Assembly: GCA_016789445.1 (NCBI GenBank)
Contig: JAEUQT010000003.1
Coordinates: forward strand, 146,600-184,177
DNA from: a bacterium
GTDB taxonomy: Bacteria > Patescibacteriota > Minisyncoccia > Phycocordibacterales > UBA2100
Direction: 5' to 3'
DNA length: 37,578 nt
Shown: one piece after another, positions 1-37,578 of the stretch
How the letters are laid out: each line of letters begins with the position of its first letter
Position numbering within the stretch: position 1 is the stretch's first letter
Notes under the pieces: model-generated
What the model was told of the DNA's origin: nothing
Databases searched by the model: none
The model's input: only the letters and a program-made list of their open reading frames with translations
Made by a program: the position numbers and the translations under genes

Positions 1-384
1 TGCGCGGAAGTGGAAATTACCGCGACCGCGGTAGCCGCCGTGCGCCACGAGGTGCTGCTCGCCCTCCTTCGTGATCTCAAACGATTCACCGGTCTCCAGC
101 TTGGTCACAACGGTTCCCGTCGGCACCTTCAAGATGAGATCTTCGCCACGCTTGCCGTCGAGAAGACGCGTCGAGCCGATGCCGCCGTCTTCCGCCTTGA
201 ACTCCTTGTTGTAGCGGAATTGCAGAAGCGCCGAGATATCGTTCACCCCTTCGAGGATGACGTCACCGCCGGGGCCGCCATTGCCGCCGGTGGGGCCGGT
301 ATTCCCCTTGGTGCGGTTGAAGCCGACGATCCCGCCACCGCCTTCCCCGCCCGTGAGGCGCACTGTTACGTCATCAATAAGCAT
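1..384 (-). CDS. obg: Obg/CgtA family GTPase, N-terminal part (3' end outside window)
   Basis: The reverse strand reads from ATG at 384 to the window edge without a stop (128 codons). It encodes the glycine-rich Obg fold: MLIDDVTVRLTGGEGGGG, then GPTGGNGGPGGDVIL, a FRYNKEFKAEDGG segment, a KRGEDLILKVPTGT segment and GGYRGRGNFHFR. These are the hallmark motifs of the N-terminal domain of Obg, a ribosome-associated GTPase needed for 50S maturation; the GTPase domain lies beyond the left edge. The start has no Shine-Dalgarno, but a TAGTAT box (391-396) ends 6 nt before the ATG, so the mRNA is probably leaderless. Identity is very secure; only the truncation by the window limits it. Confidence 0.95.
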   Translation of the reverse strand, partial: MLIDDVTVRLTGGEGGGGIVGFNRTKGNTGPTGGNGGPGGDVILEGVNDISALLQFRYNKEFKAEDGGIGSTRLLDGKRGEDLILKVPTGTVVTKLETGESFEITKEGEQHLVAHGGYRGRGNFHFRA

Positions 385-435
385 GCGCCGATACTAGCAC
401 ATATCCTCCAAGAATACGCAAGTCCGGGTCGGAGC

Positions 436-1041
436 TTAGAACTGGCTGTCGTACGTGTTCTCGATGCAGAGGCGACGCACGGAAACCTTCGTACCCTCTT
501 CCGCGAGCTCGTAGTATTCGCGCGGCGTGTTGAACCAGAGGCGCTTCTTCTCGAAGTCCATACCCGCGACGTCGGTGAGCGACGGGACGTTACCGACCGG
601 ATTCGTCACGAAGAGCGACGATTCCACGCTGTAGCGCAGGCCCGTCTCGCTCGGGATGCCGTAGGCCATGATGTTGCCGGTCACCGCATCCACGATCGCG
701 TGGCGCTTACAATTCTCACCGCATTCCCAATCAACCATGACGAAATGCCCCGCGAAATTCGGCCCCTTCGCGACCGCCTCATCGATGATCTGCTTCGACT
801 GGATGGCCATCGGCCATTTCTCGGATTCGTAGTTCACCGCGGCGATCGGGCCGGTGTACGCCTCCTTTGCTTTCGCGGTTTCCGGATTCGCCTTCTCCCA
901 TTCGGAGATCATGTACTGGCAGGAATTGATTTCCGGCTTGGTCTGGACGTAATAGAGGAACGCGCCCTCCGCGAGGACGACAAGCGAGACCGCAAAGAGC
1001 AACAGTTTCGCGCCTTTCGAGAGTTCAAAGAAGTTATGCAT
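436..1041 (-). CDS. Membrane-anchored hypothetical protein
   Basis: About 201 residues. I chose ATG 1041 because the mature-looking N-terminus (MHNFFELSKGAKLL) leads directly into one hydrophobic segment (residues about 9-30), and a CATAGT box lies 7 nt upstream. The rest is a soluble, probably extracytoplasmic domain with a GHFVMVDWECGENCKRHAIVD core, followed by TGNIMAYG and a SLFVTNP stretch. That pattern recalls small uncharacterised secreted proteins with a WGCG..C..AIVD motif; I cannot name a family. The Cys pair in CGENC could form a disulfide outside the membrane. It lies between obg and the DUF4349-like gene on the same strand. Confidence 0.7.
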   Translation of the reverse strand: MHNFFELSKGAKLLLFAVSLVVLAEGAFLYYVQTKPEINSCQYMISEWEKANPETAKAKEAYTGPIAAVNYESEKWPMAIQSKQIIDEAVAKGPNFAGHFVMVDWECGENCKRHAIVDAVTGNIMAYGIPSETGLRYSVESSLFVTNPVGNVPSLTDVAGMDFEKKRLWFNTPREYYELAEEGTKVSVRRLCIENTYDSQF

Positions 1042-1107
1042 GCAGAGTACTATGCCGCTTCTTCCGAAGCGGCACAAGTTTCCTACCCTATCCTGAAATG
1101 GTCTGGT

Positions 1108-2238
1108 TTATCGCGAATCCACCTCGCTTCCGACCGACTTGCGGCGGGAACCGTTCTTCGTCGGCGCGGATACAGGCTTCCCTGGCCACATCCGCTGGAC
1201 GAAGTTCCAGACGACCTTCGCGACGAGGAGAAGGAAGAGACCGTACACGAGCCACTGGAGGACGATGAAAATGAATCCGATGAGGCCGACGGTCGCTGCC
1301 TGCAGTGCCGCATTCGCATCGGTGATCATCTCACGCACGGAATTCTTCCACGAATCGGCGATGTGTTCCTTGTCGAGATACTTGTTCTCGTACGCGCTCA
1401 CGTTGAAATAGGTGTACGCCAATCGATCGAGCTGCTCTGCCTTGGCACGCGCCAAGCGATCGAGCTGCGTGTTGATCTCGATCTTCTGCTGTGTCAGGCG
1501 CTCGATGAGCTGGATCTTCGAGTCGATGATGCGGGAAAGGCTCTCGGCGTCCTGATTCGCGCTGGCGACCGATGATATATCGTCGTATGCCGCGAGTGCT
1601 TCGGCGAGGGTATCGTCGATCGCACGGCGCTTGTTCTCCAAGACTTCCGTCTCCGAGGTGAAATCGTCGACCTGGTTCTTGATCGTGTAGGTGTTCTCAT
1701 TCAGATCCTTCGGATTCATCTTCTTCAGGAAGGAGAGGATCTCGGATACGCGGGCGTGTTCAACCTTGAAGCGGTAATCGCAGCCGCGATCGTGATCATT
1801 GGAACTCTCGAAGATGACGTAGGTGTAGGTCTTGAGACCCGAAAGCTGCGCACAGGTCTGATCGCGGTTCTGTGTCTCGAAGCTCGCGCTGTATTCGGTG
1901 ACTTCGTACTCTTCGGCAGTGTTACCGCTTGTGTAGCCGCCCATGGGAGCCGGATACGGCATCGAAGCCGGCATGCTGGCGACATTGCGCGCGGAAAGCG
2001 TCGCCATCTCGCCGCCGTAATAGGAATCTTCCGCCATGTCGTAGGAAGCGACGCCGCCGCCCATGCCCATCTGCGGTGCCACTGAGAACGCGATTCCCTC
2101 GCGGCCGAACGATGCGCCGCCGAATGATTGCTTTACGAACGCGAAGACGAACGATGCGAAAATGAGAACGACGATCGCAACCGCGATCGCTTTCACGATA
2201 TTCAAAGGCGTCCACTTCATTTCCCTGAAGAAGTGCAT
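1108..2238 (-). CDS. DUF4349-like membrane protein with coiled coil
   Basis: About 376 residues. It has an N-terminal membrane segment (about 13-35), a Gly/Met/Tyr-rich linker (45-110), a folded domain (about 120-190) and a long coiled coil (about 195-275: KRRAIDDTLAEALAAYDD, then SKIQLIERLTQQKIEINTQL). A second membrane segment lies near 315-345, with a basic C-terminal tail. This order fits the DUF4349 family, whose role is unknown but which is envelope-associated. A TACACT box 6 nt before ATG 2238 supports that start as leaderless; an alternative ATG at 2220 has an AGGGA too close to be a good ribosome site. The family call is from pattern memory. Confidence 0.7.
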   Translation of the reverse strand: MHFFREMKWTPLNIVKAIAVAIVVLIFASFVFAFVKQSFGGASFGREGIAFSVAPQMGMGGGVASYDMAEDSYYGGEMATLSARNVASMPASMPYPAPMGGYTSGNTAEEYEVTEYSASFETQNRDQTCAQLSGLKTYTYVIFESSNDHDRGCDYRFKVEHARVSEILSFLKKMNPKDLNENTYTIKNQVDDFTSETEVLENKRRAIDDTLAEALAAYDDISSVASANQDAESLSRIIDSKIQLIERLTQQKIEINTQLDRLARAKAEQLDRLAYTYFNVSAYENKYLDKEHIADSWKNSVREMITDANAALQAATVGLIGFIFIVLQWLVYGLFLLLVAKVVWNFVQRMWPGKPVSAPTKNGSRRKSVGSEVDSR

Positions 2239-2246
2239 GCGCGCAG

Positions 2247-2271
2247 TGTACCGCGCTTCACGCGCGGTACA
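2247..2271. other. Strong hairpin between genes
   Basis: TGTACCGCGC (2247-2256) pairs perfectly with GCGCGGTACA (2262-2271) across a 5-nt loop. There is no T-run on either strand, so it is not a clear intrinsic terminator. It overlaps the inferred -10 of the DUF4349-like gene and lies just after the stop of the upstream gene on the minus strand. It may separate the two transcripts. Confidence 0.45.
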
Positions 2272-2300
2272 TCACACGATCATCCGTATCTGTGGACAAG

Positions 2301-2720
2301 CTAGCGCGCGATCTCCAACACACGCATGAGTTCCGACACATCGTAGACGTCCCACTGGTCGGTGCTGAGGTCTTCCACTTTGACGATCTCGCCGCCGACG
2401 GTGATCTTCGTGCCGACATTGAGATTCGCGCTGCCACCGGCCGCGATCACTTCACCGAGATCGAGCGCGATGAGAGAACCGTCTTCTTTCTTAAGACCCG
2501 GCGAGCATTCCTTCGTCTGGGACTTGTCTTTGCGCGACAGGCACGCGTACGTTCCTTCAAGCACGCTCACCTGATCCGGTGCTGGCGTGTCATCGACGGT
2601 CGGCGACTTCGGCGCACCCATCGCCTGCAACACCAAAAGATAGCCGCCCGCGAGAACCGCGAGAGCAACGATGACGATTAAGAAGACCTTGAGCTGTGCG
2701 TTCTGTCGTGATGAAGCCAT
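2301..2720 (-). CDS. Small membrane-anchored protein, paralogue of the C-terminal domain of the 9113-9787 protein
   Basis: About 139 residues, starting at ATG 2720 with a TAGTAT box (2729-2734) 8 nt upstream. One membrane segment (about 13-35) is followed by a Pro-rich linker and one domain: LEGTYACLSRKD, then TKECSPGL, ALDLGEVI, GTKITVGGEIVKVEDL, STDQWDVYDV. The same succession of motifs (LEGEYVCLPHRD, TDECAAGI, YALDF, GDRFTASGIFTPVETL, SSDRWQQYDI) makes up the C-terminal half of the 9113-9787 protein. This appears to be a small extracytoplasmic beta-rich domain with two conserved Cys. Function unknown. Confidence 0.7.
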   Translation of the reverse strand: MASSRQNAQLKVFLIVIVALAVLAGGYLLVLQAMGAPKSPTVDDTPAPDQVSVLEGTYACLSRKDKSQTKECSPGLKKEDGSLIALDLGEVIAAGGSANLNVGTKITVGGEIVKVEDLSTDQWDVYDVSELMRVLEIAR

Positions 2721-2776
2721 ATTCCCTAATACTACCAAATAACCCCTTTCCCGCGAGGCTAAACACTTCTAAAGGA

Positions 2777-2901
2777 GGGAGCGGCGCGGGTCGCTCTCGA
2801 ACTTGTCGTTACTGACAACGTATCGGCGACATCTCCTGCGGTATCCTGTGGCTGCTCACATATCTGCTGCGCGAGGTTCTCGAACGACCCGCGCCGCTCC
2901 C
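2777..2901. repeat. Structured inverted-repeat element 1 (possible small RNA or MITE-like element)
   Basis: The left arm GGGAGCGGCGCGGGTCG (2777-2793) and right arm CGACCCGCGCCGCTCCC (2885-2901) are perfect 17-bp inverted repeats enclosing about 91 nt. Inside, GAAC (2799-2802) can pair with GTTC (2876-2879), extending the stem. TTGTC/GACAA (2803-2807 and 2814-2818) and TGTG/CACA make smaller hairpins. The result is a long basal stem with internal hairpins. No ORF fits, and no tRNA, SRP RNA or tmRNA motifs are visible. Confidence 0.6.
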
Positions 2902-2908
2902 GACGCCG

Positions 2909-3199
2909 CTACCGCAATTGGGCGACTTGCTTCGCGATCTCCTTCTCGATTCGGCCTTCAAAAAGGCGCCACATCAAAGGCAGTTTCGCGTTCATGATGA
3001 TCTCCATCTCGGTGATCTCGATGGTGCCGGTGACGTTCTTGCCCTGCAGATCAACGTCGAAATGAAGGGTGTCCCCCTGCCATTCCTCCTTATTGATCTC
3101 AGCCTGCCCCTTCATGTGCGGGCGCGCCTGTTCGAGCGCGTCTTTCACGCGCTGCTTGGCTTCGGTCTTGGTAGTCTTGTGCGGTACTTTGAAATGCAT
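2909..3199 (-). CDS. Polyhydroxyalkanoic-acid-system-like small protein (PHA_gran_rgn type)
   Basis: 96 residues starting at ATG 3199. The sequence runs: a basic N-terminus with TKTEAKQRVKDALEQARPH (helix), then WQGDTLHFDVDLQGKNVTGTI and EMEIIMNAKLPLMWRLFEGR, then IEKEIAKQVAQL. This alternation of a helix, a beta-hairpin pair and an amphipathic C-terminal helix matches the family annotated as polyhydroxyalkanoic acid system protein, which is spread far beyond PHA makers and whose true role is unclear. The gene lies alone between two inverted-repeat elements. The family call is from recall; a PHA role in this organism is unlikely. Confidence 0.6.
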   Translation of the reverse strand: MHFKVPHKTTKTEAKQRVKDALEQARPHMKGQAEINKEEWQGDTLHFDVDLQGKNVTGTIEITEMEIIMNAKLPLMWRLFEGRIEKEIAKQVAQLR

Positions 3200-3212
3200 G
3201 GTCCGGTGAGTT

Positions 3213-3322
3213 CGATTTCGAATCCTTCTTTGCCGAAATCATTCGCGCTTCAGTCCACCTACAAGTAAGCGTGAATGATCCAGCTCCGTTAAGCATGGCA
3301 CCGTAGAGGCGATTCGAAATCG
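3213..3322. repeat. Structured inverted-repeat element 2 with nested hairpin
   Basis: The outer arms CGATTTCGAATC (3213-3224) and GATTCGAAATCG (3311-3322) are a perfect 12-bp inverted repeat. A nested pair, ATCATTCGCGCTT (3238-3250) and AAGCGTGAATGAT (3267-3279), pairs with one mismatch around a 16-nt loop. It lies just upstream of the 2909-3199 gene on the minus strand, so it could be a leader structure, a mobile palindromic element or a small RNA. Confidence 0.55.
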
Positions 3323-3367
3323 CAACTACTGGGCATCGCGCCAGTATACCGGATGAGTGATGACGCG

Positions 3368-4087
3368 CTAGAGCGCGATACCGAATGCGAACCCGATGCC
3401 GTACGTGATCGCCATTGCGATAGCTCCTCCCACCACGACGCGCATCGTCACGTGCGGCACATCCGCCCCGCTCACCCGCGCGCTGAGGATTCCGGTAATC
3501 GCGAGTGCGATGAGTACCGCAACGAACGTCAGTGGTATCCGCCACGAACCGGTCGGCAACACTACCGCGATGAGCGGGATGATCGCACCGGCGATGAACG
3601 AAGCACCTGATGCGAATGCCGCGTGCCACGGATTCGTAAGGCCTGAAGGATCGATGCCGAGCTCCGCATCGACATGCGCCGCAAGCGCATCCTTCTTCGT
3701 GAGCTCGCGCGCGACGAGATCCGCCGTCTCTCGGGAGAGCCCTTTCTCTTCGTACAGCTTGGTAAGCTCCTCAAGCTCGGCTTCCGGCATATTCTCGAGT
3801 TCCCACTTCTCTTTCGCCAAAAGCGCTTTCTCGGTGTCCCGCTGGCTGCTCACCGAGACGTATTCGCCGACCGCCATCGATAAAGCGCCGGCAAGAAGTC
3901 CGGCGATACCCGTGATGAAGATGTGTTGCGGATCACTCGTTGCGCCAGCGACGCCGACGATGAGCGCCGCGACGGAGACGATGCCGTCGTTGGCACCGAG
4001 GACGGCGGCACGCAACCAATTCGTATTCGTTCCGGCGCCGCTTCCGTGCGGCTCAGGGAAATGGTGTTCTGACTGCGGTAATTTCAT
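3368..4087 (-). CDS. VIT (CCC1)-family iron/manganese transporter
   Basis: 239 residues from ATG 4087. The N-terminal signature WLRAAVLGANDGIVSVAALIVGVAGA is the VIT/CCC1 first helix, followed by GLLAGALSMAVGEYVSVSSQRD in the second helix. Then come an acidic cytosolic helical hairpin (about 80-140: EKWELENMPEAELEELTKLYEEKGLS), typical of the metal-binding insertion, and three more hydrophobic segments to the C-terminus. Members move Fe2+ or Mn2+ across the membrane for detoxification or storage. The length is normal for the family. It starts 2 nt after the stop of the DUF5665-like gene, so the two are co-transcribed. Confidence 0.88.
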   Translation of the reverse strand: MKLPQSEHHFPEPHGSGAGTNTNWLRAAVLGANDGIVSVAALIVGVAGATSDPQHIFITGIAGLLAGALSMAVGEYVSVSSQRDTEKALLAKEKWELENMPEAELEELTKLYEEKGLSRETADLVARELTKKDALAAHVDAELGIDPSGLTNPWHAAFASGASFIAGAIIPLIAVVLPTGSWRIPLTFVAVLIALAITGILSARVSGADVPHVTMRVVVGGAIAMAITYGIGFAFGIAL

Positions 4088-4089
4088 AG

Positions 4090-4338
4090 TTATCGGCGCG
4101 GGAGCTGATCGATGAGCGAACGCACGTAGTCCGACAACTCGCTGAACCCCGGGATGATGCCGAGCACGTTCAGGATCCAACCGATGAGGGCCACCGCTAC
4201 GATGCCTCCCACCAGCGCACCCGCACCGTAGAGGACGCCGTTGATGAACGAATGCTTCGGACTCGCGGTGCGCTCACGGATCTCGACGAGCTCCTTCTTG
4301 ATCTCCTTGAGCTGTTTGATCTCTCCGTCTCCTGCCAT
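4090..4338 (-). CDS. DUF5665-like small membrane protein
   Basis: 82 residues, starting at ATG 4338; a TATAGT box (4346-4351) lies 7 nt before it. A charged N-terminal coiled coil (GEIKQLKEIKKELVEIRERT) is followed by a basic hinge, then a Gly-rich membrane segment (SFINGVLYGAGALVGGIVAV and ALIGWIL) and a short soluble tail. The layout fits DUF5665, small proteins common in CPR and other bacteria with no known role. The stop is 2 nt from the start of the VIT transporter, so it probably shares its transcript and may be a partner. Confidence 0.65.
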   Translation of the reverse strand: MAGDGEIKQLKEIKKELVEIRERTASPKHSFINGVLYGAGALVGGIVAVALIGWILNVLGIIPGFSELSDYVRSLIDQLPRR

Positions 4339-4353
4339 GCGCACTACTATAGC

Positions 4354-4605
4354 TTATTTCCTGCCGATAAGGGCGAGCTTCTCCTCACGCGAAAGCTTCT
4401 TCAAAGCCGCCTCGCGCACGAGTGCCGCACTTCTATCCTTCTTCCCCTCCGAATACCGCAACCGGACGGGCCGCCGCGATTTTGTATACCGCGCGCCATT
4501 TTTCGCTTCGTTATGTTCCTTCACGCGCTTCGCGACATCACGCGCGATGCCAGTGTAGAGCGAGCCGTCACGGCATTCCACAATATAGACGTAGAATTTC
4601 GACAC
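4354..4605 (-). CDS. GIY-YIG nuclease-domain protein (UPF0213/YhbQ-like)
   Basis: 83 residues with a GTG start. FYVYIVECRDGSLYTGIARDV is the GIY-YIG core (YV.....YTG). It is followed by the conserved Arg-containing helix RVKEHNEAKNGARYTKSR, RPVRLRY, and AALVREAALKKLSREEKLALI, the usual end of single-domain YhbQ/UPF0213 proteins. These are small putative structure-specific DNA endonucleases of unclear physiological role. Full length for the subfamily. Its start is 34 nt from the divergent flavoprotein gene, so the two promoters overlap. Confidence 0.88.
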   Translation of the reverse strand: MSKFYVYIVECRDGSLYTGIARDVAKRVKEHNEAKNGARYTKSRRPVRLRYSEGKKDRSAALVREAALKKLSREEKLALIGRK

Positions 4606-4639
4606 CTATTCAGGATATCGACCGTGGTAGGATTCCGCA

Positions 4640-5908
4640 ATGAGCTTAGGGAATCGACGCTGGGATGTAGTGGTGATCGGCGGCGGTCCCGCAGGGATGA
4701 TGGCAGCAGGTCGCGCAGCCGAGAAAGGCGCGAGCGTGCTCTTGGTAGAGAAGAATCCGATCCTCGGCAAGAAACTTCTCATCACCGGCGGCGGTCGCTG
4801 CAACATCCTCAACGCCGAATTCGAAACCCGCACGCTCCTCGAAAAATATGGCGAGGCAGGAAAGTATCTCGCATCTCCCTACGCATCATTCTCGTCGCAA
4901 GATGCCTACGAATTCTTCGAAGGCCGTGGATTGCCGCTCAAAGTCGAGAACGAGAAGCGCGCGTTCCCTATCACGGAAAACGCACAGACCGTCCGCGACA
5001 CCCTCGTCGGCTACATGGAAGACGGCAATGTGCAGATCGAGACGCGCTCACCCGTCGCCAGCTTCGTCACGGAAAACGGTCGCATCGCGAGCGCGCGACT
5101 CAAGGACGGGACCTTCATCGACGGCCGCGCATTCGTCCTTGCTACCGGCGGCAAATCACGCCCCGAGACCGGTTCCACCGGTGATGGCTTCAAATGGCTC
5201 TCCGAACTCGGTCACACCGTCCGTACGGCCGATGCGGCGCTCGTCCCTATCAGCGTCCACGACGCATGGGTGAAGCGCGCCGCCGGTGTCGCACTTCCCG
5301 ATGCGAAGCTCACGCTCTTCCAGTACGAGAAAAAGCTCAAAAGCTTCCGCGGCAAAGTCCTCATCACGCACGAGGGCCTCAGCGGCCCCGCGATCCTCAA
5401 CGCAAGCCGCGAGATCGGCGAATTCTTGCAATACGGCGACGTCGTCATCGATCTCGATATCCAACCGAACCTCGGCTACGAGAAAGTGAACAGTCTCTTG
5501 CAGAAGATCTTCAAGGAAAACGACACGAAAAAATTAAAAAACAGTCTTAAAGAACTCGCGCCATCCGCGCTCATTCCGATCCTCCTGCAGCTCTCACTCA
5601 TCGACGGCGAGAAGACCTGCAATGCCGTCGCCCGCGAAGAACGCGTCCGACTCATGAAGCTCGTGAAGCACATTCCGGTGAGTGTGAAGGGTCTCTTGGG
5701 CCTCGACAAAGCGGTGGTGACTTCCGGCGGCGTCATCTTGGACGAAGTCGACACCCGATTCATGCGCTCGCGCCTCAGCCGCAATCTGTATTTGGCCGGG
5801 GATGTATTAGATGTAAACCGTCCCTCGGGCGGCTACAGCCTCCAGCTCGCCTGGACCACCGGTCGCATTGCGGGCGAATATGCGTATACTGCGCACGAAA
5901 ACGTATGA
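4640..5908 (+). CDS. HI0933/YhiN (BaiN)-family FAD-dependent oxidoreductase
   Basis: 422 residues. The FAD-binding Rossmann motif DVVVIGGGPAGMMAAGRAAEKG is at the N-terminus, followed by VEKNPILGKKLLITGGGRCN, which is diagnostic for the HI0933 family. FVLATGGKSRPETGSTGDG and the C-terminal GDVLDVNRPSGGYSLQLAWTTGR are the second FAD and closing motifs. The enzymes are flavoproteins whose substrates are mostly unknown; one gut homologue (BaiN) acts on bile acids, which is not expected here. An AGGA lies 7 nt before the ATG. The stop overlaps the next start as ATGA, indicating translational coupling to the pseudouridine synthase. Confidence 0.9.
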   Translation: MSLGNRRWDVVVIGGGPAGMMAAGRAAEKGASVLLVEKNPILGKKLLITGGGRCNILNAEFETRTLLEKYGEAGKYLASPYASFSSQDAYEFFEGRGLPLKVENEKRAFPITENAQTVRDTLVGYMEDGNVQIETRSPVASFVTENGRIASARLKDGTFIDGRAFVLATGGKSRPETGSTGDGFKWLSELGHTVRTADAALVPISVHDAWVKRAAGVALPDAKLTLFQYEKKLKSFRGKVLITHEGLSGPAILNASREIGEFLQYGDVVIDLDIQPNLGYEKVNSLLQKIFKENDTKKLKNSLKELAPSALIPILLQLSLIDGEKTCNAVAREERVRLMKLVKHIPVSVKGLLGLDKAVVTSGGVILDEVDTRFMRSRLSRNLYLAGDVLDVNRPSGGYSLQLAWTTGRIAGEYAYTAHENV

Positions 5909-6702
5909 ACCGACCTTCTCGACCTAAACGTAGTCGTCCGAATCGTTCGATGGGGCCAGTCCGTCCTTCCCGCCCAAATCCCCCTGCTCGTCCTCCTCGC
6001 CCAACCCCTACGGAGGGCTACCCGATGCGCATCAATAAATACCTCGCCCACAAGAACCTGTGCACGAGGCGTGAGGCGGATGAACTCATCGCTGCCGGCA
6101 AGGTCCTCATCAATGGGAAGCCCGCCAAACTCGGCGACAAGGTGCACGAGAGCGACGACGTGAAAGTCCTCTTCCGCGTGAAGAAGTACCGCTACTATGC
6201 CTACCACAAGCCGCGCGGCATCATCACGCATTCCCCGCAGGAAGGCGAGAAAGAGATCGTCGAGATCATCCCCGTAAAAGGCGTCTTCCCTATCGGCCGC
6301 CTCGACAAGGATTCCAGCGGTCTCATCATCCTCACCGATGACGGCCGCATCACCGATAAGCTCTTGAACCCCGAATTCGCGCACGAGAAGGAATACATCG
6401 TCACGACGAAAGAAATGCTCAAATCGAACTTCAAGCAGCGCATGGAAAGCGGTGTGAACATCGAAGGCTACACGACCAAGGATTGCACCGTGGATGTGCA
6501 GGGCGAGAACAAATTCTCCATCGTGCTTACCGAGGGAAAGAAGCACCAGATCCGCCGCATGTGCGCCGCGCTCGGCTATGTCGTCAACACGCTCCAGCGC
6601 GTACGCATCATGAACATCTCCCTGAAAGGCCTCCAAGCGGGCCAGCACCGCCCCATCCAAGGCGACGAGCTCGCGACCTTCCTCAAGTCCCTCGGTCTCT
6701 AA
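5905..6702 (+). CDS. rluF: RsuA/RluB/E/F-family pseudouridine synthase (RluF-like)
   Basis: 265 residues. A basic, Pro/Arg-rich tail (residues 1-40, repeats of RPxRP) precedes an S4 RNA-binding domain (MRINKYLAHKNLCTRREADE, then KVLINGKPAKLGDKV). The catalytic domain contains GRLDKDSSGLIILTDDG, with the active-site Asp in RLD, and KKHQIRRMCAALGY. Order and motifs fit RluF-type enzymes that modify 23S rRNA; the exact target cannot be read from sequence. The ATG overlaps the previous stop (ATGA). An internal start at 6025 would remove the basic tail, which may itself bind RNA. A strong terminator follows. Confidence 0.87.
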   Translation: MNRPSRPKRSRPNRSMGPVRPSRPNPPARPPRPTPTEGYPMRINKYLAHKNLCTRREADELIAAGKVLINGKPAKLGDKVHESDDVKVLFRVKKYRYYAYHKPRGIITHSPQEGEKEIVEIIPVKGVFPIGRLDKDSSGLIILTDDGRITDKLLNPEFAHEKEYIVTTKEMLKSNFKQRMESGVNIEGYTTKDCTVDVQGENKFSIVLTEGKKHQIRRMCAALGYVVNTLQRVRIMNISLKGLQAGQHRPIQGDELATFLKSLGL

Positions 6703-6736
6703 ATGCAAAACCGGCCGTGCGGCCGGTTTTCTGCAT
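6703..6736. terminator. Bidirectional intrinsic terminator
   Basis: AAAACCGGCC (6707-6716) pairs with GGCCGGTTTT (6721-6730) around a GTGC loop. Flanking ATGCA/TGCAT lengthens the stem. The A-run and T-run at the stem ends allow it to work on both strands. It closes the flavoprotein-pseudouridine synthase operon. Confidence 0.85.
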
Positions 6737-6747
6737 TGCTCGTAGGG

Positions 6748-6834
6748 CTATTCCGTCGGTGCTTCCGGAGCTGCCTCCGGTGCCGGGGTTACCTCAGCCG
6801 GTTCACCTGCAGGAACCTGTGTTTCGTCAGTCAT
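6748..6834 (-). CDS. Possible 28-residue acidic Pro/Glu/Ala-rich peptide
   Basis: ATG 6834 to TAG 6748 gives MTDETQVPAGEPAEVTPAPE followed by AAPEAPTE. The composition is strongly non-random (Pro, Glu, Ala, Thr) and acidic. No Shine-Dalgarno is visible. It sits between the pseudouridine synthase terminator and the ABC-F stop, on the same strand as ABC-F and downstream of it. Such tiny acidic PE-rich ORFs occur in related genomes as far as I recall. It could be real or chance. Confidence 0.35.
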   Translation of the reverse strand: MTDETQVPAGEPAEVTPAPEAAPEAPTE

Positions 6835-6907
6835 AAAGATTGAGAAGTAAGGATAATATGCCCAGTCTAGCATTTCAGTCCCGCTTACCGAAGCGAAGAA
6901 ACGTGTC

Positions 6908-8371
6908 CTAATTCTTCGCGAGATCGAGTGTCTCGTCGATGCGGATCTGCTTCACGAATTCCGGCACGTGCGAGACGAGGATCATCGCGCCTTCGTACTG
7001 ATCGAGCGCCTTCGCGATGACCGGGAGATGTCGGAAGTTCATATGATTTGTCGGCTCGTCGAGAATGAGAAGTCCGGGTTTGAGCAGCACGAGTCGCGCC
7101 AAAGCGACCAGCCCCTTCTGCCCTTCCGAAAGGTGTCCGATCTTCGCGTGGATCATGTCCCCCGTGATAAGGAATCCCGCCGCCGTCGCGCGCAGCTTCT
7201 CTTCCAATTCGATCTTCATCGCCTTCGCTAATTCCTGATACACCGTCTTTTCGAAATCGAGGTTTGAGAAATCCTGCCGGTAATACCCGACACGGATTCC
7301 CTTCTGGATGACCGCACCCTCCGCGGTTCCGTTCGCGATGCTCTCCAGAAGCGTGCTCTTGCCGATGCCGTTCGGCCCCGTCAGCAAGAGGTGCTGCTTC
7401 TTCTTGAGTTCGAGATGTTTCGTATGCTTCTTCGGCTTGTGATCCTTGAGCGTCGTGTACGAATCGATGGTGAGAATCGGCCCCGCAAGATCCTCCTGCG
7501 CTGGGATCGTGAAGCCCTTGATCGTCTTATCTTCGCGACGCACATCCACGACATCCTCCTCCGCCTCCTCGATCTTCGTGCGCATCTTCTTCGCCACCAG
7601 ACGCATCTTGCCGCCCTTCTGCGCGAAGAAGTTCATCTTCTCCTTGCTCGCGGCGATCGTCTTCTCGAGCTGCGCATTTTTCATGTTCTCCTTCTCGACG
7701 CGCGCCGTGATGTCTTTGAGCACATTCGTGTAATTTCCTACATACTGCTCGATTGTGTGCGTATGCACATCGAGATACAGGACGCCCTGCGTGAACGCAT
7801 TCAAGAAGTCGGCGTCGTGCGAGATGACGATGACCGACTTATCGTAGTCGATAAGGAATTGCGTGAGATGCGCGATGCCTGCTTTATCCAGATTGTTCGT
7901 CGGCTCATCCAATAGAAGAAGATCCGGATCCTGGATAAGCGCAGAAGCGAGGAGCAACCGCGCCTGCTGTCCGCCCGAGAACGATTTGATGACCCGCTCA
8001 TGCATCTTCGCGTGCCCCACCAGATTCACCACTTCCAGAACTTCATCGATGCGCGGATCGATGTCGTACACCTTGTGGTCGAAACACTTCTCGAAGAATT
8101 CGCGCACCGTGAGATCCATCTCCGCGCGCGGGATGACCTGTCGCGAGAGCGCGATCGAGAGTTTCCCCGCGCGATGGATCTCGCCGTCTTCCGGCTGATG
8201 CTCGCCGGTGATCAATTTGAAGAGCGTGCTCTTTCCCGCACCGTTCTGACCCATGAGCGTGAGCTTCGAGCCGCGGCGGATACCGAACGAGACCCTGTCG
8301 AGGATCTGCTTCTTGGCGCCATATTCATATGAGACGTCCTCGAAACGGACGATCGTTGCATCATTCGACAT
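6908..8371 (-). CDS. ABC-F family ATP-binding protein (ribosome-associated type)
   Basis: 487 residues from ATG 8371 (MSNDATIVRFEDVSYEYG). There are two ABC domains and no membrane part. The first has Walker A GQNGAGKST, signature SFSGGQQARLLLAS and Walker B DLLLLDEPTNNLD. A charged linker (about 240-300: EKENMKNAQLEKTIAASKEK, FFAQKGGKMRLVAKKMRTK) is typical of ABC-F. The second has Walker A GPNGIGKST, signature HLSEGQKGLVALARL and LLILDEPTNHM. ABC-F proteins bind the ribosomal E site to relieve stalling or give antibiotic protection; the specific subfamily is not clear. A longer frame extends upstream but lacks support. Confidence 0.9.
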   Translation of the reverse strand: MSNDATIVRFEDVSYEYGAKKQILDRVSFGIRRGSKLTLMGQNGAGKSTLFKLITGEHQPEDGEIHRAGKLSIALSRQVIPRAEMDLTVREFFEKCFDHKVYDIDPRIDEVLEVVNLVGHAKMHERVIKSFSGGQQARLLLASALIQDPDLLLLDEPTNNLDKAGIAHLTQFLIDYDKSVIVISHDADFLNAFTQGVLYLDVHTHTIEQYVGNYTNVLKDITARVEKENMKNAQLEKTIAASKEKMNFFAQKGGKMRLVAKKMRTKIEEAEEDVVDVRREDKTIKGFTIPAQEDLAGPILTIDSYTTLKDHKPKKHTKHLELKKKQHLLLTGPNGIGKSTLLESIANGTAEGAVIQKGIRVGYYRQDFSNLDFEKTVYQELAKAMKIELEEKLRATAAGFLITGDMIHAKIGHLSEGQKGLVALARLVLLKPGLLILDEPTNHMNFRHLPVIAKALDQYEGAMILVSHVPEFVKQIRIDETLDLAKN

Positions 8372-8413
8372 GACGACACACCTTACCATGTTTCGCAAGT
8401 ATCCGGGAGGTGG

Positions 8414-8440
8414 TTGCTGCATCCGCGCATCTGCTACACT
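8414..8440 (+). promoter_or_regulatory. Probable promoter of the hydroxylase-like gene
   Basis: TTGCTG (8414-8419) and TACACT (8435-8440), spaced 15 nt, resemble sigma-70 boxes. They lead to a leader of about 30 nt with AAGGAG before ATG 8478. The spacing is shorter than usual, so the -35 call is weak. Confidence 0.4.
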
Positions 8441-8477
8441 TTCTGCGGAGCAGCTCTTAAAAAGAAAGGAGTCCCCA

Positions 8478-9080
8478 ATGATGGACGCACTGCTCGCTAT
8501 CATGCTCATCTCCCTCCTCGTAGGGGTGAGCGTGGTATACGCTTCGGTCGCTGAATGGCTCCTGCATAAGTACGTGATGCACCAACCGTTGGGAAGGTTC
8601 ACCTATCCCTATAAGGCTCACGCACTCACGCATCATGGCCTCTTCAGCGGTCTCGACTACCACCTGACAACCCAGAGCAAGGACAAGGTCCGGATGGCGT
8701 GGTGGAACGGCCCCGTCATCGTCGCATTAGGCATCGTGCCGTTTTTTACGGTGACGATGGTCTTCCATCTGTATGGATGGACACCGGGCGCATGGCTGAT
8801 CTTCGGATCAGCGCTCGTCGTGGCGTCAGCATATTTCGCCACCTACGAATACCTGCACTGGTGCATGCACGTGCCGAAGGGTCGGTGGTTCGAGACGACG
8901 CGGATGTTCAGGCGGCTCAACGGCCACCACATCCTGCATCATCGGTTCCCGAACAAAAACCTTAACGTGGTTCTGCCGCTTGCCGATTATCTCTTCAGGA
9001 CGCTCGTTGCGCGCTCCCCCGTGAGATTCGCACAAGTGCGCGGTCCGTCCGTTCCGGATCTGCAACCACTGCCTGTCTGA
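8478..9080 (+). CDS. Fatty-acid-hydroxylase/sterol-desaturase superfamily membrane protein
   Basis: 200 residues. ATG 8478 follows a good AAGGAG. His clusters expected for a di-iron membrane hydroxylase are present: EWLLHKYVMH, HALTHHG, YEYLHWCMH and NGHHILHHRFPNKNLNVVLPLADYLF. Four hydrophobic stretches (about 5-25, 75-95, 100-125 and a weaker one) fit the fold. These enzymes use O2 and a di-iron centre to oxidise lipids or sterol-like substrates; the substrate here is unknown. The end of the protein matches the related HxxHH..P..NYG..F group only loosely. A terminator follows directly. Confidence 0.8.
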   Translation: MMDALLAIMLISLLVGVSVVYASVAEWLLHKYVMHQPLGRFTYPYKAHALTHHGLFSGLDYHLTTQSKDKVRMAWWNGPVIVALGIVPFFTVTMVFHLYGWTPGAWLIFGSALVVASAYFATYEYLHWCMHVPKGRWFETTRMFRRLNGHHILHHRFPNKNLNVVLPLADYLFRTLVARSPVRFAQVRGPSVPDLQPLPV

Positions 9081-9083
9081 CTA

Positions 9084-9114
9084 AAAGACCGCCATACCGG
9101 CGGTCTTTCTTTTT
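9084..9114 (+). terminator. Intrinsic terminator
   Basis: AAAGACCGCC (9084-9093) pairs with GGCGGTCTTT (9099-9108), followed by a T-rich run. It ends the hydroxylase-like transcript and, read from the other side, lies at the end of the MliC-like gene. Confidence 0.85.
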
Positions 9115-9787
9115 AAAGCTCCGTGAAATCCGTCACCGAGAATATCCCCTTGATGTCGTACTGCTGCCAGCGATCACTGCTCAAGGTCTCAACCGGCGTG
9201 AAGATGCCGCTCGCCGTGAAGCGATCTCCCACGGTGAGCTCCGACGTCTGCGACGCAAGCGCGAAATCAAGCGCGTAGTATGCCGTATCGGTCCTGATGC
9301 CCGCAGCACACTCATCGGTCTGCACGCCGGAAGTATCGCGATGCGGGAGACACACGTATTCGCCTTCAAGCGTGATGCGATCCGGCGTCCACGCCTCGCT
9401 TGCGCCGTGTTCAGGGTCTCCGAAATTGAACGGCGCATTCTCAGCATCCGGCACCGGCGTGCAGCTCGTCTGAAGCCCCGGCGCGGTGATGACGATCGTC
9501 TCGCCGTTGCCGGCAAGCACGATGCCATCCCCCTCGTAGCGGGCGTTCGTCCCCGCGACTTTCGTGAGGATGTTCCCGGCATCCCCCGATTGCAGATAGA
9601 TGCTGCTCATATCCGCTGCCGGCGACATCGTGAATCCGGCGCCGTTGTCGCAGCTATACGCATACGAACCGGAAGAATACGCCGACATATCCGCCTGCTT
9701 CGCACCGTAGATGTAATTATTGAACCAGAAGAACGCGATAAGAAGCACCGCGAGAAGGACGCCGAGCGTCGTCATTGTTCGATCCAT
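9113..9787 (-). CDS. Membrane-anchored protein with MliC-like domain and C-terminal shared domain
   Basis: 224 residues. A TATACT box (9796-9801) ends 8 nt before ATG 9787. Residues 5-24 form one membrane segment. The next domain (about 42-110) has AYSCDNGAGFTM, then NARYEGDGIVLAGNGETIVI, which resembles the MliC fold (inhibitors of C-type lysozyme: Y.C..G, then G..Y......G). The C-terminal domain (about 138-224) is homologous to the 2301-2720 protein. A role in protecting the cell from host or prey lysozyme is an inference from the fold only. Confidence 0.7.
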   Translation of the reverse strand: MDRTMTTLGVLLAVLLIAFFWFNNYIYGAKQADMSAYSSGSYAYSCDNGAGFTMSPAADMSSIYLQSGDAGNILTKVAGTNARYEGDGIVLAGNGETIVITAPGLQTSCTPVPDAENAPFNFGDPEHGASEAWTPDRITLEGEYVCLPHRDTSGVQTDECAAGIRTDTAYYALDFALASQTSELTVGDRFTASGIFTPVETLSSDRWQQYDIKGIFSVTDFTEL

Positions 9788-9812
9788 ATCGCCCTAGTAT
9801 ACCGCCCAAAAC

Positions 9813-9840
9813 AAACAGCGCCCCTTTCGGGGCGCTGTTT
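9813..9840 (-). terminator. Intrinsic terminator of the cold-shock gene
   Basis: AAACAGCGCCCC (9813-9824) pairs with GGGGCGCTGTTT (9829-9840) around a 4-nt loop, a perfect 12-bp stem. On the minus strand it is followed by GTTTTGGG. It lies 10 nt after the csp stop. Confidence 0.85.
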
Positions 9841-9850
9841 GAGAAAGCGA

Positions 9851-10051
9851 CTATGCCTTGCTGATCTTGATAGCGTTCGGGCCCTTCGGGCCTTCCGCGA
9901 TCTCGAAGCTGAGCGTGTCACCTTCGCGGAGCGAGTCGAAAGAAACTCCCTGCAACTCCGAAGAGTGGAAGAAGAGATCCTTCGCCTGACCTTCGACCTT
10001 GATGAAGCCGAAGCCCTTGTCCGTGAGACGAGCGATAGTTCCTGTCTGCAT
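9851..10051 (-). CDS. CspA-family cold-shock protein
   Basis: 66 residues from ATG 10051 (MQTGTIARLTDKGFGFIKVE). RNP1 (KGFGFI) and RNP2 (DLFFHSSEL) are intact, and the protein ends GDTLSFEIAEGPKGPNAIKI, normal for single-domain nucleic-acid chaperones. The 10052-10200 stretch upstream is free of genes and may be a long 5' leader, as is known for cold-shock genes. A strong terminator follows. Confidence 0.95.
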   Translation of the reverse strand: MQTGTIARLTDKGFGFIKVEGQAKDLFFHSSELQGVSFDSLREGDTLSFEIAEGPKGPNAIKISKA

Positions 10052-10203
10052 GATGCTTTGGGAAAGTGGGTAAAGTATCAAGTGCAGTTGCTGGAGTTGG
10101 AGGTCGATCCCTGCTTCTCTGGATCAGCCCTGAAATTGATAAGAAGAATGATATCAAATTATGCGCGTTTGTCAAACGCTCTCTGCGCTACGTTTGCGCG
10201 GTA

Positions 10204-11040
10204 TCATTCTGAAAGCGTGCGGTACGTGCGAACGGGATTCGCACCCTGTAGGCGAAGCAACGTCGGTACTCTCTCGGCAATCCCCTTCGCCATCACTTCC
10301 GGCTGATCGACGATGACGGCGCAATCCTTCTCACTCATCATAAAGCTAGTTTCCACGATCGCCGCGAGCGTCTGTGGATGCACTGCATGGTGATAGGGTC
10401 GCCAGTTAAACGCATAATAGCCGCTCATGCAGCGTCCGCTTTGCCAGCGAAATCCCGGCGGGGCCCTGATATCTTGAAACCGTTCACGCTCGCGCTCGTC
10501 GCGCCGTCGGCGTGGATCGATATGAACGCGTCCGCAAGATAAACCGTCGGCACCGTCGCATCGAGAAGATCGATAGTAACGTCTTCGGCATCGAGGATCG
10601 CCTCCACGCGGCGCGCGATATCCAAGACCCTCTGCTGTTCCATGTAGCCGCCGCGTGCGCCCGTCGGGGCTTTCAGTCCATCAAGTTCCTCCAGCACCTC
10701 CTCGAGATTCCAGTGCCCTGCCTGGATGCGACACGCGACGGGCCGTTGCGTTGGGAAGGGTTTCCATACACTGCCGACTCTTCCGGCGTCATGTCCACCC
10801 AGTACGATGTCACAACGAACTCTGCCTTCTGCACTGGCTCAGGAATCGCGGGAAGCGATGTAAGCGTCGGCGCCTCGTCAAAATGCTCGTTGCAGGGAGA
10901 TTCACCGGAATGGCCGGCAACCGGTTCGAACTCCGGCTCAGTATCGCTGCGCGCATCGAACAGCCCCGCATCGACGGCATACCAACCGCTGATGCTGAGA
11001 AGAACGACCGCTCTTGCGCCTATCGCGAACCTCGTTTGAG
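10204..11040 (-). pseudogene. Decayed Amidase_3 (N-acetylmuramoyl-L-alanine amidase)
   Basis: Three reading frames carry consecutive parts of one protein. Frame 1 (from about 11040) has a membrane segment and a Pro-rich stalk but no ATG at the expected position. Near 10770-10830 it shifts to a second frame reading WKPFPTQRPVACRIQAGHWN, ARGGYMEQQRVLDIARR and YLADAFISIHADG, with the Zn-ligand His, Glu and His of Amidase_3. This frame stops at 10425-10427. The third frame overlaps as ATGA and reads SGYYAFNWRPYHHAVHPQT and AAIVETSF, with the catalytic Glu. Roughly 30 residues normally found before GYYAFNW seem deleted. Two shifts plus a deletion argue for decay rather than sequencing error. Confidence 0.75.
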
Positions 11041-11128
11041 GCGAGTATACCAGAAAAGAGAGACACGGCAGGCGAACTGCTCTCAAGCGATTTGGTTTGA
11101 CCCCCTTCCTTACGATACGAGGAAGCAT

Positions 11129-12508
11129 CTAATGGCCTGCATGTGAGCTTTCTTCAGAACCGTAGCCGCCGCTTGGTGCCTGTACGGATCCGTTACCGGG
11201 AGCGTAGATATCCGGCCGCGGCTCGCCCTCGACCCTGATGATCGCCCAGGCGCCCTTGTTCATGCGCGCGAGCGCGTGATCCACGAGGACGATGTCTCCC
11301 GGCACTTCCGCCGTGAACTCGACGATGGCTGCCCCGCCGGGCAGAACGGCAGTCGTCTGGATGTTCCGATGCGGCTCGGCCCCGATACCGCCTTCTGCGT
11401 AGACCGTGTCCCATATCTCGCCGATGGGATGGAAGGAGGAGATGAGATTCACGCCGCCGTTGCCGACGAAGATGCGGACCTTTTCCCCCGTCTTCACCGT
11501 CATGCGCGGCTCGCCCTCCTTCTCGATACGACCGTTGAAGGTGACGTAATTCGGGATACCGTCGAGGAGCGCGTTGCCGTCGAAGATGGTGAGCCCCTTC
11601 TTGCCGATGGCACCCTTGGTGTACAGCTCGCCCTGCACGATATAGAACTCCTTGTCGACCGGCGGCATCCCCTCGGCAGGCTCGACGAGGATGAGGCCGT
11701 ACTGCCCGTGCGAATTATGCGTGCTCACGTTGGGCGTCGCGCAATGATAGATATAGAGGCCGGGCTGCAGTGCCTTCCACGTGAATACCTTGGTCTCGCC
11801 CGGTTCGACGCGCGAGAGCGTCGCGCCGCCGCCGGGGCCGGTCACCGCATGAAGATCTATGTTGTGGCCGTGCAGGCTCGAGGGATGATTGGTGATGGTC
11901 ATCTCGACGGTATCGCCCTCGCGTACGCGGAGCATCGGCCCCGGCACCTGCTTGTCGAAGGTCCAGTAGTTGAAATAGATGCCGTCCGCGACTTCCGCGA
12001 TCACCTCCTGGGCCGTCAGCGATATCCGCACTGTCTCGCTCCCGGTACGCATGATGGGCGGCGGTACGTCGGTCGGATCGGCACCGATATCTCCCACGTA
12101 TTCGAAATCGCCGAAACCCTTGATGAATACGAGTACGTTCTTGAACGGGAGATCTGGCAGATGGCCGCCCGGATGATAGACGTGCATGAACGCTGGCATC
12201 GCGAAATGCGGCGAGTACGTCTTGTCGGCCCACATATAGAGGAGCCCGCCGGCCACGAACACGCTGAGCGACACCGCCAGGAGCTTCGAATGCATGCGGT
12301 AGACGATGCGGAGCACGAAGAAGGCGAGCGCGGATACCGCGATCGTGATGCCGAGTCCCTGCATCACCGAGTAATGGATGAGCGGATAGAGTGCGAAGAG
12401 GTTGCCGGCGCCGAAGTACATGATCGCGGCTGCAGCGGCAAGGATGAGCGCGAAAATCGCGGCGGCCGCATACGCCCATCCGGCACGCGTTCTTGTACGG
12501 GATGACAT
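11129..12508 (-). CDS. nirK: Membrane-anchored NirK-type copper nitrite reductase with Gln at the type-1 axial position
   Basis: 459 residues. Three membrane segments (about 12-32, 48-70, 76-93) precede a His-containing linker and two cupredoxin domains. By alignment from memory with AniA/NirK, the type-1 ligands are H215, C256 and H264, with Q269 where Met is usual (HGQYG versus xGMYG). Type-2 ligands H220, H255 and H411 are present, as are catalytic D218 (HNIDLH) and H360 (SSFHPIGEIWD). NirK reduces nitrite to NO; the membrane anchor is unusual, since classical NirK is periplasmic or lipid-anchored. The gene follows arsR by 7 nt, so they form an operon. A non-NirK multicopper oxidase is less likely because all type-2 residues are kept. 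Confidence 0.85.
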   Translation of the reverse strand: MSSRTRTRAGWAYAAAAIFALILAAAAAIMYFGAGNLFALYPLIHYSVMQGLGITIAVSALAFFVLRIVYRMHSKLLAVSLSVFVAGGLLYMWADKTYSPHFAMPAFMHVYHPGGHLPDLPFKNVLVFIKGFGDFEYVGDIGADPTDVPPPIMRTGSETVRISLTAQEVIAEVADGIYFNYWTFDKQVPGPMLRVREGDTVEMTITNHPSSLHGHNIDLHAVTGPGGGATLSRVEPGETKVFTWKALQPGLYIYHCATPNVSTHNSHGQYGLILVEPAEGMPPVDKEFYIVQGELYTKGAIGKKGLTIFDGNALLDGIPNYVTFNGRIEKEGEPRMTVKTGEKVRIFVGNGGVNLISSFHPIGEIWDTVYAEGGIGAEPHRNIQTTAVLPGGAAIVEFTAEVPGDIVLVDHALARMNKGAWAIIRVEGEPRPDIYAPGNGSVQAPSGGYGSEESSHAGH

Positions 12509-12515
12509 ACCGGGT

Positions 12516-12881
12516 TCAATTATACGGTATCTGGCACTCGTCGAAGCAATGTGCGTCGCGATTCAGGCGGTAGATGCGTTCGCGGCCGCGGCTTTCGACA
12601 TCGACGGCGTCGACTTCGCGCAGCGTGTTGAGGTGGTGCGTCACGGTCGGCTGGGTCAGCTTCAGTTCATCCGTAAGCTTCGTGACAGTAAGACCCTCCG
12701 GTTCTTTACCTAAAAGGCAAATGAGCTTATAGCGGTTGCGATCCCCCACCGCCTTGAAGCACTCGGGGCAGAGCATGTCTTCTCCGCTCTTGACCCACGA
12801 CGGGCGCTTATAGACGCGGTCCTCTGGACGTTCCTTCGTTTTCGTTCTGCTCTTCCTTATCCCCACCGCTTTTCGATTCAT
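12516..12881 (-). CDS. ArsR-family winged-helix regulator with Cys motifs
   Basis: 121 residues from ATG 12881; an alternative ATG at 12908 adds nine. The winged-helix core includes FKAVGDRNRYKLICLL, LTVTKLTDELKLTQPTVTHH (recognition helix) and LNTLREVDAVDVESRGRERIYRL, clear ArsR-type signatures. A CPEC pair precedes the core and HCFDEC lies at the C-terminus. These Cys/His clusters could bind metal or sense redox or NO; the classical alpha3 CVCDL box is absent. The gene is the first of an operon with nirK and divergent from nrdJ. Palindrome O1 covers its start, so autoregulation is likely. The effector is unknown. Confidence 0.82.
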   Translation of the reverse strand: MNRKAVGIRKSRTKTKERPEDRVYKRPSWVKSGEDMLCPECFKAVGDRNRYKLICLLGKEPEGLTVTKLTDELKLTQPTVTHHLNTLREVDAVDVESRGRERIYRLNRDAHCFDECQIPYN

Positions 12882-12895
12882 AGATGGATATCTAT
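12880..12895. promoter_or_regulatory. Operator O1 (ATAGAT-N4-ATCTAT)
   Basis: ATAGATGGATATCTAT is a perfect 6-4-6 palindrome at the 5' end of arsR. It overlaps a TATAGA -10-like box on the minus strand, suggesting a leaderless arsR transcript blocked by a bound repressor. It matches O3 (15397-15412) in both half-sites. Confidence 0.7.
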
Positions 12896-12906
12896 ACGTA
12901 AAATAC

Positions 12907-12927
12907 ATTGATTAGCATCAATATATC
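12907..12927 (+). promoter_or_regulatory. Operator O2 and nrdJ -10 box
   Basis: ATTGATTAGCATCAAT (12907-12922) is a perfect 6-4-6 palindrome and contains TTGAT-N4-ATCAA, the textbook FNR/NNR half-site arrangement. A TATATC -10-like box (12922-12927) abuts it and lies 8 nt before the nrdJ ATG, which has no Shine-Dalgarno. The layout (palindrome directly before the -10) is the same as at 15397-15417. The binding protein could be the adjacent ArsR or a Crp/Fnr-type factor. Confidence 0.65.
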
Positions 12928-12935
12928 ACCCCTCT

Positions 12936-15320
12936 ATGTCGCGTGCACACACCGTTATCCACCGGGGCGCTTCTTCAGCCCCTGATCAGGCGTCCGCCGC
13001 CGAATCCGCGGCCGCGCGGGTCTATGCGAAGTACTTGCCGCGCATCCAGAAACGCGACGGCCGCATCCTCCCTTTCGAGTTCGAGAAGGTCGTACAGGCG
13101 ATCCACAAGGCGATGCTCGCCTCGCACGAAGGCTCCGTCGAGGAGGCGCACGTCGTCGCGCACAAGGTCGCTGGCGAGATGATGCGCATCGCGAAGACAT
13201 ACAAGAACTTCCTCCCGAGCGTCGAAGGATGCCAGGATGAGGTGGAACGCCAGCTCATGCTGAGCGATTACGTCGCGTCGGCGAAAGCGTACATTCTCTA
13301 CCGCGCCAAGCGTTCGGAGGCGCGCAAAGAGCAGGGCGTCGTGCCCGAGCGCGTGAAGAAGCTCGCCGAGGAGAGCGCGAAGTACTTCACGGACAACCCG
13401 CTGGGCGAGTTCGTCTACTTGCGCACCTACGCGCGCTGGATCGAGAAGGAGCAGCGCCGCGAGACCTGGATCGAGACGGTGGACCGGTACGTGGATTTCA
13501 TGCGGGAGAACCTCGGCGACACGCTGACGGCGAAGGAATATGCGGAGGTGCGCGAGGCGATCCTCCGGCAGGAAGTGATGCCCTCCATGCGCGCGATGCA
13601 GTTCTCCGGCGAGCCCGCGCGCCGCTGCCACACCTGCGTCTACAACTGCACTTTCACCGCGCCGACGAAGCTCGAGGATTTCGCCGAGATCATGTACCTC
13701 TCGATGCAGGGATGCGGAGTGGGATTCGCGGCAGAGAGCCAGAATATCCAGCAGCTGCCGCAGATCGAGAAGCAGACCGGCGAGAAGCTGGCGACCCACG
13801 TCGTCGGCGACAGCAAGGAAGGCTGGTGCGACGCCCTCACTCTCGGCCTGCGCGCCTGGTACGCCGGCCAGGATGTCGATTTCGATTTCTCGCGCATCCG
13901 GCCCGCCGGCGCGCGACTGAAGACCATGGGCGGCAAGGCCTCCGGCCCGGAGCCGCTGCGCAACCTCCTTGCCTTTGCGCGCGACCGCATCCTTAAGCGG
14001 CAGGGGCGGCGCCTGCGCAATATCGACGCGCACGACATCATCTGCAAGATCGGCGAGTGCGTGGTCGCCGGCGGCGTGCGCCGCACCGCGATGATCTCGC
14101 TCTCCGACCTTGATGACGCAGAGATCCGCGACGCGAAGAAGGGACAGTTCTATCTCACTGATCCGCACCGCTCCGTCGCGAACAACTCCGCCGTCTACGA
14201 GACGCGGCCGAGCAATACCGAGCTCATGGACGAGTGGGTGGCGCTCATGAAGAGCGGAACCGGCGAGCGCGGCATCTTCAACCGCGGCTCGCTGGAGAAG
14301 ACCATGCCGGAACGCCGCCGCGCGTTCCTCGACAAGAAGTACGGCGGCGTCCGCAAGGGGTTCATCGGGCAGATCGGCACCAATCCGTGCGGCGAGATCC
14401 TCCTGCAGCCGAAGCAGTTCTGCAATCTCTCCGAGGTCATCGCCCGCGCGGATGACACGCCGAAGAGCCTGCTGCGCAAGGCCCGCCTCGCGGCGCTCCT
14501 CGGCACCTACCAATCCACGCTCACGAGTTTCCGGTATATCTCGAAAGAATGGACGGAGAATTGCGAGCAGGAACGCCTGCTCGGCGTCTCGATCACCGGG
14601 CAATGGGATTGCCCCGCGGTCCGCGATGCTGAGATGCTCCGGAGCATGCGCGAGACGGCCGTGAAGGCGAACGCGAAGTACGCCAAGCGGTTCGGCGTCC
14701 CCGCCTCGATGGCGGTGACGGCAGTGAAGCCTTCCGGCACCGTCTCCCAGACCTTCGACTGCTCCTCGGGGCTGCACCCGCGCCACGCGAAATACTACAT
14801 CCGCCGCATCCGCATCTCGGCGACGGATTCCCTCTTCAAGCTCATGCGCGACCAAGGCGTGCCGCATCATCCGGAGGTGGGTCAGACCGCGGAAAACGCG
14901 ACGACGTACGTGCTGGAATTCCCCATCAAGGCGCCGGACGATTCGGTCTTCAAGAACGATCTCTCCGCCCTCGAGCAGCTTGAGTACTGGAAGAAGGTCA
15001 AGCTGAACTATACGGAGCATAACCCCTCGGCCACGGTCTCCATCGGCGAGGACGAATGGATCGGCGTCGTCGGCTGGCTCGAGAAGAACTGGGACATCAT
15101 CGGCGGCCTCTCGTTCCTGCCGCGCGAGAACCACGTCTACCAGCTCGCGCCCTACGAGGCCATCGACGAGGCGACGTATGAACGTCTCGCCGCCGCGTTC
15201 CCGGCGATCGATTATTCGAAGCTCGTCACCTACGAGCGCACCGACGAGACCGAGCAGGCCCGCGAGCTCGCCTGCGCCGGCGGCACCTGTGAGATCGAAC
15301 CTGTCCCGCTGACGGCATGA
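12936..15320 (+). CDS. nrdJ: Adenosylcobalamin-dependent class II ribonucleoside-triphosphate reductase
   Basis: 794 residues. Residues about 34-125 form an ATP-cone (QKRDGRILPFEFEKVVQAI). The catalytic barrel follows with GCGVGFAAES (Cys about 260), VVAGGVRRTAMISLSD, NPCGEILLQPKQFCN (C485 and C496) and VTAVKPSGTVSQTFDCSSG. The C-terminal CX4C pair C780/C785 (ACAGGTCE) re-reduces the active site. The plan matches Lactobacillus-type monomeric RTPR, which uses AdoCbl to make a thiyl radical and reduces ribonucleotides with or without oxygen. No intein is present. The promoter carries palindrome O2. CPR bacteria are not thought to make B12, so the cofactor is probably scavenged. Confidence 0.93.
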   Translation: MSRAHTVIHRGASSAPDQASAAESAAARVYAKYLPRIQKRDGRILPFEFEKVVQAIHKAMLASHEGSVEEAHVVAHKVAGEMMRIAKTYKNFLPSVEGCQDEVERQLMLSDYVASAKAYILYRAKRSEARKEQGVVPERVKKLAEESAKYFTDNPLGEFVYLRTYARWIEKEQRRETWIETVDRYVDFMRENLGDTLTAKEYAEVREAILRQEVMPSMRAMQFSGEPARRCHTCVYNCTFTAPTKLEDFAEIMYLSMQGCGVGFAAESQNIQQLPQIEKQTGEKLATHVVGDSKEGWCDALTLGLRAWYAGQDVDFDFSRIRPAGARLKTMGGKASGPEPLRNLLAFARDRILKRQGRRLRNIDAHDIICKIGECVVAGGVRRTAMISLSDLDDAEIRDAKKGQFYLTDPHRSVANNSAVYETRPSNTELMDEWVALMKSGTGERGIFNRGSLEKTMPERRRAFLDKKYGGVRKGFIGQIGTNPCGEILLQPKQFCNLSEVIARADDTPKSLLRKARLAALLGTYQSTLTSFRYISKEWTENCEQERLLGVSITGQWDCPAVRDAEMLRSMRETAVKANAKYAKRFGVPASMAVTAVKPSGTVSQTFDCSSGLHPRHAKYYIRRIRISATDSLFKLMRDQGVPHHPEVGQTAENATTYVLEFPIKAPDDSVFKNDLSALEQLEYWKKVKLNYTEHNPSATVSIGEDEWIGVVGWLEKNWDIIGGLSFLPRENHVYQLAPYEAIDEATYERLAAAFPAIDYSKLVTYERTDETEQARELACAGGTCEIEPVPLTA

Positions 15321-15332
15321 GCCGTCAGCGGG
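15305..15332 (+). terminator. Hairpin over the nrdJ stop codon
   Basis: CCCGCTGACGGC (15305-15316) pairs perfectly with GCCGTCAGCGGG (15321-15332), with the TGA stop in the loop. There is no T-run, so it may end transcription poorly or mainly protect the mRNA 3' end. Confidence 0.6.
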
Positions 15333-15347
15333 AACGACCGGCAGCAG

Positions 15348-15377
15348 TTGACGCCGCTTTCCCTTCGTTTCTGATTA
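15348..15377 (+). promoter_or_regulatory. Promoter-like block TTGACGCCGCTTT
   Basis: TTGACG (15348-15353) and TGATTA (15372-15377), 18 nt apart, look like sigma-70 boxes. The block TTGACGCCGCTTT plus a nearby TTCGTT recurs at 36988 upstream of the small Cys-rich gene at 37064. It would be a second promoter for the riboswitch operon, upstream of operator O3. Confidence 0.45.
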
Positions 15378-15396
15378 CGTTATCCACTGGTTAAAT

Positions 15397-15417
15397 ATAG
15401 ATACTCATCTATATAAT
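15397..15417 (+). promoter_or_regulatory. Operator O3 and TATAAT promoter of the riboswitch operon
   Basis: ATAGATACTCATCTAT (15397-15412), extendable to 7-bp arms, abuts a perfect TATAAT (15412-15417). The expected start site, near 15424, is immediately before helix P1 of the riboswitch. The -35 is poor, as at nrdJ. The palindrome has the same half-sites as O1. Confidence 0.7.
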
Positions 15418-15423
15418 TATCAT

Positions 15424-15530
15424 CCACGACCGCGCGTGGAAGTCGGGTCTGAACCCCGCACTGTGCCGCAACGGTGATGCCGGAGCCTCGCTCCGGACGA
15501 GTCCGGTCTTCGCGCGGTCGTCATTCCCGA
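15424..15530 (+). ncRNA. Cobalamin riboswitch
   Basis: P1 is a perfect 11-bp helix: ACGACCGCGCG (15426-15436) with CGCGCGGTCGT (15511-15521). Between the strands are the conserved parts of the cobalamin riboswitch: GGAAGTCGGGTCTGAACCCC (GGTG-AAATCC-like hairpin), CACTGTGCCGCAACGGTGA (15459-15477, the B12-box core; variants such as CCCGCAACGGTGA are common), a GCCGGAGC/GCTCCGG stem and CGAGTCCGGTCTTC, like the usual GAGTCxGGAxACC end. This class binds AdoCbl or related cobamides and usually turns genes off. A terminator follows at 15560, so control is probably by attenuation. Confidence 0.88.
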
Positions 15531-15537
15531 GCAGGAT

Positions 15538-15583
15538 CCGCGCCTCGCGGCGCCGCACGATCCCCGCTCGGCGGGGATTTTTC
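15538..15583 (+). terminator. Riboswitch expression platform: small hairpin plus intrinsic terminator
   Basis: CCGCG/CGCGG (15538-15542 with 15546-15550) forms a hairpin. ATCCCCGC (15560-15567) pairs with GCGGGGAT (15571-15578), followed by TTTTT. The next gene starts at 15589, only 6 nt after the T-run, with no room for a Shine-Dalgarno after the terminator. The terminator would therefore decide whether the four downstream genes are made. Confidence 0.82.
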
Positions 15584-15588
15584 ATACT

Positions 15589-16488
15589 ATGGAGACCGAA
15601 CGATACCAGGACGAGCAGCTCGAGGCAGAGACGGCGTATCACGAGATCGCCCGTCCGCCCGAGGAATTCCCTGCACCGGAACCCGCGGCGGATGAAGCGC
15701 TGCAGGCCGTCCTCGAGCAGAAAGGCGGCGAGGCGGATGATTGGACGCTCGAGCAGCGGGGCGAGAGCGGCTATCGCTTCGACGGCGAGCATGTCCGCGC
15801 GCCGGACGGCAGCATCTGGGTCAACGAGGATGCGGCGCTTCACCGCGAGATGCTCGCGCAATGGAAAGAAGGCACGAACGCCGTCTTCTTCCTGCCCGAT
15901 TACCGTGAGAAGACGCCCGACGGCGAGACGCTCTACGTGACCCAGCTCATGCTCGGGAAAGACGGCACCGTCTCCTACGAGATCCACAAGCACGAGATCG
16001 CGCATCGCCGCGAAGAAGACGCTTCGCTCCCGGCAGCAGCGAAGCGGGCCGAAGCCCCGTGGGATTTCCACGAAAAGCGCCGCGCCGCGGGATCGGAGAT
16101 GCAGCCTGGGATCGAAATGCCGGATGCCGAAGCGCGCGTTGCCGGAAGCGCTGAAACGATCGCGCACGCGGAGAGCGGCGCGGATGCCTGGCTCATCGAG
16201 CTCCTCAAAGACGACCTCTCCGCCGGACGCGAGACGGCTCCACGCGAATCTTCAGACATCCGACGCGAGACGATGCTCCCCGAGGAGGAGCCGGCCCGCG
16301 AAGCGATGTCCGCATCCCCGCTTCCTGGACCACGTCCTGCGTCCGAAACGCGCGGCACGGTCCCGCCCTTCTTCCCATCTGCAGCATCTGCCGGCAGCGC
16401 GTCGGATCCAGTGCAGCCGCACGCAATAGCGCACGCGCGCCGGAGCCGTGACGGCATCATCATCGAACTCTCCCGCGCACGCGGATGA
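15589..16488 (+). CDS. Unknown acidic protein, first gene of the riboswitch operon
   Basis: 299 residues, start ATG 15589 directly after the terminator. Residues 1-60 are strongly acidic and probably disordered. Residues about 65-145 look folded (ESGYRFDGEHVRAPDGSIWV, TNAVFFLPDYREKTPDGE, LYVTQLMLGKDGTVSYEIHK). The remainder is Ala/Pro/Glu/Ser-rich with a short ordered end (SRDGIIIELSRARG). There is no signal peptide or membrane segment, so it should be cytosolic. I recognise no family. It ends 9 nt before the AAA+ gene, so the two are co-transcribed. An adaptor or substrate-binding subunit for the two ATPases is a guess from position. Confidence 0.75.
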   Translation: METERYQDEQLEAETAYHEIARPPEEFPAPEPAADEALQAVLEQKGGEADDWTLEQRGESGYRFDGEHVRAPDGSIWVNEDAALHREMLAQWKEGTNAVFFLPDYREKTPDGETLYVTQLMLGKDGTVSYEIHKHEIAHRREEDASLPAAAKRAEAPWDFHEKRRAAGSEMQPGIEMPDAEARVAGSAETIAHAESGADAWLIELLKDDLSAGRETAPRESSDIRRETMLPEEEPAREAMSASPLPGPRPASETRGTVPPFFPSAASAGSASDPVQPHAIAHARRSRDGIIIELSRARG

Positions 16489-16497
16489 TTCACTCAT

Positions 16498-18150
16498 ATG
16501 AAGCCGCGCCGCATACCCTACTACGACCTCCGCGCCGAAGCCGCCGGCAAGCTTCCCGCGCTCGTCGGCCGCGAGGCGGAACTGGAGCGCCTCGATCGCA
16601 TGCTGCGCCGGCGCGTGAATGCGAACGTCTGCCTCGTGGGACCATCCGGCGTCGGCAAGACGGCGCTCGCGTACGGCTGGATACAGCGCCTCCTGCGCAA
16701 CCGGCATCAGCCGCCGGTCATCGCCCAGCTCGATGCGGCGCACCTCGCGGAACTCGATGACCCGGCCGCCGAAGCATGGTACGCCGGCGCGCTGCGCAGC
16801 TTGCCCGCCGGCGTCTTCTTCGTCGACGACTTCGGGCGCGCCATCCGTCAGGATGCGGCGCTCGTCCCGCGCGCCTACCGGCTCTACCGCCACCTGCTTG
16901 CGCGCCGGGACGCGCATCTCATCCTCGCGCTCGAGCCGCATCAGCATGCGTGGCTCGAGCGCGAATGCCCCGCGTTCGCGCGGGAATTCGACGCCATCGC
17001 GCTCGAAGAACAGCCGGATGCCGAGTGCCGGCGGGTGCTCTCCCGCAAGCTGCGGCGGCTCGGGACACAGCCGATCATCGTGCCCGATGACATGATCGCG
17101 GAGGCCGTCGCGCTCGCGCGGCGGCACCCGACGCTCGGCGCGTTGCCGCGCAGCGCGATATCCCTCCTCGATGAGGGCATCGCCCTCGCCGCGGCATCGG
17201 GCGCGAAAGTGCTCGGCACGGACGCGCTCGGTCGCGCCATCGAAGCGAAGACGGGCGTCCCTCGGGCGTCGCTTTCCGCCGGCGGCCTGCGCGATGCGCT
17301 CGACATCGAGAAACAGCTGAACGCCCGCATCACCGACCAGCCCGGCGCAACCGCTCGCATCGCTGGAGCGCTGCAGCGGATGAAGCTCGGCCTGCACGAT
17401 CCGCAGCGCCCCGCTTCCTTCCTCCTTCTCGGGCCGTCAGGCGTCGGCAAGACGGAGACGGCGAAAGCGGTCGCGGCGCTCATGTTCGGCGGCGCGAAGA
17501 GCTTCGCGCGTTTCGACATGTCGGAATTCCAACAGGAACATACCGTCCAGCGGCTTATCGGCGCGCCGCCGGGATATCTCGGCCACGAGGAAGGCGGCGC
17601 GCTCACCAACGCCCTGCGCCGCGAGCCGCACTCGCTCGTCCTCCTCGACGAGATCGAGAAGGCGCATCCGAAGGTCTTCGACATCTTCCTGCAGCTCCTC
17701 GATGACGGGCGACTGACCTCGGGCCGCGGCGAGACGGTGAACGCTGCGGACGCCATCATCATGGCTACCTCGAACGCGGCGGCGCCCGAGATACTGGCAG
17801 CGCACGCGCGGGGGACGGATACCGACGATCCGGCGTTCGTGCGCGATACGGTGCTGCCGGTCCTCGCGCGGACGTTCCGGCTCGAATTCCTGAACCGCTT
17901 CGATGCCATCATCGTCTTCAAACCGCTCGCTGCGCCTGCGCTGCTGCGCATCGCGCGCCTCGAGATCCGCAAGCTCGAACAGCGCTTCGCCGCGCACCGC
18001 GTGCGCTTCGATATCGAGACGGAGACGCTGATGGACCGCATCAATGACCTTGCCGACCCGCGCTTCGGCGCACGCCCCGTGAAGCGCTTCGTCGAGGAGA
18101 CGTGCGAAACCCTCCTCACGCAAGCGCTGCTCGCCGATACTCGCGTATGA
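16498..18150 (+). CDS. Clp-like double AAA+ ATPase, compact
   Basis: 550 residues. The first AAA+ module (about 20-250) has LVGREAELERLD, Walker A GPSGVGKTA and a Walker B-like FFVDDFG with Asp in place of the usual Glu, suggesting weak or no hydrolysis. The second (about 270-550) is close to ClpB/ClpC D2: GPSGVGKTETAKAVA, FDMSEFQQEHTVQRLIGAPP, pore loop GYLGHEEGG, LVLLDEIEKAHPKVFDIFLQ, LTSGRGETVNAADAII, Arg finger FLNRFDAI and sensor-2 DPRFGARPVKRF. It lacks the Clp N-domain and ClpB middle domain, so it is short for the family. No ClpP gene or obvious IGF loop is seen. It probably threads or remodels a protein partner. The stop overlaps the next start (ATGA). Confidence 0.85.
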   Translation: MKPRRIPYYDLRAEAAGKLPALVGREAELERLDRMLRRRVNANVCLVGPSGVGKTALAYGWIQRLLRNRHQPPVIAQLDAAHLAELDDPAAEAWYAGALRSLPAGVFFVDDFGRAIRQDAALVPRAYRLYRHLLARRDAHLILALEPHQHAWLERECPAFAREFDAIALEEQPDAECRRVLSRKLRRLGTQPIIVPDDMIAEAVALARRHPTLGALPRSAISLLDEGIALAAASGAKVLGTDALGRAIEAKTGVPRASLSAGGLRDALDIEKQLNARITDQPGATARIAGALQRMKLGLHDPQRPASFLLLGPSGVGKTETAKAVAALMFGGAKSFARFDMSEFQQEHTVQRLIGAPPGYLGHEEGGALTNALRREPHSLVLLDEIEKAHPKVFDIFLQLLDDGRLTSGRGETVNAADAIIMATSNAAAPEILAAHARGTDTDDPAFVRDTVLPVLARTFRLEFLNRFDAIIVFKPLAAPALLRIARLEIRKLEQRFAAHRVRFDIETETLMDRINDLADPRFGARPVKRFVEETCETLLTQALLADTRV

Positions 18151-18371
18151 ACGCCTCCCTGCGACATGAAGCTGCCGCGGAACTCTACCGGGAGCGCACG
18201 GCGCTGCTGCGATCCATCGAGAGGGATATCCCCGCAGCGCTCGCGGATCTCATCCGCGTGAAGCTCGAATACGAGCGCGATTATCTCTCCGCCGCAGCCA
18301 TGCCCCGCGAAGCGCCGCCTGCGCCCGATCCGGCGTACTTCGAGCTGCTGCCCCTTGATATGGTCCTATGA
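18147..18371 (+). CDS. 74-residue helical protein between the two ATPases
   Basis: Starts at ATG 18147, overlapping the previous stop as ATGA, and ends at 18371, overlapping the next start the same way. The N-terminal half is a long amphipathic, charged helix (HEAAAELYRERTALLRSIER, DIPAALADLIRVKLEYERDY). The end is a Pro-rich tail, PPAPDPAYFELLPLDMVL. Coupling on both sides implies stoichiometric production with the ATPases. No family recognised; a small bridging or regulatory subunit is plausible. Confidence 0.75.
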   Translation: MNASLRHEAAAELYRERTALLRSIERDIPAALADLIRVKLEYERDYLSAAAMPREAPPAPDPAYFELLPLDMVL

Positions 18372-19645
18372 ACCGCGTCACCATCGGCATCAACGAATTC
18401 CGCGGGAAGCGCTCCCCGATCACGCTCGCCGCGCCGGACCGCCTGCGCCACCTGTACCTCCTCGGCAAGACCGGCGTCGGCAAATCGAGCGTCTTCCAGG
18501 ATCTCTGCCTGCAGGATATCCGCAACGGCGAAGGCGTCTGCTTCATGGATCCGCACGGCGATTCCGTCGAGTGGCTGCTCGCGCGCATACCGCGGGAGCG
18601 GCTCAAGGACGTCGTACTCTTCGACCCGGGAGATGCGCTGCACCCCTTCGGGCTCAATCTCCTCGAAGCGGGCGACGACGCCGAGAAGGGCTTCCTCGCG
18701 AGCGAATGCATCCGCATCTTCTACAAGCTCTTCGATCCGCAGCGCTCCGGCATCATCGGCCCGCAGTTCGAGCACTGGCTCCGCAACGCGGCGCTCACCG
18801 TCATGGCGGGCCCCGGCGGGAGCCTGCTGGATATCCCGCGCCTTTTCATAGATCCCGGCTTCGAGCGGGAGCGTCGGCGCTTCCTCACGGATGCGACGGT
18901 CATCGATTTCTGGGCGAAGCAGATGGCGCACACTTCCTCCTTCCACAAGAGCGAGATGCTCAATTACTTCCTCTCCAAATTCGGCCCCTTCCTGAGCGAC
19001 CCGCTCATGCGCACCATCATGGGGCAGCGCGTGAACAGCTTCCGCTTCGCGGACCTGATAGACAACCGCAGCATCTTCCTCGCCAACCTCTCCAAGGGCC
19101 GCATCGGCGAGACGAACGCGCACCTGCTCGGCCTCATCCTCCTCGCCCGGCTCCAATCCGCGGTATTCGCGCGCGCCGGGCGCAGCGCGGACGTCCGCAC
19201 GCCCTACTATCTCTACGTGGACGAGTTCCAGAACTTCGCGACCGATACTTTCGAGAGCCTGCTCAGCGAATCCCGCAAGTACGGGCTCGGCATCCATCTC
19301 GCGCACCAGTACCTCGCCCAGCTCACCGACGGCATCCGCGAGGCGGTCTTCGGCAACGTCGGGACGCAGCTCGCGTTCGAAGTGAGCGCGGAGGACGCGA
19401 AGGTCATCGCGCCGGGATTCGCGCCGGTCACCGAGAGCGATCTCACGAACCTTCCGCGATACCATTTCTATATCAGGCTCATGATCGAGGGGAAGACGAG
19501 CCAGGCGTTCTCCGGCATCACGCTCCCGCCGGAGCCTGCGCCGCCGGGCGTCGGGATGCGGGAGAAAGCCGTCGCGCTCAGCCGCCTCGCGCACGGCTGG
19601 CCGCTCCCGTTCGTCGAAGCCACGCTGCAGCAGGAACGCGGCTGA
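18368..19645 (+). CDS. VirD4/TraG/HerA-like ATPase (type IV coupling protein family), soluble
   Basis: 425 residues. Walker A is LGKTGVGKSS (about 33-42), followed by GEGVCFMDPHGDSVEWLLAR. Walker B is YYLYVDEFQNF (about 279-289). Then come SRKYGLGIHLAHQYLAQL and FGNVGTQLAFEVSAEDAKVI, the run typical of TraG/TraD/VirD4 and HerA-type DNA-pumping ATPases. Classical coupling proteins carry N-terminal membrane helices; none are present, so membrane attachment would need a partner. Usual CPR neighbours (VirB4, PrgI-like) are absent here. Last gene of the B12-riboswitch operon; it ends 8 nt before the converging lectin-like gene. Confidence 0.85.
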   Translation: MNRVTIGINEFRGKRSPITLAAPDRLRHLYLLGKTGVGKSSVFQDLCLQDIRNGEGVCFMDPHGDSVEWLLARIPRERLKDVVLFDPGDALHPFGLNLLEAGDDAEKGFLASECIRIFYKLFDPQRSGIIGPQFEHWLRNAALTVMAGPGGSLLDIPRLFIDPGFERERRRFLTDATVIDFWAKQMAHTSSFHKSEMLNYFLSKFGPFLSDPLMRTIMGQRVNSFRFADLIDNRSIFLANLSKGRIGETNAHLLGLILLARLQSAVFARAGRSADVRTPYYLYVDEFQNFATDTFESLLSESRKYGLGIHLAHQYLAQLTDGIREAVFGNVGTQLAFEVSAEDAKVIAPGFAPVTESDLTNLPRYHFYIRLMIEGKTSQAFSGITLPPEPAPPGVGMREKAVALSRLAHGWPLPFVEATLQQERG

Positions 19646-19652
19646 TGCCGCT

Positions 19653-22082
19653 TCACTCGCCCCCCATCAGCTGATGCACCTTCTTGATAGAATACGTCGC
19701 GAAGAATCCAGTGCCTTTCGTCGCATTGATCGGGGCAAGGACCTCGCTCGCGTATTTCTCTTGGAACTTCACGACCGCATCGAACGTACGCTGTGCGAAA
19801 AGATTGGTCTCCGCGCCGGGCGCGCCCGCACCACTCTCCCCCAATTTGAAGCCGAGGCAGTTCATCAGCTGCTGAAGCGCACGCACATCCTCACCTGTCA
19901 TGCCCTTCTTCAGGGAGCGTGTGAACGTGTACTTCGGGCAGGTGCCGGAAGTTACCGCAGCAGCGGCAGCAGTCTGCGTCGAAGCGAACGCCTGTGGATA
20001 CTGACGCACCAACTCATCCGCGAGCGCAAGATTGCCGGATGCGCGCAGGTTCGCCACACGGCCTTGTATCGTGGTACCGCCACCGCCGCCCGACGAGATC
20101 GCGCTACCGAAAAGCCCGAAGATCGAGAACGACGGGGTCGTACACGAGATCGTGTTGGCACCCGTATCTACGGTGCAGGCGTTGAGCTGCGCCCACGAAC
20201 CGTTCGTATAGTGGTAGAGCCTGAGCGTCGATTCATCCAAGCCGCTGATTTCGCTGTCGGTGTACTGGTACTCGATGGTCACTTCCGCGTCGAAGGAATC
20301 GAATTCGGTCGTGCCGTTGACGATCGCCTTCACATCGAAGACAGTCGCGCCCACTTCCGTCGGCTTGGCCGTCGGTCGGCCGAGTGTCGCCAGCACATCA
20401 TCACTCGGTATCGCCTTCACTTGGATGACGAACGAAGAAGTCGTCGCGTTATTGGGCACGCTTACCGAGAATGTCTTACCGCCATCCTCCACGCTCGTCT
20501 CGCCGCCGCTAGAGGTCATCGCCGTCGAGGTCGCCGCTGTAGGCTCGATATCGGCGGTACAACCCGACGTCGTAAAGGTAGCGTCTGATGATGTCGCGCT
20601 ATTGAGAGCCGCATCGCGCGAGACGGCGGCATAGTGATACGTGGTGCAGCTCAGGAGCGGAGCGAGTCCGAGATAGTGGGAAGTCACGCGCGATGACGTA
20701 TCCCTCTCCGGCGTCGTCGAGCTATAGCTTGACGTGAGGCCGAACACGACCTTGCTCGATGCGGATTCATTGCTTGTCCACGCGACGCCTGCTGTCGTGC
20801 TCGCGGTCGATGATGCAGTTATGGAAGAAAGAGAAGGAGCGGTCGAGTCCCCCGTCGTGAACGCCCAGACGGTATCCGATGAGATACCGCTGAAGTAGTT
20901 ATTCGAAGCGTCCTTGAACGCGGTACTCGGGATGATCACATAGTACGCGGTGCTGTCGTCGAACGTTATGCTCGGATTGATCGTGATGCTGGTCGAGCCG
21001 CCGCCGGTCACTTGCCCGCTTCCCACCGCGATGCTCTCTACCGTCGAATCATCGGAATCCTTCTTGATGAGGATATTCCCCGTATCGGCGGTCACGGTCT
21101 TGCTGAACGTGATGACGAGGTTCGCGGTCGAGCTTACATTGGTCGCGTTATTCAACGGTGAGAGCGCGGTGAGTGCCGGAACGTCGGCCGTCACGATTGA
21201 AGAGGTCGCCGCGACGACTTGAGGCAGATTGCCGTCGGTCCCATACTCGACGATGTACCCCTGCGATGTCGAACACGGATAGTCGTTCCAGTTCCCGCTC
21301 CCGCCACCGAACATGTAGCCGCAGTCTTCACCGCCGCTTTCATCACCGGTCGCATCATCCCCGTTGTAATCATTCGGTTCACCGCCCGCCCAGCCGGCGA
21401 ACCAGCCCGTCTGCGTCGTCCCTCCTCCACCGTCCGATTCCTGGAAGAACCATGAACCTGCTTCGGGACCGGTCTCCCATACCCACCGCTTCTCCTGAGT
21501 CCAATCACGCGCACCGAGCCAGCCGTCACCGGTGGTGCGTGGTGCGACGAATGCGTTCTCGCTGGTGGTCGACATGGTGGCGAGATAGCCAGGTACGCCG
21601 TCTATCGAAGCTGCTTCTGCGGCAGCTTTCGCTTCGGCCCATGTCCGGCTCGTGCTCACGTATTCATACATGTGACCATTCCCCGACCAATACACCTGAT
21701 TGGCATTCACTAATGAGACTTCAAGCGTATCGGAGCCGGTAGAGCTACGGGTATATTTGAGCGTCGAGAGCGCGGTATTGAGATTCGCGACGGTACCGCT
21801 CAGGTTCACCGTCGCACTGCCGCTTCCGGAAATAGTAACGCCCGTCGTCGCCGAAACGGTGAGTGTTCCGCTGGTGACGCGGAGCTTCACGGGAGTCGTC
21901 GACGCGGCATTACCGGTTATCTGGAAGCCGGGGATGGACGTCGCGACATTCGGCGTCGTTGTCGCATTACTACCAGCAACGACGGCGAGCGCATGCGCGT
22001 ACGAAAAGCTGCCGAAGGCCGCAAGAATCGCAACAAAGACCGGCAGTGCATGCAGGGCAGCGAGTCCGCGTACGGATTTCAT
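19653..22082 (-). CDS. Secreted C-type lectin/Ig-like protein with peptidoglycan-binding domain
   Basis: 809 residues from ATG 22082, with a TATACT box (22090-22095) 7 nt upstream; ATG 22103 is an alternative with a GAGG. A signal peptide (GLAALHALPVFVAILAAFG, then AHA) comes first, followed by a beta-rich region with a VNLSGTVANLNTAL motif. A C-type lectin-like domain follows (RTWAEAKAAAEA, GYLATM, GGEPNDYNGD, GNWNDYPC, GYIVEYG). Next are a Big_5/SbsA-type Ig domain, an Fn3-like domain, a further beta domain, a Gly linker and a C-terminal PG_binding_1-like domain (LKKGMTGEDVRALQQLMNCL, FDAVVKFQEKYASEVL). The EPN and WND motifs are those of sugar-binding lectins. It is likely anchored to the wall and exposed for cell attachment. 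Confidence 0.85.
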   Translation of the reverse strand: MKSVRGLAALHALPVFVAILAAFGSFSYAHALAVVAGSNATTTPNVATSIPGFQITGNAASTTPVKLRVTSGTLTVSATTGVTISGSGSATVNLSGTVANLNTALSTLKYTRSSTGSDTLEVSLVNANQVYWSGNGHMYEYVSTSRTWAEAKAAAEAASIDGVPGYLATMSTTSENAFVAPRTTGDGWLGARDWTQEKRWVWETGPEAGSWFFQESDGGGGTTQTGWFAGWAGGEPNDYNGDDATGDESGGEDCGYMFGGGSGNWNDYPCSTSQGYIVEYGTDGNLPQVVAATSSIVTADVPALTALSPLNNATNVSSTANLVITFSKTVTADTGNILIKKDSDDSTVESIAVGSGQVTGGGSTSITINPSITFDDSTAYYVIIPSTAFKDASNNYFSGISSDTVWAFTTGDSTAPSLSSITASSTASTTAGVAWTSNESASSKVVFGLTSSYSSTTPERDTSSRVTSHYLGLAPLLSCTTYHYAAVSRDAALNSATSSDATFTTSGCTADIEPTAATSTAMTSSGGETSVEDGGKTFSVSVPNNATTSSFVIQVKAIPSDDVLATLGRPTAKPTEVGATVFDVKAIVNGTTEFDSFDAEVTIEYQYTDSEISGLDESTLRLYHYTNGSWAQLNACTVDTGANTISCTTPSFSIFGLFGSAISSGGGGGTTIQGRVANLRASGNLALADELVRQYPQAFASTQTAAAAAVTSGTCPKYTFTRSLKKGMTGEDVRALQQLMNCLGFKLGESGAGAPGAETNLFAQRTFDAVVKFQEKYASEVLAPINATKGTGFFATYSIKKVHQLMGGE

Positions 22083-22210
22083 GCGCCCAAGTATAACATG
22101 CATGAATACCTCACGAGCATGTCGGTTACGCAACGACGAGCAGTCGTTATTCCCGCGACTCGCCCTATAAAGGTGTACGGTATCGCCGACGCGCGATACT
22201 ATGGTAGCGA

Positions 22211-23941
22211 ATGAAAGCCCCTCGAATACACCGCGGCATTCTCCTTGCATGTCTCTTCTCCTCGCTGCTCGCGACACAGCCCGCACATGCGGCTTCTATT
22301 ACGTGGTCTGCGCAAACCGCGGCAGAAAATAATTCATGGCAGTCCGTCGTATACGGCGAAGGCATCTTCGTTGCGGTCTCCTCCAATGGCACCAATCGGG
22401 TTATGACATCTCCTGATGGCATTACGTGGACCGCTCGATCGGCCCCAGTCGGTACTACCGACAGCACGTGGAAATCAGTTACGTACGGCAACGGCACGTT
22501 CGTGGCGGTGGCCAATGTCGGCACCACCAAGGTGATGACCTCCCCCGACGGCGAAACGTGGACGGCCCAGACGCCGGCCGAAGATAACTCATGGGAATCC
22601 GTTACCTTCGGCAACGGCACGTTTGTCGCCGTTGCCGATACCGGCACGAACAGAGCCATGTCCTCGACCGACGGAGTGACGTGGACACCGCACTCGGTAA
22701 GCGCCACGACATGGAAAGCAGTCACGTACGGCAACGGCACGTTCGTGGCGGTCAATGATCGTGATAGCGCGATGACTTCCGCCGACGGTGCCACGTGGAA
22801 TCTGCACACGATGGACGGCAATTTCGCGTGGAGGAGTCTCGCGTACGGCAATGGAGTATTCGTGGCCGTAGCGGGGAATATGGCCATCGACACCTCTCCC
22901 AATGGCTCCTCATGGACGAGCAGATCATTCCCCAGCGGGTTTAGCGCGGGACTGAGTTCGGTTGCGTACGGAGGCGATACGTTTGTTGCGGTTCCCTCCA
23001 ATACCGTAGGCAAGGTGATTGTCTCCTCCGACGGAATCACGTGGAGCATACAGGATGCGGTCTCGGGCAGCGGGTGGTCAGGCATTACGTATGGGAACAA
23101 CAGGTTCGTTGCGGTTGGTGGCAGTACGGCACGAGTCATCACCGGCGCGACAGCCCCTACGGTTACGACGCAAGCAGCCTCTTCAGTATCGACCACGAGC
23201 GGTACCGGCAACGGCACGATCACCTCGGAAGGCACCGCGAGCAGTACCGCACGCGGTTTCGTCTACGGAGCGAGCGCTTCGTACGGGGCGACGACCACGG
23301 AATCCGGCACATTCGGCGCCGGTGCGTTCACCGCATCCATCACCGGCCTTACCTGCGGCACGACGTATCACTATGCGGCCTATGCAACGAACACGTTTGG
23401 CACCGGATATGCGTCGGACACGACGTTCACGACGAGCCAGTGCCCCGCGGAAGACGAGGAAGATTCCGAATCCGACTCCCCGCGATCATCAATAAGCGGC
23501 GGCGGCACGTCCGTCATGGATCGTGTGAAGAATCTCCTCGCATCCGGCAATACCGCCTTCGCGCAGCAATTGATGCGCGAGTATCCGCAGGCATTCTCGT
23601 CGGCGCAGACGGCCGCAGCGGCTTCCGCCGCAGTCACACCAGCGACTGGCCCCTGCCCGTCATACCGCTTCACTCGCTCACTGCGGCAGGGCATGACGGG
23701 CGACGATGTACGCGAGCTGCAGAAATTCCTCAACTGCCAGGGCTTCGCGGTCAGTGCGGCGGGCGCAGGATCTCGCGGAAACGAGTCGAACGTCTTCGCG
23801 GCACGTACCCACGAGGCCGTCGTCGCATTCCAGCAACACTACGCCGCCGAGATACTCGCGCCTGCGGGAGTATCGGGCGCCACCGGCGTCTTCGGCGAGT
23901 TCTCGAGGATCAAAGCGCACACGCTGCTGGGAGTCGAATAA
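22211..23941 (+). CDS. Secreted beta-propeller protein with Fn3-like and peptidoglycan-binding domains
   Basis: 576 residues. Signal peptide ILLACLFSSLLATQPAHA. Seven repeats (about 30-315) share the pattern W.SV.YGNG.FVAV......M.SPDG.TW; seven copies suggest a seven-bladed propeller. Codon-level similarity between blades (e.g. TACGGCAACGGCACGTTCGT) suggests recent duplication. An Fn3-like domain (about 318-410), an acidic linker (EDEEDSESDS), a Gly hinge and the end domain (VMDRVKNLLASGNTAFAQQL, LRQGMTGDDVRELQKFLNC, HEAVVAFQQHYAAEIL) follow. The end domain is homologous to that of the divergent neighbour at 19653-22082. Probably wall-anchored and surface-exposed; ligand unknown. Confidence 0.85.
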   Translation: MKAPRIHRGILLACLFSSLLATQPAHAASITWSAQTAAENNSWQSVVYGEGIFVAVSSNGTNRVMTSPDGITWTARSAPVGTTDSTWKSVTYGNGTFVAVANVGTTKVMTSPDGETWTAQTPAEDNSWESVTFGNGTFVAVADTGTNRAMSSTDGVTWTPHSVSATTWKAVTYGNGTFVAVNDRDSAMTSADGATWNLHTMDGNFAWRSLAYGNGVFVAVAGNMAIDTSPNGSSWTSRSFPSGFSAGLSSVAYGGDTFVAVPSNTVGKVIVSSDGITWSIQDAVSGSGWSGITYGNNRFVAVGGSTARVITGATAPTVTTQAASSVSTTSGTGNGTITSEGTASSTARGFVYGASASYGATTTESGTFGAGAFTASITGLTCGTTYHYAAYATNTFGTGYASDTTFTTSQCPAEDEEDSESDSPRSSISGGGTSVMDRVKNLLASGNTAFAQQLMREYPQAFSSAQTAAAASAAVTPATGPCPSYRFTRSLRQGMTGDDVRELQKFLNCQGFAVSAAGAGSRGNESNVFAARTHEAVVAFQQHYAAEILAPAGVSGATGVFGEFSRIKAHTLLGVE

Positions 23942-23969
23942 GAAACCCGCCCGCCCCGCAGGCAGTTTC

Positions 23970-24236
23970 CTATTTCAACGCGAAGTAGAGAATCGTCGTA
24001 ACGACGGCTTGGACCGCGATCATCAACAGGATCTTCGCGATGCCCTTCGAACGGGAAATTGCCGGCACGAATCGATTCGCGATCCATGACGCCGCACATA
24101 TCACCACTGCCCCCACCGCGATCACCAGCAGATTCGGCCCTTCGGGGTCATTGAATGAGACAAACATCGTCCGTGAACAAACAAGTGCGGTGAGGAAGAG
24201 GATGAGGGACTGTACCTTTCGTGATTCGAGGCTCAT
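23970..24236 (-). CDS. Small hypothetical membrane protein
   Basis: 88 residues. Three hydrophobic stretches: LILFLTALVCS (about 10-22), LLVIAVGAVVICAASWIAN (about 36-54) and ILLMIAVQAVVTTILYFAL (about 68-87). A basic loop (SRSKGIAK) precedes the last. No signature known to me. It lies between the propeller gene and the broken DUF1801 gene. Confidence 0.6.
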   Translation of the reverse strand: MSLESRKVQSLILFLTALVCSRTMFVSFNDPEGPNLLVIAVGAVVICAASWIANRFVPAISRSKGIAKILLMIAVQAVVTTILYFALK

Positions 24237-24251
24237 GGAGTGATTGTACTC

Positions 24252-24680
24252 CTACTTAACGCGCTTCATCGCCAGCTTGATGATATTCTCAAGCTCTTTC
24301 GTATCGATATCCGAAAGCCTATTGATATAGAGACACCCGCCGCCTTCTTTGTATTTCCCGAGTTTCAAAAGGAAATCGTTATCGCCTTTCTTCTCTTTCA
24401 CTCCGGCACGGGTGACGGTGAAGACCTTGAGGCCGTACAACGCGATGTTCTGCTTACGCGGCGCGAAGCCGATCGTCATCCATTCCGCCTCCTTCCCGTT
24501 CGCGTAGATCTGCTTCCGTCGTCCGAAACCGACGATCGAAGCCCCCACATCTCAGGCTTCGATTTCGATGCCTTCTCCATCAGTTTGGAAATCTCGACGC
24601 AATCCTTACGCTTGTGCGTATCCTTAATTGAGCCCAAGAATTTCGCGACACTGGCTCGATATGAGTGGTTTTTATTTCAT
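24252..24680 (-). pseudogene. Frameshifted DUF1801-family protein
   Basis: The C-terminal part (24252-24548) reads ASIVGFG, AEWMTIGFAPRKQNIALYGL and GGGCLYINRLSDIDTKELEN, the DUF1801 core. The missing N-terminal part lies directly upstream in another frame: SVAKFLGSIKDTHKRKDCVE, ISKLMEKASKSKPEMWG. The join falls in a run of five G at 24541-24545, where one inserted base would restore PEMWGASIVGFG. No in-frame ATG is seen before SVAKFLG, since a TGA lies just upstream. DUF1801 proteins are small and poorly characterised. A homopolymer sequencing error could explain the shift but not the lost start. Confidence 0.7.
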
Positions 24681-24712
24681 ATTCCTATGCTGCTTGTATC
24701 GCGAGTTTAATG

Positions 24713-26233
24713 TTAGTAACTCATAAACTCCGTCACTTCACTATCATTCCCGATTGCATAGATAGTCCATTTCTCTGTCTTTGGTCCTGGCATTCCTGGA
24801 GAACCTGAAGGCATTCCAGGCAAGGAAATACCTTTGATGGCTGGTTTTTCTGCGAGCAATTTTTCTATTACCTCAAGTGGTACGTGACCCTCAACTACAT
24901 AGCCTCCAACTATAGAAGTGTGACAGCTCTGTAGATCACTTGGAACGCCGTATTGGTCTTTTATAGCAGTAAGGTCTGCGACATCTACTGCTTTTACGTT
25001 CACATCTTCCTGTTCAAGATACTCCACATAAACGTGACAGCAACCACACGTCTTTGTTTTATATACTGTCATCTCCTCACCCATAAGAGCAGTCTTCTCT
25101 CCTGAAACGCTTTGACCTTTCCAGATACTTATACCATTGGGCTTACTGCCTACTGATATTTGGGTGATTTCCTTGTCTGTTTCCGTATCAACCACAGAGA
25201 CAGTGCCTCCTTCAAGGTTTGTGATATACGCCCTACTGTTATCTTCATTTATGACCACGCCGTGAGGAGCTTTCCCGACAGCAATGCTTTCAGTTACTTC
25301 CTTCGTTTGAAGATCCAGTTTATACAGCTTGTTGTTTGCAGGTCGGTTTTGTAGAACACCTTGATCTGCAATATAGACGTAACGAGAGTCTGAAGTCGGA
25401 TACAGTTGCACTGGTCCCTGAGAACCCTCTGGCAGAGCTACATACGATACTGATTTGAGAGCAGTATCGTAAAGAGCGATACTGCGAGTTTCGTAAACTG
25501 ACGCAGTTGCATATTTACCATCAGGAGTAACCGCTGTCTGAACAGCAGAACCATTAAGAGGTTTTATCTCTGTCGTTCCATTTACCAGATCAACGATACC
25601 AAGCCCCTTTCCATCCATAAACGCAACGTATGCAATTTTTCCGTCAGGAGAGAGTCGCATGCCGTGGGGACCGCTTCCTTCGGGCAGACTAATCTCTGTT
25701 TGCAAGAAATTGCTAGTATCGACTTTGTAGAGCTTATTTGTCTCCTGCGCTGCAATAAGTGCTGTAGATCCATCTGGAGTAAACACGACGTGCGCCAGAT
25801 GCTGACCGCTTCCAAGCGGTATTCGTTTGATTATGGCGTCCTCTTGAGGATCGATGACGATAACCTGATCTCCAGTGTCCATATTCATCTCTCCATGTCC
25901 TTCGTCAGCGTATGCAGTAGAGACAAATATAGAAGCGTGTCCTTCTTCCATCCCAGCATTAGCTGTTACCCAAATGCTTTTCCCATCTGGGGACGCTTGA
26001 ATATTGTGCGGAAGATATTTCGTTTCAGTTTCTTGTTCAGTGAGATCTATAACTTTGATTGATTTGTTTGTAGCAGGGTCAATGACATTCACAGTCCCTT
26101 CTTCCTCTACTGCCACATAGATTTTTTCCGTAAGCGCATTTCCTGTTGAGGAAATGGGATTGTTCTTTGCAAGCAAAGTAATGCCCACAAGCGCAAGGAT
26201 TACTATCCCGCCTAATACGTATGCTTTCTTCAT
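24713..26233 (-). CDS. Beta-propeller (YVTN/YncE-type) fused to DUF411 metal-binding domain
   Basis: 506 residues. An N-terminal membrane anchor or signal (AYVLGGIVILALVGITLLAK) precedes YVTN-type propeller repeats (about 38-370: IYVAVEEEGTVNVIDPATNK, VFTPDGSTALIAAQETNKLY, GPHGMRLSPDGKIAYVAF, APHGVVINEDNSRAYITNL). A His/Met-containing insert (DEGHGEMNMDTGD) lies within it. The C-terminal 110 residues are DUF411 (MTVYKTKTCGCCHVYVEYL, YGVPSDLQSCHTSIVGGYVV, EGHVPLEVIEKLL). DUF411 is linked with copper handling, and the CGCC, SCH and GH motifs look like metal ligands. The fusion is uncommon in my experience. It lies last in the AT-rich copper operon, 4 nt after the DUF305 stop. Confidence 0.85.
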   Translation of the reverse strand: MKKAYVLGGIVILALVGITLLAKNNPISSTGNALTEKIYVAVEEEGTVNVIDPATNKSIKVIDLTEQETETKYLPHNIQASPDGKSIWVTANAGMEEGHASIFVSTAYADEGHGEMNMDTGDQVIVIDPQEDAIIKRIPLGSGQHLAHVVFTPDGSTALIAAQETNKLYKVDTSNFLQTEISLPEGSGPHGMRLSPDGKIAYVAFMDGKGLGIVDLVNGTTEIKPLNGSAVQTAVTPDGKYATASVYETRSIALYDTALKSVSYVALPEGSQGPVQLYPTSDSRYVYIADQGVLQNRPANNKLYKLDLQTKEVTESIAVGKAPHGVVINEDNSRAYITNLEGGTVSVVDTETDKEITQISVGSKPNGISIWKGQSVSGEKTALMGEEMTVYKTKTCGCCHVYVEYLEQEDVNVKAVDVADLTAIKDQYGVPSDLQSCHTSIVGGYVVEGHVPLEVIEKLLAEKPAIKGISLPGMPSGSPGMPGPKTEKWTIYAIGNDSEVTEFMSY

Positions 26234-26237
26234 AGAC

Positions 26238-26633
26238 TTAATTGTTAAACCAGGTTTGTCGCCACTCTTTCATCATTTCAATTTCATTTGTCTGGGCGCT
26301 AATAATGTCATTTCCGAGTTTTACGAGTTCAGGACGCTGTGTCTTCTGAAGAAGGATCTCTGCCATATCTACAGCTCCTTCGTGGTGAACAATCATTTCG
26401 TCAATAAATGCCTTCTCAAATTCTTCTCCTGATTTACCTTCTAGACCTGCTGTCATGTTAGTCATTGTGTTTCCCATTTCATGTGAGCCGCCCATCATAT
26501 GACTGCTTGTGTCCGTAGAGCCTGACATCATCGGGCAATCCATTTTTCCCGTTCCCAAGAAATATCCGAGAACAAGTCCCAGAACGAGAGTGCCGATGCC
26601 GATAATAAGTATGTTGTTATTTTTTGTTTCCAT
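26238..26633 (-). CDS. DUF305 (CopM-like) Met/His-rich protein
   Basis: 131 residues: one membrane segment (about 8-27), a Met/His/Ser-rich segment (CPMMSGSTDTSSHMMGGSHE), then the DUF305 helical hairpin FEKAFIDEMIVHHEGAVDMA and LVKLGNDIISAQTNEIEMMK. MIxHHxxA and Q...I..M are its conserved signatures. DUF305 proteins such as CopM bind copper in the periplasm. The length is normal for a single-domain member. Member of the copper operon. Confidence 0.85.
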   Translation of the reverse strand: METKNNNILIIGIGTLVLGLVLGYFLGTGKMDCPMMSGSTDTSSHMMGGSHEMGNTMTNMTAGLEGKSGEEFEKAFIDEMIVHHEGAVDMAEILLQKTQRPELVKLGNDIISAQTNEIEMMKEWRQTWFNN

Positions 26634-26673
26634 AAGTTTGTTTAATAGATGCTAATAAAATAAATAGAAAAAA

Positions 26674-27081
26674 TTATGGAGCTTTGGGATGCAAAATACC
26701 TTGAGAGAATAGCTCTGTATATAGATCAGGAATATAAAACGTAAACCTGCGAGGTACTTCTTGAGAGCTGGTTATTGTGGGCGGACCGAGTATGTCCTTT
26801 TTTATATGTGTGCAGAGAGCAAGTCCAAGAGCAATAAGTAAAAGTAAAAAGGAAACAATAAGTGTTGGAGGGACTGTGAATATACTTTGCCATACAGAAA
26901 GATATTCAAATGGGTTCATCGCACAAATGACATGCTCGCCAAGTGTAATGGTGCAACCAGCTTGGTGTTCACCGTGCGACATTTGAACCGCTGACAAAAT
27001 GCCAAACCCACCTACCCATACAAATGCTACTAAGAGTATGCCGAGGAGGAGATATTTTGCTTTACGGGTAAAAAATGACAT
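26674..27081 (-). CDS. Hypothetical two-helix membrane protein of the copper island
   Basis: 135 residues. Membrane segments lie at about 10-32 and 67-90. Between them lies an outward loop with MSHGEHQAGCTITLGEHVIC, that is Met, two His and two Cys that could bind metal or form a disulfide. A soluble C-terminal tail (VPRRFTFYIPDLYTELFSQG) follows. No family is recognised, but the position 2 nt after the copB stop and the His/Cys loop point to copper export or sensing. Confidence 0.65.
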   Translation of the reverse strand: MSFFTRKAKYLLLGILLVAFVWVGGFGILSAVQMSHGEHQAGCTITLGEHVICAMNPFEYLSVWQSIFTVPPTLIVSFLLLLIALGLALCTHIKKDILGPPTITSSQEVPRRFTFYIPDLYTELFSQGILHPKAP

Positions 27082-27083
27082 AC

Positions 27084-29129
27084 CTATATTCTATAATTTT
27101 TTAGGAGGGTTGCGTTAATTGCCACGACCACCGTACTTACCGACATTAACACTGCTCCTACGGCAGGTGATAAAATAATTCCGACACTAGCCAGTACACC
27201 CGCTGCCAGCGGTAGAGCAAGAATATTGTAGCCGCTTGCCCACCAGAGATTTTGGATCATCTTTCGATAGGTGGCTTTGGCAAGTAAAAGTATTGCGACC
27301 ACATCTCTCGGATCGCTTTTTACTAAGACCACATCGGCACTTTCAATAGCCACATCGGTTCCGGCACCGATAGCAATACCCACATTTGCTTGTGCAAGTG
27401 CGGGGGCATCATTCACTCCATCTCCAACCATTGCAACACTGTATCCTTGAGCTTGGATTTCTTTTATTTTCTCTGTCTTCTGATGCGGCAACACCTCTGC
27501 GTAATAGTTGTTGATACCGAGCTCCTTTGAAACGCGCTCTGCGACACGCTTAGCGTCACCTGTAAGCATAATGGGTTCAATTCCCATTGCTTGAAGTTTT
27601 TGGACCACTTCCTTTGCTTCATCGCGAACCATATCGTCAAGAGCAATAGCACCTATAGGTAACTCATCAACTAACACAAACACAACAGTCCGCCCCTCAT
27701 CTATCAAACGTTCAACATTTTTATTGTTTACCGCTATGCTCTTTTCATTTAAATATCCTGGACTTACCACTTTGATTTGTTTACCTTCTACAGTGCCCAT
27801 TGCACCTTTGCCGGGTATTGCGGAGAAATTATTTACAGCAAGCTTTTTGCTTACTCGTTCTGCTATAGCTTTGGCTATCGGATGTTCCGAGTGCGCTTCT
27901 ATCGCTGCGGCATAGGCAAGGATTCGATCCTCCTGTTCATTTCCCAAGGGCACAACTTCAGTTATACCGAACTCCCCTTTAGTAAGAGTGCCTGTCTTAT
28001 CAAAGACTACAGCGGTTATATTTCGCGCTTCTTCAAAAGCGGTTCTGTTGCGTATAAGCAAGCCTTTACGAGCAGAGAGAGCGGTTGAAACTGAAACCAC
28101 AAGCGGTATAGCAAGACCGAGTGCATGAGGACAAGCTATGACAATAACCGCAATGGTACGTTGAAGGGCATACGCGAGATTTTCTGATGTAAAAAATGTC
28201 CAGCCGAAGAAGGTAAGTATTCCTGCACCTATCGCAACAAACGTTAGCCACATCGCTGCACGGTCTGCTAGTTTCTGGGTCTTTGACTTTTCTGCCTGTG
28301 CAGATGACACAAGCTCTATAATCTGGGAAAGATATGTGTCTTTTCCTACTTTCTGTATCTCAACTACGATTGAGCCGTCACTGTTTACAGAGCCTCCGAT
28401 AACAGATTGCCCAGCATATTTTTCTATAAGCTTTGTCTCTCCCGTGAGCATCGCTTCATTTACAGAAGTTCTTCCCTCAATAACAATGCCGTCAACTGGG
28501 ATCTTCTCTCCAGGCTTTACAAGAACTCTATCTCCGAGAGATAAATCAGCAACCTGGACATCTTCTATCTCTCTATCTTTTCCTAGCCGATGTGCTGTTG
28601 AAGGCATTAGCTTTGCTAGCTCTTCCAACGCCCGTGATGCACCCATAACCGACCGCATTTCGATCCAGTGCCCAAGAAGCATAATGTCCACGAGCGTTAC
28701 CAGCTCCCAAAAAAGCTCTTCTCCAGGGAGTCCTGCAAACACAGCAATGCTATATCCATAGGCAGCAGAAATAGCCAGAGCAACAAGCGTCATCATCCCC
28801 GGCTGTCTTGCTTTTACTTCATCATATAAACCTTTGAGGAAAGGATAGCCGCCATAAAAGAAAATGATTGAGGCGAGAATAAACCGAACATATACGTCCC
28901 CAGAAAAGCCGATACCTTCTACACCAAAAAACATCTGAACCATCGGCGAGAGAACAAGTACAGGAATGGAGAGAATGAGAGAAATCCAAAACTTCTTTCT
29001 GAAATCCTCAACCATATGGGCGTGATGACCTTGATGGTTGTCGTGTGAATGTTTCTCTTGTTGGCTACTGTCTGTATCAGAGCAAGAGTGGTCCGTATGG
29101 TGATGTTTGTGATGAGAAGTATCGTGCAT
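27084..29129 (-). CDS. copB: CopB-type copper-translocating P1B ATPase
   Basis: 681 residues. A His-rich N-terminus (residues 3-38, repeated HH, HS and HD) replaces the CXXC metal-binding domains of CopA. Eight membrane segments are expected. The transmembrane motif CPH (VIVIACPHALGLAIP, near 333) defines the CopB (P1B-3) group, associated with Cu+/Cu2+ or Ag+ export. Phosphorylation motif DKTGTLTKGE (near 375), AEVLPHQKTEKI and MVGDGVNDAPALAQA are intact. The TGE actuator loop reads LTGETKLIEK. The length is usual. It is the second gene of the operon, 4 nt from the repressor gene. It should protect against copper. Confidence 0.93.
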   Translation of the reverse strand: MHDTSHHKHHHTDHSCSDTDSSQQEKHSHDNHQGHHAHMVEDFRKKFWISLILSIPVLVLSPMVQMFFGVEGIGFSGDVYVRFILASIIFFYGGYPFLKGLYDEVKARQPGMMTLVALAISAAYGYSIAVFAGLPGEELFWELVTLVDIMLLGHWIEMRSVMGASRALEELAKLMPSTAHRLGKDREIEDVQVADLSLGDRVLVKPGEKIPVDGIVIEGRTSVNEAMLTGETKLIEKYAGQSVIGGSVNSDGSIVVEIQKVGKDTYLSQIIELVSSAQAEKSKTQKLADRAAMWLTFVAIGAGILTFFGWTFFTSENLAYALQRTIAVIVIACPHALGLAIPLVVSVSTALSARKGLLIRNRTAFEEARNITAVVFDKTGTLTKGEFGITEVVPLGNEQEDRILAYAAAIEAHSEHPIAKAIAERVSKKLAVNNFSAIPGKGAMGTVEGKQIKVVSPGYLNEKSIAVNNKNVERLIDEGRTVVFVLVDELPIGAIALDDMVRDEAKEVVQKLQAMGIEPIMLTGDAKRVAERVSKELGINNYYAEVLPHQKTEKIKEIQAQGYSVAMVGDGVNDAPALAQANVGIAIGAGTDVAIESADVVLVKSDPRDVVAILLLAKATYRKMIQNLWWASGYNILALPLAAGVLASVGIILSPAVGAVLMSVSTVVVAINATLLKNYRI

Positions 29130-29133
29130 ATGG

Positions 29134-29403
29134 TTATTTATTTTGAGCTAACTTATACACCTTGAGGATTTCATTGATTGCCTTATCTTCCTCCTTGCCC
29201 CGCATTTGATGCACGACGTGCGTAGATAAGTGATGTTCAAGCATCACATTTTCAACGCTTCCCAAAGCCTTTTTTATGGCGTTAGATTGAGTAATGATAT
29301 CTACGCAGTATTTCTCGCTCTCTACCATTTGTTGTAAACCACGCACCTGACCCTCGATGCGTCGCAGACGATTTTGCAACTGCTTTTTTATGTCTTGCTT
29401 CAT
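29134..29403 (-). CDS. CsoR/RcnR-family metal-sensing repressor
   Basis: 89 residues from ATG 29403. The all-helical fold signature is RLRRIEGQVRGLQQMVESEK, YCVDIITQSNAIKKALGSVE and NVMLEHHLSTHVV. The Cys of the second helix (YCVDI) is kept. The copper-CsoR ligand set is Cys-His-Cys, but here the last Cys is replaced by His (HLSTH), giving Cys-His-His as in RcnR-type members. The gene context is clearly copper, so the ligand may be Cu+ with altered geometry or another metal. It heads the operon, and a palindromic operator lies 8 nt upstream. The mRNA is predicted to be leaderless (TATACT box 6 nt before the ATG). Confidence 0.88.
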   Translation of the reverse strand: MKQDIKKQLQNRLRRIEGQVRGLQQMVESEKYCVDIITQSNAIKKALGSVENVMLEHHLSTHVVHQMRGKEEDKAINEILKVYKLAQNK

Positions 29404-29410
29404 ATCCAAA

Positions 29411-29431
29411 GTATACCCCTATGGGGTATAC
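29411..29431. promoter_or_regulatory. CsoR-type operator
   Basis: TATACCCCTATGGGGTATA lies at the centre of a perfect 21-bp palindrome with CCCC/GGGG tracts, the operator style of CsoR/RcnR-family repressors. It overlaps the TATACT -10 (29410-29415, minus strand), so repressor binding would block the copper operon and be released by metal. Confidence 0.85.
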
Positions 29432-29495
29432 GGTCAAGCCCACTTTCTTTTGTTGATGATGTATCCCTTTTGATTCTCATCAAGGGAAGACGTAA

Positions 29496-29529
29496 AAGCA
29501 AAAAGCCCCCAAACAGGCACTTTTTGCTT
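29496..29529. terminator. Intrinsic terminator-like hairpin
   Basis: AAGCAAAAAG (29496-29505) pairs with CTTTTTGCTT (29520-29529). A- and T-runs inside the stem allow action on either strand. It separates the copper operon promoter from the tRNA region. Confidence 0.6.
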
Positions 29530-29582
29530 AAAACAACCTTTCTTAGCTTATACGAAGTTATTGACGCGTCTCGTGCGCGATA

Positions 29583-29755
29583 ACCTATCACGAGTTGGCT
29601 GCCGGGCTTGGAATCTCACTGCTCGCCGTATGCTCGGCTGCGCTTTCGAAACCCTCGGTTTCGAATAACTTCCGACACGGAGGGGGCCCGGCGGCTCCCC
29701 CTCCGACCCTCCCCTCGTTCGAATCCAAACCCAGCGCACTGCGCTTCACTTCGTG
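29583..29755. repeat. Intergenic region with tRNA 3'-end copy and GC-rich hairpins
   Basis: I see no gene here. TGCCGGGCTTGGAATC (29599-29614) repeats the tRNA-Gln 3' end TGCCGGGCTTGGATTC (29757-29772) with one mismatch, about 158 bp away and in the same orientation. A TTCGAAA/TTTCGAA hairpin and a GGAGGGGG/CCCCCTCC hairpin follow. The GC content contrasts with the adjacent AT-rich island. It may mark the island boundary or an old attachment site. Confidence 0.5.
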
Positions 29756-29826
29756 TTGCCGGGCTTGGATTCGAACCAAGATAGAGAGCTTCAAAGGCTC
29801 CAGTCCTACCATTAGACGACCCGGCA
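29756..29826 (-). tRNA. tRNA-Gln (anticodon UUG)
   Basis: The minus strand folds into a full cloverleaf. The acceptor TGCCGGG pairs with CCCGGCA (7 bp). The D-arm is GTCT/GGAC with an AATGGTA loop. The anticodon stem GGAGC/GCTCT has loop CTTTGAA (anticodon TTG), the variable loop has 4 nt, and the T-arm CTTGG/CCAAG has loop TTCGAAT. The discriminator is A, and CCA is not encoded. U1-A72 is typical of glutamine tRNAs. Confidence 0.9.
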
Positions 29827-29857
29827 GTATGAGTGGGAGGATAACAGAAAAAGCCCC

Positions 29858-30133
29858 CTACAGCATCAGCGACACGATCTTCAGGACGACCGCACCCGAC
29901 GAGAAGATATTGATGATCGACGGTATGGCGAGGGTCAGAAGCTGGCGGTGGATGGCATAGGTGAGCCACACGAAGCTGTTGAAGAATATGACGACGAACG
30001 TTATCGGCGAGAAATGCTCGAACGACGTCGCCTGCATGATGACCTGCACCTGCGGCAGGAGCGCGAGCGCGGAAATGACACCCGTCACGACCGCGAGGCG
30101 ATCGATGAAGTGGTTGTGGATGACGATCGCCAT
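29858..30133 (-). CDS. SemiSWEET/PQ-loop small transporter
   Basis: 91 residues from ATG 30133. Three membrane segments: RLAVVTGVISALALLPQVQV (with the PQ motif), SPITFVVIFFNSFVWLTYAI and TLAIPSIINIFSSGAVVLKI. A three-helix PQ-loop protein of this size matches SemiSWEETs, which dimerise to carry sugars. The substrate is not certain. The start is 1 nt after the dnaX stop, so it is translated from the same transcript. Confidence 0.8.
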   Translation of the reverse strand: MAIVIHNHFIDRLAVVTGVISALALLPQVQVIMQATSFEHFSPITFVVIFFNSFVWLTYAIHRQLLTLAIPSIINIFSSGAVVLKIVSLML

Positions 30134-30134
30134 G

Positions 30135-31166
30135 CTACGACTTCGACGCGATATCGATAATCGCCATCTCGAGCGGCAGGTGCGGCACTGCCGCATACGC
30201 CATGATGGAATGCGCTTCAAGGATGGTGCGCAGCATGTCGGAATTCACGCTCGGGAGTTTCGAAAGGCCGGTGACGAATGCCTGATCGTCTTCAGGAAGC
30301 TCTTTCGAGAGACTCTCGGCGAGCCCCGGCGCATAGCGGATGAGGAGCGCGATACGCAGACGATGGATGAGCAGTCGCGCCAAGACGCGCATATCCATAC
30401 CGTGCTCGATGGCGCCCTGAAGGGCCGCGAGCCCTGCCTCCGCATCTTTGTGCGCGATCGAGCCCAATATCTGCCGCACGACCTCCGCCTTGGGCATTCC
30501 CGTTACTTTCAGCACCTCATCGACATTCACTTTCTTGTCCTTGGATACCGCGAGGATCTTCTGGAGGATGGAGAACGCATCGCGGAACGAGCCGTCCGCA
30601 AGCATGGCAACGAGCTCCGGCGCACCGCGCTCCATCGAATACCCCTCTTTCTTTGCCGTGTCGGTGATGATTTCCGAAAGCGTCTCACGCGACGGCTGCT
30701 TGAACGTGTAGATCTCGCAGCGTGATTGGATGGTGTCAGGGATTTTTTCCCGCTCCGTCGTCGCGAGGACGAAGATGGCATGTGCCGGCGGTTCCTCGAG
30801 CGTCTTCAGGAACGCATTGAACGCCGCTTTCGAGAGCATGTGCGCCTCGTCGATGATGTAGAACTTGTAGGGGGATTCGAACGGTACGACGTTCACGCCT
30901 TCGCGCAGTTCGCGGATGTTATCGACGCCCGTATTCGACGCCGCATCTATCTCATACAGATCCTTATTGCTGACACCCAATTCTTTCGCCAAAATTCGAG
31001 CGACCGACGTCTTCCCCGTCCCACGGCCGCCATGGAACAGATACGCGTGCCCTATCTTTTTGTTCTTGATGGCTGCTTTCAGGGTCTCCGTCACCTGCTC
31101 CTGTCCGCGGACTTCCGAAAATGACGCAGGCCGATACGCCCTGTACAAGGTCTGATGCGCACTCAT
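30135..31166 (-). CDS. dnaX: DNA polymerase III clamp-loader subunit gamma (short DnaX)
   Basis: 343 residues. YRAYRPASFSEVRGQEQVTE, Walker A HGGRGTGKTSVAR, EIDAASNTGVDNIRELRE, Walker B FYIIDEAHML, LKTLEEPPAHAIFVLATTE with sensor 1, and QSRCEIYTF are canonical. The zinc-binding insert between the Walker A helix and EIDAASN is missing: ILAKELGVSNKDLYEIDAAS runs straight through. The protein stops after domain III, so there is no tau extension to bind polymerase or helicase. This minimal form may fit a reduced CPR genome. A TATACT box (31173-31178) lies 6 nt before the ATG. Confidence 0.93.
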   Translation of the reverse strand: MSAHQTLYRAYRPASFSEVRGQEQVTETLKAAIKNKKIGHAYLFHGGRGTGKTSVARILAKELGVSNKDLYEIDAASNTGVDNIRELREGVNVVPFESPYKFYIIDEAHMLSKAAFNAFLKTLEEPPAHAIFVLATTEREKIPDTIQSRCEIYTFKQPSRETLSEIITDTAKKEGYSMERGAPELVAMLADGSFRDAFSILQKILAVSKDKKVNVDEVLKVTGMPKAEVVRQILGSIAHKDAEAGLAALQGAIEHGMDMRVLARLLIHRLRIALLIRYAPGLAESLSKELPEDDQAFVTGLSKLPSVNSDMLRTILEAHSIMAYAAVPHLPLEMAIIDIASKS

Positions 31167-31182
31167 GGCGACAGTATAACAA

Positions 31183-31206
31183 AAGGCGCGCCCATGGGCG
31201 CGCCTT
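31183..31206. terminator. 24-bp palindrome, likely terminator
   Basis: AAGGCGCGCCCA and its complement form a perfect 24-bp palindrome between dnaX and the 31212 gene. With A/T tails on both sides it could stop transcription of the upstream minus-strand unit. Confidence 0.7.
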
Positions 31207-31211
31207 CGTAT

Positions 31212-31472
31212 TCATCTGCCTTTATTCAATGCGAATCGTCGATATCGATAGTACATCCGCTTCAGCTCCGGATCCGAATTCAGAAGCCGCCAGATGCATT
31301 CCTTGCTACAACCCATACGAGACGGCATGTTCTCTACCGACGTCAGTTCGCCGGTATCGATTGCCTTGAGAAGAACCTCCAGAAAACGATATCTCAGTCG
31401 GGCTTTTCCCCACTGACGAGCCTCATAGTCTCGGACCTTGAACTGCTTCCAGTGAACGCTTTCAGACAACAT
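31212..31472 (-). CDS. Hypothetical protein with possible HTH
   Basis: 86 residues from ATG 31472, which follows a good AAGGGAGA. The sequence is basic and helical (KVRDYEARQWGKARLRYRFL, LEVLLKAIDTGELTSVENMP). MGCSKECIWRLLNSDPELKR could be a helix-turn-helix. No family is recognised. It lies 34 nt after the dihydrouridine synthase, on the same strand. Confidence 0.6.
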   Translation of the reverse strand: MLSESVHWKQFKVRDYEARQWGKARLRYRFLEVLLKAIDTGELTSVENMPSRMGCSKECIWRLLNSDPELKRMYYRYRRFALNKGR

Positions 31473-31506
31473 CGGAATCTCCCTTTCACTATTGCCTGGC
31501 GATAGG

Positions 31507-32463
31507 CTACTGTGCCGCTTCGAGTAGCGCAAGGGCCTCTTCCGCCTTCGTCGTCTCCATCAATTGCACGCGTAGATCCTTCGCATGATCCCAGCCGGAG
31601 ATATACGCCTTGAAATGCTTCTTCATCGTCGCGTAGTTCGAGGTCTTCCCGAGGAGCTCGTTGAAAAGACGGATGTGCTGTGCGAGCGCTTTGATGCGCT
31701 CTTCGGGCGTCGGCGGTGTCGCACGATCCGCGTAGAGCCACGGATTTCCGTAGATCGCGCGACCGAGCATGATGCCATCGAGTCCCGTTTGTCGCGCCTT
31801 CTCGCGCGCATCGTTCAGATCCGTCACGTCGCCGTTCCCCGTCACGAGCGTCTGCGGGCTCACGCGATCGCGGATCTCCACGAGACGCGATGCGACATCC
31901 CAATGCGCCGGGACCAGCGACATCTCTTTGCGGGTGCGCAGATGCAGTGTGAGATTCGCCGGCTCTTCGGCAAACAAAACCGGCAACCACGTATCCATCT
32001 CATCAGAGTTGTAGCCCATGCGTGTCTTTACCGAAACCGGAATACCTTTTCCTCCGCGCTTCGCCGCGCGGATGAGTTCGCGCGCCACATCCGGATTCTT
32101 GATGAGCGCGGCACCGCAGCCGCTCTTCTCCACTGCCTTATCAGGACAACCCATATTGATGTCGATGCCGTCGAATCCGAGATCCGCGACGATAGCCGCC
32201 GCCTTCTCCATGCGCTCCGGTACCGAGGTGAAGAGCTGCGCCACGATCGGCCGCTCTCCTTCGCTATACATCAGTTTCGCGCGCAACACTTCCTGTCCCT
32301 TTTCCGGCGCCAATACCAATCCATCCGCAGAGGTGAACTCGGTGAACATGACGCTCGGTCGCCCGAAGCTCGCGATGTGTCTCCGGAAGGCCGCATCGGT
32401 GACGTCCTCCATCGGAGCTTGTATGAAAAATGGCCGTGTGAGTCTCCCCCAGAACCCGTGCAT
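31507..32463 (-). CDS. dus: tRNA-dihydrouridine synthase (DusB-like)
   Basis: 318 residues from ATG 32463, with a TATGGT box 7 nt upstream. FMN-barrel motifs: FFIQAPMEDVTDAAFRR, MFTEFTSADGL, IVAQLFTSVPERMEKAA, DGIDINMGCPDKAVEKSGCG (catalytic Cys in NMGCP), PVSVKTRMGYNSDE, VTGNGDV and GIMLGRAIYGNPWL. Dus enzymes reduce uridine in the tRNA D-loop. The exact subfamily is uncertain. Slightly longer starts (32475) are possible. Confidence 0.9.
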   Translation of the reverse strand: MHGFWGRLTRPFFIQAPMEDVTDAAFRRHIASFGRPSVMFTEFTSADGLVLAPEKGQEVLRAKLMYSEGERPIVAQLFTSVPERMEKAAAIVADLGFDGIDINMGCPDKAVEKSGCGAALIKNPDVARELIRAAKRGGKGIPVSVKTRMGYNSDEMDTWLPVLFAEEPANLTLHLRTRKEMSLVPAHWDVASRLVEIRDRVSPQTLVTGNGDVTDLNDAREKARQTGLDGIMLGRAIYGNPWLYADRATPPTPEERIKALAQHIRLFNELLGKTSNYATMKKHFKAYISGWDHAKDLRVQLMETTKAEEALALLEAAQ

Positions 32464-32541
32464 GGCTAGTACCATACCATCGTTGCCAAAGTGCGCCATC
32501 GGGTGCACCATACATCCAGTAAAGAAAAGACGGAGGAAACC

Positions 32542-32793
32542 ATGTCGCTGCCAGTCCCATTACGGTACGCACGCCTTCAGGTCATGATCATCCCTCAACC
32601 GGATGATATCGACTACGACTGCGTTCCGGTGACCCTTCTGCCCCGAGTGACGCCACTCAAAGCGATCCGTGAACATGAGCAGGAAGAATTCCTTACGGAT
32701 ATCTACAAACCGCAGCCGATGTACGGCGTCATCCTGTTCCGCCGCTTCGTCGTCTGGAGTTCTTCCTACGTACGCCGATTCCGTGGCGGCTGA
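32542..32793 (+). CDS. Hypothetical small basic protein
   Basis: 83 residues from ATG 32542 with a strong GGAGG 6 nt upstream. MSLPVPLRYARLQVMIIPQP, an acidic DDIDYDC, TLLPRVTPLKAIREHEQEEF and a C-terminal aromatic/basic end (FRRFVVWSSSYVRRFRGG). No family is recognised. A terminator follows 7 nt later, so it is a monocistronic unit on the strand opposite its neighbours. Confidence 0.65.
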   Translation: MSLPVPLRYARLQVMIIPQPDDIDYDCVPVTLLPRVTPLKAIREHEQEEFLTDIYKPQPMYGVILFRRFVVWSSSYVRRFRGG

Positions 32794-32800
32794 TGCCGAA

Positions 32801-32829
32801 GCCCGAGGTTACTCCTCGGGCTGTTTTTC
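32801..32829 (+). terminator. Intrinsic terminator
   Basis: AGCCCGAGG (32801-32809) pairs with CCTCGGGCT (32815-32823), followed by GTTTTTC. It ends the small plus-strand gene and overlaps the last codons of ftsQ on the other strand. Confidence 0.8.
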
Positions 32830-33807
32830 TGTCTCCTCCACCGTCGTACCTGTCGGCGCGGCTCCGAGGAATTTGTAGTACACACGGTTACCGAAGCGCA
32901 TATCGACATACTCCAATTCGCTCACGCGATCACGCACGGTATCCGCTTCGAGCGCGAGCTTGAGGTCGTGGATGACCTTCTCTCCTTCCGTATCGAAAAG
33001 GACGCGCAGCGTGAACGTACCTGCGAGCGGCACCGAGAAATCCTTTTCATTCTCGATCGTAATACCCTGCGGCTCATAGCCCGCCTGTTTCAAGAGCCCG
33101 AGGAAATGCACGATGCTCGAAAGGCGTCCGAGGAGGAAGGTCTGTCCGATCGGTTCCCTGTCCGGAAGGAGTCCGGCGCGGAAGACAAACGGCGTCGTCG
33201 TCTGTGTGCCGTCCGCCTCGGCGAAGATAAATCCATTCGAATCCAAGAAGTAGCACTTCTCAGCCGCACACCATTTCGCATATGGCGTCCTCTCTTCCAC
33301 CGTTACCACCACTGCCTGCGCCAGAAGTGCAGGACGAGAAAGCTCCACTTCCTTGATGCGGGGGAATTCCGCAGAGAGCTTCGCTTCGATATCACGCTCC
33401 GGATAGAGGAAGATGTTCTTCTTGGAGAAGATCTTCCAGAAATTATCACTGATCGCGTTCTGCACCGAAGCCGTAAGTGCATTCGCCGGAATATCCTCTG
33501 CACCTTGGATGGACACATCCTTGATCGCGAAGCGTTCCGCCTGCGAAACGAGCCCGAGACCACCGACGAAGCCTGCGCCGAGCAGCATGCAGATGCTGAA
33601 CATAAGCGCGCGCTGCTTGCGGCGGCGCGCACGCAATCGCTGCGGTTTCGAGAGCGGTTTAGCAGCAGTGCGCGTGGAAGATGAAATGCGCGTCGGCTCG
33701 GGAGTGCGGCGCGGCGGAGGCGCCCAACGCGTATCCTCGCGTTTTCGCGCACTCGCATTCTTCAGGTCGATGACCTTCGAGCGTTTCTGTGGTCCGGATC
33801 GCGGCAT
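32809..33807 (-). CDS. ftsQ: FtsQ/DivIB-type cell-division protein
   Basis: 332 residues. A long basic cytosolic tail (1-66, rich in Arg, Lys and Pro) precedes one membrane segment (ALMFSICMLLGAGFVGGLGL). A POTRA domain follows (FAIKDVSIQGAEDIPANALT, LYPERDIEAKLSAEFPRIKE, VTVEERTPYAKWCAAEKCYF), then the beta domain (FLDSNGFIFAEADG, then TLRVLFDTEGEKVIHDLKLA). This is the FtsQ layout. FtsQ links early and late divisome parts. The TACAAT box and AGGGACC before ATG 33807 support the start. Confidence 0.85.
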   Translation of the reverse strand: MPRSGPQKRSKVIDLKNASARKREDTRWAPPPRRTPEPTRISSSTRTAAKPLSKPQRLRARRRKQRALMFSICMLLGAGFVGGLGLVSQAERFAIKDVSIQGAEDIPANALTASVQNAISDNFWKIFSKKNIFLYPERDIEAKLSAEFPRIKEVELSRPALLAQAVVVTVEERTPYAKWCAAEKCYFLDSNGFIFAEADGTQTTTPFVFRAGLLPDREPIGQTFLLGRLSSIVHFLGLLKQAGYEPQGITIENEKDFSVPLAGTFTLRVLFDTEGEKVIHDLKLALEADTVRDRVSELEYVDMRFGNRVYYKFLGAAPTGTTVEETEKQPEE

Positions 33808-33876
33808 GGTCCCTGTACGGACCTTATTGTAGCGCGGAAAATTTCCGCTTCCGCTTCAAACTGGGAATTACGCGGA

Positions 33877-33988
33877 GTTTCCGCACACAATAAGTACCGA
33901 GGGTCTTCGCAGGCGCGTCGGCGCCGAGACTGAGCGCTAGGCCAGCAGGCCTAGATAGCGACCCGAGGGACTTATTTTGTGCGGAAAC
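33877..33988. repeat. Structured inverted-repeat element 3
   Basis: The 19-nt ends GTTTCCGCACACAATAAGT (33877-33895) and ACTTATTTTGTGCGGAAAC (33970-33988) are inverted repeats with one mismatch. Inside, GGGTC/GACCC extends the stem, and GGCGC-GTCG-GCGCC and CTAGGCC-AGCA-GGCCTAG form two hairpins, giving a branched fold. It follows the serS stop on the minus strand. A further palindrome, GCGGAAAATTTCCGC, lies at 33834-33848. Confidence 0.65.
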
Positions 33989-33991
33989 GGC

Positions 33992-35260
33992 TTACGCAGC
34001 GATCACGTCCTTACCCATGTACGGACGAAGCGCCTCGGGAACGGAAATAGAACCATCCTCCTGCTGATTGTTCTCGACGATGTGCGCCAAGATGCGTGGG
34101 AGCGCAAGCGCCGTGTTGTTGAGCGAATGGACGAACTTCAAGGTGCCATCCTCATCGCGATAACGGATGTTAAGGCGGCGCGTCTGGAAATCATGGAAAT
34201 ACGAAGACGAGTGCGTCTCGCGATAGCGCTTTTCCGACGGCATCCACGCCTCGATGTCGTACTTCTTCACCTGACCGAGACCGATGTCCCCGCCGCAGTT
34301 CACGACGACGTGATACGGGAGATTAAGTTCCTGCAAGAGTTTCTCCGAATTCTCGGTCAGTTCTTCGTGGTGCTGCACCGACGTCGCGTGATTCGCCTCG
34401 CAGAGGACGACCTGTTCGTACTTCACGAACTCGTGCACGCGGAAGATTCCCTTCTCATCCTTACCGTGGGAGCCTGCCTCGCGACGGAAGCACGGAGAGA
34501 ATGCGAAATACTTCAGCGGGAGATCCTTCTTCTCGACGATCTCATCCATGAAGTAGCCCATCATCGCCACTTCTGCGGTTCCCGCGAGATAATCGCCATC
34601 CTGCGTCTTGTAGAGATCCTCCTCGCTCTGCGGCAGATATCCGGTGCCCACGAACGGCTCTCTTCGCACCATCGAAGGCACGATCATCGGCGTGAAGCCC
34701 TCCGTATGCATGAACCGGTCCTGCACGAAGCGCTCAAGCGCCCAGACCAATCGTGCGCCATCACCCTTGAGGAAGTAACCGCGGAATCCCGCGACCTTCG
34801 CGCCGCGCTCCGAATCCACCATGCCGTGCTTCTCCAGAAGTTCCGCCGCACTCTTCGGTTCGAATGTGAACGTAGGAATGTCGCCCCACGTCTTTACTTC
34901 CTGATTGTCAGCATCTGATTCACCGTCCGGCACGGAAATATCCGGCACGTTGGGGACGCGCACCATCAGGTTGCGCCATTCTTTCATTATCTCCCCGAGC
35001 TGCTCTTCCAGTATTTTCATCGTCTCTTTGACGGCACCCATGCTCTCGATGAGCTTCTGCTTTTCAGCCGGATCAGAGGTGCTGACGATCGCGTTCGAGG
35101 CGGCATTCTGCTCCGCGCGCTTGTCGTCGATCTGCTTCTGGAGGTCCTTGCGCTGGTCGTCCAACGAGATAAGGCGCTCGATGTCCACGTCGATGTGCTT
35201 CTTCTTGGCACCCAAGATGACGATGTCCTTGTTCTCGCGGATGAACTTGATATCCAACAT
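33992..35260 (-). CDS. serS: Seryl-tRNA synthetase
   Basis: 422 residues. The N-terminal coiled-coil arm (about 25-110) contacts the tRNA-Ser long arm. The class II core has FRGYFLKGDGARLVWALERF, GTGYLPQSEEDLYKTQDGDY, LAGTAEVAMMGYFMDEIV, motif 2 FSPCFRREAGSHGKDEKGIF, and motif 3 NNTALALPRILAHIVENNQQ, then GSISVPEALRPYMG. Length and order are canonical. It is divergent from dprA with a 22-nt gap. Confidence 0.96.
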   Translation of the reverse strand: MLDIKFIRENKDIVILGAKKKHIDVDIERLISLDDQRKDLQKQIDDKRAEQNAASNAIVSTSDPAEKQKLIESMGAVKETMKILEEQLGEIMKEWRNLMVRVPNVPDISVPDGESDADNQEVKTWGDIPTFTFEPKSAAELLEKHGMVDSERGAKVAGFRGYFLKGDGARLVWALERFVQDRFMHTEGFTPMIVPSMVRREPFVGTGYLPQSEEDLYKTQDGDYLAGTAEVAMMGYFMDEIVEKKDLPLKYFAFSPCFRREAGSHGKDEKGIFRVHEFVKYEQVVLCEANHATSVQHHEELTENSEKLLQELNLPYHVVVNCGGDIGLGQVKKYDIEAWMPSEKRYRETHSSSYFHDFQTRRLNIRYRDEDGTLKFVHSLNNTALALPRILAHIVENNQQEDGSISVPEALRPYMGKDVIAA

Positions 35261-35282
35261 AGAGTGCTACGATAATAGCACC

Positions 35283-36143
35283 ATGAAGGAGGAGCTCAAA
35301 CAGCTCTCCCGTGCCCATTTTCCGCCGCTTTTGCGTGAGATTCCTGACGCGCCGAAACAACTGTTCGTCCGCGGCGAGCTCCCTTCTTTCGATGACGCAT
35401 GGCTCGCGGTGGTCGGCAGCCGCGCCGCATCGTCCTACGGCCGCCAGGTCTGTGACTATCTAATAGAAGGATTGCGCGGGCACCCCGTCGTCATCGTCTC
35501 CGGCTTGGCCTACGGCATCGATGCCTGCGCGCACAAAGCCGCGCTCAGCGCAGGGCTCCCTACCGTCGCCGTTCCGGGCTCGGGATTGGATTGGGACGTG
35601 ATGTATCCGCGCGCAAACGTAAATCTTGCAAAGGAAATCATTAAGGCAGGCGGCGCACACCTGAGCGAATTCGATCCGGATCAGAAAGCCGCCGATTACA
35701 CCTTCCCCCAGCGCAACCGCATCATGGCGGGCATGTGCAGAGCGACACTCGTCATCGAAGCGAAAGAACGCTCCGGCTCGCTTATCACAGCGCGCCTCGC
35801 CACCGAATATAATCGCGAACTCCTCGTCGTGCCGGGAAATATCTTCAGCGAGCTCTCGAAAGGCACGCATCAATTCCTGAAACTCGGCGCGACTCCCGTC
35901 ACCGGACCGGAGGATGTACTGAAAGCGCTCGGTATCGATAGCGAAGCGAAGAAACTGTTCGATCGAAATGATCTCTCCTTCGACGAAGCGCGCGTGTTGG
36001 ATATCATCGCGCACCCGTGTTCGCGCGACGAACTCCTCACCACTCTCGAACTGCCGATCAGTGAAGCGAATATTTTACTCAGCACCATGGAGATAAAGGG
36101 TCTCATACAAGAAGAGCTTGGCGTCATCCGCCAAGCTCGGTAG
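35283..36143 (+). CDS. dprA: DprA/Smf DNA-processing protein
   Basis: 286 residues from ATG 35283; a GATAAT box (35271-35276) lies 6 nt upstream, so the mRNA is probably leaderless. The Rossmann-like core has LAVVGSRAASSYGRQVCDYL, VIVSGLAYGIDACAHKAALS, TVAVPGSGLDWDVMYP, TFPQRNRIMAGMC and GSLITARLATEYNRELLVVP. A winged-helix-like C-terminal end follows. DprA loads RecA onto incoming single-stranded DNA in natural transformation; in CPR it supports the idea of DNA uptake. The last codons form a 10-bp hairpin (36114-36138). Confidence 0.93.
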   Translation: MKEELKQLSRAHFPPLLREIPDAPKQLFVRGELPSFDDAWLAVVGSRAASSYGRQVCDYLIEGLRGHPVVIVSGLAYGIDACAHKAALSAGLPTVAVPGSGLDWDVMYPRANVNLAKEIIKAGGAHLSEFDPDQKAADYTFPQRNRIMAGMCRATLVIEAKERSGSLITARLATEYNRELLVVPGNIFSELSKGTHQFLKLGATPVTGPEDVLKALGIDSEAKKLFDRNDLSFDEARVLDIIAHPCSRDELLTTLELPISEANILLSTMEIKGLIQEELGVIRQAR

Positions 36144-36617
36144 TCACTGATAGATCACGACCCTCATCTCGCTCGCGACGATCTCGCGTGCGAGCGAATC
36201 GGTCATATCGATCGACGATGGGATATACAGGATGTCCCTGCGGTCGCGTCGACGGACCCAGATACTCATCCTCTCTTTCATGCATGCCGCCATGCGCTCG
36301 CGCACCGCAGCGGAGTGCGAATAGATGCCGTGCGATTCATTGACGAGCAAGGTCCTGCCGAGGTCGTTAAGCCTCCGCATATCCATCATGCTCCCGATGA
36401 GATCAGGCCGATCCGCTGCTTCACCGGAACCCGTCCGCCACAGACAGACGAAGACGCGGCACACCCGCGGACGCGTCGCATAGATACGGCAGCCGCCGCC
36501 CTGCTCGCACTGTTCGCACCATACCCATTCAGGTTTCGAGATGGAATGTATTTCGTACACGCTGCAGCAGAGCGAACAACTGCCGCACGACCGATCGATG
36601 GCTGGTTGTCGATACAT
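36144..36617 (-). CDS. YkgJ-type CxxCxxCC cysteine-cluster protein
   Basis: 157 residues from ATG 36617, with GGAGG 6 nt upstream. CGSCSLCCSVYEI is the CxxCxxCC signature. WCEQCEQGGGCRIYATRPRV and CRVFVCLW complete the eight-Cys pattern of proteins annotated as zinc/iron-chelating. The second half is helical and charged. Function is unknown; a metal site, perhaps for a protein-modifying role, is presumed. The stop abuts the dprA stop from the other strand. Confidence 0.8.
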   Translation of the reverse strand: MYRQPAIDRSCGSCSLCCSVYEIHSISKPEWVWCEQCEQGGGCRIYATRPRVCRVFVCLWRTGSGEAADRPDLIGSMMDMRRLNDLGRTLLVNESHGIYSHSAAVRERMAACMKERMSIWVRRRDRRDILYIPSSIDMTDSLAREIVASEMRVVIYQ

Positions 36618-36733
36618 CTGATCCTCCCTCAAACGGACTCGACCCGTTATACCAGCATCGGTTGCATGCTCCTAGAGACGGAGGTAGGCTGCAGGTGGAC
36701 CTAGTCCGCTCATGTCAACGCGAGGGATATGAA

Positions 36734-36946
36734 ATGCCTCACAGCCGCTATGAACCGGAAGAGCCGGTACGCCGCCCTGTCAACAAGGACCTGATCCAGC
36801 TGGCAGGAAGCGACCTCAACAACCAGTGCATCAACACCATCGACAAGAAGCAGTGCGGGAAGCGCAAGCGCCCCGGCAGCTCCTTCTGCTCGCCGAAGTG
36901 CCAAGGGATGTACAAACGTGCCCATCCGGGCAGCACAGAGACATGA
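36734..36946 (+). CDS. Small Cys-rich (zinc-finger-like) protein
   Basis: 70 residues from ATG 36734; GAGGG lies 7 nt upstream. The C-terminal half has NNQCINTIDKKQCGKRKRPG and SSFCSPKCQGMYKRAHPG, with four Cys that could hold one Zn. The N-terminal half is charged. No family is recognised. A terminator follows; its neighbour at 37064 has a comparable Cys/His finger. Confidence 0.65.
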   Translation: MPHSRYEPEEPVRRPVNKDLIQLAGSDLNNQCINTIDKKQCGKRKRPGSSFCSPKCQGMYKRAHPGSTET

Positions 36947-36952
36947 CCACTG

Positions 36953-36980
36953 CCGGCGCAAGCAATTGCGCCGGTTTTTC
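36953..36980 (+). terminator. Intrinsic terminator
   Basis: CCGGCGCAA (36953-36961) pairs with TTGCGCCGG (36966-36974) and is followed by TTTTT. Confidence 0.85.
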
Positions 36981-36987
36981 TCGTGAA

Positions 36988-37016
36988 TTGACGCCGCTTT
37001 ACTTTCGTTCTGGAAT
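36988..37016 (+). promoter_or_regulatory. Promoter of the 37064 gene
   Basis: TTGACG (36988-36993) and TGGAAT (37011-37016) are 17 nt apart. TTGACGCCGCTTT plus TTCGTT matches the block at 15348. The leader after it has an imperfect AGAGTGGC/GCCACGCTCT hairpin. Confidence 0.5.
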
Positions 37017-37063
37017 GGGTAGAGTGGCTCTAGAGCGCCACGCTCTTCGGACAGGAGGTTACA

Positions 37064-37318
37064 ATGACCGAATGCGACAACGGGGGGCAGCTCGAGAAGG
37101 AGCGGCCGCCGGACACGGTCACCGAGATCCCCGCGGAAACCTCGGAAATAGCCGAAATCCCGGCCCGGCCCGCTCCACCGTACAAGCTCGCGGGTAACGG
37201 CCCACAGTGCGACTACACGGACCCTGATGATGGAGACCAGTGCGGATATCTCCAGCATGAAGGCGGTCCGAAATGCAAACTCCATCAATGGGAGGCACTG
37301 TACGGCTCGCGGGAGTGA
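37064..37318 (+). CDS. Small acidic protein with Cys/His finger
   Basis: 84 residues; AGGAGG lies 5 nt before ATG 37064. An acidic Pro/Glu-rich first half (EIPAETSEIAEIPARPAPP) precedes QCDYTDPDDGDQCGYLQHEG and GPKCKLHQWEALYG, a likely C-C-C-H zinc site. It is similar in design to the 36734 protein. No family is recognised. A strong terminator follows. Confidence 0.65.
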   Translation: MTECDNGGQLEKERPPDTVTEIPAETSEIAEIPARPAPPYKLAGNGPQCDYTDPDDGDQCGYLQHEGGPKCKLHQWEALYGSRE

Positions 37319-37322
37319 ACAT

Positions 37323-37354
37323 GCGGCCAGCACTACGTGCTGGCCGCTTTTTTT
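37323..37354 (+). terminator. Intrinsic terminator
   Basis: GCGGCCAGCAC (37323-37333) pairs with GTGCTGGCCGC (37337-37347) and is followed by seven T. Confidence 0.9.
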
Positions 37355-37363
37355 ATCCACTAT

Positions 37364-37417
37364 TTGACAGCTTTGGGGTATGTAGTGTATTTGTGGGGCC
37401 TGTGCCTCGCATATAAT
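37364..37417 (+). promoter_or_regulatory. Promoter region before the 37445 element
   Basis: TTGACA (37364-37369) has a possible TGTATT after 16 nt, and a perfect TATAAT lies at 37412-37417. Transcription would run into the inverted-repeat element and out of the window. No convincing gene follows within the window; an ORF from ATG 37441 ends after 19 codons. Confidence 0.5.
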
Positions 37418-37444
37418 AGATGTATGCGCGCACTCCACGCATGA

Positions 37445-37558
37445 ATCCCGTTAGAAATAGCGGACATTCACATTACCTTTCAACGTATGGTCGAGTTTAG
37501 CAGCCTTCAATCGATATGGTACGTCGCTCTGTAGTACGTGCCCTATTTCTAACGGGAT
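37445..37558. repeat. Inverted-repeat element 4, CPR-type palindromic repeat
   Basis: The ends ATCCCGTTAGAAATAG (37445-37460) and CTATTTCTAACGGGAT (37543-37558) are perfect 16-bp inverted repeats around 82 nt. Translations such as NPVRNS and ISNG from such ends recur, as I recall, in spurious CPR protein predictions, suggesting a widespread repeat. No transposase is in it. Confidence 0.7.
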
Positions 37559-37578
37559 GAAATTGGTAATCGTCGAAT

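Follow-up and report, generated by a model that had tools for sequence, protein, structure and literature searches.

The usual regulons of cobalamin riboswitches comprise genes for B12 uptake, metE and class I ribonucleotide reductase, and we know of no operon of AAA+ and VirD4-type ATPases among their targets; no cobalamin-riboswitch operon of this kind was found for Patescibacteria in the open-access literature. Coupling ATPases of the TrwB/VirD4 type carry a cytosolic ATPase fold with Walker motifs and a TraG-D_C region, together with an N-terminal membrane domain. In the type IV coupling complex of Legionella (DotL-DotM-DotN-IcmSW), a VirD4-class ATPase and small partners take protein cargo (PMC7280309). 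DotL is membrane-embedded, and this system has no Hsp100 partner and no known riboswitch. In Patescibacteria, 5,713 VirD4 homologues have been described in 2,918 genomes, 148 near virB4, with the suggestion that exaptation may have given the VirD4-type proteins of this phylum other roles (PMC12102498).

Here we examined a 37,578-nucleotide stretch of DNA (the window) from a genome of 850 kb that is 99% complete, with Kaiserbacteria and further Patescibacteria as its named relatives. The window contains an operon that encodes a protein designated P0, an Hsp100-like ATPase, a small protein and a VirD4/TrwB-type ATPase, with a cobalamin riboswitch in its leader, all on the forward strand. The initial annotation had described a unit formed by the last three genes. 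The trio was present as stated, and its genes were joined by the reported ATGA overlaps (positions 18147-18150 between the Hsp100-like ATPase and the small protein, and 18368-18371 between the small protein and the coupling ATPase). However, the unit was incomplete; two upstream elements that had been overlooked, the gene for P0 and a B12 riboswitch, also belong to it and change the likely meaning of the operon. Gene starts were taken from a simple codon-usage caller. The double ATGA overlap was particular to the window genome; junctions at other loci varied, with slight overlaps at one extreme and about 125 nt at the other. No TM segment was found in the four operon proteins, none of which reached the threshold for TM-like hydropathy. 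Stated most cautiously, the unit is a conserved operon of four genes whose expression is predicted under B12 scarcity.

The Hsp100-like ATPase (550 aa, positions 16498-18150) contains two AAA+ modules, D1 and D2, and a ClpB-type D2-small domain, a combination that places it in the Hsp100 (ClpB/ClpC) class; it matched AAA_2 (E = 4e-54), ClpB_D2-small and a ClpB profile. The tandem D1-D2 arrangement and an intact D2 with a pore tyrosine are shared with ClpB, ClpC and ClpA. Unlike these proteins, the operon AAA+ protein lacks the N-domain, the M-domain, the ClpP loop, the catalytic glutamate of D1 and the YRG pore loop. Absence of the N-domain and M-domain had been claimed previously and was supported by PDB profile matches, which covered ClpB residues 165-402 and then 528-835; both domains are present in the window genome's own ClpC. 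The deviating Walker B motif of D1, also noticed earlier, reads VDD instead of DE, and the catalytic glutamate was replaced by D, N or S in 19/19 copies. Across these copies D1 retained its P-loop and had no YRG pore loop, and D2 retained Walker A and B, the pore tyrosine, sensor 1, the arginine finger and sensor 2. An IGF/LGF-type ClpP-binding loop was not found at the expected position in D2 of this AAA+ family; the ClpC of the window genome carries LGF at this site, and ClpP is also encoded in that genome. Analysis of the neighbourhoods of the loci revealed no protease gene recurring beside the AAA+ gene. A role as a ClpP partner was rejected because both the ClpP loop and a protease neighbour are missing. 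Full-length fused AAA+ proteins with 35-37% identity (loci L111, L116 and L117) were also rejected as relatives of the module; these were ClpA/C-like and had no partners. At one of these loci (L116:7990-17205), a ClpA-like AAA+ gene shares its gene run with an M23 peptidase and a number of T4SS pilins, and thus represents another Hsp100 linked to a T4SS-like cluster.

The coupling ATPase (425 aa, positions 18368-19645) scored above the cut-offs for TraG-D_C and TrwB_AAD_bind and has intact Walker A and B motifs. Its predicted structure (pLDDT 89.6) gave TrwB-deltaN70 (1e9s, E = 2e-12) as the best PDB match, with further fold matches to HerA, DndH and DotL (6sz9). It shares the cytosolic ATPase fold, Walker motifs and TraG-D_C region with TrwB/VirD4; unlike them, it is without the N-terminal membrane domain and has an Hsp100-like AAA+ protein and P0 as neighbours. 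The absence of membrane helices, as first proposed, was evident from a maximum hydropathy of 1.44, with no TM segment identified. In contrast to the Dot complex, the proteins of the module contain no TM segments and are not encoded next to a channel cluster. The coupling ATPases of the module formed their own clade (support 0.999), in which the window protein occupied a long branch, apart from two core VirD4-like paralogues encoded by the window genome. The core paralogues comprise 924 aa (secY-map region) and 589 aa (after murC/rsmI); at least one was present in 56/58 family genomes, and both in most. They belong to the same soluble ATPase family as the operon ATPase (39-42% identity), fall in a separate clade, and no AAA+ partner or riboswitch was seen with them. 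These nearly universal soluble VirD4-like ATPases lie at L071:7552-10326 and L072:7637-9406, one of them close to secY with map and ndk as its flanking genes and the other after murC and rsmI.

The small protein (74 aa, positions 18147-18371) was defined by its own HMM and alignment, and this HMM detected it at all loci, with E-values of 2e-4 to 2e-23. Family searches with this protein matched no known family. Outside the window its length was mostly about 80-106 aa, and the window copy is shortened. A C-terminal motif of the YF-x-x-K type was conserved, with YFELLPLD as the window version. Comparison of close relatives indicated purifying selection on the small protein (dN/dS 0.15-0.22, with several dS values saturated).

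P0 (299 aa, positions 15589-16488) is an acidic protein encoded by the first gene of the operon, which immediately precedes the AAA+ gene at all loci. It consists of a folded N-domain of about 105 residues (approximately residues 30-135; positions 15676-15993) followed by a low-complexity tail whose length varies widely. P0 ranged from 237 to 905 aa among the loci. Iterated profile searches detected N-domain homology in 14 copies. The N-domain of the window protein was modelled with a pLDDT of 87.5 and gave no significant fold match in comparisons with PDB and viral structures. Domain searches found no DNA-binding domain in P0, and no secretion signal was recognizable. The tails contain few aromatic residues and were mostly classed as disordered in a charge-hydropathy plot, a crude measure that also scored most P0 N-domains as disordered and is thus weak evidence for tail disorder. 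P0 ended in AA in 13/19 copies and in A in 17/19 copies, compared with 0/226 and 9/226 neighbouring genes, respectively (Fisher p about 1e-17, with relatedness ignored and the copies not independent). The window P0 is exceptional and ends in SRARG instead of AA. Mimicry of ssrA by the P0 tails was rejected, with the final alanine alone common to the tails and the ssrA tags of the genomes. P0 also contained more GI-x-[LIVM] motif repeats than expected (39 observed versus 6.4 ± 2.4 in shuffles).

Co-conservation of the three genes, on which the initial proposal depended, was confirmed across Patescibacteria, where the AAA+ protein, the linker (the small protein) and the coupling ATPase occurred together and in the same order in 22/22 loci (19 plus three more). 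The rule holds for the short-form AAA+ protein without the D1 catalytic glutamate, after which the linker and coupling ATPase follow in order. Hosts of the trio included Kaiserbacteria, Paceibacterota, Nomurabacteria, Magasanikbacteria, Doudnabacteria and others. The 550-residue AAA+ protein was identified in 6/58 family genomes, 5/297 genomes of the order sample, 1/384 of the class sample and about 11/380 of the phylum sample; P0 (by its N-domain), the AAA+ protein and the coupling ATPase were found in exactly the same 6/58 family genomes. Pairwise distances of the AAA+ protein correlated with those of the coupling ATPase (r = 0.91) and the linker (0.79), a relationship that shared phylogeny alone could give. 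Both motors were under strong selection in close relatives (dN/dS 0.02-0.04). Selection on P0 was weaker (dN/dS about 0.15-0.22, from an uncertain alignment with several dS values saturated). P0 and the linker change much more rapidly than the two motors, as expected for a cargo and its adaptor. The module copy of the window (positions 15589-19645) is an outlier of the clade, with its shortened linker, the loss of the Ala-Ala tail and a coupling ATPase on a long branch.

Several genes in the surroundings were also recorded. Very large genes divergent from P0, with an HTH_17-like domain at the start, were present at L104:5779-9825, L107:6125-11692, L109:1-4491 and L118:12994-16500. A gene for a PaaX-like regulator lies upstream of P0 in L104, L108 and L109, with a similar gene by sequence in L118. 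In the window, a copper nitrite reductase (positions 11129-12508; TIGR02376 above cut-off) is adjoined by an ArsR-type regulator, and positions 19653-23941 encode two proteins of surface type that carry peptidoglycan-binding domains at their C-termini; one of the two proteins also has C-type lectin and Ig-like domains.

The operon leader contains an AdoCbl riboswitch aptamer (RF01482, positions 15411-15574) that scored 57.3 bits against an Rfam gathering threshold of 50 (E = 4e-8). The aptamer ends 14 nt before P0, and a gene for an NrdJ-type adenosylcobalamin-dependent reductase lies on its 5' side, directly upstream of the operon (TIGR02505, 329.7 bits, just missing the cut-off of 340). Folding of the leader predicted an expression platform with alternative terminator and antiterminator (positions 15527-15582), as in the terminator-type cobalamin riboswitches whose aptamer clan it shares. 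The terminator hairpin (atccccgc-tcg-gcggggat-tttt, 15560-15582) lies just before the P0 start, and the antiterminator is formed by pairing of ccgagc (15527-15532) with gctcgg (15566-15571); the minimum free energy structure was the terminator and the centroid the antiterminator. A simple terminator scan of the window leader called no terminator, and the fold energy was ordinary compared with shuffled sequences (z = -1.1), so that the case for the riboswitch rests on Rfam score, position and conservation. A cobalamin-clan match or a B12 box preceded P0 in 20/20 loci with upstream sequence: 12 reached the Rfam gathering threshold (the window and 11 further loci), five scored below it, and three had a B12 box only. 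In these three loci the B12 box and a terminator were visible in the sequence, and a hairpin with a T-run also precedes P0 in the other loci, giving 20/20 loci with both a cobalamin element and a terminator. The B12 box had at most one mismatch in 19/20 loci; the box of L068 was degenerate. In about 813 kb of the 850-kb window genome the only B12 box was the operon's own. Control loci (499 kb) contained one, in L112 before a related AAA+ pair, where a cobalamin riboswitch (31.9 bits) is followed by an 800-aa protein and a 547-aa Hsp100 that lacks N- and M-domains and whose D1 has DE in Walker B (L112:8073-12251). This pair has neither linker nor coupling ATPase and is possibly a simpler relative of the module. 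Together, these sequence features strongly support predicted control of the operon by B12. Terminator-type cobalamin riboswitches that were functional in reporters were repressing (PMC9600662), and the cobalamin-bound riboswitch should likewise end transcription, such that the operon would be made at B12 scarcity.

The operon had also been proposed to be a stand-alone machine and not a type IV secretion remnant. The second part of this proposal held. The suggested search for VirB4 elsewhere in the genome identified an apparently intact cluster at C1:290-302 kb, with VirB4 (NF045971 above cut-off), PrgI and membrane proteins; with this cluster in place and the module forming a separate conserved unit, a T4SS remnant was rejected. 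In line with this, the majority of patescibacterial VirD4 homologues are encoded away from virB4 (PMC12102498). For the stand-alone part, the evidence was neutral. VirB4 was found in 17/19 genomes with the module, leaving two module-bearing genomes without a match, and in 18/19 genomes without the module. As these frequencies are about equal, the presence of VirB4 is uninformative on the module and speaks neither for nor against a link to the T4SS. In the stretches covered, virB4 never adjoined a copy of the module.

We tentatively favour a mechanism, judged somewhat short of probable, in which a machine made at B12 scarcity unfolds P0 and passes it on to the coupling ATPase. This preference is based on the parts of the operon, the P0 tail and the rate at which P0 changes; what the sequence itself demonstrates is the operon, its co-conservation, where the riboswitch lies and which motifs were lost or kept. 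Termination by the cobalamin-bound riboswitch would be relieved when B12 is scarce. P0 would be the most likely cargo; the D2 ring of the AAA+ protein would grip it, probably at its C-terminal tail, and unfold it, with D1 mainly binding ATP and holding the ring together. The small protein may link the AAA+ ring to the VirD4-type ring by direct contacts, and the VirD4-type hexamer may take the threaded chain onward, perhaps to a T4SS-like channel encoded elsewhere. The window copy may work differently, given its SRARG tail, shortened linker and long-branch coupling ATPase. B12 control of a translocation module, for which this mechanism offers no explanation, counts against it, as do the lack of a recognizable secretion signal in P0, the separation of the module from virB4, the two module-bearing genomes without a VirB4 match and the limited likeness of the tails to ssrA tags.

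A cytosolic system that remodels complexes when B12 is short is a possible though somewhat unlikely alternative, in which P0 is a partner-recruiting scaffold, the AAA+ protein dismantles or resets complexes such as B12-dependent ribonucleotide reductase or DNA-bound assemblies, and the VirD4-type ATPase is a HerA-like DNA pump and not an exporter. The B12 control, the NrdJ-type gene directly upstream, the fold matches to HerA and DndH, the absence of membrane segments from all parts and the excess of GI-x-[LIVM] repeats in P0 are consistent with this. However, the window genome is the only one in which the reductase gene was observed next to the module, the closest fold is TrwB and not HerA, and no nuclease or DNA-binding partner recurred in the operon.

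The alanine tails also allow P0 to be read as a short-lived regulator, with the C-terminal Ala-Ala acting as a degron for ordinary Clp proteases and the operon AAA+ and VirD4-type proteins protecting or sequestering it. Most P0 copies end in AA or A, and the window genome encodes ClpP and a full ClpC, but the window P0 has no degron-like tail and no DNA-binding domain was found in P0; we consider this reading quite improbable. Anti-phage defence by a HerA-like ATPase and an AAA+ protein appears very unlikely. The distribution is patchy, and PADLOC gave weak matches to mad8 and candidate AAA+ proteins that were generic ATPase matches only; however, P0 and the linker were unmatched in PADLOC, the operon contains no nuclease or other effector, its neighbours are housekeeping-like with no defence-island context, and a B12 riboswitch would be an unexpected control for defence. 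Least probable of all is that the operon is a component or relic of a conjugative or mobile element. The VirD4-type ATPase would fit this reading, but it is already mostly refuted, since operon and riboswitch are conserved, with no relaxase noted in a non-systematic look through the listed neighbouring genes, no trio in viral contigs, only distant ATPases among phage and plasmid matches, and purifying selection and conserved gene order.

Each part of the operon belongs to a known superfamily, and the whole unit matches no described system found in the open-access literature. The unit is kept across several classes of a phylum with mostly unknown biology, and its riboswitch offers a testable trigger, B12 shortage, in ultra-small organisms thought to be host-dependent. 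It also bears on the question of exaptation (PMC12102498), as one VirD4-type subfamily has fixed partners and its own control. In its furthest-reaching form, the favoured unfolding mechanism would mean that Patescibacteria own a two-motor export machine, composed of an Hsp100 unfoldase and a soluble VirD4-type ATPase, that B12 starvation switches on and that directs a rapidly changing, disordered protein towards the host cell. We regard this as unlikely; if true, two-motor export would tie epibiotic attack or feeding to cofactor hunger.
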